Assembly (NCBI GenBank): GCA_030272585.1
Contig: BSYQ01000001.1
Location: 4,154,001 to 4,218,000, forward strand
Direction: 5' to 3'
Source: Bryopsis sp. KO-2023
Taxonomy: Eukaryota > Chlorophyta > Ulvophyceae > Bryopsidales > Bryopsidaceae
Length of the DNA: 64,000 nucleotides
The translations under genes and the position numbers were made by a program. Of the stretch, positions 1 to 64,000 are shown one piece after another (the first letter of the stretch is position 1; each line of letters begins with the position of its first letter). Below the pieces are notes generated by a model. The model was not told where the DNA came from. It saw only the letters and a program-made list of their open reading frames with translations, and searched no databases.

Positions 1-100
1 TAAGACTTTCGAGCGGATCTTGGTCAACCCAGACATGATCAACGACCATCTCCCCAATGCATATTTGGCCTCCATACAGATGTTGGTGAAAGACATGTAG
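1..100 (+). CDS. 3' end of a class-3 (DAG lipase-like) lipase, partial
   Basis: The second frame is open from the window edge to a TAG at 98-100 and encodes about 32 residues. They include ILVNPDMINDHLPNAYL, which resembles the segment near the end of class-3/sn1-diacylglycerol lipases (pattern 'SP.ML.DH.P'). The active-site Ser, Asp and His would lie upstream, outside the window, so function rests on this short C-terminal motif alone. The gene may be cut by an intron just before base 1. Alternative: an unrelated protein with a chance match. Confidence 0.42.
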   Translation, partial: KTFERILVNPDMINDHLPNAYLASIQMLVKDM

Positions 101-2702
101 GGGGGAAAACTTTCAACTATTGTTGATTAATTAACTATTCGTAGATTAATCGATTTGTGGAAATCCTGCTCTGGGCCGATTTGAGCTGTTCTGGTTTTGG
201 GGATGTGGAAACTGTAAAATGTTGATGTACAATGGGGGATTCAATACGTGTTGGCCATGCTTTCTATGGAATGCATGCGTGCGTTACATTCGAGCACTCG
301 TTCCCTGAGGCCAATCGCATCTTCTGTTTCCGTTCAGACCAACATCGGTTTGTTGTTTCAGCTTTGGGAAGCTCGAGCCGATTACACATGCCTCTCTGGC
401 AATCATCAGCGCAAGATAACTTTCGCTCCACACATCTAAAGCAGAACATACCGCAACCCAGCTCATCTCCTTCTGGAACTCGAAAAGTAAAACGCGCGGA
501 ATCCAGTCCCATCTTTGATCTGCCCGCGCAACGAGCAGGGGATTTCCAAAAGGTTAATGAAGTTACCCAGCCCCGCCACCCAGGCAGCCCTTACCTCTAC
601 AGCTCAAAATACTTTGGGGTGGCACATGGTCAGCTGGGCATACTGACAACGAGAAAGGTAGGTCAGCGGGGCCTTTGACTGACGAAACTGGAGGGAGCGG
701 AATGGAACCGAAATGAAAGAAATCCCAAGGATTTGCATTTTGATGGGCGGTTGTGTATCGCTTGCCTCCCATGTGATGATTTCCATGCATTTCAGGAGCT
801 ACCCCACAAGTGGACCGAAGTGGAGCGCACGTATTTGCCCCACCCCCCACACCTGAAACTCGATTCCGAGGTGCGGGCCTTGAAATGGTTACAGCCAAAC
901 ACGCTCAGCACGCACCGTCTCGTAACCAAGGGGTTGCCCCGTTTCGCTTGCGCAGGAAGTCAGGGCGATCAGTCCCTATCGACCCGATGCCAATTGCGTC
1001 GAGCAGAATTTCTGTCCTGACGATTCTCCAAGTGTCAACCGCAAGGATGGTGAATCCACCACTAAAAACCCAGCTTCCACTCTCGTGGATGGCGTGGAAA
1101 ACGCTCTAGGGAACGAGTGGATTAATGGGGGTCGAGCCCATGGCCGTTTCCTCAGGTCCTCGCAGCGTCCAGAATCCTGGAGCCGGGATTCGAACTCGAC
1201 GCGATCTCCAGTGTGCCAGCCGAGGCGTGCGAAGTCGAGAGTGGAGTACGCTGATGTAGCGACACGCACGGAATCTCCATCGAGTCCTTCGTCGATGCTG
1301 CCAGGGTTCGGGGGCAGCAAGCTTCGACATTGTGGCAAAACTCAAAAGAAACAGAAACAGAGACCACACACGAGTCCGTCAAGAGGGAGTCGTCTGTCTG
1401 GCCGGATATCCCCAAGAAGTCCCCGAAGCATCGCGTAGTGCAACCAGTTTCAGCATGGATAATACACCACGATCGACAGCTGAGCGCACCGTGTTTTGAA
1501 CTTTGGGAGGTTTTTTGGAGAGGGTGGCTAATCGATCAATGTTAGGAAACGAAGGTTTGTTTTTGGTTTTTGCAACAGGAAATAGATTTCCTCCCCCCAC
1601 CCCACCGCCATCGACCCTTTAAAGTTCTGGACTCGTATAGAAAAGTGGAAAGCATATCTTACACGATACCCCCCCTCAATCACCAGTAAAGAAGAAAAAA
1701 AAAGCCCTCCCAATGTTTGTTTCGCCCCCTTCGCCTTCCTCCACCACAATTCAGGGAAACCAATCAGAAACTTGTCCCCCTGCATCCCGATTAAAAGTTG
1801 AGTAAATCATCCAAATTTTTATTTTGTTTTTTCATTTCCTTTTTCGGAAAATCCGTCTCATTCCCCCCAAAAAAACCATTGGGAAAAACTTGTCCACTGA
1901 ACACAACCATCTTCCTAGCTCCCTCAATAAGGTCAAACTCTGCTTATCACCCCGCAGAAAATCAAAGAGGAAAAAAAAAAGGCAAATCAAAGAGAAAAAA
2001 CAAAACAAAACAAAAAAACACAACACAAATTGACATCAGAGCAGAAATTGATATGTCCAAAAAGATTGCCTCAAAGCAAGTTGTTTTTTTTCAGCTTTCC
2101 ACTTAACTTCCTCGATCCAATCTTCTTTGCATATAATCAACAGCCCTGGATAGCGTATCCTATTCTAATTTCTTGTTATTTTCTTTCTCAAATCTTTTTT
2201 TTCTTCCTGAGGAAAACATGTTTGTTTTTTGCTCTAAATTAAAAAAAAATAATGCCCAATGGAACATCGCATGATTTGTTAAGGATAAGTTAAGAATATT
2301 TTCAACTCCTTTTTCAAAATGGGGGAAAAAAGGGCCATCAAATTACCTCTGTCCCAAAATTAAACCACTTGCAATGCCTAATCGATCCAAGGAACCCATT
2401 TTTGTTTTCATTTTCATTTTTTTTTACTTTTTTATTTTTTTTTTGAATTAAAAAACAACTTGATTGCTCTCATACGTTAAGCTGAAACAAAAAAGAAAAA
2501 AAAGAAAAAAAACCCACCCGCATCACTTTTTCTAAAACTATTTTTGAGGATAAGATCCGAGAAACAAGAAACACAACCCATACAAAAAAAAACAATTCCT
2601 CAATCTCAGATCCTACCCATTTCCGTGTTTTTTCTGCCATTTCTTTTTCTTTTTCCGGTTTTCAATAAAATTTGAGTCCCCACCCCACCCAGCCAAACTG
2701 TA
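101..2702. other. Gene-poor, AT-rich stretch
   Basis: No exon chain could be supported here. The open frames at 232-678 and 976-1438 lack recognisable domains, splice-consistent neighbours or codon bias. From about 1,690 to 2,660 the sequence is dominated by A and T runs. A tRNA B-box-like string lies on the minus strand at about 1,170-1,210 (see rejected items). The left end should hold the 3' UTR of the lipase. Confidence 0.5.
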
Positions 2703-3508
2703 CTACAAATCTGCAACAAGCCTTCGGCGCTTGTAATAAGTATAAGAGTAACAAAAGACCAACCCAACAAAATTCGCAACGAGAAATCCAACAAACACCA
2801 ACATCAGCTGGATGGAGAGCACGCTAGATTTTGTCGATCCTCCCGAAATATGAATTCTGCCCCCTTCTTCAGCGGATTCCTGTTCGACACATGAGCCTCC
2901 AAAGCATATGATGCCGTCGCAGCACCGTCCTTGGTTTTGGCATTTGGGGGGACATGCTATGCACACTCCATCCAAACAAATCTCACCACCTCCACAATTC
3001 CTGTTCGTGCAGCAAATTTACAGACCAAATTTATAGGGTCAGCAAACAGATTCGAGGCAATTGTAAGGTTGAACATTTGAGTCAAAGTATAGACAATATT
3101 GGCTATGAAAACAAAAGCAGGGAGGGTGTGATTCTTGGTCTTTCGTTCGAGAAAGCAGGTCGTGGCGAGGGAGGGGTGGTAGGCCCATGGGGAATCGATA
3201 TGTTGACGTATGTTGATCGATCACCCGTTCACTTCGCAACTCGCCAAGCACACCCCTTTTCGACACTTTTGATCGGGGCAGCACCGAACCAGCTCCCTTT
3301 CCCACAGGCTCTTGGTGGATCCGCAGCTTTCTCCGTTCGCACTGCATGCGGTACAGCCACCTCCAGACCTGGTCTGGCCATCTCCGCAAACTCTCGCGAC
3401 ATCGCGATCCTCACGAATTCCCAATCTGGCGGCTTCGACCACGTGACCCGCATCCCACTGCGACGCAATGAACAGGGAAATCACCAGAATATGCATCGTT
3501 CGCACCAT
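2703..3508 (-). CDS. Cys-rich secreted/type I membrane protein
   Basis: Two exons, 3225-3508 and 2703-3000, join in phase (284 + 298 nt) to give 193 aa. The N-terminus reads MVRTMHILVISLFIAS, a signal peptide; starting at the second Met (3496) would also work. The ectodomain has two Cys clusters, one around CTACSANGESC and CCPDQKC, the other around NCGGGEICLDGVC, CPPKCQNQGRCC and CFGGSC. They resemble small disulphide modules such as EB or dickkopf-like folds. A hydrophobic helix (LMLVFVGFLVANFVGLVF) and a short basic tail (YYKRRRLVADL) end the protein. I do not recognise a named family. The role is inferred to be at the cell surface or in the secretory lumen. Confidence 0.7.
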
Positions 3509-3821
3509 GGCTGGGTTCCACCACGCAACACAGGAAAACGCTCTCAGGATCTTGGATGGCCAACAAACAATCGCACCCATTAAGAATGGGATGGACGTCG
3601 AGTATTGACCATGTCCCATCGCACTTGTTGATGGCCTTTCAGTGTACATTCATGCAATTGATGTTTGTTTGTTTGTTTGTACATTCATGCAAGGAAAGAG
3701 GTGCTTTGGGGGGATTTCGGTGAAACGAACCCAACGAACAGTGTGTGGAGTTGTGGCGGGAGAGAAGCTGAACGCTGTTGGAATCTCTATTCTTCCAAAC
3801 ACAAGAGCACGCAATTACAAG

Positions 3822-5340
3822 CTAGAAACCGCCCCCAAACACTCTCACGAGCTCTTGAGGTCTGACATTCGATCGACAAAGCGGACATTCCTCCCTTTGC
3901 GTGCACCATTCGGCGACACAATTCCAACAGAACACATGCCCACATGGTGTGCTGGTGGGATCTGTGCGGGATGACAAGCACAGGGAGCACTTTTCTCCGG
4001 TCGTGCTCACTTCTGGAGTGCATCTCGACGATATTTGGGTCCCATTTTCATCGAGAATTGCCAGCCGTCCGGAGGATCTGACGTCTGCGAGTGACGTCTC
4101 TGAGGTGTTCTGTCTGGATCGCGCCGCCAACTTAACGAGTCTGCTCATGCATTGCGTACCCATTTGCATCATCAACAGAACACCTAATACGAAGTAGCGG
4201 GGTCGTCTGCAGATGAAACAGCAAATGTGACTGTCCAGAAGCTCCTTTACATTCTGAATGAACGTGTCATGTACTAACACTTGATATTTCCGTGCTGTGA
4301 CCCAACAACTCAATACCTTTGCACATCCCCAGAGATATATGCATGCTGAACCCGGGCCGCACGGTGGCTGATGTGATAATAAACTCCATACAGGTAAAAG
4401 AGGGCCAGCTGCAATCGTAATGCATACCCAGCGCATACTCTGCACACACAGGGTCACCATAAGTAGTAGTCAACCGAGAAAACACAACGAAAGCAATCCG
4501 ATCAAAGGGCAGCAGGAGTAACATAGTGGATGCATATTTGTGCACCTTATGACATCAGTATGGTCTTGTACAAAGGACCTGATAAAGACCCAGTAATCCC
4601 GCAACTGTGAAGAACGTGAGCTTGGCCTCTGGCTGGGCTCTTCATCAGAGCCTTCTGTCCCATCAAGCTCATCGTAGTCATTGCCCACAGAATGCATCAA
4701 GAGTTTGTCAGACATGAAAGGCAGCACACTCTTGTACAGCACCAGAAGACCACGCTGGACTGGAGTGGGTTCAACGCTGGAACCTGGACCAGAGAGCTGC
4801 TTTCAATTCGATGCATACATTCATATTTCTGCACAAAAGAGAGGACAGAAAAAATGGCTGTGGGCATCTTGACTTCGGTAATGCGATTTTGACAAACCAT
4901 TGATGAAACGAAGCATTCTTTTCGTGCTCACCATTGATTTGCAGGAGGTCGCAGTATTCTTCCCCGAGAGTTTGTTCCCCCGACCCAGTGGTTATAGAGT
5001 TGTACAGCACATCGCCCAGCAAATCTATCTCCCTGCGAACCACAAGGGTGTCGATCAATCGATGCTCAACAAAAAAAGTTGTCTTAATCTTATCGATAAA
5101 ATGAAAAAAACGATCTGCTAGATTCTTTCAAAGACCGGTAGACCTCATGCAGTCATGAGACTTCTTTCAGATCTTCTTTAATGCATTGTACATGTGATAT
5201 TATGGGCAAACAATCACATTCAAAGTGAATTCATTGCTTGCCTGGTGTATTGCAATGCTTTCAATGGTCCGAGGAGTTGTCGAACACAATCCCGAATAGC
5301 ATTTGCCAGAGATCGTTGATACAGCTCATCCTGCAAAAGA
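3822..5340 (-). CDS. PEX10: Peroxin-10 (PEX10), peroxisomal RING E3 ligase; 5' end unresolved
   Basis: The last exon encodes a C3HC4 RING finger, with C-x2-C (KCSLCLSS), PCGHVFCWNC and ECPLCRSN, very close to plant PEX10. It ends at a stop at 3822. Upstream exons encode TTGSGEQTLGEEYCDLLQI (about 4,931-5,060), a diagnostic PEX10 stretch. Others give VQRGLLVLYKSVLPFMSDKL (about 4,690-4,780), a membrane part with YFVLGVLLMMQMGTQ, and an N-terminal exon DELYQRSLANAIRDCVRQLL (about 5,260-5,326). PEX10 acts with PEX2 and PEX12 in the peroxisomal membrane to ubiquitinate and recycle the import receptor PEX5. The first exon was not fixed; an ATG at 5761 followed by a donor is a candidate. One internal junction near 5,230 has no GT donor in the right phase; a GC donor is possible. 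Confidence 0.9.
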
Positions 5341-6023
5341 GCCAGCTTTTTTTAAACTTCCATATAATTTACACGCGGCTTATGAGGAAAACTCACAGGA
5401 GGGAACTATTTGTAGAGGAGATGGAAGCTGTCAAGAAGGCGGTCAAATTACCACATCAAGCATGATCATTCCCAGCTGAATCAAATGGGCAGAAAACGGG
5501 CATTTTCTGGCATGCATTTATAAAACTGTGCTGCTGTTAAATGGCGATATCGATTCCAAAGATTCAGCCAACATCCAACTGTGGGATTGGCAATGCTCAA
5601 CCTTCTGTGCTGCTCTAATAATGTCGGTTTGAGATGCCGCTGGAAATGTTGGGAACCTGAGTGGAAGATGCATGCATCATCAATCGCAATCCTGGACAAT
5701 CTCCCTAGTTTGCATCAACTATTGCATTCAACCCCTGAAAGCTTTACCCTTGCGATGCCATTTCTCAAATTGGGTGTCCCTTTCCACAAGAAGAAATAGA
5801 TATCTGTGAACAGCCCCAAACCCCAAACCCAATTTGCCTCAAAACTTCAATCGACAAAACTGAAAACGGGCATTTCGCGGGGGGGGAATCCTGCGCTGGG
5901 TTTTGAAGATGTCCCATACGCAACAAAGCCGATTATGTCTGACAAGGAGTTGGGGTTGTGTGACGTCTGCAAAGGAAAATCATTCAGGCACAGTTTCGAC
6001 AAATCGCTGAGATCGGGGCCACG

Positions 6024-7304
6024 ATGCCGTTCCCAGGATTGATACAGTGCTTCTGCGTGCTGATCGTTTGCTCAGGATGCGTAGGTGGGGTGGGCGTCGT
6101 GGAAGATTTGATTGTGAAGCAGGGCTTGACGGCACAAAAGCTCATGATGGGCAAGGAAGATAAAGTGTAAGATGGTTTTCTTGTTTCTTTTTTTTACAAG
6201 TCGTCATGACGCGCGCCGCCACCAATCGGTACTGAATCGAATTGTTTGGTTTTCTTTCTTGTTGATGGGCAGATATCGCCTCATCGGCCTGAAACGCAAT
6301 AAATCTTACGAAGTTCGAGTCTCGTACCCTGCCACGGTGCGGAAAATCCAAACCTGAAATCGAGATGCATGTTGCCCAAATTGCAATGCATGATTCTGTA
6401 CGACAAAAAAATATCCTGTTTGTTTAGATATGGCATCACCAATGGCAAAAACTCGTTCCCGTAGATTCCCTGCAAAATATCATTAGGAGTCTTCAGGAGC
6501 AAGGAAGGCATTTCGAGTTCATCGAAATTCAGGTTTGTGATTAAACCACCTCACCTGGATGGCGATCGTTTTTTGAGAATGGCCTATGACTTTCTTCTTT
6601 TTTTCGCCCAATCAGAAAGCTCCTCAATGTGGAAAAACTCATATTCAATTCCGAGGTGAGGAAACATTAAAACATGCTGAATGATGTCAAGTGCATGTAG
6701 ATCTTGCCTGTACTGCAACTTGGTGCTCTGTGGCGATAATTGTCAATGCAGTGGGGTAGGAACAATATAGAGCTCTGATATGTTGATGCCTTTACAGGAG
6801 TCTGATGTGATGTTCGCAAAGATGCATGCTGAAGCGGATGGAGTACGTCCCTTGGCTGTAAATGAACCACAGGATTGGCTTCTGTACAATATCGGTGAGG
6901 AAAGTTACCTCCATTTTCATATATGGTACAGGAAATCGCCGTTCGTTTTTTTTGGGATAAAACTGTAACATTTTCTTCTTGGAGGAGGCCAGCCAATTTT
7001 TTGCCAAATTTCAAGAGCACAATGTCCAAGACAATTGTTGATGTGCATTGCAGTGCTGGAGGAGGTCATGTTTGGAATTCCGGTGGATTCGTTCCCGGTG
7101 ATTGCGATGGCTGTGGCGATACTTGTGGTGAGAAGTGCAGAAAAGCCGAGAAAATGAAAAAAAGTTGTTCCTGTGATAAATTTGACCGATGAGAATGATG
7201 CTATATTTCAGGTGGCCTTCCTATTTGTGTGTGTGTGCGATCTTCCCGGACTTGACTGGTTAGTCGCATGGATCAGAGGACCTGTACCAGAAAAAGACAG
7301 ATAG
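6024..7304 (+). CDS. Conserved type I membrane protein, unknown function
   Basis: Seven exons keep phase throughout: 6024-6166, 6273-6336, 6465-6532, 6616-6655, 6798-6894, 7054-7127 and 7212-7304. They give 192 aa. The protein starts with a signal peptide (MPFPGLIQCFCVLIVCSG) and has a lumenal beta-rich part containing YRLIGLKRNKSYEVRVSYPA. It then has one hydrophobic helix (PVIAMAVAILVVAFLFV) and a short cytosolic tail ending KDR. The layout and the 'KSYEVRVSYPAT' and 'LLYNIVLEEVMFGIP' phrases remind me of small uncharacterised plant ER-type proteins, but I cannot name a family. The gene is head to head with PEX10. Confidence 0.75.
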
Positions 7305-7990
7305 GTAGACACCAATAGAGAACCACAAGTTCTCCAGCTCCCCCCCCAAAAAAAGAAAAAAGAAAATCCAGAAAAAAGAAGAGAGCAAATTTCATTATTG
7401 CCAAGGCTTTGAGAAACGGTTACCATTGTTTGAACTTCGAGATGTTGTAGGGGAATTTTTTTGCTGTAAGACTGCATAAGAGAGAGGATATTTTTCAAAA
7501 CAATAGTGTGGGCAACTACGGTTGGCAGGTTCAGTGGCTTTTGAAGCTTTATCTCATCCTTCCCTTGTGCTGGGTTTTCTCAACTGTAAACTGATTCCTG
7601 ATTCCTTGTGCTGGGTCCTTCCAGAAAGCAGTATTTTCGTCCATGCAACGATTTTATAACTGTTTTTATTAGGGGGCAAATGTCTGGAGTCTTACCACAC
7701 CTCCTCTGGGTGCGTCGACTAGACAAAACCTCCCATTGCCTCGGATCGATTTCTTTGCGCCAATCCAAAATCGATTTCGATTCAAAATCATAGCATGGAC
7801 AAAGTCTCTTTTGGGGGAACATCCATCCCTCCTCCCTCGGTCGTCATTCATTGTTGGTTCGAACCGTTTTGGCATTGTCGCCAACAGAAAAAAACAACCA
7901 ACTGTAATCTGCGGAGTCCATATCCTCTGTCTTTCGCGACCCAACGAGCATAATAGCTTTCGCCCGTTTTGAAAAAGTGCCTGGGGTGCA
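7305..7990. other. Intergenic spacer between two + strand genes
   Basis: It should contain the 3' UTR of the membrane protein gene and the SRRM1 promoter. It has a C-run/A-run junction at about 7,341-7,356. The minus-strand frame 7669-8343 overlaps SRRM1 exons and looks like a shadow. No gene is seen. Confidence 0.5.
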
Positions 7991-10900
7991 ATGTCTGGGA
8001 TAGGTGGCTTCAAAGGAGTCTCTGCGGACCAAGATGCCAGGTTTTCCAAGTAAGCCTCCCCTCCCCCCCCTGTTCGGTACTCGCTCTCATGGCTCCATCT
8101 TATCGCTGGAAGTCCAGCGATTCTTTTTCGAAAATGTTGATGAGGAGCGCGTTCGGTCCTCGTTCTTCCGGACAACTTGCTTTCGAATTGTGATTGACGT
8201 TTTTCCCTCCTTTTGGGGTGGGTGTTTTTTTGCCGTAGCAAGCAAAAGAAGCTCATGAAAAGCATGAAGTTTCCCAAGGAGCTCGACCTCAAAGTGGAAC
8301 CGTCGAAGGTGAACTGGGTCGTCATGTTCGAGTGGGTGGCCAAGAGGGTGACCGAGTTGCTCGGCGTCGAAGACGAAGTGTTGATTCATTTCATCCACAA
8401 CAAGCTCCAAGCCCAGAAAGTAACCTTCCCTCCTGTTTCTTTGCATGAGTCTCTCTGATTTTTGATTCCGATCCAAGAACTCGTACCAAAAAAAACTTCA
8501 CTAACATGGATTCAAAAGAAAGGACCCCCCCCCCAAAAAAAAAAAAAAAAAATGTTATGGAATGTTGTGTGGGGATTTCTTTTTTGGATTGCCAACCATC
8601 CAACCGAGCCTCCTGAATAGCCTACGGAAGCAATGGTTTCTGCTGAGGAGCGATGGAAAAAACACGTTGCAGAGATGTTTGTTGTGAACATTTCATTGGA
8701 AGTGTGTGGAGATGCCCCCCCCCCAAAAAAAAAAAAAAAAAGGGGACAAGTCGGTGTGAACAAGATCCAGGAAAGCAAGATCTTTCAATGAAGATTCTGT
8801 GTGTTTCTACATTTGGCCAGGTCGCTGATGCAAGAGAGCTCCACATCGATCTCGTCCCTTTCCTGGAAAAAAATACCAGCTTGTTCATGAAGGTACCCTG
8901 GGGCCTCTTTCGTTTCCAGATCGTTCAAAAGCAAAAACTCGCTCTGGTGTGGAGTGTCTGACATGGAATGATCATGAGTGTTCACGGAAAGGTTTCGCCA
9001 CAATTTAAATCAATGATTTGCTACACAGGAGCTCTGGGCGATGCTAGCCAGTGCATCAACGACAGCAAGTGGGATTCCACAGCAAATTCTCGACGAAAAA
9101 GCAGAGGAGCTTCGAAAGAAGAAGGAGATTCAGGACAAGAAAAACGTGAGAAGTGCCAAAATAAATAAATAAAGAAGGCTGATGTCAAAAAAATTCCAAG
9201 GGCTTCTGGCCAAGTGCCGTACAAATATATACAGACACATCAATTAGTGAATACATCTTTGCCTTCTAGAGATTTCCTGTGGGGTGTGTTAATGTCGATG
9301 TGAAAAAGGGGGGGGGGTTGATTCATATATATTTAGGGAGGGAAATTGCAGGGCTCTCACTGTTGGGTTGTTGATGCTAGACGAGTGTGTTCCCGGTTTC
9401 TTCTCCTGAGCATGTGCTATGTTAAGTCGTAAATCGCGGAGACCCGCTAAGGGAATCAGGAGAGAGAGAGAGCTCTAATTGCAAGGAAATGACACTGCTC
9501 TCTCAGTCACTGTCACCACGGGGGTTCGGTGAAAATTGTTATCTGGCGGGGCCATCCTTGGGACCACTTTGGCTTGTTCTGCAGAAATAAATCTCAGTGT
9601 TGCGGGATTTTTTTTCTCTCTTGCTCTGTTGGTTGAGCCCATCTGTGCGATTGCTGGTGGGATGAACATAACAGTCTGGTATGTCCAGTAGTATTTTGAT
9701 CCGGGGGGGGGGGGGGGTAGCATCAGCAACCCCTTCAAGGATTTCGCATATGGGAGGGCGTTGCATCATGATCACCAGATAAAAGTATGCCGGAGTGTTG
9801 ACTGCCCACCTCACTTGAGATAGAATCCGTGTAATGAAAGCATACTCCTGTAGGGAGGGATGCTGGATTCGAAGAGCTCGGATTGAAACTGAACTTTGAT
9901 GGGGTGTGGTGATGTGCCTTATTGAATTTCCCAAGTTTTACTCTCGCAGGAGGCTTTCCGATTGCAAAGAGAACGGGATCGGGAGGGGATGCAGGCAATG
10001 GATGGCGGTGCACCGGAGCGGAGGCGGCGACCTTTCGGCAGGGAAAGACCCTCAAGGTGGGGAAGGGAGAGGAGCAGATCTAGAAGCAGAAGCAGGTCCC
10101 CACAGCACAGAGTTCGCTCACCTCGGGGCAGATTGCCACCTGGTCGATCACGTTCACCAAAGCCTGCTTCCAGGTCCCCTAGATTCCGGGACCGGGCCAG
10201 AGGTGAACCCAGGCAAAGGTATGATAGGTCTTCTTTTGACATCTGGTCTGTGAGTTGTGCTGGGGTGGATGTGAGGAGGCGTATTTCTGCATTCGCAGTA
10301 CACGAAGAGAACGAGATCACCCCCGGAGAGATGCGAAAGATTCTCCTTCCAGGCCCACCCAGAAAAAACCTGATCGTTCTCCTGCAAAGGATGCACATCG
10401 CCGCTCAAGTCCAGATGCGAAAGCTGAGCTGTCGATTAAGAATGGGAATCTCAACAGCAACGGCAGGTGAATCTCTCAACGAACCGATTGCTTTCTCGTA
10501 CCCCCTTTTCACCCCTGGCCTGAATGAACAAACGATTGCATGTGCAGAAATTCACCCCCTCCACCTGGGAAACCGTCATCGCCACGACGATCTTCCAGAA
10601 GTCCGAGCTCGCCAGAAGCAAGATCTCCCAGTCCTCGGCCCCCACCCATGCGGAGAAAATCTCCGAGACGCCCTGGAAGAGGTCGGTCAAGCTCCTCCCC
10701 TTCTTCCAGAAGCCCCAGTCCCCATCGACCTCACCATTCCCACAAGCCTAGGAGACCTCCCAGCCCTCCATCACGAAGGGTCCGCGACTCCGGCTTCAAT
10801 GGGCATTCCAGGTTCAAACCAGATTCAAGAGGTGGATATGAAGACACAAGGGGGGGCGGGGCCCCTCGTACCAGAGATGGTTATGGTGGACGGGCATCAT

Positions 10901-11980
10901 CCCCTCCAGAAAGCGGCCGATACAGGGAGAGTGGGGCTGATTTCCGGGGTCCTCCTGGAAGGTCTCACAGAACGGAGGGCAGGCAATACTACAATGCGCC
11001 TTCGAGCTATGCAGATCGCAGAGTGAGGAGGGATTACCCTCCTCCACCCCCACGAGGTGGTGACTACTACGGCCGAAGAGATGCTGATGCACCCTCAGGT
11101 TACGTCAGAGGTGGCAAGGTCGGGTCCACCGGGAGGGAGAGAAGAGTGGGTGGGTATGCTTACAGGGCTGCATCTCCTGTAGTTCTCAGAAGCCGGGTGG
11201 AGATCCCAGAGAGGAATCCATCACCCAGCCCCTCATCGGATGGCAGTCCAGCGAAATTGAAACGGAAGGCCAGTGAGAATCTGGATGATGCGAGGGTAGC
11301 TGTTGAGGTGGTGGCCCCAGCAAGCAAGCGATTGAGGAACTCATCGATGGAGAGGTGGGGTTACTTGCTCTCTTCTTTCTGTATGGGACTCTGTGTTGCC
11401 TGTTTATGGATACGCCAACTGGAATGCAGTGGGATTTGCTTGCTGTTGTGGGGTATGCTCTAGAATCAGTTTTTATAAGTCTCAATAACAAAAACCCAAA
11501 ATGGGTAATCCAAGCCTTAGTACAAATCAGAATCACAGACCAAAAGATGCGTTGAAAGAACCCCCGCCACCCCACAAATGCCGATCCAATGTAGAGTGTT
11601 GTGGAGTTTTTTTGCTGGAATTTGCCGAATTCGACAGGGAGCAGTAGTGCAAATTTTTCTGTTTGGGTTTTGCTGCTTGCAGGGATGTCCAGAAAGATGG
11701 AAGCGGGTCTTCGGATGGCGAGGGGGACGGTGAAAAGAAGCGAGAGAAAAGGAAGAAGGACAAAAAGGAGAAGAAGAGCAAACGCACCAAAAAGCACAAG
11801 AAACACAAGAAGCACAAGAAATCATCCAAGGTGCAAAAACACTCCTCCCCAAGCAGCAGCTCCGGATTCTCTGACAAGGGCAATGTGGACGACGAGAAAA
11901 GAATCGAGGAGTTGCGGAAAAAAGCTTTGGAGTCGATGGGGAAGAAAGCATGGGATACCGCAGACAAAGGGGCAGAGTAG
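7991..11980 (+). CDS. SRRM1: SRRM1/SRm160-like splicing coactivator (PWI + RS domain)
   Basis: Eight exons keep phase and give 656 aa: 7991-8049, 8239-8419, 8821-8892, 9029-9145, 9950-10218, 10299-10466, 10548-11354 and 11683-11980. Exons 1-4 hold the PWI nucleic-acid-binding domain, starting MSGIGGFKGVSADQDARFSN and then KQKKLMKSMKFP, VTELLGVEDEV and ELHIDLVPFLEKNTSLFMK. This matches the family from its first residue, so the start is firm. Residues from about 145 onward are Arg/Ser/Pro-rich with long RS and RSP runs, then Gly/Tyr-rich RGG-like sequence. The tail is Lys-rich (KKHKKHKKHKK). The protein would act in the nucleus in spliceosomal complexes. Seven in-frame stop codons in a row end the frame. 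It is convergent with VPS22. Confidence 0.88.
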
Positions 11981-11998
11981 TAGTAGTAGTAGTAGTGA
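11978..11998 (+). repeat. (TAG)6 microsatellite forming the SRRM1 stop
   Basis: Six tandem TAG units followed by TGA lie in frame at the end of the SRRM1 coding sequence, giving seven consecutive stop codons. Confidence 0.9.
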
Positions 11999-12203
11999 TC
12001 GAGTGATTTTCTGTTGTTGCTGGGGAAAAATAGTTGAGAAATAGCTCTGGGGTGGGATGCACAGCAAAACATTCATGAAATTGCATTGAGTAGTTGGAAG
12101 AGAGAGAGAAAGAGTTTACACAGGGTGGAGCTACCGATCGGAATTTGAGAGGAGTGCGTGTTTTTCACAGAGCATTTGGGATCAAGTTTTTTGTTTTGTT
12201 TTT

Positions 12204-14125
12204 TTACGAGACGTTTCTGATACAGGGAAACCAATACAATCGGATTCCATCTGAAGCACCATCATCGATCATAGCAAACCCTTCGTTTAGAAGACCCTGA
12301 TGCAATCACACCACGAAAAACATTTACTTCAACAAAAAAAAGGAACATCGTCTCGAAAATTTCTCAAATCTTAGAAAATGGAAAGTAGCATCCCCTCAAA
12401 ACCCACAACCAAGAAAAAACCGGAATTCGATTTATCGAAGATGTGATGAGGAATGTTTGTTTTCACCCACCTGTAGACTCTCTTCAATTCTCGTGTCTAT
12501 CCAACCAGTGTGTTGCTTCAACCATGGGATGGACACATAGCCTCCGTCCTATATTTTCCAAAAACACCTCGTCTGTGCTGGTATCATCCCATTATTCTTT
12601 CCTGAGTTTTCACACCATCACCAAGAAAAAACAGGAAGCGTGACATTTATTGTGCTTTTTGGTAGAATTTGGGATCGCACCTCAGCCAATTCAAGGATTT
12701 TGTTCTTGTCAGTGTTGAGCTCTCCGGGCACTGATCGGACCAGCGTTCTATTTCCAACCGTGATCAAATTGAAACCTCCGCCCAACACCTTTTGCTTCTT
12801 TATGGAAGTCACGAGGTCATTCTGGCTGATCGGCTCTGCGGCGGATCCTCTCCGTTTCTGGACATACCTAAGACAATGCACAGGAATTGGCACAGATGCC
12901 GACTCAAGCAGCATATTTTCATATCCACTGGAAACATGCACTTGAAACACGATAATCCAAGAAAACGTCTTGATTTCTATTCTGATTGTCTGATCGATCA
13001 AACTTCAAATTATCATGTGAAAAAGAAAAGAAAAGAAGAAAAAAAAAGGGACAGTTAGCATGCATGAACCCAACGTTTTTTGAAGAGATAATTTCAAAGA
13101 AAAGATGAATGTAATTTAATTAATCTGGTTACTGTTGGAGAGTCTCGATATCCATGAGGCCTCCATTCACGGAACGTGTTGCCAAACAAGCTTCGATGAT
13201 TTGCACTTGCAGCTGGTAATAAAAATCTCCGAATCCAAGAAGATTTGCCCAGTAGCCCTGACAGCTTCAAAAACCCAATATCAGAAAACAAAACAAAACG
13301 AAACGTTTCCTTTCACATCAGTTACGGAATTCCCTGTTTCATTCAAAAAAATAAAGGAAAATAGAAAAGAAAACAAACACATATCGGAAGCATTTCCTCG
13401 ATGGAGGTCGCATTTCTACCAACTTCCCCCTTCCTCCTCCTCACCATCGAGAAATATCACACAGCACGAAAAATGAATAAGAATCAATCGATCAGATATT
13501 CACAACCCACAGCAAAAGGGAGCCGTCGATCCTACTGGGGCAGGCATTACAATCGAAACAGAAATCGAACAGAAACTGTGAAACTCCGACTGTTTCATAA
13601 TCTTTATCGATAGGGTTTTGTTTCACGATTTCTGAAAAGCGGGTGTTACTTTGTTGGATGCGAGGGGATCCACTCCAATATTGGCACACATGGTTTGGAA
13701 CTGTGCACGGAAAACGGGGTCCTTCCTGATATCGCTTTTGTGCTTCAGCGCGAATTCCTCCAGATTAGATTTGAAAACGTTCATTTGCTGCTTCATTTGC
13801 TCCCGACGAGACTCCTTGGTCTGATCCCCGAACGCCTGGAATTGCTCCTAAGAAAACAACCAAAAAAAACACCAGTCTTTGTGCAGCAAATCCGAGTGTT
13901 TTGAGCAATTGTTCCAAACAAAAATAGCCTCGTGCAGCACCTCTCCAGTTTTTCATTTGATTTTCTGTATCGAAATGATCTGATAATCTTGCACAATGTA
14001 TTTCAGATCGCTGTCTGCTGCACAGCATGGGTTTCAACTGTGGCACACAGTCTGCATGAGCAAATTTCACACACCTTGGCAGCTTGCCTCTTCTGAATCC
14101 CAGACACCCCTGGCCGCCTGCGCAT
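12204..14125 (-). CDS. VPS22: ESCRT-II subunit VPS22 (SNF8/EAP30)
   Basis: Six exons keep phase and give 243 aa: 14075-14125, 13650-13847, 13133-13257, 12681-12867, 12471-12548 and 12204-12296. Length and order match the family. It starts [17 protein letters not shown], followed by a basic helical region. Family landmarks are [40 protein letters not shown] and the closing LYWFPCI. VPS22 forms ESCRT-II with VPS25 and VPS36. The complex sorts ubiquitinated membrane proteins into multivesicular bodies, and the winged-helix repeats near the C-terminus hold the complex together. The start lies 209 bp from the divergent ALDH22A1 start, so the two may share a promoter. Confidence 0.95.
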
Positions 14126-14334
14126 CTTGAACCGATGATCTCTGCAACAATCCTGCGATGTCCCAGAAAACAACAGATCTCAAATTCACTCGACCCAAAT
14201 TCACGGCTGGTTTTAGCATCCCGTCTTGCCGTACACATGCTAGCACGCAGGGTATTGATTAGATTTGGGGGAGGAGTGAAACTCTGTTGTTCCGCAGCCC
14301 CTGTTTTTTCTCACGCGATTGATACGGAGCAAAG

Positions 14335-18517
<4,183 letters not shown>

Positions 18518-19226
18518 GTAAGCAATCCTTTTTCCCCCCCGGGTTAGGATCAGTGGTTTGCCTTGGAGTGATGTGGGGGATCTCTGTTGTGGGATCCTCA
18601 CGTCTGAAATCTGAAGGGTGCCTGAAAATACTGGACTGTGTGCTCCTTCCAAAGGTGGTTATTACAAATTTTTTATATTGTTTTACCCCCCCCCCCCCCC
18701 CTTCCAAATCGCCAACGATGTTTTGGGCCATGTAAGGTCCCATCCTAAGTTTGAGACCACATCCAGCAACACAATCCACGCTTCCACAAAACTCTCGATC
18801 CTCACTGCACTGTAAGGATCAGGGTAATACTGATTGTGCAGTGCAGATCATTGTAAATTGTCAGATGAAAATGATGGAGGTTGATTATTGGGGAGCTGAA
18901 TTCAACAGCTGCAAATAAAAGAGGAGACATTCGGCATAAATGATGGAGGGAAATACCTTTCTAACACTGCTTGTGAATTAGTTGTTTTTGAGACCTCGTG
19001 GCTGGAACGAGTCATTCTTGGGGTTGAGGACTACTGCTGCAACAATTCATCAACAATTCTCATTGTTCGTTTTTTCATTACATCTCAATGAATCAATCGC
19101 AAAAAAATGTAACCTGCAATCCCACCAAAAAAGGAAAAACACCAAAAAACTGCGAAACGCAAACAACATTCTTCCCAAAAAATCCCTGCTCGAACACAAA
19201 AAGAGCCTTTCAGCAACTTTCAGCCA
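18518..19226. other. Convergent intergenic region (ALDH22A1 / DUF1499)
   Basis: It should hold the final few ALDH22A1 codons, both 3' UTRs and a C18-type homopolymer near 18,690. No other gene is seen. Confidence 0.5.
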
Positions 19227-21026
19227 CTACAGCCCGTAGCTGACCCAGCCCTTCTTCTGAAGAGCCTCTCGGATGGCTTTGATTCTTTTCCTGTTCACAT
19301 TTCCATCGTTTTCTCCGATTCTTGAAGCGGTGCGGTACTCCAAAATTCCAGGCCTGTCGCTTGGAAACCACAGCTCCACATCATCGATGAACTGCGGACA
19401 TAAGTGAGGGCAATTAAGGACGATCCGTCATCTATTATTAGATGACAGGACATTGGAACTTAGTGAGGAGCGAAGCTGAGCAAAGTGATTTCCACTTTAT
19501 ACCGTGGGGTTATTTGGTGGTATGGTGATTAACAATGGATAAATAGCGCTCTCTCTCTCTCTCTCTCTCTGAAAATTTGATTCTGAAAAGAATTTACAGT
19601 AGGGACGAAAGACATCGTTTTGATGTGCATCTTCGTAGGGACGAACCAACTGCACAAAGAGGGGTGAAATAAAATGGAAAAAAAAAGCTTACCCCAAAAG
19701 TTGGACTCTCATACTCGACATAGAGGTAGTCCTTCTCTTGTTTAATGATCTTCGGTTCGAACTTGTCTGGTTTCAAACTTTTCACCTGGAACAGCCAACC
19801 CACCCAACTTTCAATGCTACTTTCTCCCAACAAACTCATTTGCAGGGGATTTGTTTTTTTTTACTTTTCCACAAACAGTCATATACTCCGCCAACAGATC
19901 ACAAACTGGACAACGAACTGTGTCGATAGAACAAAAGGCTGCCAGCCAAGGACAGGATGAACAAGAGGCAGGGATGGATGAAAACCAGGAAGAAAACCAG
20001 GGAGACATCAGTCATGTTCTTAGAAAGAAGAAGAAGAGGGGTGGTTCGGCAAAGGGAGATGGCAGCCATGACGATCCTCTTTGGGTAGGGTTTGTTGATG
20101 AACATTATATTTGTGTTTGTCCTACCACTGAAACGAGCTCCTCCATGGCTTGTTCCTGGGTGACTGGGTTTTTCCTTCCTCTGCCATCCTCAGGGTTGTA
20201 CACACTGTGGAAAATAAAAATCGATAAATACCCCCATGACTGAAATATGTTGTTCCACACATCGATAAAGGCAAATTATCTCCAGACCACAATCCACACG
20301 GGGAGCAAAAAAAAAGCTGAACTGACGAGTCAACTGAAGGGAAAATGTTAACCAACGGCATGCAACCGATGTCCAATCCCGCTATAGATGGAGGGAGATC
20401 CAATTACAAACCAGAAAACGAAAAAGAAATCGAAAAATGTGGAGAGATAATATTCTCCTAATTCCTGAGCTCTGCATGGTCCAATATCTTACAGTGGTGG
20501 GGCATAGTGGTAAGGATCGTTGGCCACCTCGGATGTGGCCAGGCAATTGGGAGTTGGAGGGCACAGCCCCAAGGATTTCACTCCACCACCATAGTCTCTA
20601 ACACCCAACTTTTCGGTGGGGCGAGGAGCAGCTCCAAAAGTGAAAATTGCTGCCAGAGCTACACTGTTGAGAGTGAACTCCCTGCAAAGATAAGAAAAAC
20701 ATGGCACTTAGAATCCTTCAAGAAAAATAACATAAATAAATAGAAACAGTAGAAGTCTGGGAGTGCGTTGGATTCTGGGTGAGTGGTGAAACAAGGCGAC
20801 GTGCAGTGTCCAGATTGGAGTACAACACAGGAATGGAGCGAGGTTCGATTATTTATTAATTTATTATCTTTTTCGACGGGTGGGAAAGAAGACACTACCT
20901 CCTGGATGGAGTGCTGTTGTCCCTGTCGGCGTCGCAACAAACTCGCACTTGTCGGCGAGAGGTCCGTTGCGTTCCGTTCACGGAAGCGCAGTGCGATCTG
21001 ACGACGTTTCCACCAAGAGCCAACAT
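19227..21026 (-). CDS. Plastid-targeted DUF1499 family protein
   Basis: Five exons keep phase and give 217 aa: 20899-21026, 20493-20681, 20126-20204, 19693-19785 and 19227-19391. The first 43 residues are Ser/Arg-rich with few acids, starting MLALGGNVVRSHCASVNGTQ, a typical transit peptide. A hydrophobic stretch follows (VALAAIFTFGAAP), which may be a thylakoid-transfer signal. DUF1499 landmarks are CPPTPNCLATSE, DYLYVEYESPTFGFIDDVE and YRTASRIGENDGNVNRKRI. Biochemical function is not known; the plant homologues are plastid proteins. The gene is convergent with ALDH22A1. Confidence 0.87.
19549..19571 (+). repeat. (CT)n dinucleotide repeat
   Basis: About eleven CT units lie in the last intron of the DUF1499 gene, antisense to it. 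Confidence 0.9.
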
Positions 21027-21199
21027 GGTTTCAAAACGGAGAGCACAGGGGGGGGATTGCTTGCTTACTGGTTGGCTGTCGATGCCAAAGTACCATTCGA
21101 GGATCGTTTCATTTGGAAAGATGGTCATTTTTCGTCGTACCCCCCTGATTCTGGCTCGTCCTTGGAGTTCTCCTCTCCATCAAATCCTCTGGTTTGCAC

Positions 21200-21654
21200 C
21201 CACAAAACAAAAACAAAAACCTGGTGGCGTTGCTCTGACCCCTCAATTTTTCACTCGAACACGGTTACCAAACAAAATAACACGGGCAAGCACTCAAGTG
21301 GCCAATTCCTAGTTATCGTCCTCGTGAACGGGTTGCTGATGCCCTCGAGTTCATACTGCGTGCATTAGGATTGGTACAGGTGACACTAATGATGCAACAA
21401 TTCACATGGAACTGTGGGCTGATTTCCCCTCCGCCCCCCCCCTCCGCAACCAGGCCTCGGAAACTTTCGCCCAAAATATGGCTTCGAACGCCAAAGATGA
21501 TTCGCTTGTTTTCGACCTCGTTGCGATCAAATCTTTCACACATTTCGTGCCAGAGTGCCTTCATTTTTGTTTGTTCTGGAGGACCCGCTGGGTACAGGCT
21601 AGAGTAAAAATCTTGGTTTTTCGAGTCTTGGGCCAGAATTCGATAGACGTCCAT
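21200..21654 (-). CDS. Possible small gene, unknown product
   Basis: An ATG at 21654 opens an exon of roughly 68 codons starting MDVYRILAQDSKNQDFYSSL. It continues with charged sequence (KMKALWHEMCERFDRNEVEN) until a donor-like GTTGCG near 21,450. A second exon beginning TATGAACTCGAGG at about 21,360, encoding YELEGISNPFTRTITRNW, would join in phase. The 3' end was not found and must lie before the DUF1499 start at 21026. The composition looks coding, but I recognise no family. It could be part of a longer gene or chance. Confidence 0.33.
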
Positions 21655-22538
21655 TGTGCGTCTTGAAGAATTTCTGGGTGCGTACTTGGCGGTTTTTTAT
21701 TTCCTCTCTCGGCTGGCCTGCAATAACGAAGCGACGCGCGGACGAGAAGGCGGTCCCGACGCGCGTGAGTAAAAACTCCCTAACCCCCCCCCCCCCCCTC
21801 CTTTCCTTTTCTTCACGCCCACAGGGCTGTGTATCGCGTTGTCTTTGGCCCTCGACGAAACGGACCCCACGATAAAAACAGAGTGTGACGAAAACCCAAA
21901 GGAAAAAAAAAAAGAGGAGAAAAAAAAAAACAGAGCCAGACAGATAATCACTTGGACGTCTCGAAACAATAGCAGAAAAAGAGAAAGACGGTGGAAAAAA
22001 AAAACATGCGCTCGAAAACGTCTCTCGAGAAAAGTTGAAATTCGGTGCTCGGGTCGAACTTCTCATAGGACGCGTCGCGTAAATAGTGTCGTGCTCCGAT
22101 ACCATTGCGCGGTTGTTTTCCGAGGCCACTGAAGCAGAGCCAGTTTTTCGCTCTGACCTGACTCCTCCTCACCAACCTGTCGTCGGTTTGCAGGCCGGAC
22201 GTCACTTCGAAGCGTGGCCCAACACTGTACGAGAAGAGGGTTCTGTCGCAACTGGAGTTATATAGGTAAGGTTTCCCACCGACTCGACCCCTTCGACGGA
22301 ACTGCCGTCTGTCCAGTCTGGATTTTTCATTTTTTGTTTTTAGCAACGTCGACGCCCCTACCTTGTTCTTGTACGTCGGACGCACGCTCTGCAGCGTGTG
22401 CGTTCGATACCAACGCGATTGAAACGCAAGTGATTTTTTTTTCTTCCGTCGGGACGTTTTTTTTTGTGTTTTCAGATCAAAAGGAGGTGTTTTCAAGAGG
22501 GATCTTCGGGGGGGAAAATCTGTTTTGCAAAAGCCCTT
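21655..22538. other. Divergent intergenic region upstream of the LRR gene
   Basis: It is G/C-run and A-run rich and contains CG-rich segments (21,720-22,260) that look like promoter/5' UTR sequence for the two flanking genes. No convincing exon is seen. Confidence 0.4.
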
Positions 22539-24509
22539 ATGGGCAACAATGTATCAAACTTAAACGCTGCTGCGATCAGCCCGGTGGTGGCGGTCGACGT
22601 GGGAACTCTCAACAAGAGCCTTCTCACTGAGGAGGTGCGTGTGGTTTTCGTCCGTGTGTGTTGGAAAACGCTTCTAAAAAACCTCGCGTAGTATGAGGCC
22701 TCAATCGAACTTATCATGATCTTCTGCAGCAGAAAAGGAACCCCCCCTGCTTGATTTGTGTAAGGATCAGGAAATTCACCCCCTTACCCTATTGGATCTT
22801 CGATATTTCAAGTTATTTCAATACATACATTACCATTGGGAAGATACATATATCTGCATATATATATTACATATTTTTGGGTGCATGGTTGTCCATGTGC
22901 TGTTTCCAGCAAGAGAAGACAGTCCATTATTTTGCTGAAAGGGTTTTTTGCTTGCTGCGGTCAGGTGACCGATGACCTCCCGAAAAGCTTCGTGGGGGAG
23001 GATGACGAGGCCGGCTGGCATGATCTCCATATGGACATCATCATGCGGATCACTCAAGCAGGGGATTCGCATCAAAGCGTCGGTGTGCTGCGATTGCTCA
23101 ATCGACACTGGTGCCACAGCGTCAATCAAGACATCACAAGCCTCAGAATTTGCAGCCGGAAAGCTCACGAGGCGAAAGTCCGGGTTCGGGATGCGATCAA
23201 AATCGTGGAGGAGAAGTTCAGAGCCATCCAGCACCTCAAATTTTCCAACGTCAGCAGCAAGTTTTGGCCGGACGTGTTGGTCGAAGCAAGCCTGTCGCAG
23301 TTGATGTCGCTGGATCTGTCCAGAACCAAGATCAAGGATGTTTCGCTCATCGGTTTTTCGCAACTGACCAAACTGAAGTGCCTGAATTTGGGGAGGACCA
23401 CCATCGGTGATGCTGGAATGAAGCATCTCTCGACTTTGACCGATCTGGAGGCCTTGGAGCTTCGTCGAACCAATGTGGGGGATGCCGGACTTTCGCATTT
23501 GAAGGGCCTGCCCAACCTTCAAACATTGGGGTTGTACAAGACAAAGGTCACCAATGCTGGTATTCCTCATCTGCTCCCCCATGTCAAGCTCCAGTGCTTG
23601 AACCTGGGGGTAACATTGATCGACGATTCTGGAGCTGTGCATCTGTCCAGTCTGGTGAACCTTGCCACGCTTGATCTCCAAAAGGTTCGGGTGGGGGACT
23701 CCTGTCTGGGGTGGGTCTGGCTGGTGAACCTCAAAAATCTGACATCTTTGAACGTGAGCGGCACCAAACTTCGAGATTTCGGGATGCCCCATCTGGAAGA
23801 GCTGACCGACCTTTCGACTTTGATGCTGAGAAACACCAAAGTGGGCAATGCTGGGCTTCGATCAATCGGGCACCTGACTCGCCTCACGCACCTGGACCTG
23901 AGCAGAACTGCCGTGACGGCTGGATTTGGGCAGGCCCTGTCGTTTCTGACCGCTCTCACAGCTTTGCACATATCGAGGACCCCTGCCGAAGACCAGGATT
24001 TCCAGGTCATTGCCCAATTCCATAATTTGACATGCCTGGCGGCCGGTAGGACCAAGATGAAGAACTCGAGCACGGCCCATCTGCAAGGTCTGACCAGGTT
24101 GACTCATTTGGACTTGTCACGGTCCTGCATCGATAACGATGGAATTGCGATGCTGTCGACTTTAACCAATTTGCAGGAGTTGAACCTCAGTCACACCCAC
24201 ATGAAGAACGCGGGGTTGAACGCTCTGTCGGTTCTTACCAACATGGACTGTTTGGCGCTGAGCGGGCTGCACATTACCGATCATGGGTTGGAGGCTCTTC
24301 GGAAAATGGTGAAAATCGAGACGTTGATTTTGGAATCGACCTATGTGACGGACTTGGCCGTCATGGAATTGTTGACCTTGACCAGGCTGTCCCGATTAGA
24401 CGTTCGCCACACCAAAATTACGGAGAGCGGCCTCCAACGATTGTCAAAAATGATGGACATCGAGGAGGTCAAGCACAGTCTCGAAAAGGCTGGAGAGCCT
24501 CAAAACTGA
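22539..24509 (+). CDS. F-box-like leucine-rich-repeat protein with myristoylation signal
   Basis: Two exons, 22539-22634 and 22965-24509, give 546 aa in phase. The start MGNNVSNLN fits the N-myristoylation pattern (Gly2, Ser6), which also argues for this ATG. Residues about 48-95 (WHDLHMDIIMRI through RHWCHSV) look like an F-box-type helical segment. From about residue 130 to the end there are some 16 leucine-rich repeats of 24 residues, with the pattern LxxLxLxxTxIxDxGLxHL. Such proteins usually recruit substrates to SCF ubiquitin ligases. A plasma-membrane-tethered version is an inference. The second exon is unusually long for this window. Reading the intron from 22836 also stays open, so an alternative N-terminus is possible. 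Confidence 0.85.
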
Positions 24510-25410
24510 GGTTTTTGCAAGAAAGAAAAAAAAAGAAAAAAAGAAAAACAAAGACAAAAAAAAAAGAAAACAGTGTACATTTGTATTCAGGGGTGCTTCG
24601 GGTGCATCGGTCATTCTTTAATGAAAAAAAAAAGGCAATTTGGAAAAACCGATTTTGTTTTTGTTTTTTCTTTTTTTTTCTTCTTTTTTTTGGTTTTTGT
24701 GTGTGTGTGTGCGTTGTGTGTGTGTGTGTGTCTGCTGCGACTCTTCTGCGTTTTCCGAGGTGAAGAAATGGGGAAAAAAAGGAAAAAAAAAAGAAACGAA
24801 AAAGAAAATCTGGTTCTGGATTGTTGGCTGTGGTACGTCGATTCTTTTCAAAAACAAATTGTTTGATTTTGTCAGAGATGGCTGTGGGCTGGCGGCCTGG
24901 CGGTAATCGTGTAATAATGATTGTGCCGCTGTTCTGTGGCTTTTGAGGGGGATGGAAGCCCAGTCTTTGGTTGGCTTGTTGATTTTTCTGGTCGTACGGT
25001 TTTTGGGAGCATGTAATATATATATGAGAGTGACCAGTGCTGACTTGAAGGTTTAACACGATATGTCTGCTGGGCATGCATTTGCTTCTCATCCATGTTT
25101 GGTCGAATTTGCTGGTGAAATGGAAATTTTCAAGAAGCTTGAAGATTGACCCTTTCTTCCACTCAATAATGACAGCTGAGCAAAAGGGAAAAATTGACAA
25201 AAATTGGTATTGTTTCCAATTACTAAAAAAAAATACTGAAAAAACCTTATCGAATGGTTTTTTCAGTGCTGATTTTAAAACCACATCCGTTCTTGAGAGT
25301 GCCTGACTCCCAACTTCGTTTTTTTCTCAACCATACACAAATGCCCCCTCCCCCACCCTCGGGACAAAAAAAAAGAAAAAAAAAATTATGACGGGAACAT
25401 TCCATTGGGC
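24510..25410. other. Convergent intergenic region with low-complexity tracts
   Basis: It holds the 3' ends of the LRR and PsbP genes. A-rich tract at 24,510-24,570, (GT)n at about 24,700-24,732 and further A-runs at 24,775-24,800. Frames here are made of these tracts and are not genes. Confidence 0.6.
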
Positions 25411-26697
25411 CTACACGAAAACGTCAAAAGAATCCACGCAACCCTCGAGCAAATTCACAATATTTGTGATTTCAGCCGTGTCGCACCCATCCTTCGGGCA
25501 TTTGCACATGGCATTCACAATGAACAGACTGGACTTCTGGATCGCCACGGCCGTAATGATTTCCTTTCGTCCTCTTGTGGTGTTGATTTCGTAACTGTAC
25601 ACGTACAGAAGGGCACCTTCCCCACCCACCTTGCTTCTCTCTTCTCGCAAATTCAAATCGATAAATCCATCCTACTCACAGACACACACACACCATCGAT
25701 GATTTGATGAGTTAATCGGCGGGATGTATCTGTCAATGGCAAAACATGCCTTTCCAATTTTATAGCAGAAACGCATGCACACACACACACACAATTCATT
25801 GTCCCATACTAGCGGAATCTAGCCAGCAACAGATAACTGAACAGTTCCTCTTGCGTTTGGAAAACAACAAAGTTCAGAATTTTTTTTATTGCATGCCAGA
25901 TTCTACTTCTTCTTTCGTCTGCTTGGATGTGAAGAAACAAATAACTGAAAAAAATTGTTCATGCCACCAATTCTGGGATGGAGGACAAAATGGAAACTCT
26001 GGGGGAGAAAATTGAAATTTGTCATGCACCTCCGTCAATTTGTTGTGAAATCACTGCTCATTTTTTTTTGTGGCATTCACCTTTCCTCTCTCAGCTGCAA
26101 GCAGCTTGTCCCTCACATTTCCCAACGTCCCGAACTCTTCCAAGGACTTCACAGTCACGGGGTACACCGTCACCCCAACATTCGTGGATTTCCTTTCGGG
26201 ATCTCGGAACAAGGCATCAGCCCCCGCCTTGTCGACCTTTTCCCACGACGAAGGCACCGACAATCTGTACCCCCGCTGCTCATTCACAAATTCTCCTTGC
26301 ACCCCTTCTGATCCACATCCTATCGATAGGTACACAGCATGTTGAAATTTGTGGTTCCATGAACAGAAATCCCTTGATTAACCAAGAAAAGAGAGGCTCC
26401 ATCTCCACATGAAATCGGGGCAAGCAAAAACTGGCACCCACCTTTGGGAGGACACAATGCATTCACCCCAATGACTCCAGTTGTGATCAGCAGACACCGC
26501 CTGGAAGGGTCCCACTCATTCGCCCAGGCCCCTCCCTCCGGCTGCAAATCGTGAACGACAGGCTGCCTTAAAACATGGCATGTAGTGGGAGAGGACAAGC
26601 GCAGCACTATGTCCCTTCGAGACGATTTGTGTTGGTTTTCGGTGCAACACCCTCGCACAACTGGACGCAATGGGAAACGAGAATTGAGGATTCGCAT
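25411..26697 (-). CDS. PsbP-domain protein, plastid lumen type
   Basis: Three exons keep phase and give 251 aa: 26442-26697, 26081-26319 and 25411-25671. The first 85 residues are Arg/Ser/Pro-rich (MRILNSRFPLRPVVRG), with a twin-Arg before a hydrophobic run (SRRCLLITTGVIGVNAL). That is a bipartite transit peptide for Tat import into the thylakoid lumen. The PsbP fold follows, with GYRLSVPSSWEKVDKAGADA, LFRDPERKSTNVGVTVYPV, GFIDLNL, YSYEI and the final DSFDVF. PsbP relatives serve photosystem assembly or repair or stabilise the oxygen-evolving complex. Cys-rich insertion near the end (CKCPKDGC) is unusual. It is probably a PPL/PPD-type member, not canonical PsbP. Confidence 0.88.
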
Positions 26698-27361
26698 GGG
26701 GTAGGTGGGCGTTCGGCGTCGGAAATCCGATGTTTCAACAAACGCAGCCAAGCACTCGTACGGCACAGCCTGTCTGTCGGAGCCCTGGCGATCCATTTCG
26801 ACCAAGGCAAATGGGAAGTCATAGCCTGACTACACAACAATAAAAATGCGTTTAGTCTATGTTGGGAAGTGCTGGAAAGGTTTCACGCCCGTGGAAGAGT
26901 CTCCCTCAGGTACGCCCCGAACACCAAAACGATAGGCACCCTCTTAACCTCGCACGTTTCCGCCCTCTGACGGCGCAGGGCTGGCCGACGAGCTCTGATG
27001 AGATCTCACGATACGCCAATCAGTTTCGAAGTGCCGCGAACGGCCTGGATCTTACTCATAACTTTCGACTCCACTCGAAACTTGTCCCTCCTTCCCCGTT
27101 CCTCTCCCCCCTTGCCCCTGAACTGAACTGAGCAACAGGCTGATAACTGAAACCACCTGGCGCTGGGGGAAGCACTGGTTCCAGCTGTGGTTTTTCTTCG
27201 CTGGGACGGTAGAGGTGTCATTTGTGTGAATGGGAAATAGTGGGTGTCGAGTACATGAGGGTGTAACGCCGAATTCTCTCAAGGGACTTGAATTGCATGA
27301 AACCCCATGAACCCGTATCCTTGCGCGCAGGTCCGTGCACGCTGGCCAGTGCTGTGAAACG
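26698..27361. other. Divergent promoter region (PsbP-domain / Pro-rich gene)
   Basis: The two starts are 664 bp apart. No exon could be supported. A pyrimidine-rich segment lies at 27,085-27,120. Confidence 0.4.
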
Positions 27362-29545
27362 ATGGTGTGGTGGAATAACAATGGATTCGCGATATTTCTA
27401 CTCTTCTGCGTAAGTAAGGCAGGGAGGGAGCGCTGGTTTCGTTGATTCATTGTGACATGAAGGGATGATGATTCTTTTTTCCTGCAACCAACCACTCTGA
27501 TTGAGATTCCTGATGGCAGGGTATGATGGCCAGCTGTCGAGCAGCTCCGATAGTTGGTAAACTGGAGTCGGTGGAGGAAGGCAATTATGGTAAGCACTCT
27601 AAAATGATCTGAGCAACTGGAATGAGCAGAAATTGACATCGAACTTAACATACCTCTTCCAACTGAACGTACACCTGTGTTTCTGGGCAACCCGGTGTCT
27701 GTTTAGTGATTCATCTGGTGGTCTTTTGCTGTAGTATGGTTGCCTCCCTCGAATGAGTGCCCTTGCAAGCATAAAGGCAAGGTTCCACCTCCCCCTCCCA
27801 GGCATCCCCCCCACCCACCAAATCCCCCTTATCCACCCCAGAGCTCTTCACCAGCAGCACCATCACCTCCATTGTATACCCCCAGGCCATCGAAACCCAC
27901 TGAACATCCTCCCGTCCCCCTGCCATGTCCCTGCGCTCACAAGCGGTTCCCGTATGCTGTTCCAACCTCAAGTCCAAAATCAAAGCACAAGCCGATGCCG
28001 TACACGGTGCCATCCCCCAGTCCGAAGGCCAAGCACAAGCCCATGCCGTACCCGGTGCCATCCCCAAGTCCGAAGGCGAAGCACAAGCCTATGCCGTACC
28101 CAGTTCCATCCCCAAGTCCAAAGGCGAAGCACAAGCCCATGCCGTACCCAGTGCCATCCCCAAGTCCAAAGGCGAAACACAAGCCCATGCCGTACCCAGT
28201 TCCATCCCCCAGTCCGAAGGCGAAGCACAAGCCCATGCCATACCCAGTGCCATCTCCCAGTCCAAAGGCGAAACACAAGCCCATGCCATACCCGGTGCCA
28301 TCCCCCAGTCCGAAGGCGAAGCACAAGCCCATGCCGTACCCAGTTCCATCCCCAAGTCCAAAGGCGAAGCACAAGCCCATGCCGTACCCAGTTCCATCCC
28401 CAAGTCCGAAGGCGAAGCACAAGCCCATGCCATACCCAGTTCCATCTCCCAGTCCAAAGGCGAAACACAAGCCCATGCCATACCCAGTGCCATCTCCTAG
28501 TCCAAAGGCGAAGCACAAGCCCATGCCATACCCAGTGCCATCTCCTAGTCCAAAGGCGAAGCACAAGCCCATGCCGTATCCACTTCCATCCCCCAGTCCA
28601 AGGCCAAAACATTCACCATTCCCCTACACCGTACCTTCCCCTGCTCCAAGGCAAAAGCCTTGCGAGGTGCCGTATCCATCTCCAACAACGAAGCCAACAC
28701 ACTCCCCCTCCCCAGTGCCATACGATGTGCCAACGCCAACTCCGGTCCAAAAACCAGCTCCATGCCGCTTCCCATACCCTGTACCATCTGTTGGTCCTAA
28801 GCCCAAGCGTCGTGGATTTCGGTACGCCGTACCTAAGGCAGGAAGAGGAAGAACCTTTGCTCCATATCCATACCCTGTTCCAAGGAGGGAGCCATGTGTC
28901 TGCCCTGAGCCAGCCCCCGAACCGGAGCCAACCCCACATCCAGAGCCATACATCAAACCGGAGGTAACTCCACACCCAAAGCCACTCACCAAACCAACAG
29001 CAGAGCCTTGCCCTCCAGAGGACCACCCGTCAACACCATCTCCATCTCTTCCTGCTATAGGTATTGGGGACAGATTTGACCAGTGAAAATGATGAATTAC
29101 ATATCCTGCTTCCGGAAAGATCGTTTTGACTTATATTTGCTGGTGATGACACATTTCAAAATGCCTTTTTTGTTGCATTATGCTTTGTTGTGTTGGCTCT
29201 GGGTGTATGTGGGGAGCTAGAATTGCAAGGCTCATGCACTAGTTTGGTCAAAAGAGGTTTGTGGTTACAGGGAAGTCATTCGGCAGTCCATCAGCATTGC
29301 CATGGGGTAGCTCCACTCACGTTCATGGCTGGGGCGTTGTTGGAAGGAAGCATGTTAGCAGGAAGGAGGAGGTCTCTGACCGTCACGCCTCGACTTCAAG
29401 CTCGAAGAGCATTGGTTGGAGGGATGGGGGTTCGGACAAGGGGGATTCGAGCGGGGGACAGACTGGGGAAGATAAAGGCAAGGGAACTATTTTTGGTTAC
29501 GGGTCGAAGAGATCACGTAAGCTGGGACCGCTCAGCACTTCGTAA
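27362..29545 (+). CDS. Secreted Pro-rich tandem-repeat (hydroxyproline-rich-like) glycoprotein
   Basis: Four exons are proposed: 27362-27409, 27520-27589, 27735-29060 and 29271-29545, in phase, 572 aa. Exons 1-2 encode a signal peptide (MVWWNNNGFAIFLLFCGMMA). Exon 3 is about 40% Pro. It opens with CPCKHKGK and Pro runs, then has 13 copies of a 16-residue unit PKAKHKPMPYPVPSPS. Degenerate PxP repeats and an acidic EPEPEP stretch follow. The last exon is Gly/Ser/Lys-rich. Without its donor at 29061, exon 3 reads on only to TGA at 29084-29086. The composition is like cell-wall extensins or algal hydroxyproline-rich glycoproteins; the Lys/His/Tyr in each unit could allow cross-linking. The exact 3' end is uncertain. 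Confidence 0.8.
27985..28610 (+). repeat. 48-bp tandem repeat, 13 copies, inside the Pro-rich gene
   Basis: Units of 48 bp are nearly identical, with third-position changes (for example ccggtgcca versus ccagttcca). Each encodes PKAKHKPMPYPVPSPS, with edge copies changed (PKSKHKPMPYTV first, PLPSPSPRPKH last). The array has no stop codons in any frame on either strand over most of its length. Confidence 0.97.
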
Positions 29546-31482
29546 GGTGGTCAGTTGTCCAATGACTTCGTTGGATGTGTGCTCCTTCCGAGCGGGGGTG
29601 TAGACAGGGAAGGTGGTGGAGGATATCAACCCAATTCAACCTGTGGAAGTAGCGGTGGCAACTGTGTGGGTGGGTGGGTGTCTGGCCTGAAGTGGAACAA
29701 AAAAAAAAGGAAAGCTGGAGCAGGCCGATTTTGAGGATGGAGAAACAATTAGGAGGGAAAGCATGTCATTTTCGTTGTGTGAATTCTCACGCATGCCATT
29801 GAGTTCCATTTTTTTTTCCTCTTGGAATGTCTCTTTTTCTTGTTTTTAGCGAATTTATTTTTTTTTGCAGCAAATTGATATCAATCTGGTCCGTGACAGG
29901 TGTAATTGCAAGAGCAAGGGGTTTGAAAAAACACTGTTGGACTTGGTTTTATCCGGAAAAACAGTGAATGTTGTTCTCTTGGTTTTTTTTTTTGGTGCCT
30001 TGCACGTGGGAATTCAATGTTTTGAAGTTTTGTTGTGCACGATTCAGTGCTCCTTATCAGGACTGCAATTCTCAACACTCCGGTTTATCCAGTGTTCCCT
30101 TGCCCATTGTTGTTTTTTGAATATCATGTTTCCACATTTCCTGCTTCTGTTGACTTGATTCTGCTTTCTCCTGTTTGGCTTCTTCATATTTTTTTTCACA
30201 GCAATCAGTTCATTCCAATTCATCCCATACTGTGATCTACTCTTATGGAAACCCGGCACATGGGGCCAACCCTCCAGCCACCATGAGAAGGGAGAAGAAT
30301 TTTTCACTTCGGGCAAGAACTGTGACTTGCAAGTTTGATGGCACTAACAACTGAGGATGCTTCCCAGAGACACTGCCAAATGTAGCATGGAAATTCAACT
30401 GGATCTTTCCTGGGTGCGGGAGTCGAAAAATGCAAATCCTCACAGGACATATCCTATTTTGTGTTTCTCGCTGTAGTGAGCGAGTCAGAAAAGGGGTGCT
30501 GAGTTGAGAAGAGGTACATGAGTCTTTGAGCAGGAACAGAAGTTGAGAGAAAGGAAAGGACGGTTGTGAAACCTGAAAACTGTGATTTGGAAACTTGTAT
30601 GGCAGGTATCAGCTAGGGACACGGTGGTGATGTGGTGCTTGTTCTTCCATCCCATAACTACCAACTTGTGTGATACTGTTTCAGAATGCCTGGTCCCCTT
30701 TCAGCATGATACTGAATAGTGAATGGAAGGGCTCTTTCACCACATTATTTATTTGTTGTTCTGGGAATTCGAAGAGTGGCATGGTGCGATACGAGAATAA
30801 CATGTGTGGTGATTGAATCATGCACGCGTGCACTGGATCGTGATTTGCCTGCCACAGATGCTGAAGTGTCCAATCGAATATATTCTGCAACCCCAAGCCT
30901 TCGTTGAGTTTTTTGAACCATCGACTCGACTATCGCTTTGCTCATGATACATGCATTACAATAATAATTTCATTCCATCCCGACATAGATTATCACCCCT
31001 CCCTTCCAAGTCCCGGTGATCCTCTCAAAACAAAAAAACAAAAACAAAGCAAAACATGTTCCATCTCTCTGGGTTTTTTAACTCCTCTCAGACTGCTGAT
31101 CTTTTTTCCCGATCCCCCCAACACTCACAAAACTAGATTACAAAAAAACAAAAGGAATTTCAGCGTTGGACAGACCTCCCACTCTGCTGCCCTCCTCCTC
31201 TTCTCTCTCATGCAATGATTAGTCATTATGACCGCTGACTATCCAGAATTCAGTCTGCACACACATGGAGAATCCAAACAATCATTCCATATTCTCATAT
31301 TGAGGTCAGTTTTTCTTTCTTCCTAGAGCGAAAACCTGCCCTTTCCGGGTTGCAATCCAGCAATTTCCAACCAAAGCACTCAGTGCACTATCACTCGTTC
31401 GCTCAACAGCAGTAATTCCAGAAAATAGAGTTCATTTGTAAGGTGATCAGTTGAAACCAGCGAGTGCTGCAATAGGCTGTAC
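29546..31482. other. Convergent intergenic region
   Basis: No gene is supported over about 1.9 kb. An acceptor-like TTTTTTCACAG at about 30,200 followed by an open stretch (ISSFQFIPYCDLLLWKPG) could be an alternative last exon of the Pro-rich gene, but no join could be confirmed. Confidence 0.4.
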
Positions 31483-32391
31483 CTAAAGAGTGGAGTAGCG
31501 CTTGTGTGGATATGCCACCGGAGCCACATAGGATTCGGCCATGTGCAAAACCAACTTGGGAAACTGATTCCTACTGGCAAGGCGGGGACTAGCTTTCTCC
31601 TTGTACGAGGCCACAGCTGAACAGAAAACAAAAAAATTAAAAACATCGTCCATCAGGAAATTCTCTTGGAGATGATTGCATTCCCCCAATAACAAAAACA
31701 TGACACTTTTCCTTGCATGCTTTGGGCTAGTTAAGGATAAAACTCCCCAGTTGGGTGGATATGTGTGTGCATGTTTCGGAAGCGATGTGTTGGTTTTGAA
31801 ATCCACCCATTTCACACACCGTCGATGAAAAATTTCGCTTGGTCTTCCGTGATTTCGATCTGTCTGGAGCGCAAGGCTTTGCACACTTCCTCGACTGTCA
31901 GTTGCCCGTCGTGGTCCCAGTCGAACTCGTCGAACAGTCGCAACAGCGGGTCCTGGTTGGAAGGCGAGGGAATGTGCTTCCTGCGTTCGGTCACCTGAAT
32001 TCACAAACACGAGCGCGCGGTCATCTCGTGACTATTGGCACAGAAAACTTGTCCTCGTTCCGCGAATAACTGAACTCTGCACTCGACCGAGGCTACAGCT
32101 TTCGAGCGACAGAACTTACCCCAGCAGCGAATTCGGCCAGACCGGGAATCTCGAATGATGGTGGTGCAGAATTTCGCGGAACTGACTCTGTCCACAAGCA
32201 AAAGAGAAAACAGTTGAAAACACGTGCGGTTAAAGGGAGCCTGTTGAAGATATGAGGGTGTATGAGCAACTCAGGAAGGGAATCTCTATGATACCTGAGT
32301 TCGCACTCGCACGGACGCGCCGACAGCTCCGCTGCGTTCGGGTCGCCAAGGGGATGTTTCCCAAGGCTCGCGTTTGAGAAGCAAACTGCAT
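31483..32391 (-). CDS. Plastid-targeted single EF-hand protein
   Basis: Four exons keep phase and give 157 aa: 32295-32391, 32120-32187, 31820-31994 and 31483-31616. The N-terminus MQFASQTRALGNIPLATRTQ then RSCRRVRASAN is a typical chloroplast transit peptide. A short conserved-looking helix follows (FEIPGLAEFAAGVTERRK). One canonical EF-hand loop (DWDHDGQLTVEE) sits between residues about 85 and 96. The C-terminus is basic and Tyr-rich. It should bind Ca2+ in the plastid; the target is unknown and I recognise no named family. The start is only 203 bp from the divergent SCY1 start. Confidence 0.85.
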
Positions 32392-32594
32392 TGCGTTGGG
32401 GATCGTCCCGGCGAGAACTCGTGTTTTTTTTTTCAGGCCACCGCTTTCCGAACGACTGTCTCCTGTGCGAACTCCGACAGGGTCACACTCATTTGTTCGC
32501 AACAAATAGTGCGTTACGTTCGGAATGGATTCTGTCAGAAACGATTGCCCATTCAAATCCTGGCGGAAATGGCAAGGATTCCCCACTCGTCGAA
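32392..32594. promoter_or_regulatory. Putative bidirectional promoter, EF-hand / SCY1
   Basis: The 203 bp between two divergent start codons of plastid-protein genes must contain both 5' UTRs and core promoters. No TATA box is obvious. This is inferred from gene placement only. Confidence 0.45.
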
Positions 32595-35500
32595 ATGGGG
32601 AGGATCTGCGTTCTTTCCCACCCCCTTGCGGCGCCGATCCGCGCCTGCCGGTGCGCACCTTCGAAGTCGAGCGGCGCTCCCAGCATAGCCAGCACCTCCT
32701 TCCGTCGCTTCGGGCGAGTTTGTCGAGCATCGGACAAGGAAGGCGCGAGCACCTCAGCCACGAACGAAACTGGGACCGCCGACGGGTCGTCAACTGCGGA
32801 AAATGCTGACGTCCCGTCATCGACGAGCGCCTCGCCCACGGGGGCTTCGCAATCGGCGCCCCGTCAGAAACCACGTCGTCTCTCCTCCATAAATCAAGGG
32901 GCGAAAGTGTACAGTCCTGAAGACCAGAGCTTCAACTTTGGGGAATTCGTTCAAGGAGAGCTGCCCAAGAAGTTGGGGATTTTGCTGGGTCTGATTGCGT
33001 TTTCGCGGTTGGGGGTCTACATCAGGCTTCCTGGAGTGGACGTCAACGCTTTCGCGGACAAGATGGCGCAGGGAGGTCTTCTTGGGTATGTGGACACGCT
33101 CTCTGGAGGGTCTCTATCCAAGGTCGGAGTGTTTTCGTTAGGTGAGGGCTCATGAGAAAACATTCTTTATCCAGACGATGGCTGAAAAACATCCTAATGC
33201 ACTGATTGTTTTTTCAAGTCATCGATTTGTAGAATAAAAGCCTGTTGGTCTGCTGGAAGAGGCGGCGGCCTGTTGGGAAATTTTCAACCAATGTGCTCCT
33301 CCATCGAATAGCGGTCACTGTAATTGTGGGGAAAGCAACTCAGTTTGGTGGAAGGTTGAAAATAATCGAGGACAATTATATAACAATTGCAAGTGCATTG
33401 GACAATTGCATGACGAAGATTTCTCGATGGTTGTGGCAGGGATCATCCCTTACATTAATGCTTCGATTTTGCTCCAAATCCTTGCGGTCGTGTTTCCCTC
33501 GCTTAAGCGATTGCAGCGAGAGGAAGGCCCCCAGGTGTGAAAACGCCCCCTAATGAATAATAGGTTGGATTCCTTTTTTTTATTTCCATTTTTTTCTTTT
33601 TGTGTAATGTGAAATGGAAACTTAAAGAAAATCACTTCATAAATCAAGGGCAAAATGGCCCTGTTCTGATACAAAATTGCAAGAAACACCACATTTCAAT
33701 TTTCGATTTTGTTTCTGATTTTTATTTCTTTTGTTTTGTCTCTGAATCATAAAGGGAAGACAGAGGTTTCAACAGATCCAGAAATTGGCGGCCCTTGCTT
33801 TCGCTGTGGTGCAAGCCGTAGGACAATTGAGTTACATTCGACCGTTCGTGGATGATTGGAGCATTTACTGGCTGTTCGAAAGCACCATCTTGCTGGCTGC
33901 AGGAGCATCCATTCTTGTTTGGGTAAGGTTGTGCACTTTCAATCGCAGCAATAGCTCGAGCAGAGTTCCCATCACTTCTAAGCAGAACAGATTTTTATTT
34001 ATTTTTTTTTTTTGGAGGGGGGGTTGGTAAGTCCTCCCACTACAACCAAAGTTAAAACTGTGGGGCAAGTCGTTCGCCCTTTTGCCAGGTTTTTGGCTTT
34101 GTTCTATTTCCCTACACTTTCCATGCTCATTTTCTCACACCTGAGAAAAAGTGTGAGAATGCCCTCCCATGCCAGCCCCTGATTTCTTTTTCGCTCTTCA
34201 TTGTTCAGGTGGCTGATATCATATCGGAGCTGAAATTAGGGAATGGCACGTCCTTGCTGATTTTTGCGAATATCGCTTCGGCCCTTCCAACATCAATTGG
34301 TGCGACTCTGGAGCAAGCTGGTGAATCAAACTCATCACTGGTACGTCAGCCGTAAAAAAACATCATTATCTTTTTGCAAGGCCAAAAATTCCCTCGAAAT
34401 AGAAATCAGACTGTGGTGATATTTCATATCAGATCCCTGATCATTTAAAAAATTGAAAATAAAATAATGATGAAAATAAAAAAACATGAAAGAGTTCAGT
34501 TCGGTTTTGGCTTATAGAATGAGTTCAGGTTGAGAAAACAGATTTTTTGGTGGGGCATTGATATGGATTGGTGTGTTTCTGTGCTTGGCAGTGGATATTC
34601 GGGGTGGCCTTCTTTTTGACCACGCTGGGAGTGGTGTATGTACAAGAGGCGGAGCGACGGATCCCAATGAATTACGCTTCAAGGTACAAAGCTGGAGATT
34701 TGGGTCGACAAGCTTATCTTCCCTTCAAGGTACGCTCTCTCGCCACAATTATTCTGTTTGTTTGTTTTTTGCCATTTGTATATATATATATATTTACAAT
34801 TGAAAATGTTTCACACAGCCAAATGGCTGAGTGCAGCCCGTTCACAGAAATGTGTTATAGACTATATTTTACATGCAAGAAAGTCTTTTTGCTGTGCGTT
34901 TTATTTGTGATTTTTTCTGAAGTTAAGAGTGCATGGAAAATTCTAGGTGAACGCCACCGGGGTGATGCCGGTGATTTTTGCATCTTCCTTACTGGCAGTT
35001 CCCACGACTTTGGCACGGAACACAGATAATCAAGCCATTCTCAGCGTTGCACAATCCCTGTATCCAACTGGAGCCCTCTACCTTCCAGTGAGTTCCATCA
35101 GACACTCCAAGAGGAAACAAAACTATCATCATTTCTGGATAAGAAATTTCAAAATGCGAAATATATATTTTAATATATATTTCCAAAACAAACATTGGTT
35201 TCTGGCGGGGCAATGGTTCGTCGTTCTGATGGCAGATTTGCCTCCATGTCCCACTTCTGATATTTTTGGCAGATATAAGATGCAATTTTTAAATCAACAA
35301 ATTGATATTTTTCTTTGGTTTTCTCTCTTTTTTATTGTTTGGGAAAATGGCCGAGAAGATTTGTTCTTTAAGACCATCTATTATCTGCAATGCAGGTCAG
35401 TGTTGGTTTAATTGCTTTCTTCAATTGGTACTACACATTCATTCAGCTGGACCCCAAGGATGTCAGCGAACAGCTCAAGAAACAGGTGTGTTTGCAATAG

Positions 35501-35967
35501 CTTAGCATCATTTTAAAATGGACCAAAAATTTTTTTTGGAAGCACCTGACAATTTCCTGCTCAGAGATCCGATGCGACAGAACATCTGCTTTTTAGGATT
35601 CAGATATTTCATGTCTGAGCACAAAAGAACTGGTGTTGGATTTTCAATCTTTTGTTTTGAAAAAATCCAATGTTTTTGTCAGGGAGCATCCATCCCTCAG
35701 GTACGGCCTGGAAAAGCGACTGCGGAATTTATTTCCAAGACGCTTGGTCGCATGTCGATTTTGGGAAGTGGATTTTTGGGAGCTCTGGCAGCGGCTCCTG
35801 CTGCTGTCGAAGGAATCACTCATTTGACCGCTTTCCGAGGTTTTGCTGGCACTTCAGTGTTGATTTTGGTGGGAGTAGCCACGGACACCGCCAGGAGGGT
35901 GGGGGCTGAGCAAGCGATGGGAAAATACAGAGATATCGATGCACTCTACAGGGATTTGAAGCAGTGA
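32595..35967 (+). CDS. SCY1: Chloroplast SecY translocase subunit (cpSecY/SCY1), nuclear encoded
   Basis: Eight exons keep phase and give 531 aa: 32595-33141, 33440-33534, 33755-33922, 34209-34340, 34592-34729, 34947-35087, 35396-35485 and 35683-35967. The first ~85 residues are a Ser/Arg/Thr-rich transit peptide, after which the ten-helix SecY core starts (KLGILLGLIAFSRLGVYI). Landmarks are YINASILLQILAVVFPSLKR, QAVGQLSYIRPF, EAERRIPMNYASRYK, VNATGVMPVIFASSL, FNWYYTFIQLDP and IPQVRPGKATAEF. With SecE, and with SecA as motor, it inserts and translocates proteins at the thylakoid membrane. The Met at 32595 was chosen because it opens the transit peptide; the frame is also open further upstream. 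Confidence 0.96.
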
Positions 35968-36862
35968 TGCGAAGGAGGCATGTTTACAAGATGCATCTCT
36001 TATTTGGTGTCAGTTTCTTTTTTGTGGGTTTTTGAGATTTTGAAGAATTTGGGGGATTGGTTGTGAAGAGGGTTTGGTTGGAGGAGGTGTTCGTCGGTAG
36101 CATCGATCACCGTTTTTCTTGCTGCCTGGATGTTGGAATTTAGATTTGTCCTGTTGATGTCTTGTTTTTTTAACGAAAAGCTTTTACCTTTGGAGTGGTG
36201 GATTTGGACTTGGCGCCTCAGGTCTCTTATATTTCATTACTGTCTATGCTCAGTGATAGAATTGCAAACCCCCAGCAACAACAGCACAATTGATGGGAAC
36301 AGATTCTTTCGATGATGAGCAGGTGCACTATGCACATCCACATGCATTTGCTATGAGCACTCGGTTGACCAAACTCGGACCATACACAGTGAGATCGAGA
36401 CCTCAACATTGCTCCCTGTAGCTTTGATTTCTACAGGTTTTTTTTCCTTCAGAAAACAAGAAAAGAGTGCCTTGATCCTTTTCTCTCTGCCATTCCTGCA
36501 TCAATGCAATACATCTGTGTACACCCATCAATCATGTGGTTGGGATTTGATCAGATTTCTTTTCTTGTTCCTGCAACATTCCAGAATGGGACTAGACAGG
36601 GTATTGATCATTCCAGATTAAACCACTCCAAATGCGAAGTTGTGTCTCAACAACGAAAAAACCAAATAACAAAAACGTTGCAGAAGGTTTCCTTCCTTCA
36701 AAAAAAACAAAAAAACAAAAACAAACCAAACCAGCCAAATCCTCACATCATGTCTGCACGGACCTTGATTTCACACCACCCCAAGCAATGAATTAGATCT
36801 AAGTTTGTCGCATTTTCTCTTAAAGAGAGAAACAAAAAAGAGAACCACCATGGACCGCTGCA
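35968..36862. other. Convergent intergenic region (SCY1 / DUF2301)
   Basis: It holds the two 3' UTRs. Only short frames and A-runs are seen, no gene. Confidence 0.5.
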
Positions 36863-37657
36863 TCATTCCGATCGCAGCTCCCTGATCTTCTTCTCCTGTT
36901 CCTCAGGGGGCAGCTTCATAAAAGTGAACACCGACTTATCTCCGATATCGTCCTTTACGGGCTGGGTGTATTTCCTCCCAGCAAACAAAGCAAACAAGGC
37001 AGCAAATCCACCCATCATGACATGCAAGTTCTCGTCAGGCCAGATCCCATACAGATGTCCCAGCATGATGATGGGGATCAAGAAGAACAGCACTCCAGCC
37101 TCCCATTTCTGGTAGCAAATGCCTTCTTTGAAAGCTACCCCGGTCACCGCAGCGAAAAGCGGCCCCACCAGCCACATGGCTGACGGGTTATCCACCACAT
37201 ACGCCGGCACTGATTGGTCTTGAGTTAACAAAAGCCAAAGACCTCCAGCGACACCCACGCCGTACAGACCCTGCAGAAAACGCTTCAGAGGGGTCACGTA
37301 GATGTGAATAAGCACGAGGGAAACTCCCAAGCCCCCCGCACCCGTCACGCACAAGGCGTCGAACAACGCATCGTTGACAGCGTTCTCAGCGGGCAGGAAA
37401 GATGCTGCAACGCCCAACCCAAGCGACGCAGCGGCGCATGTTAACCCAAGCCTGTAGAACAGAACTTCGCGCTCGTCCTCGGGCTCTACTTTCCAAGCAC
37501 CGAACTGCCCGTTGTAGTATTCATCTGACGCCGAGCGGAGTCTGGTGCCGGCAGGTTTCGCTTGTCCGTGGCGAATGGGGGAAAAGGAGGCAGTGCGTGA
37601 CGGCGCACTTGGCCTCGCTATTAAGGAGTGGCGCAAGGGGCACCCCAGCGACAACAT
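36863..37657 (-). CDS. DUF2301-like integral membrane protein, plastid targeted, intronless
   Basis: One uninterrupted frame of 264 aa. The first ~45 residues are basic and Ser-rich (MLSLGCPLRHSLIARPSAPS), a likely transit peptide. Conserved-looking soluble sequence (YNGQFGAWKVEPEDEREVLF) precedes about seven hydrophobic helices (for example GVSLVLIHIYVTPLKRFLQG and AGVLFFLIPIIMLGHLYGIW). A charged C-terminus ends it. The pattern matches the cyanobacterial/plastid DUF2301 membrane family as I know it; function is unknown. It is one of only two intronless genes here (the other is the nested FAX-like gene). It starts 81 bp from the divergent 73-aa gene. Confidence 0.77.
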   Translation of the reverse strand: MLSLGCPLRHSLIARPSAPSRTASFSPIRHGQAKPAGTRLRSASDEYYNGQFGAWKVEPEDEREVLFYRLGLTCAAASLGLGVAASFLPAENAVNDALFDALCVTGAGGLGVSLVLIHIYVTPLKRFLQGLYGVGVAGGLWLLLTQDQSVPAYVVDNPSAMWLVGPLFAAVTGVAFKEGICYQKWEAGVLFFLIPIIMLGHLYGIWPDENLHVMMGGFAALFALFAGRKYTQPVKDDIGDKSVFTFMKLPPEEQEKKIRELRSE

Positions 37658-37738
37658 CGAATCGAAAATATGAAAACCGCGAAAGACACTTGACGACTTT
37701 GTAGGGTGGGGGAGAATTTTACTCCAGTTCCTGTCACA

Positions 37739-38142
37739 ATGTTGGTGGATGCTGAGGCGATACTGAACAGGTAAAGAATTCTTACTGTTGACAGAAGACT
37801 TACTCTGGCATTATGGGGGGTGATGGCCTCTTTTTGCTGTAATTGATTGATTGATAGAAGACTTGTGGAGAAACTGAATGCTAATCGATCCTACATGCAA
37901 CAGTGTACTCATTGTCTTTATCGACCCTACATGCATCTGATGCCACACTTGCAATCATCGTGGGGTCTTTGTTGCACCTGGTCTCTCCTCGATTCAGAAG
38001 GTCTGGACGGGGGCTCCAATTTGGATGCCCCAAGGAGTCGAGTGCATCAAAGAAGAGCAACAATGGGGGGAGGGCTGGGTTGGCCAGGTTTGCTGAACCA
38101 GAACCGCTCAAAACTGAAGCGTTTTTGATTGATGTGACTTAG
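37739..38142 (+). CDS. Possible 73-aa small protein, unknown
   Basis: Three short exons (37739-37770, 37858-37902, 37998-38142) join with good GT-AG sites and intact phase. They give a 73-aa product starting MLVDAEAILNRRLVEKLNAN and ending KTEAFLIDVT. The middle is basic and Gly/Ser-rich (KESSASKKSNNGGRAG). No signal peptide or known domain is seen. The small size and lack of a recognised family keep confidence low, but three consistent junctions are unlikely by chance. Confidence 0.45.
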
Positions 38143-38332
38143 AGGGAAACTGTTCGCTCGAGGGTCAAGTACGCCCAACCATGTCGCGTCCGATGCCCCA
38201 GATCCTATGCTCGTAACATAAAGCTAATAGCTCCTCGATTCATCGATCGCAGGTCGCCCAGGTTTGGTGGAGGAGAACGCATCGCACCCATCAGAAAACG
38301 TTTCTAAACACCACTGCATCGACGAGGCGATC

Positions 38333-39593
38333 ATGATGAAGGTGTTGTTCGTTTCGCTGGTGGCGGCGTTGTGCTTGGTGGTGGTGACTGGTAGGTTTTC
38401 ACACGCGATCCGATGCGTGCTGGCGGCGACTCTTGCCTGAAGTTGAACGTTGCTTTTCGCTGTTCGATGATTCTTGTTTTGATTATTTGGTAGGCAATGC
38501 CTCGTATTATGTGGTTGAAGAGCCCACCTACTATTACTATGACAGCGTTTACGCGGTGAGTTGCTTTGAATCCTTCAAATCATCTTTTGCGGGCAGCAAT
38601 CCTTTGTCGAGCACCGCCCGGTTGCTTCTGCTTATCCACTGATGGCGCTTTTGTGTGCTTCTGTTTTGCAGCAACGTGAGTATCCTCTGCAACATTTATG
38701 GATTTGTGCGATCTCAGTGAAGGTTTCTTTTCTCGAGGACCTTTGATCGCCGATCAGATTTGAGTGCTGCCGCCTTTCAGATCAATCTGCATATCCATTG
38801 CACACCACCTTCATGCTGTCATGAGATCCACCCTCTTCCTGACCTTTGCTGTAGGCTGTAGTCGATTAGGGTGGAAATTTTAAATTGATTTGGTCACTTT
38901 TACACTCTCTTTTTTGGTGGGGAAAATGCATGGATTTGATATCATTTGAATGAATCTGTGTTTGGGGATGCAGCTTCGTCTGGCTTGGTGAAGTTGCCTG
39001 ACGCTCCTCCTGCTCCAGCTCCCTCTCCTCCTCCTCCTGCAGAAGCAGAGGAAGAGGAGGAGGAGGAAGAAGAGGAGGAGGTCTCAGACTCTCCTGTTAT
39101 TACTGGAGTGAGTAGTTCCATCCTTTCCATGAGATCCTAGAAATAATTTAATCATGGTGGCTGAGTTCGTGAGGAGGAAGAGGAAGCTGAATTTTCACCT
39201 GCACGACTTCTCCTCAAGTGTTTATTAGGTTCAGCATGGTGACATGTTTTTCCAACCTGAAAAATCTCAACCATGCAATTTCTGCAAAGGAGCAAGGTCC
39301 CCTTTTGGGTTGCAGAGGGAAAACTCGCTGATATTTTTTTGGAGGAGGAAGAGGATATTCTGATTGGGGTTTTGGCATCACCCTCCGTCGTTTTTGTGTC
39401 GTTGATCTTTGCTGAAAAAAAGATGCTGGTGGTTTAGGGCATCGGCACTGGTTTCTTCCGCCAATTCTTCCCTCGTGCTGCACCTGCCTTGGCACGCGGA
39501 TCTGAAATTGGATCTCAGGCTGTCCAGTCGGAGGCATTCGCGACGATTGCCCAAGGGGCTGTTGATGCCGCTCTGGGTGCTATTACCGGATAG
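38333..39593 (+). CDS. Secreted acidic Pro/Glu-rich small protein with 4-nt micro-exon
   Basis: Exons 38333-38390, 38494-38555, 38672-38675, 38974-39107 and 39438-39593 give 137 aa. A signal peptide (MMKVLFVSLVAALCLVVVTG) is followed by a Tyr cluster (EEPTYYYYDSVYA), a Pro stretch (PDAPPAPAPSPPPPAEA), eleven Glu in a row, and an Ala/Gly-rich C-terminus (FFRQFFPRAAPALARG). Exon 2 ends in phase 0 and exon 4 starts in phase 1, so direct joining hits a stop within six codons. The 4-nt exon CAAC, flanked by TTTTGCAG and GTGAGT, restores the frame. No family is recognised; it is probably exported or vacuolar. Confidence 0.75.
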
Positions 39594-40495
39594 AAGTCCA
39601 AATGAAAAGAAGTTTTTCCCAGTCCTTTTATCTATCTCTATATTTTGGGGTACCTTTCGTTGATTTTTAAGAGATTGCATTAAAAAGTCTTACATAGGGT
39701 TGCATCATCATCATGGCAAATTCTCTTAACAGACCTTTTTTTATATTTGAAGAGTTTCCTTGGGTTTTACTGTGTGGCGTGAACGAGAGGGGACTTTTTC
39801 TGGCACAGTGGATGATGTACAGCTTGTGATAAAACCGGTGTTTACAATAATTCCTTGCCCCAGGGGTCCCTATGTAAGAAGGAAAAAAAATGTGGGGGTG
39901 TTATGATTTTCTCGATGTTCCGAGAGAACAAATTTGATATTTTGATGCAGTCACAGTGAATAAATTGTGCCTGTCTTCTTTGTCAATTTTTTTTTCCTTT
40001 TTGCTAGCCGGAAATTCATGGTGATTTTGGAGGTATGTGCGGAAAAGGTTTTTGTTAGGAGTTGATGGAATCTACAAATCCATAAATATGTTGACCACCA
40101 CTCCCCAAAGAAAAAACTCAAGGCCCTGTTGCAATTTTTCCATAAAGGCGAAACAGACTATTATTGGTTGATGCTTCAAATCCCCTTCCAACTAAGTATT
40201 GACCCCAAAATCCGAGTGTTCAATACATTACATTTATAAAATAGAAAGCAAGCAAGAAAAAAATTTGTTCAGCACCAACTGTTCAGTCATAAAAAACCGT
40301 CCACTCAAAAAAGGGTGATGTCCGTTTCTGTAACGCATGCGTGTGCGCGTTAGTGGCCAAGAATGTCAAGGAGGAGCGTACGGCAGCCCGAGGGGCAGAG
40401 ACAACGCGATTGAAGAAACCAGTTGAACGTATGATACAGCTTTCTGTTTGAAGAGTTTTTCTGCGACGTTGGGCTGCTGAGAGACGAAGGCAAAA
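39594..40495. other. Intergenic region upstream of V-ATPase B
   Basis: 3' UTR of the acidic protein gene and the V-ATPase B promoter. Minus-strand frames at 40283-40808 overlap V-ATPase exons and are shadows. No gene is seen. Confidence 0.5.
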
Positions 40496-43400
40496 ATGTC
40501 GAACGTGGACGTGCTGGCATCCGAGATGGCCTTGAAGGCCAACATTGAGGCAGCCAGCAGGGATTATATTTGCCAGCCTCACCTTGGTAGGGCGGAGTGC
40601 TGGAAACTGTGGTCGCAGTTGTCGAAAAGAGACGCTGGAAAGACGACGAGCGCATTTTTCGTTCAGATCTTGGGCATGGTTCGCTCTGACGCAGTTTTCT
40701 CGTCTCTGTGCTTGCCCCACTCCCACAGAATATCGAACGATTGGAGGTGTGAGCGGACCTCTCGTTGCTGTCGAGTTCGTCAAGGTGAGCCCGGCACAGC
40801 ACTCTCACAAGCCGCGGGAGCGCGCGAATTTCCCTTCTGGTTTTGCTCTGCTCACAGATCTTATGTGCCAGGACGCGGGTGCAGCGCCCAGGTGTCCATT
40901 GCAGATTAACTCATTATTATTTTTTTATTTATTCTCCCAAAGGGTCCCAAGTATGCCGAGATCGTTAACTTGCGGTTGGGCGACGGAACCATGCGTCGTG
41001 GCCAAGTTCTGGAAGTGGACGGTGACCGTGCGGTCGTCCAGGTGTTCGAAGGGACTTCCGGGATTGATAACAAGAAAACAACCCTCGAATTCACTGGAGA
41101 GGTGGGTTGGGGATCTGCACAATCAACAGATCTTTTCTGGACAGACAAGCTATTTCCTTCTGGCACAAGTCCCACACAAGAAATGAACCCCCAACCCTGT
41201 TTTTGTGTTAATGCGGTTCCTTCAGGTGCTGAAAGCTCCTGTCTCGGTGGACATGTTGGGGCGAGTCTTCAATGGATCTGGAAAACCTATCGATGGAGGG
41301 TACGCCAACCGACACATATCATAAAATCAAAAAAAAAATCGTACTTCATGTTGGCAAAAATAACAAACGAGCAGATGGATAGGTAGATCAAGGATGGATA
41401 GAGCGTGGGAATTTATATGAATTGTTTCTGGATTCTTTTGGTGCGCAGTCCTCCGGTGCTTGCCGAAGCTTACCTGGACATCCAGGGATCCTCCATCAAC
41501 CCTTCCGAAAGAACTTACCCCGAAGAAATGATTCAAACCGGTATCTCTACCATCGATGTCATGAACTCCATCGCTCGAGGGCAGAAGATCCCTCTTTTCT
41601 CGGCTGCAGGTGTGGATTGCTCCTTTCTCCTTGCAAATGTTGTGTGCATCACCCTTTCCAAAAAGAACCTCAAATGCACAGCAAGGAAATGAGCACCTCA
41701 TGAATACATAATCAGTTTTTCGTCGACAAGCCAAAAATCGCCCAAGGACATTGCTATAAATATAAGTATATATTGCTGAGGTTCATGCAGCGTCAATTCG
41801 GAAGAGCCTCTCGACAAATGCTGTGTTCCAGCGCTTCTGAATCTAAATATCCTCAACATCATCTGGGCTGCAGTGTGAGTCTCAAGTCCTGAACAAAACG
41901 TTTGTAAATTCTAATGGCATCGATACCGACTCGTGTTTTCTGTGATATTTAGGTCTCCCACATAACGACATTGCTGCCCAGATTTGCCGTCAAGCCGGTC
42001 TGGTTAGTCAAGTCGAGGGGAAGGGTGAGGATTTCGCCATCGTCTTTGCTGCTATGGGAGTCAACATGGAAACCGCCCATTACTTCAAACAGGTAATCCA
42101 CCTTTCCACAGTTTGAAAATCTTGGTTCAAGAACTGTTCGTACACAACATGGCAGTCGTCAAGCCACCAAGTGCTCGAAAATGGAAAATCTGGGCTTTGT
42201 TTTGACTCTTTTTCCCCCACCTTCATCAGGATTTCGAAGAGAATGGTTCCATGGAGAAGACTGTCCTTTTCTTGAATTTGGCTAATGACCCGACCATCGA
42301 GAGAATCATCACCCCCAGAATTGCGCTGACCACTGCGGAGTACTTGGCCTACGAGAAGGGAATGCACGTCCTCGTCATTCTGACCGACATGAGTTCATAC
42401 GCCGATGCTCTCCGTGAGGTTTCGGCTGCCAGAGAAGAAGTGCCTGGTCGTCGTGGTTACCCAGGTCAGTCTTGGCCCATTCCGAAAGAAACCCCAGTCT
42501 GTCATCAACCACAGATCAATTTCTTTGCTCCTCGATTATGGACTGAAAAATTGCAACCCTGTCCCAACTGAAAATCCGAGTCTGTCGTGGGAGGATATGT
42601 TTCTTTGTCCATTTTGCTTCTCTGTGAAATCCAGTTCGTTGTTTTGATCATGCCCAACCCAATTAATGGTTTTCAGCATCGAATATGTAAACGCTTTCAT
42701 ATTTGCGCAGGTTATATGTACACGGATCTGGCTACGATCTACGAGCGCGCAGGAAGAATTTCAAACAGGAAGGGGTCGATCACTCAGCTCCCCATTTTGA
42801 CCATGCCTAACGACGACATCACCCATCCAATTCCCGATTTGACCGGGTACATTACTGAGGGTCAAATCTACGTCGACCGTCAGCTCCACAACAAGCAAGT
42901 TTACCCTCCCGTCAATGTGCTGCCATCGCTTTCCAGGTTGATGAAATCTGCCATCGGTGAAGGAATGACCAGGAAAGACCATTCCGAGGTGTCCAATCAG
43001 CTCTATGCCAATTATGCCATTGGTGAGTTTCTCCTTCTCGACCTATAAGTATGAAAAATGACATGAGTCATTGGCAATTGAACAGTTTTTGAGCTGAATT
43101 GGGGGTTTCTTCACTCCTTGAATTGCCATGAAATGAGAGGAAAAAAAAGGATATTTCTTGCTGAGTTCACATTATGTTGCAGAAAAGGCTCCATGTCCTC
43201 TGTGTCAGAATACATACAGTATGGGCTGATGGGTGCAATTTTCCGAGCTGGGAACAAGACTGACCATTTGGTGTGGATTGTGGTGTTTTTAGGTAAGGAT
43301 GTGGCTGCCATGAAGGCTGTGGTCGGAGAAGAGGCCCTTTCTGACGAAGATAAATTGTATCTGGAATTCCTGGAAAAATTCGAGAAGAAATTCGTCGCAC

Positions 43401-43537
43401 AGGGAGCCTATGATGCCAGGAGTATTTTCCAGTCTCTGGATCTGGCCTGGTCGCTGCTGAGAATTTTCCCTAAGGAACTCCTCAGGCGAATTACTCCCAA
43501 GACCTTGGAGGAATACTATGACCGAAAGGAAGACTAA
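40496..43537 (+). CDS. VMA2/VHA-B: V-type H+-ATPase subunit B
   Basis: Nine exons keep phase and give 490 aa, the usual length: 40496-40586, 40729-40784, 40943-41101, 41226-41299, 41449-41609, 41953-42092, 42230-42464, 42711-43022 and 43293-43537. Landmarks: [59 protein letters not shown] (where catalytic subunit A has a P-loop, B does not), [40 protein letters not shown] and [20 protein letters not shown]. Subunit B is the non-catalytic nucleotide-binding partner of A in the V1 hexamer and acidifies vacuoles and endosomes. Confidence 0.98.
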
Positions 43538-44704
43538 GCAAAAAGAAGGAAAAGAAAAGAAAAAAAAAAAAACAGCCAGGGGAAACTTTTATTTTATTTC
43601 CCCTTCTTTTTCTTGTTCTGTTTTTTTTTCTTTCCTCTCTCTTTTGTCGGTGCCAAGTGCAATGAACGTCGGTCTTCCTCAACCCGAGGCTTTTGAAAAG
43701 AATCAAACAGCTTTGGGATCTAAATTTGTAGCCATGTGATGCGATGACGTTTTTTTCTTTTTCTTTTTCTTTTTCCTTTAAAAAAAAGCAAGAAAAAAAA
43801 AGGAGCAAACAGAAGAGGTGGTTTCGCTCGGGGGATGTGTTTCGTGTGTTTGTCGAGGTTCATTAATTGGGGTCGATGAATACATTTTTGGCAGTGCGGT
43901 GGTTTCTGGCCAGTTGCTGCAGCAATCGGGGGGGGGGGGAGTAGGAAGTGGAGACCCGTGGTTGCTCTTCTTCTAGTATCGATTTCCTATTTCGATGGCA
44001 GAATTCATTGGTGTTGTGCAAGGTGGTGTGTTCATTTTTTTTTGTTTTTCGAGGTGGCCCCACTGGTTTTGATTATTTTTTTTGCAGGGGTTTGGGTGGG
44101 GGGGAGTTGGGTTGGTTTTCGTAACTTTAATGTGGGAGTTTCCTTGGAGATGAAGAACAAAGTGAATGCAGTGTTTGGCTGTTATGGACGAAGGCGATGG
44201 TAAAGATTGATTTCAGTCAGAGGAATTATCCCTTTGGTCACTTGGTTGATGTTTCGTGTGGGTTCTTTCCGTCAGACCAGTTTATTCAAGTTTGAGGAGA
44301 TGCAGGGTAATTGCAGCATACGCGTGCAGAGCTTGTGGCCCGACAGAGATGAGTCCGGGACAATTTAATCATTTGTTTCGGCTTGCATATTTATGAGAAG
44401 TATCATGGGGATGCGTAGTCTTGTACTTATTCAAACCAAACGCACCCCCACAGTTATCCCCTCCAGTGATGGACATGCCACCCTTTACATGAATTTAGAC
44501 AATGAAGTTGGCAAAGAGAAGGAGAAGTTGGGGGGTGTCGGCCAAAACAATGATTACATTGTGCTGGCTCCCAAAATCCAGTCTTCTGGAATTGAGATCA
44601 GAGAGAGCCCGACCTCACAGTCCACGCGAATGTCAAATGGAAAATGCAAGTGTTACAACTGAAAGTGACTTAGTTGAACAGCCCCTTGTTTTCAGCAGTT
44701 GGTT
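43538..44704. other. Convergent intergenic region (V-ATPase B / armadillo gene)
   Basis: A- and T-run-rich 3' sequence with G-runs near 43,930 and 44,090-44,105. No exon is supported. Confidence 0.5.
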
Positions 44705-47618
44705 TCAAGGCAATTTCGCCATCTCTGTGTCTGGTGCTGTTGCTGGGCGCTGAGTACCATCTAATCCGGAGGATTTGGAGTCTGTGCTGCTGGTAGTGGG
44801 GGCTGTGAAAGGCCTTTCCCACGCCCACGTTCGTCGAGGAATGTTAGCTCCTGTGATGTAATCTGGAACCTTGTAGAGAGTCATCTCTGTGGCGTATCGT
44901 GGGACCATAGCAAGATTGAGCAAAACCTGAAAAATCGCCAGATATCAGTGTGAGCCATGCAAAAAAAGTTCTTGCTCCTTTCTCCATTCCACAGGTGGGT
45001 GCTTAAGCGATGCTTTCTTTTGGCGATTAGAAATCTGCCCGTGTTTGACAATAGGTGTCAGTTTCTTGCTGCACTACCTGGCGTGTGTTCCATCGGACAT
45101 GGTGTATCTTTGACTCCAGCAGAGGTGTCAGATATCGAACAGAGCCGCAAGCGAAGATCTCCTGCTTGCACTTCTCCTTCAGAGACATCAATCGGAGGCA
45201 TCCAGACCCGTAGGTTTGAGCCTCAGCCATCCCAGGTTCCAGTTTGCCTGCCTTCTTCTTTCCCTTCTTCCCCTTCTTGCCTTTTTTCCCTTTCTTACCG
45301 CTGGCTTCAGTTTCCAAGCCTTTTGGTGTGGCGATCGGGAGTGGTCCTTCGGGACCCTGACAGAGCTGCACCAAATGCCGAATCCCACCTGCCTGAAAGG
45401 AAAGAGTCAGACCTAGGGTGGTGGATAGGAACTCGATACCAGGTTGTTGCAAGCATCCCGACCGCATCACTGAGAAATCATGTTGTGAGATCGAATGCTG
45501 GTTATCAGAAAACAAGGTCAAGGGCCTCAGGTCTTAATGGAAACAGTAATGAAATCGGATGAGTTTTCTCCCCTACATTGGCAATAAGCTTGGCCCTGTG
45601 CATCACCAAAGCTTTCACATCTTCGTCCACCAGCTGTTCTTCGATGTTCAGCTGCGCACCTTCTTGATCCAGTCCCAGGGTTCGAAAATCGGGTGCACCC
45701 TGCATTCAATACAAATATGTTCATTGAACAGTGAAGTTCCGGACCTTCATTCCAACATGGTCGTCATGTCCTTGTGTTCCACTCAGTGTAATCATGGTAA
45801 TCCAGCTGAGATGTTGTCAGCCAGTCTGACATAGGCTTTATGTCATCTCAACCCTACCGGCAGGACATCTTGTTCTTGGCCCTTGGCCATTTGATCGCCT
45901 GACTTAGATTCTGGCAAAAGAATCACCCAGAGGCACCCGGCAGCTGCTCCCCTTGCTGGCAGGGGGAGAAAACTGTTGCTCATGATTCTAACCATTGCTT
46001 CTATGCCTTCGGAACTGAGAAAGGATTGCTTGACGGTGTTGGACTTCGTGGATTGGAGAATTTGATGCAAGGCTTCCACTGCTGCCGTCTTAGCTTGAGC
46101 TGGGCTCTTGTGAAGGCAAATCTGGAACATTGACAGGGAAACGGTCGGAAATATCCACCAGGATGTTGATGCCGGTGCATCAAATTGGTTACATGATTTC
46201 TTGAGTTTTTTTGAACGGATTTCGGGAACGAACCACCAATTCGATAGAAAGTATGGTGTGCAGTGCAGCAATTGGCAGACACATAAAAACAAGGAAAAAA
46301 AATAGCAAAAAAGAAAAGGGGCATGATGATCGATCAAATGTTTTATCATACATTCCCATTGTCGAGCAGCCACCATGATCCCTCACATCAACAAAGGCCT
46401 CCACCCCCCCACGAAGGACGGTTTCTTCTTGAGCCATTTGCATTGCTGCTTTGTCGGCGGATGACAGACCTTCCTCGGGCTTGGGCTCCTCCCCGACCAA
46501 ATATTGAAAAGTTATGGCAGCGTTGGCTGAAGCAGCGTTCCCTCCAAACATGGGCATGCTCTTGTGCAGCCGCAAGGCATTCACCAATGGGCCCCAGTTC
46601 CAATCCCTCATTGCTTTCAGCAATTTGGGTTTGGTGTCCGGGGAGCTTGCCAAAATTCTCAGCACACCTGCTAGGAAAACGAACATTTCTCTCAAAAGCA
46701 TTTCAGGCACCTCCCCTTCCATATAAATGCTGTACATCTCAGTGTCCGTTTCCGTGATGGCTATGGTTAGGGTTGGTTTTTTCTTTTACTTGGGCAAGTT
46801 TTGTTGAAAATTTATTTCTTTCGTACCACATGTGTAGGTGACCAAGCTTGCAGTGCCTTCCGAGAGATTGTTCAACAATGTTGGGATTGGGGAGGGTCTA
46901 GCAGCAAGCATCGTTTCTCGGCCTGCCTCTGTTTCGATCAGTGTGGTCAAAACTCCGGTGGCGGGGCACCTCTCTGCGACATCTTCGCTTGATATATTTT
47001 TGACAGCCACCTGATCACATTGTGACAGCATTGCATGACTACAACAAGGGATTTTTCCAGGTAAAACTCCAGGGTTTCAAACAATTGGCCATGCTTAGGA
47101 ACGATAGAAGATGTATATCCAAATGCTGGAAAGTGGGGGAGGGGGGTGGGTGCTTTGCCTGACCTCGATGCATTCGAGCTTGATTGCTTCATCTCTTTTG
47201 GCGATGTTTTTTTTGTCTCCAGAGAAGAGTTGTTGCCACAAGAAGAAGCCAGCCTGATATGGTCACACGAATTCTCATGGATTTTCCCCCCTCAATGACA
47301 CAGCCTGGCGCTTGGCACAAGAAATGAATCAAGTGCTCAAGCAAGCCAGGGAATGTGTGGGAAAATATCCATGCGTAGATATGAGTGCACACAACACAGC
47401 GAAATGTTTGCGGTGTTGCGGTACTGGAGGCGGTTGGGCCGTGTTTCTCCGCCCACCTGGGTTTTCGTGATTGTTGGTGGGGTGGTGTTTTTGTCGGATG
47501 GGCCTCGAAAGTTGTCGATCAGCTGAGGCAAATTCTGCGAAAGTTCGAAAATTTCGTCCGACATCCATGATGGTTTTTCCACTTTCTTTCCTTTCCCCTT
47601 GCCGCCCTTTTTCGGCAT
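44705..47618 (-). CDS. Armadillo-repeat protein
   Basis: The first exons are 47457-47618, 47164-47253 and one ending at 47010. Later coding blocks lie near 46,390-46,760, 45,850-46,130, 45,560-45,700, 45,130-45,400 and 44,705-44,925. It starts MPKKGGKGKGKKVEKPSWMS. Arm-type helices follow, such as AKRDEAIKLECIE, GRETMLAARPSPIPTLLNNL, LKAMRDWNWGPLVNALRLHK and QAKTAAVEALHQIL, GGIRHLVQLCQGP, VLLNLAMVPRYATEM. A Lys/Gly insert (GKKGKKGKKGKKGKKK) interrupts one repeat. Total size is probably 500-600 aa. Internal exon edges were not all resolved. Partner and role are unknown; similar algal proteins are often scaffolds, some flagellar. Confidence 0.77.
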
Positions 47619-48893
47619 TTTTCAAGCTTCCAGGTTGCCCTAAGAAATTGCGTTGGGAGGAAATACCAAGCTGAAAAAATCCCAAGAATTCAAGGGGGAC
47701 CCGGGCTCTTTCACTGCGGGTCAACACAGGACGAATTGACCCAGCACTGATCCCACCACGTCGCGAATAAGCGGGTTCTTTTCTTCCATCTGGCAGTGGA
47801 TATTCTGCTCCATGAAAAAAGGAAATAATCCAAAAAATAATTTAAAAAAGTGTTGTTTTGAAGGGTGGCCCAGACCCACTGTTTAATTCTTTCTTTTTTT
47901 TGTTGGAGAGGGGAGTCATTTGTCTGTGGCTTCTCGGGAGTGAGGAGAGGAGGGGGAAGAAAAGAAAGTTTGCCCAATAAGTGGGTTTTAACTCAGGACC
48001 AAAAATCATTGATCAGGAGGATCAGTGCTGTTGATGCAACAAGTCTAGATATATAAAGATTAATCGGTTGTTGCAAAGGAAACATCATTGTGGGAGGAGG
48101 AGAGAGACCCTCTCTGAGAGGCGGTACTCCCCCCCCCCTCCCCAAAAAAAACACGAACAAGGGGAGTGGTGGAAGTGAGAACTACACACTCCATCCCTTG
48201 AATTTCAATCAAAATTCACTGCTTGTGAATGGTCCATGATCTATCTTGCACAAATACTCCTCGAGTGTTTGTTGTGAAGGTCTCATAAACAACACACGAG
48301 TCTTCCTAAGAATGTTTTTTTGGAATCATCCGTCTGCTTGCTGGGGGGATTCTGTCAATTCTGTCAATTCTCAATAACGGGCACCACCCCATCAGAGACT
48401 TAACCTGGATCTGTCTTGACTATTCTTACACCAAGACTCTAGACAACATACAACTTTGATCTGTCGCTAACCCCCCCCCACACCTGTCTACCTTCCGACA
48501 AATGCTAGAAACCACTGTCCCCAAATGCACAAAACCCCCGAAGCTCGAAATATTTCTCTCTACCCAGCAAGCAATCACAAAACCTCCGTCGCCCTCAACA
48601 CCACTTCAGTTGTAGAACACCCCTCCCAAATCGCTAAAAAATATCCTTCCATACAGTTATCTTCCAGAAAAGATCTGTTCCCTCCTTCCAACTATCAACA
48701 TCCAATATATTCACAAGCGATCGAGTCCCTTTTCACATCTCGAATTTTACACGTCCCATTAATCAACCAAAACCTCTTTTTTTTTCTCTTCCCAATCCTT
48801 TTTTTTCCTTAAATTTCGTTCTGTTTCTTTCGATCTTTTCCATTTCTAATATTCTTTCCGGAGGTTCTTTTCTTAAGCTTTTCCTTCTGGATT
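47619..48893. other. Intergenic region between two minus-strand genes
   Basis: Promoter/5' UTR of the armadillo gene and 3' UTR of the coiled-coil gene. A 22-codon ATG frame at about 47,733-47,798 (-) may be an upstream ORF. Polypurine/C-run junction at about 48,127-48,150. No gene is seen. Confidence 0.4.
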
Positions 48894-51800
48894 CTATAAA
48901 TGTCTATCGCGCCGTCCAGCACCTCTTCCCCTTGGATCAGGTTTCGGTTGAATGAAAACGATGGGAGTGTGTTTGCGCCGGCCTTGCTGCGATTCAGTGT
49001 TCCCCTCTTGCTGTTGATCGGTGGCAGAGTCTGGCGCACTCAATTCGCTTTTTGGAGATGCGCTGCCACCCCTCCTGCAAAAAAAACACAAACCAATCAA
49101 CAAATCAAATCAAAACACTCTGACTACAAAAAAGATAATCAAACCACCTTGCACGAGAGTTCTTATTGAATGGGTCAGCATGCCAATCCACTCTTCCATG
49201 TCATAAGGTCATATCCAGGGTTGAAGAAATGCCGAAATTCGGACAATGCGATACGATACCTGCTAGCTCCTGCTGGCGTTGCTTGGACTGGGCCTGATTC
49301 TGCTTCGTTCAGTCTGACTGATTTCCCAGCACTCTCGTCTAGACGATTTCTTTTCGCAGTTTGCTCAGTGCCGACCTCGGTGGCAGAACCCTCTTCTGAC
49401 ATGATCTTTCGTTTTCTCTGCGCACCCACTGCTGAAGGGCCCTGGCATCGAAAAAACATCACAAGCGGTCAAGAGATCGTGCATGCGGCAAAATGACACA
49501 AAAATTCAGATAAAGGGTGGCTTGAGTTGCCATCAGCACCCCCAAAAAAGGGATTTCTCATCTGCCCAAGAAAAATCAACCAAATATTCACACCAGCACA
49601 AACCTAATTTCAGATTTGATGCTTGGTGTGGTGATAATGTTGGCCAAAATTCGATTCTTTTTCTTCACACACACACGCATACCTCAGACATGCTTCCATT
49701 TTCAGCATGGGCACCCCCATCCTCGCCGGCCGCCGGTTTCGGCCGCAAACCCTTCATCTTCATCATAAGAGCCTTGTGCAAATCGTCCAATCGTTTCGAA
49801 CTCCCCCCCGGACTCGTCCCCCCCACTTGCACGGCTGCCCTCCTTTCTGCTGAGCGCTCAGGGGGGCTGCTGGATTTCCTCCGGAAAGTTTCCACCCTTT
49901 GTTGGTGTTGCTCCTGTTGCTCTGCTCCCGCAGTGTCCAGTTTTTGTTTTTGAAGTGCGAGGTCGGCTGCTTTCGAAGCGAGGTTCGCTTGCATGTGTTT
50001 GCACCTCTGCTGACATTCCACCAGGCAGCGCTGAGATTCTGCCAACTCGGCATTCTTAGCAACAATTTGCTCCGTGCCTCTGGAAATTTGATGCTTCAGC
50101 TGGTCCCTTTCGGCAAAAGCATCTCGGAGCTTGCCATCCACCTCCGCTTTGGCTGATTGACATTCTCTACAGAAACCAGGCAGAGAACAAGTACGTGTCA
50201 TTTCTTGACAAAAAGCACCTGGTATTTCGCTCCTTTTTGTATATATATATGGTCTGTCTGACCATATGGATCTTCCAAAAATCAAAGGAAAACGTAATTT
50301 TGATGCAGAAAACCGGACTGTAAGATGTTGGTCGGAGAGGTGCCCATCAATCAATCACCGACTAATCAATATCACTAATCGAAGGCAAGTGTTCTGCACC
50401 TGAGCTGCTGCTGAAGTCCAGTCAACTGTGAAAGTAAATGAGATGTTTCCTGGTCAGACTTGCTTCGCTTCACCAAAACGGCCTCGACGCTAGCAACCTT
50501 TCGACATAAAAAAGGAGAACCCACATGAAATACACCTCATTGTTAAAATATGAAAAAAGGACGGCCACCCAGGGTTTCGATCATTGCCTTGTCATTTTCA
50601 CATATCAAAACTAATGTGGATGTGCTCAGAACAAGAATCCTGAACAACTTTCTTGAAACAAAAAAGGGTTTCCGCCATGGCAACTTTAAAAATCTCCTGG
50701 AACTTGTACAAATATACATATGCATATATATCGTGTCCAATTAAGAATAAAAAGTGTTTTTTAAATCCAATACATTTGACAATCGCCATACCTTGGTTTT
50801 CATGTCTTGGAGGGCACTCTTCAAGTCCTCGTGAACTTGCACTGGGACATAATCTTCGTGGTTTCTCGCAGCTGAAAATAATAAATAAAATAAAAATAAA
50901 AATAAAAAATAAAAAGAGGAAGGACGTCATCAAACATCTCCATACAGTATAAAAGAACGAAAAAAACATGTCCATACAATGTGAAAGAGTGACAGTGGGG
51001 GTTGAGAGGGCATAACTTTCCTCATTATGATGGTTTTCTTTTGCTTTTTTGTTATCATTTTTTAAAGGCAAAATAATGCATGAAGCTTTGCCCCGACCTT
51101 GCTCTTGGCTGGCGTTTCTTGCTTGCAGCTCATCGCATTTGGACTTCAATTTGTCCTTCTCTGCATTCGTTGCAGCAAGCCTTTGCTCGAGTTCGGCTGC
51201 TGAAGATCGCGCTGCCTATTTTTCCCCAATGCAAAAAAAAACAAAAAAAAACACAAGGTCAATTCAATGAGCAGCGGCATTTTTTCTAAAACTAAAAAAA
51301 TTCCACCTCACAAAGCTCTTCAGCATGGAGAAAACGAAGCAGTTCTGTTCCTGGACGCCAGAAAGCACCACTTTCCACCCCCAAAATCCCCACCTCTTCT
51401 TGTTTCCGCATTTGAGCCTCCATGGTTTTACGCTCCCCTTCCAACCGTTTGCTTTCTTTGTACAGGTCCAAGACTTTCTTTTTCAACGCTTGAACGGCGG
51501 TGGAGTTCGACGCCTTTGCTTCATCGCTGTCTTTCACGTGAGCCTGTTTCGCCGATTCCATCGCTTTCACATGGGACTGTTTCGCAGCATCCATGGCTTT
51601 CGCATGATTCTGCTTGAGCGTGACGATCTGCTCCGAAAGGGTTTTCTTGACATCTGTGAGGGTTTTCTTGCTGGCCAAGATTTCCTCGGCATGTGCTTTT
51701 TTCACGTCCTTCAATTCCGTGGACAAGACTGGATCCGGCTTTCCAGCTTCCTCTTTCAACTTGGACATTCGAGCATCATGAGTAACCTAAGGGAAAACCA

Positions 51801-54800
51801 GAAAGTTTCATCTTCCCATCTTTGGAAAAAAATTCATAAGCACGCAACTGAATGTCAACCTCTCTTCACATGATTGCAAGGACAAGCACTGCTGGAGAAA
51901 GCAAACGATCGTCGAAACTCAATTCTTTCCCCAAAAAAGCAATGCTGCAAGGTGAGGTCCCTTTTTTCTATGTGCGCGTACCTTCATTTTCTCGTTAGTG
52001 GCTTTGAGTTGACAAATCATGGCATCCTTCGCCGTCAGGGATTTCTCCACCGAGAGGATTTTTGCTGCCAATTCCGCGATTTCCTTCTCCTTCCCTTGGA
52101 GCTGTTTCTTTAAATCCGCCTGAATGCACCACCATGCAGCAGCCATTGATCAGACTATAATTCCTCATACTTACTTCTACCAACCACAAAGCAAAATATA
52201 TGAAAAAAAGCCAAAACCCTCACCTCGAGAACAGCTGCTGCTTGCAGCCTGTTTATCGAATCTTTCAAAGAAGCGTCCAGATCCCCTTGAGTACCGCTGG
52301 TCAACGCCTTCAACCTCAGAATCTCATTCTCCAGTCTTCCGATCGTATCGACCCCCTCCTTTTCTGCATCCCGGCACAGCTGCAGCTCCCCCTTGATTTT
52401 CTCGCAGTCGCAAACCACCTCCTCCACTTTCTTCAAAGCAGACTCCCTCGATTGCACAAGAAGGTCTCGGCCCGCCTCCATGTCAGCCAGTTTTCGAGCC
52501 AGTTCAGCAGACTTTGCAGTCGCGTGCATCAAATTTCGCTGGCTCGTGTCCAACGCTTGTTTCAGAGATTCGGAACTTCGTTTTTCCCCCTTGGATGCAC
52601 TGGCAATGGCTTCTTTCTCTTTCCGCAGCACTTCGAGCTGTGAATCCAGATCCATCGACTGACTGGAGAGCATGTCGCACCTCGTCTGCAGGTACACTCA
52701 TCAGATCACTCCTTTTTCCCAAACAAAAAATTGGATGGGGGACAATCACCAACTGATGCCTGCCCTGTTACCAGTCATTAAGCTATCCACTGTCTTGTTT
52801 TTTGTGGTTTTTTTTACCTCAGCCATTTTCCCATCGCTCCTCGCAACACTGAGCTGACGCTCCAGCCGATTGACTTTCTCTTCAAACTCGGAGACCAGTT
52901 TTGCTTTCGCCTCGGACTCCACCAGAGCAGTTTTGAGCTCAGAACCCTCCGTTTCCAACTTGGCAATCCGGTCCTGTAGAAACCAAGGCATAGGGAAGTA
53001 AAAACACCATACCGCTTCATCAGGTTTGAATTCTATGGCTCAGCCACTGTGGAAAGAGATGGAAATATGTTGCGGAATGCTCACCTGGCTGCCCTTGCGC
53101 AGTTTTTCGAGCTCCTCCTGGGAGGTTTGGCATTCCTGCCGGAGAATGCCATTTTCCGATTCAACGGAGGCTCTTGCTTCGGCTCGGGCCCTTTTCAGCT
53201 CTGCATCGACCTCGCTTTGGTTCGATTTCAGCTCCAGCTGTGCAGTGAGCAGAGCATCCTTCAAATCCCTGAGGCAGCGAAAACCCAAACGAAGGTTGAG
53301 TGCTTTCTGAGGAATTCCGCATAAGATAAAAAAGGGAAAACAAAAATGGACATACGGATGGTCATGTTTTCCCCGAGCTACTTTTTAGTAGTTCAATTCG
53401 AGAAGGCCGAAACGAATAGGTCATAAATTTCGACACTCGTTGGGATCAGTTAACAAAAAGGCAGAAATATTTGAAACATTTCATTTTTGGAGGGAGGGAT
53501 TGACCAAGCTGATGTTTTTTTTTTGTGTTGATCGACTGGAGGACATACTTGTTTTGGTGCTGGAGATCATCGATGGTGGTGCTGCGAGGAGTGGTTGCGA
53601 CGGACGAAAAAACGCTGTGGCTTTGCATCCCACTGCTCGCAGACTTCAGCCGGTGGACCTCTTTCAGCAATGCACACACCTGGCAGCACAGAAGCTCAAC
53701 GTTAAGGTGCATGCATTTCGAGTCCCATTCCATATCAACATATTTTCCACAAAAAATTGAGACCTGAAAATACTTCATGAGTAACTGCCACGGAGAGAGA
53801 ACAATCAACAGTTTTTGTTACGAAGCTTGTTTTCGTTGAACAAAGAGTGGAGGGGGTTTTCCACGAGGTGTTGGAAATTACACAATCGAAACCGTACCTG
53901 GTCGTTGAGGTCCACCGCTGACGCCTCCGCCACCTCCCTCAGCACTCTTGCGGATCGAAGCTGATCCTTCATGGATCGCAACGCCTCCTTGTCCTTCGAA
54001 GACTCCCGGGACAGCGTTTGAACTTGCGTCCGGAGAGCCACACAGGTCTGTATCCACAACATCACAAAACACACACTCTCTCTTTGACCGGTTTGATGCA
54101 ACAACACCCTTTCCCCCGAAACAACAAACATATTTAATATCAGACTCCCACATGAATCATTAGCATGTCTTAAGGACCTCATGGTTGAAGCCCCTCAGGC
54201 GAACAAAAAAAAATGATTATCAATCCTGTCGACTGCATTTTCTTAGCATTGTTGCACAAAAGTACCTGGTCCATCATGGAGCATTTCTGGTTTGCAGCAG
54301 CTCGCTCCTCCTCCGCGACCCTGTGCTGCTCCTCCACAAATTCCACCAATTCGGCCCCCTGCCTGGACTTCACCACCTCAGCATGGTAGGCCTCCAGCTG
54401 GAACCCCACAAACCACACATTGTCATTCCTTCCCTGTGTATTTTGGACTATCTTTCTGGTTGACATCACCAACATATGTGTTCACCCAGTCGCTCGCTTT
54501 CCGACAGCGATAATAACAAAGGATTCGTTCTGGAGGTGGTTTTCTGAAGTCATCTCCAACTCGTTTCAGTTTTTAAAGAGGGGCATTTCATTTAACTCGA
54601 TGTGCATCCCGCTTATTTGTCACTAACTCAACCACTTGGATCCATCTCTTCTCCACAGTGCTTCCAAACTCCCCCCCCCCCTTCGAAACTGCATCAACTC
54701 ACCAGCTCCGAGAACTTGATGAACATCTCGGCATGCGACGCACTTCGGACGGAGTGCAACGAGAACTCCCCACGCGACTCGACGCTACCTCCTGCCCTGC

Positions 54801-57151
54801 CCTTCCCCGGAATGCCCAAGCTCGAGCCAGACCACTTGAAAGCAGCACCGGCAGCGCACCCCGCGGAGCCACCCCTCTGCTGAGCTGCAGCCACCTCCTC
54901 TCGAGCGCGCCTCAAGCTCTCCCGATGCGAGTTTTCCATGTCACGCGTCTGCTGGGTGACCTCCTCCAACATGCCTCGCAAACTGGCGTTTGCAGAGCTC
55001 GCGTCCAGAGCTTGCTCTTTGAGCTCTGCATTCTTGGCCACCAGCCTCTCCAGCTCCTGTTGCATCTCACCCTCCTGCAAGACCCCAAGTGATACTCCCA
55101 ATGATGTCACCGGTGTCTCTTGTGTTCTTTTGTTTTTTTCTTCAATTCTCTTTCTTTTTGTATTTGTTATATTTGCCTCCTTCACAGGACTATTAACCAA
55201 GACAGCTGCTCAACCGAGTCAATCCACTGGTCAACCAAGGAAAACCGAGCTAACCAAACCATCTGGTTGGTCAGTCAAGGCAACCAGCCAAGCAAAGCCA
55301 CCAATTTGCTTGAGAAAGCCAAGAGCCTGAAAAAAAAACGAGTAGCATCTCCCAATTCCCTCCCTCCCCCCCCGTCCCTCTTCCTTTTTTTTCCCCATTT
55401 CCCGATTCATTTTAACACAAATGCCTGGCATCAAATATCAGCAGCTATCCCCTTAGGATTCTTATACCCTTGGTCAAATCACCAACATAAGATGTTACTG
55501 ACACTGTTGAGTTTTGAGCTCCGATTTTTTTCCCACATCATACGCAGACTCTTTTTCTTTTCCCCTGGTGTTTTCTGGCTTTTTTTCCCCAAGTGTAACG
55601 TCAAGGCAAAGGGTGAGCAAAACCAACATCCTCCAAACCAGTTGGCCCGATCCCGATTGCCCAGCCCCAGCCTCACTCCAGGAAAGCCCAAAATGATGTT
55701 ACTGTTGGGTGGAGAGTCAGTCATTGCTGCAACCGCCTCACTAACCTTCTGGCCCCAGAGCTCATCCTTGAGTTTCGAGCTGGACATCATGTTCTCCTTG
55801 GCCCTCTCCAGAGAGATGCACCTTTCCCTCAGCCTTTCCTCGCTCAGACGAAGCTCCTGGAGCTCTGCTTCCCTTTCCTTGCCCTTGGCAGCCTCCCCAG
55901 CGATACTCCCCTCGAAGTCCAACCTCTCCTGAAGAAGAGAGGCTTGCAACTGCCCCAGTTCGGCAGTCAAGGTGGAGACCTCACTTTCGAGGCGGTTTTT
56001 GTCCTACGTACCAATGCTGACCTTTCTCAGGAAAGCTGCTGTGGATGCAGAGATATTCCAAAGCACTTGCACCACCATAAAAGGGTTTTTTTTCTTTTTT
56101 TTTTTACTATTGTTTCCGGTTCTTGTGGTTGGATCAGGGGCTCTTCACATGATTTGCAATATATACATATATACGAAACTCATATCGACTAAAGGTCATT
56201 TCCTGGGTACCTTATGGGGTCGACATTTGATGCCAATTTAGAAAACTTCTCAATGCAATTACTCAATACCATCTATTTTACTTTCCACTGGCTTCAGAAC
56301 CCCCAAAATTTGAATCTTAATTTCTCCAATTTTTTATTGTTCAAGCTCAAATTCTTTCGCTAATTTTCCCGCGCCAGGAGGAAAAGCTATTCTTTCCTAA
56401 TGGCACTTTCAAAAAATCCTTATAAACAAGGCTGGATATAAACAATTGGTTGATCGGTCAGTTAGGCTTTTGGGATAAGGAATTATAAGCTGAAGCTAGA
56501 CCTTGCAGGTGTCCTTACGTTATGGAGGCTCTCCACGATCGCTTGCTCCTTCGACAGGGCCCCCTGGTGTTGAGCTGCTTTTTCTTGGCAAGCTCTGACG
56601 TCTCTTCGCGAACTCAACACCAAGTCCCTCTGAGCCCGCAAGCCCTCCAGCGCAGCTTCCCGCTCGGCTCTCTCAAGCTCGAGCGACTTCTGCAGGGCCT
56701 TGCATTCAGCCAGGCTCGTCGCGAGATTGGCTTCCGTCAATTTCGCTTGCTCGCCCCCGTGCCGAACCTCCTCACGCAGCCGTTCGACGCTGGCGTCTTT
56801 GTCGAGCAGCTCCTGTTTTGCATCGAGAAACAAACGACGGTCAGAGATAATTCACGCAACAACCGTCTCTGGCACCCGACTCGAAGTCAAAGCCCCGCTG
56901 TGTACCTGGTGCAATCTCTCGACCTCACGCTCGGACCTCGCCAGGTTTGTTTGAATTTTCCTGAACTCATTTTGCGAGTCCAGAAACTGAACCTCGAGCG
57001 CCTGAGATCAAGAAACAAAGTTAACGAAAAAAGAGTTTCGCATCTGCAAACCATGCCAGCGTGAGAGCAAGCGGAGAATCCCCCTGACCTGAAACGCGAA
57101 GTCTTGCTCCGCCGTAGTCACTACCAAACCAGGAGAGATATTGTTGGCCAT
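48894..57151 (-). CDS. Long coiled-coil protein, TPR/NUA (Mlp)-like nuclear basket candidate
   Basis: The start MANNISPGLVVTTAEQDFAF is at 57151. Phase-consistent exons are 57089-57151, 56906-57001 and 56519-56812. Further coding blocks lie near 55,747-56,003, 54,703-55,077, 54,266-54,399, 53,898-54,047, 53,550-53,680, 53,085-53,270, 52,818-52,973, 52,223-52,690, 51,982-52,121, 51,396-51,785, 51,100-51,215, 50,790-50,870, 50,400-50,500, 49,690-50,165, 49,250-49,445 and 48,894-49,079. Nearly all are heptad-rich Glu/Lys/Leu helices (for example ERLREEVRHGGEQAKLTEA). The block VCALLKEVHRL then TIDDLQHQN resembles the conserved TPR/Mlp/NUA segment. The basic tail (QRKRKIMSEE, AKRNRLDE) could be a nuclear signal. 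It is about 1,100 aa, roughly half of plant NUA. Another coiled-coil protein remains possible. Confidence 0.55.
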
Positions 57152-57787
57152 CACGACCTTCAGTGTTTAAAAACGGTATGGAAATTCCTGAGGTGTTTTG
57201 GAGTCCCAAACTCCCTTCCACACAATTCGAGCACAACACGTTTTTCAGGAGGGGACTTGCAAGGGCCCATGTCAGACTCGCTGTACCATGACGCAGATGA
57301 ATCATGTACCGGACGTACTGTACTGTTATTTTTTTGTGGAGCTGATTTGGAAGGAGTGGAATGGCGAAAACCGCAAAAGCGACCCAAAAGAGCTGCCACC
57401 ACAACAGGCCTGCCCCTAGGGGAACAAAAGCTGTATCAGTTGAGTCGCCGTTCAGACTTCGCAAATCTTCTTGCAAATTCGAAAGAAAAACGCGCGATGA
57501 CTGCTTATCATCAATCTATGGGAGTTGTTGTGATGGCTGGGGGGACTTGGAGCCTCCAAGGTGGAGAAGATTGTGGTCCCAGTCGTGATCGACAAGCGGG
57601 ATGGCGTCCCTGCGTATTGTGATGGTTGGCGAGTAGCTTTGCAGGCAGCCATGAGGGCGGGAATAGACAAAGGAGCAAATGCGTTGAAATTCAACCGGTG
57701 GGGTGCTGGGGCACAAACAAGGTGTTGTCCAGCCCGTTTGCCCACAAGGCACCCGCAGCAGGGAAAAGAAGTGAATTTTTTACTGAG
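57152..57787. other. Divergent promoter region (coiled-coil gene / receptor kinase)
   Basis: Several frames are open but none joins neighbours in phase. The + frame 57626-57787 reads into the kinase signal peptide and is probably 5' UTR. Confidence 0.4.
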
Positions 57788-60700
57788 ATGAATCCAAATT
57801 CACTGTGCATTCTATTCACGACACTCGCTTTGGCGCTAGCCCCGCTTGACACCTCCCTCGGTGCTCCTGAGGAAGCTATTGCGCCTCAAACCGGAGAAGA
57901 GGGCGAAAGCAATCTTCAGACTTCAGTCAACGTGTCAAACTGCTCGGAACTGAACACAGCAGTTGCAGACACTGCTGTCCGCACTGCGTTTGTCGAGGGA
58001 CCCATTGAATGCACTCTCAGTGCTTGGCCCACAACGATTCCCCTCGACAGAGACCTCAAAATCATTGGCTCCAATTCTTCTGCGTCTCTGCACTGGGATG
58101 GAGCGGCCCCTGGGATTTTTGTGGGGGAAGAGATAAAACTCGTCATATCTAACATTATCCTTTCATCCGCCACTTTCGAAGATGTAGCGGCACCAGCCTT
58201 CGCAACCGTCGCTTCGAATGGATGCATTGTTGTTTTGGGCGTCGTTTTTGCCGTGGCGACTTGTTCGGCGCCCACAGCAACCCTCACCAGGCAACTGGAG
58301 GTAACTGCAAGGCCAGATCTTTTCCAGGGTGACCAGGTGGTCGCTTCCGATGCGGACAGCATCGCACTATCCTCATTCGCGAGCAGTAGCGCTGCGGCGG
58401 ACGCCCCAGCTGGAAAATGGTATTTCTACACTTGTGGAAGTGTGGTCTCCTGTAGACGATCGGTACAAGAGTTGGCCTCTTCGAGAGTGCTCGAAGGCGA
58501 GAGTGTATCAACAGACTGCGATGGAGATTTTTCTGAGTTTTTCCCTGATACCGCCTCTGGGTTCTACGATTGGGTTGAGAAGAAGGACCTTGGTTCCATG
58601 GCGGCGGTGGCAGTCGCTGTGGGGGCGGGGATCGCCATCATTGCTCTAATCGTTGCAGTGGTCGGTAAGAGGAGAAGACAAGCGCAACAGAACGAGAAGA
58701 CAAAGCAATCAGGCAAGTACTGCGGACCGCCAGAAAACGTGTGGGGTCCACAGGAAAGATGCATGGCGTTGTGAGTTTCCTCTTCTCGTCCCTATCGACA
58801 TTCGATCTGCGACTCAACATCTTGCGTTTTTGATGATAAGCAGCTCTCAGCACGCTTTCCGTGGCCATGCAACCTCAACATGGTGGACAAGCGCCGCTGA
58901 ATGCAATTGAGGCTGAACTGCTGACAAGGATGAAGAAGGCTCAGTTTGATGTTGAATTCGGTTCGCTGGTTGGACGAGGTGGCTTTGGACGAGTGTACAA
59001 AGGTGAATATCTGACATGAACACGAGGTCATGGCTTACCCTCATGAAATCAAAGAAACAGAAAACATTCATCCTGCGTACGGATCAAGCCCTTCAATGAT
59101 ACATAATGATGTGCTGTGGGTGTCCATTACAGGGACATGGAAGGGAACCATTGTTGCCATAAAGCTTATTGAGCACGATGGAAAGTTGGCATCAGATGAG
59201 GAGAGATCACTGGAAGCATTTCTCAGCAAGAGCATGTCACATCCCAACATCGTATGTACTTAAAACCTTGCATGTGCCACTTTCTGCAGATTGTAGTGAT
59301 TGGGTTTTTCCCAAGTTGGGAGCTCTTGTTTCACAATATCAATTTGTCACAAAGCGTGCTCCAGAATCAATATGTGCTCTTGTGTTCATTACACCGATCC
59401 ATGTTCATGCTCTCATTTGTCAGCATAAAAAATAAATTATGAACTCTGTCATTTATCTCCCAGCTGTATGGCTATCCAGGTCCAAACTTTTTGCGTGCAC
59501 ACCACAGCTCCAGGGGATGAAGGGCCAGCTTTGCCTTCCGAGGATGAGACGCCCCTCATAGATGACGACTACAATGAGGATGTTTTTAGCAGAATGGCAC
59601 AAGACAAACCCCAAATGTCGGGTGGAGCTGAATCCCAACATGAAACAATGATAGTGTTGGAGTACTGCGATCAGGGGTCCCTTCACCAGGTGGGAGGCTG
59701 GAGAGACCGCCCAACCACCAAAGACATATTTTTGCTCAACATCCATTTCATTCTAGGCTAAAAAGCAACGAATTTTGATCAGCGTTGCACCACCCCTCCC
59801 CCACCGCCCTGAATACGCCAATATTTTAATTTTCGAAAAAGAAACAGAAAAAGAGGATGATCATCATTATCATTGCATCCTTTTTCCCAATTTTTTTTTT
59901 CATTTAATTCCTGGCAAAGCCCCGAGGACAGCAACATCTTGAAAGCCACCAGTCTGTATCAGCCCAACTCAGATGCCCTGTTTCTCTTCCCCTCGATCGT
60001 CAGGCCATCAAGGATAAAGTTTTCAGAGGAAACGGTGGAAGGCCCAAGATGCACAGTATTCTGCTGTCAGCGCTGGACGTCGCCAACGCTCTGTCCTATC
60101 TACATTCGATCGGAATCACACATGGGGACCTCAAGGCTGCCAATGTCTTGCTGAAGACAGCCAATACCGACCAGAGGGGATTCATGTGCAAAGTCAGCGA
60201 TTTTGGTGAGGCCAAATTTCTGACAAAAAAAAAGAAGACATCTCAAATGTTACATATTGTCGAGTAGCATCCCCGCAGCATCCCTTCAACAACCCTCCAG
60301 ACCGTGTTCCGACTCTGCCCTACCAAGTTTTCCAAAATTCCCCTCCCCCCCAAGCCAGTTCCTTCCACGAACAATAGTCGTCACAGAGATGGAACCTAAA
60401 GCGTCACACTATTGAAGCCCCCCACTTCCAACGCCACATATCCCGTCAAGGCGACGACTTCACGGGAGGATGAGGTCCCAGGAAAAGATTCCACACATAG
60501 AACAGGCTCATTCCCCCGCTCATGAAGAACACCAGCCCTGAAGGCATTAATTTCCCAGAGACGGAGTACCTCTTGTACATTACCCACGTCAAGCCGACAG
60601 CAATCAGCAAGGAAAAGAACGTCGCGGCTTTGCACAGTTTTCCTTGGTGGTAGTATCGCAAACTGATGCTCGCGCACAGCGACAGAAGCATCGCGCTACC

Positions 60701-61929
60701 CACTCCCCCCGCGAGAGACCCAGTGCTGCCCTTCGCGACGAACCCCATCAAACCGCCCAAAGCCAGGAGGACCGCATAAGGGAAAGTGAAGCAAAAGTCG
60801 TACATTTTTTCTCTCTCTCGGTCGCTCGCACCCTTGCTACCGCTGTCTCGCGCTCCAAAGACGTCTTTGTTTTGACCGCTCGCGTTGATGCTGACAAAAT
60901 ATCTGGCAGCTGGGGAACACGTGGTTTGCCACAGGACCGACTGGGAGGATTGCGAGATGAGCACATCCGTCTGGGTTATGACAAGAATAAATGTTCCAAA
61001 ATCCGTTCTGTTATTTGTCTTTTGCTTTAATTAGGCCAGCAGCAGGAATGGGTTACTTTGAACCACAAAGTAGTGTTTTCCCCTGAGCGAAGGACTGTCA
61101 GAGTTTGAATTTACAACAGCACCTTTGGAACGCCAGAAGCAATCTCATTACTGCCATAGCGACCTACTCAAGTAAAAGACTCCTAAGATTCCTAATTTCT
61201 TTACTGCAACTCGTTTCAGGCCTGGCAAGAATGACTGCCAACGAGCAACAGCTGAAGACATTCACATACGGCACGGTGTCACATATGCCCCCCGAGCTTC
61301 TGAAGGACGGCTTGTCCACTCCAGCAATGGACGTTTACTCCTACGGAATGCTGCTTTGGGAGATGCTCTCAGAAGGCTTGCCATACCCCAACAAAAACCA
61401 TGGAGAGATTCTCCTGGGTGTGGTTCGAGGTCAAAGGCCAAAAATACCCGATAACTTTCCGCCAGGTTATGCTGGTTTGATCGAAGACTGCTGGCAACAG
61501 GACTTCTCAAGAAGGCCAGATCTTACAGATGTGGTGAAGAGACTCAAAACGCTCTTTGTGGAGTGCAGCGACACTCAACAGAATCTGGCAAGGCTGCAAA
61601 CCAGCATGATGACCAGAACTCTGGATGCAGAAAGGCTGGCAGCGGCCCAAGCCGCTGCAGCAGCCAAACAAAAAGAATTGAACACCGCCGCAGCCCTGGA
61701 TGGTGCTGCAGGCGAGGAGCAGGTGATGGTGACTTTTCAGTCCAACGCTTTTCCTGGTTTTCCTGGTGCTCTGACGCACAAGGATGACAAGGATATTCCT
61801 GATCTGTGGTCCACTGCTGGAAGCTTGCCAGACACAGAGGATTTTTGTCAGGAATCACAGCTAACCATGACCCCAGTCAAAACAGAGATGGACACAATCA
61901 TGGAATCAGACAAGCACGATGAGGAGTGA
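57788..61929 (+). CDS. Receptor-type TKL protein kinase
   Basis: Six exons keep phase and give 774 aa: 57788-58712, 58844-59002, 59133-59251, 59480-59689, 60004-60205 and 61220-61929. Signal peptide (MNPNSLCILFTTLALALAP), ectodomain of about 240 residues with Cys pairs, one transmembrane helix (AVAVGAGIAIIALIVAVV), then RRRQ and the kinase domain. Kinase motifs: VGRGGFGRVYKG, VAIK, HPNIVQTF, GSLHQAIKDKVF, HGDLKAANVLL (HGD where HRD is usual), SDFGLA, MPPE and DVYSYGMLLWEML. The kinase has an acidic insert (DDDYNEDVF) between the N-lobe strands. The tail is Ala-rich, then acidic. The ligand is unknown. The first intron has a GC donor, and an intron after SDFG carries a nested gene. Confidence 0.92.
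60446..60805 (-). CDS. FAX/TMEM14-family membrane protein, nested in the kinase intron
   Basis: An intronless frame of 119 aa starts MYDFCFTFPYAVLLALGGLM. It has the family's GFVAKGSTGSLAGGVGSAML motif and four hydrophobic helices, with KLMPSGLVFFMSGGM near the end. Plant members (FAX5-7) begin almost the same way, which supports Met 60805. The frame is open up to 60964 and could add a 53-residue N-terminus (MLISQSSQSV). Family members move fatty acids or haem precursors across organelle or ER membranes. The whole gene lies antisense inside the 60206-61219 intron of the kinase. Confidence 0.83.
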   Translation of the reverse strand: MYDFCFTFPYAVLLALGGLMGFVAKGSTGSLAGGVGSAMLLSLCASISLRYYHQGKLCKAATFFSLLIAVGLTWVMYKRYSVSGKLMPSGLVFFMSGGMSLFYVWNLFLGPHPPVKSSP

Positions 61930-62405
61930 AACAAGGGTTGTAAAATAGAAAACATGCAACAACAGTCAGCAATTTCCTTCCCGACATGCAGAACAGTTCG
62001 TTGGTAGAGATTCGCTTGGAAAGAAAAACGCTTCAGTCAGACTTCAGTCCCAAACAACGGACAGGGTCCCCCCTTAAAATTTCATCCTATCGTGGCACAG
62101 ATTTTCAGCTGCAAATAGCTTCCTCACAGTTTCTTGCTCCTTACACCACCAGAATTTCATTTTCAAAACAGCAGCAGCTCACTGATGATGGTGTCAAGGT
62201 CAAGAGTGTCATTTTCCTGTTCTCATTCAAGGAAATACAAGAAATCGAGCAGGGAGATACACCCATCCATACTTTACATTGTGCCCATCCATCCATCTGT
62301 ACATATATTTTCCCAATCCTACCGAATCAACCGCATTCATCACTAAACCATAGGAAACCCATACACTTCCTTCCAACAGAAAAGAGCCCTCCCCCAGCCA
62401 GAAAT
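61930..62405. other. Convergent intergenic region
   Basis: 3' UTRs of the kinase and RING genes; no gene is seen. Confidence 0.5.
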
Positions 62406-63745
62406 TCAAATGCTGGAGTTGCAATAAGGACAAGTCAGGGGCTTGATGTTCTCTGGAGACGAAAGGAACCACCTATCGATGCACTCCAAATGGAAGTTGT
62501 GGTTGCAAGGCAGCACCCTCAAAATGTCATCCGTGTCGTAGTCCTCGTAACAAATGCTGCACGATGAATTGCTGGCATAACGAGATTGTTGGAGTGCAGC
62601 CACCAATTCCGACTTCTCTGTGAAGCCTGAAACGTCCACTTCGCACCGAGAAAGACGTTCCTAAAATTCGCACAGCCACCTATACTGGTGTGTATATGTA
62701 TATATATGTATACAATATGTCACAGAAACTGATCGACAAAAAAAGTCGAAAACTGATCGAAAGTACAGTCAAGGCCGGCAGCACAAGGAAGCCAATTTGC
62801 GCTCTACCATGAGTGAATGAATGGAAAGATTGCAGTACTTCTCCGGTGCGATGTATGGTTCAGTCGGAAGCTTCTGGATGATTTTCGAAATGCGGTCAAT
62901 ATTCTCTCGTGGGGATCGCCTGTCGCCGCCTTGCCGAAAACCTCCTCCAAAACCTGTGATGAAAGCTCTCCGGAGTGCTGGCCAGAATCCTACCCTTTTC
63001 ACCTGTTTGATTGCACACACACACACACCTGAGCATCCCTGTAAACACATCTCACCCACAATCATTCTACCTATTTCAAAAAGAGAAAAAAAAAATCCGC
63101 TTGTGGAAAGTAGCATCCAGAAATCTTTCATCTCTTTCCTTTCTTTAAAACTATTTGTATATTCTTTCGGATCCTAAGATCTGTTATGGTTGAGCTCGAA
63201 ATCCCCCCCCCCCCAAAAAAAACAACAACGAAGTCAACTCACCAATAAAACTAACGCAAACAGTAATCCTCCGATGACAATCCCTATCAGCACGTGGAAA
63301 GATAGGAGCATGTAAGCATTCATCGACCCATTTTCACCACCTCCCTGCAAGCCAAAAAAAAACCTCCACATTCACACCAGCGAGCTAGTTATTCAGTTTT
63401 CAGAAGCCCAGCACATCAGCTTGACAAAATAAAAAATACTCTAAAAAAAGACCCAACAGAAATTGATTTACAGATATTGGTAATAATTGATTTTGCCAGA
63501 GTGCAGTCTCTTCCAATAAGGTACAGTCACATATTGCCATGCTGCTTTCAACTTGCCTTCCCAGCTCTGCGATCAGTTAACAGCTGACATACCACCAACT
63601 GAATTCACGAAGTGCGAGCACAAAAGAAAAAACTCACCCACGATCCCAAGTGGAGAAAAAGGTCACGGAGGATGCCGCTGTTGAACAAGAGCATACATAG
63701 AAAGAATCCTGGGGCGACGTACCAGTTGCCTCCACCCGCCCCCAT
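62406..63745 (-). CDS. Membrane RING-H2 E3 ubiquitin ligase
   Basis: Four exons, each a multiple of 3, give 219 aa: 63638-63745, 63243-63344, 62808-63002 and 62406-62660. Exon 1 encodes a hydrophobic N-terminus (WYVAPGFFLCMLLFNSGILR). Exon 2 encodes a transmembrane helix (FHVLIGIVIGGLLFALVLL). Exon 3 is basic and Gly-rich (AFITGFGGGFRQGGDRR). The C-terminal RING-H2 has CSICYEDY, LPCNHNFHLECIDRW and TCPYC, with the Trp that contacts the E2. It should ubiquitinate membrane clients; the compartment is unknown. Confidence 0.88.
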
Positions 63746-64000
63746 GTTAATAAAAATAAACATCTTATCGGCAATCCGTCCAGGCCGACCACTCGACGCG
63801 AGGGATCTCGGAACGCAGAAGTTGAGAAATGTGTGTGCCGCGTTTGTATCAACCGGGCGACGCTTATCGACGAGTCGTCAGAGAGGAAGCGAGCAAAAGG
63901 AAAAAAAAACAATCGGGTGGGAAATTTTTTGCGTCAAAAAAGAATTACTCCTCGATTACGCCATTCGGGCAGCGGTTCAGAATTCTTGACAGAAACACGA
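63746..64000. other. Upstream region of the RING-H2 gene
   Basis: Promoter/5' UTR of the RING-H2 gene. The frame 63634-63912 (-) is a shadow of exon 1. Nothing else is seen. Confidence 0.4.

Follow-up and report, generated by a model that had tools for sequence, protein, structure and literature searches.

The gene and its surroundings

The gene examined here lies on the forward strand of the 64-kb window, i.e., the whole stretch of DNA that was analyzed, and encodes a small acidic protein that is predicted to be secreted. Exon 1 (38333..38390, +) contains the start codon and a sequence that resembles a signal peptide by eye (MMKVLFVSLVAALCLVVVT), and it ends in phase 1. It is followed by a putative exon 2 of doubtful reality (38494..38555, +; 62 nt, NASYYVVEEPTYYYYDSVYA) and by the candidate micro-exon CAAC (38672..38675, +). 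Exon 4 (38974..39107, +) encodes a proline-rich and then an acidic stretch and is frame-compatible with CAAC upstream or with exon 1 directly. Exon 5 (39438..39593, +) ends with the stop codon TAG. The introns of this five-piece model measure 103, 116, 298, and 330 nt; the first three (38391-38493, 38556-38671, and 38676-38973) flank exon 2 and CAAC. A shorter form of exon 4 (38994..39107, +) would use an acceptor ending at 38993 and could follow exon 2 in frame with CAAC left out.

A search of the 91-Mb genome yielded no paralogues of the gene. Only weak matches were obtained in Pfam (below the cut-off) and PDB, to acidic ribosomal proteins and further sequences of low complexity. Rfam (gathering threshold) and a tRNA scan of the 64-kb window gave no match. 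Three further features of the window were recognized by eye. A proline-rich open frame at 27710-29086 (+) with many tandem copies of PYPVPSPSPKAKHKPM resembles a cell-wall protein, and 61087-61929 (+) contains the terminal part of a gene for a tyrosine-kinase-like protein kinase. A leucine-rich-repeat-like protein of 581 amino acids is encoded in a single open frame at 22764-24509 (+); the conserved genes of this genome are intron-rich.

Reading frames, splice sites, and coding signal

In the earlier note, CAAC had been proposed as a coding exon that repairs the frame between exons 2 and 4. The underlying observations were confirmed: exon 2 ends in phase 0 (GCG, 38555), exon 4 contributes two codon bases from 38974 onward, and a join of the two without CAAC reads LRLAW followed by a stop, i.e., within six codons. 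The flanks of CAAC are indeed splice-like, with TTCTGTTTTGCAG / tgtgtgcttctgttttgcag upstream and GTGAGT (gtgagtat) downstream. The repair holds between exon 2 and the acceptor before 38974, but it is not needed for an open frame. With exon 1 ending in phase 1 and two codon bases at the start of exon 4, these two exons can be joined directly and in frame; the resulting 348 nt are open to the same stop and read MMKVLFVSLVAALCLVVVTASSGLVKLPD.... Exon 2 and CAAC together comprise 62 + 4 = 66 nt. A join of exon 2 to 38994 (acceptor 38993) is also in frame to the same stop and yields 390 nt. An intact frame depends on CAAC only where exon 2 is spliced to the acceptor before 38974. Two other frame fixes were discarded. 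A donor located 4 nt further on (38560, TGA|gttgct) would correct the frame precisely, but its score is −4.7 bits, and a 34-nt exon at 38672-38705 would be frame-neutral, but its donor GTGCGA reaches 0.8 bit.

The earlier note had weighed a single join, that of exon 2 with exon 4, and had also pointed out the total coding length of 414 nt. The sum is correct (58 + 62 + 4 + 134 + 156 nt, with the sole stop at the end), but it is not independent evidence, since the direct join of exons 1 and 4, the 38993 acceptor, and a better-scoring 3′ end had been overlooked.

A splice model was derived from the genome itself (91.09 Mb in 28 contigs; CCCTAAA repeats were present at five of the eight contig starts read). 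Reference proteins were aligned with genomic DNA using a spliced dynamic-programming aligner that also allowed GC donors. From 59 predicted introns in seven conserved genes, 51 were kept as the training set. The genes encode V-ATPase B and SecY, both located in the window, and GcvP, three Clp-type proteins, and p97, located elsewhere; we take the SecY gene to be a nuclear gene of the plastid kind. The eight introns dropped (three from SecY, three from one Clp gene, and two from another) showed weak similarity, an odd acceptor, or a length of 36-59 nt, and none of them was 400 nt or longer. The training introns are all of the GT-AG type and 91-395 nt long (median 220 nt), a range that includes every intron of the five-piece model. 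A second gene for peptidase M1 provided seven further introns with a maximum of 277 nt, a predicted intron of 33 nt being excluded. Apart from these seven, none of the 63 introns measured reached 400 nt (maximum 395 nt; 95% upper bound 4.6%), with first introns under-represented among them. The shortest of the internal exons in four well-aligned genes was 56 nt (n = 30); two predicted exons of 30 and 37 nt, located in a poorly conserved part of SecY, were excluded from the set.

Compared with the 51 training introns, the putative exon 2 has an acceptor of 11.6 bits (84th percentile) and a donor of 7.05 bits (41st percentile). CAAC scored 8.9 bits for the acceptor (65th percentile) and 6.75 bits for the donor (33rd percentile); its splice sites are ordinary to good and lie in the range of real exons of this genome. 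The acceptors of exon 4 (4.6 bits, 18th percentile) and of its shorter form (3.2 bits, 12th percentile) score lower. Judged by sequence only, CAAC with its 4 nt and its GT-AG introns on both sides (...GCAG / GTGAGT) falls into the size class of plant micro-exons.

The coding scores of exon 1 (10.4 bits over 19 codons), exon 4 (29.1 bits over 44 codons), and exon 5 (26.7 bits over 51 codons) are positive. For the 20 codons of exon 2, the score was 1.5 bits. Of 294 real 20-codon windows, only 2% were as low, and 16% of the 3276 open intron windows (7054 in total) matched or exceeded this value. With synonymous choice alone, exon 2 was not unusual (17% of real windows equally low). The weak coding signal is a hint against the reality of exon 2 and not a proof, since a tyrosine-rich secreted protein may have an unusual composition.

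Micro-exons elsewhere in the genome and in plants

The VPS55 orthologue of this genome (L043, contig C1, 2027866-2030982) appears to contain an even smaller exon. Its exon 1 (bases 779-800 of L043) encodes MAVHDPR plus one base. A single T (base 917) is located between TTTTACAG and GTAAGC and is followed by the exon starting GCGACTGCTACTTTC; the introns that flank the T measure 116 and 395 nt. With the T, a full-length open protein is obtained (MAVHDPRVRLLLSTMFVASIVLQVM...), whereas the frame runs into a stop without it. The T looks like a conserved 1-nt micro-exon and, compared by description, fits the 1-nt VPS55 micro-exon of land plants and Zygnema (PMC8831610; PMC11096116). It would represent a homology-backed micro-exon in the same genome as CAAC. 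Together with the CCCTAAA repeats at contig starts and the SecY gene, this exon suggests that the genome belongs to a streptophyte alga or plant. The 1-nt exon of VPS55 indicates that machinery for the splicing of very small exons is likely present, although such exons are not common in the genes examined. The constitutive 1-nt exon described for APC11 of Arabidopsis (PMC4674806) occurs in land plants; the APC11 match found here consists of one open frame for residues 3-84, which leaves no exon boundary in that part. For peptidase M1, micro-exons of 5 and 12 nt are described in land plants and Zygnema (PMC11096116). For the two copies present in this genome, the alignments cover residues 1-543 of the E. 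coli reference and residues 9-760, respectively, and no micro-exon was predicted there.

Coding exons of 4 nt are an established kind in plants. Among the coding micro-exons of 1-15 nt described in PMC8831610, which form 45 conserved clusters, cluster 5 is a 4-nt exon in phase 2 of RECQ3, and a 4-nt micro-exon of the rice gene LOC_Os02g54020 was confirmed by RT-PCR. The earlier note's view of 4 nt as close to the limit of the spliceosome is outdated in view of the constitutive 1-nt exon and the conserved 4-nt coding exons published. CAAC resembles the plant micro-exons of PMC8831610 in its size, its GT-AG introns on both sides, and its GTGAGT donor, and its omission would likewise break the frame of the proposed protein. 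In contrast to them, the frame is kept if CAAC and the neighboring exon 2 are both omitted, and whereas the plant exons are described with RNA-seq or RT-PCR support and in clusters conserved across species, CAAC is known from genomic DNA. With the 1-nt exons of APC11 (PMC4674806) and VPS55 (PMC8831610), it shares a size far below the usual minimum and a position between ordinary introns, but it differs from them in phase, gene, and support. Since the sites of CAAC are in the range of real ones and VPS55 has an apparent 1-nt exon, a 4-nt exon is possible in this genome.

Weighing of the gene structures

The structures were compared in a gene-structure model that combines the site matrices, codon usage (3008 codons), and the lengths of introns and exons; the fraction of internal exons of up to 30 nt is its free parameter. 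In the plants covered by PMC8831610, micro-exons of up to 15 nt number 105-454 per species and occur in 0.6%-2.6% of expressed genes, and fractions of up to 1% were accordingly judged realistic. In this range, the direct join of exons 1 and 4 was the top class, with posteriors of 0.64-0.83 for the fitted intron lengths and 0.81-0.90 for a wider spread of intron lengths. Structures with the micro-exon obtained 0.75, 0.50, 0.25, 0.09, and 0.03 (fitted) or 0.53, 0.26, 0.11, 0.035, and 0.012 (wider) at fractions of 10%, 3%, 1%, 0.3%, and 0.1%, respectively. With the fitted lengths, the micro-exon and the direct join were about equal at 3% (0.50 vs. 0.43), and the micro-exon was leading at 10%. The posteriors did not change when the stop was allowed to vary.

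Frames, site scores, and in-frame alternatives can be read from the DNA directly, and from them we infer the form used by the cell. The main mRNA probably, if not by a wide measure of confidence, joins exons 1 and 4 directly and lacks both exon 2 and CAAC. Exon 1 (to 38390) would be spliced to exon 4 (from 38974) by the removal of one 583-nt intron, giving a product with ...VVVTASSGLVKLPD... at the junction. CAAC would then be an exon-like pair of splice sites within the first intron of a gene for a small secreted protein. Exon 2 and CAAC would be located outside the main coding sequence and, as they comprise 66 nt together, could at most serve as an optional in-frame insertion. In shuffled versions of the 583-nt intron, an insertion of any one or two exons with at least the gain of exon 2 plus CAAC was found in 46 of 400 cases. 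An in-frame insertion of this kind was obtained in 111 of 600 concatenated intron interiors and in 307 of 600 genomic segments, the latter including real exons. Several observations speak against the direct join: the 583-nt intron exceeds all introns measured, though few of these were first introns; the acceptor of exon 2 is among the better ones; a site pair like that of CAAC has a low chance of occurring if exon 2 is granted; VPS55 points to the splicing of a 1-nt exon in the same genome; and the micro-exon scores above the direct join at a fraction of 10% and, with the fitted lengths, slightly so at 3%.

It is unlikely, judging from these data, that the main form contains CAAC as a genuine coding micro-exon of 4 nt, which would restore the frame between exons 2 and 4 and give a protein of 137 amino acids. 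The flanking introns would be recognized by intron definition and probably removed in succession. The scores of both CAAC sites, which are like those of real sites, and the observed range of intron lengths, within which all introns of the model fall, are in accordance with such an exon. So is the VPS55 micro-exon, whose first flanking intron likewise measures 116 nt. In a scan of 368 kb, which comprised both strands of the window and of 12 further 10-kb stretches and used a matrix for the intron side built from 14 introns, CAAC was the sole pair of sites 1-30 nt apart with both sites this good, with the thresholds set post hoc to its own scores; by summed score and with the 51-intron matrix, it was less rare. 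Of 3000 dinucleotide shuffles of the 418-nt intron between exons 2 and 4, 39 contained a frame-restoring pair of up to 30 nt with an equal or better sum. Among 3000 random genomic 418-mers, 63 had such a pair, and among 3000 sequences concatenated from the interiors of real introns, for which only 51 sequences were reused, none had one. From these counts, the chance of such a pair is about 1%-2% if exon 2 is granted. When the frame condition was dropped, 149 of 3000 shuffles and 105 of 3000 concatenations contained a pair. With exon 2 taken as given and a fraction of 1%, the micro-exon is favored over other frame fixes by 2.5:1 with the fitted lengths (0.251/0.101) and 1.3:1 with the wider spread (0.109/0.083). 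At 0.3%, however, it loses to them (0.092/0.122 and 0.035/0.090, respectively), as it does below this fraction, and its posterior is 0.01-0.25 over fractions of 0.1%-1%. The weak coding signal of exon 2, the open frame achieved without CAAC, the equally good pairs in shuffled sequence, and the lack of a match in the paralogue search of the genome also argue against it. Altogether, the micro-exon is plausible but unproven, and CAAC appears more likely dispensable than constitutive.

It is quite unlikely that the gene model differs elsewhere, i.e., at the 3′ end, at the start, or by an optional 66-nt pair, in which case the frame argument could not assign a role to CAAC. Within the gene, the lowest donor and acceptor scores are those of the intron 39108-39437 (3.3 and 1.3 bits), and in the structure scoring, an alternative 3′ end (39318-39428 plus 39519-39593) lies 0.8-0.9 bit above 39438-39593, but the positive coding scores of exons 1, 4, and 5 are at odds with a different model. 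A real exon 2 joined to 38994 without any micro-exon (...DSVYALPDAPP...) is very unlikely. This join is the best member of the class in which exon 2 is kept and the frame fixed otherwise (posterior 0.035-0.13 over the settings tried), but its acceptor is weak, its 438-nt intron is longer than all introns measured, and SSGLVK would be lost. Pseudo-exons and optional cassettes with good-looking sites occur inside introns. Exon 2 and CAAC resemble them in their good-looking intronic sites and in the 66 nt that keep the frame when skipped, and nothing tested distinguishes such elements from a real exon pair in this case. As improbable as the join of exon 2 to 38994 is a coordinated 66-nt in-frame cassette in the secreted acidic protein, formed by lineage-specific exons of 62 and 4 nt that are always used together, the 4-nt exon making its neighbor frame-neutral.

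If CAAC is a true exon, a gene without recognized relatives is added to those with a 4-nt coding exon, which suggests that tiny exons can arise as frame-fixers of a neighboring exon. If it is not real, frame repair alone would be weak evidence for a micro-exon, and alternative joins should be listed first. The firmer result on micro-exon splicing for this lineage is the apparent 1-nt exon of VPS55 in the same genome.
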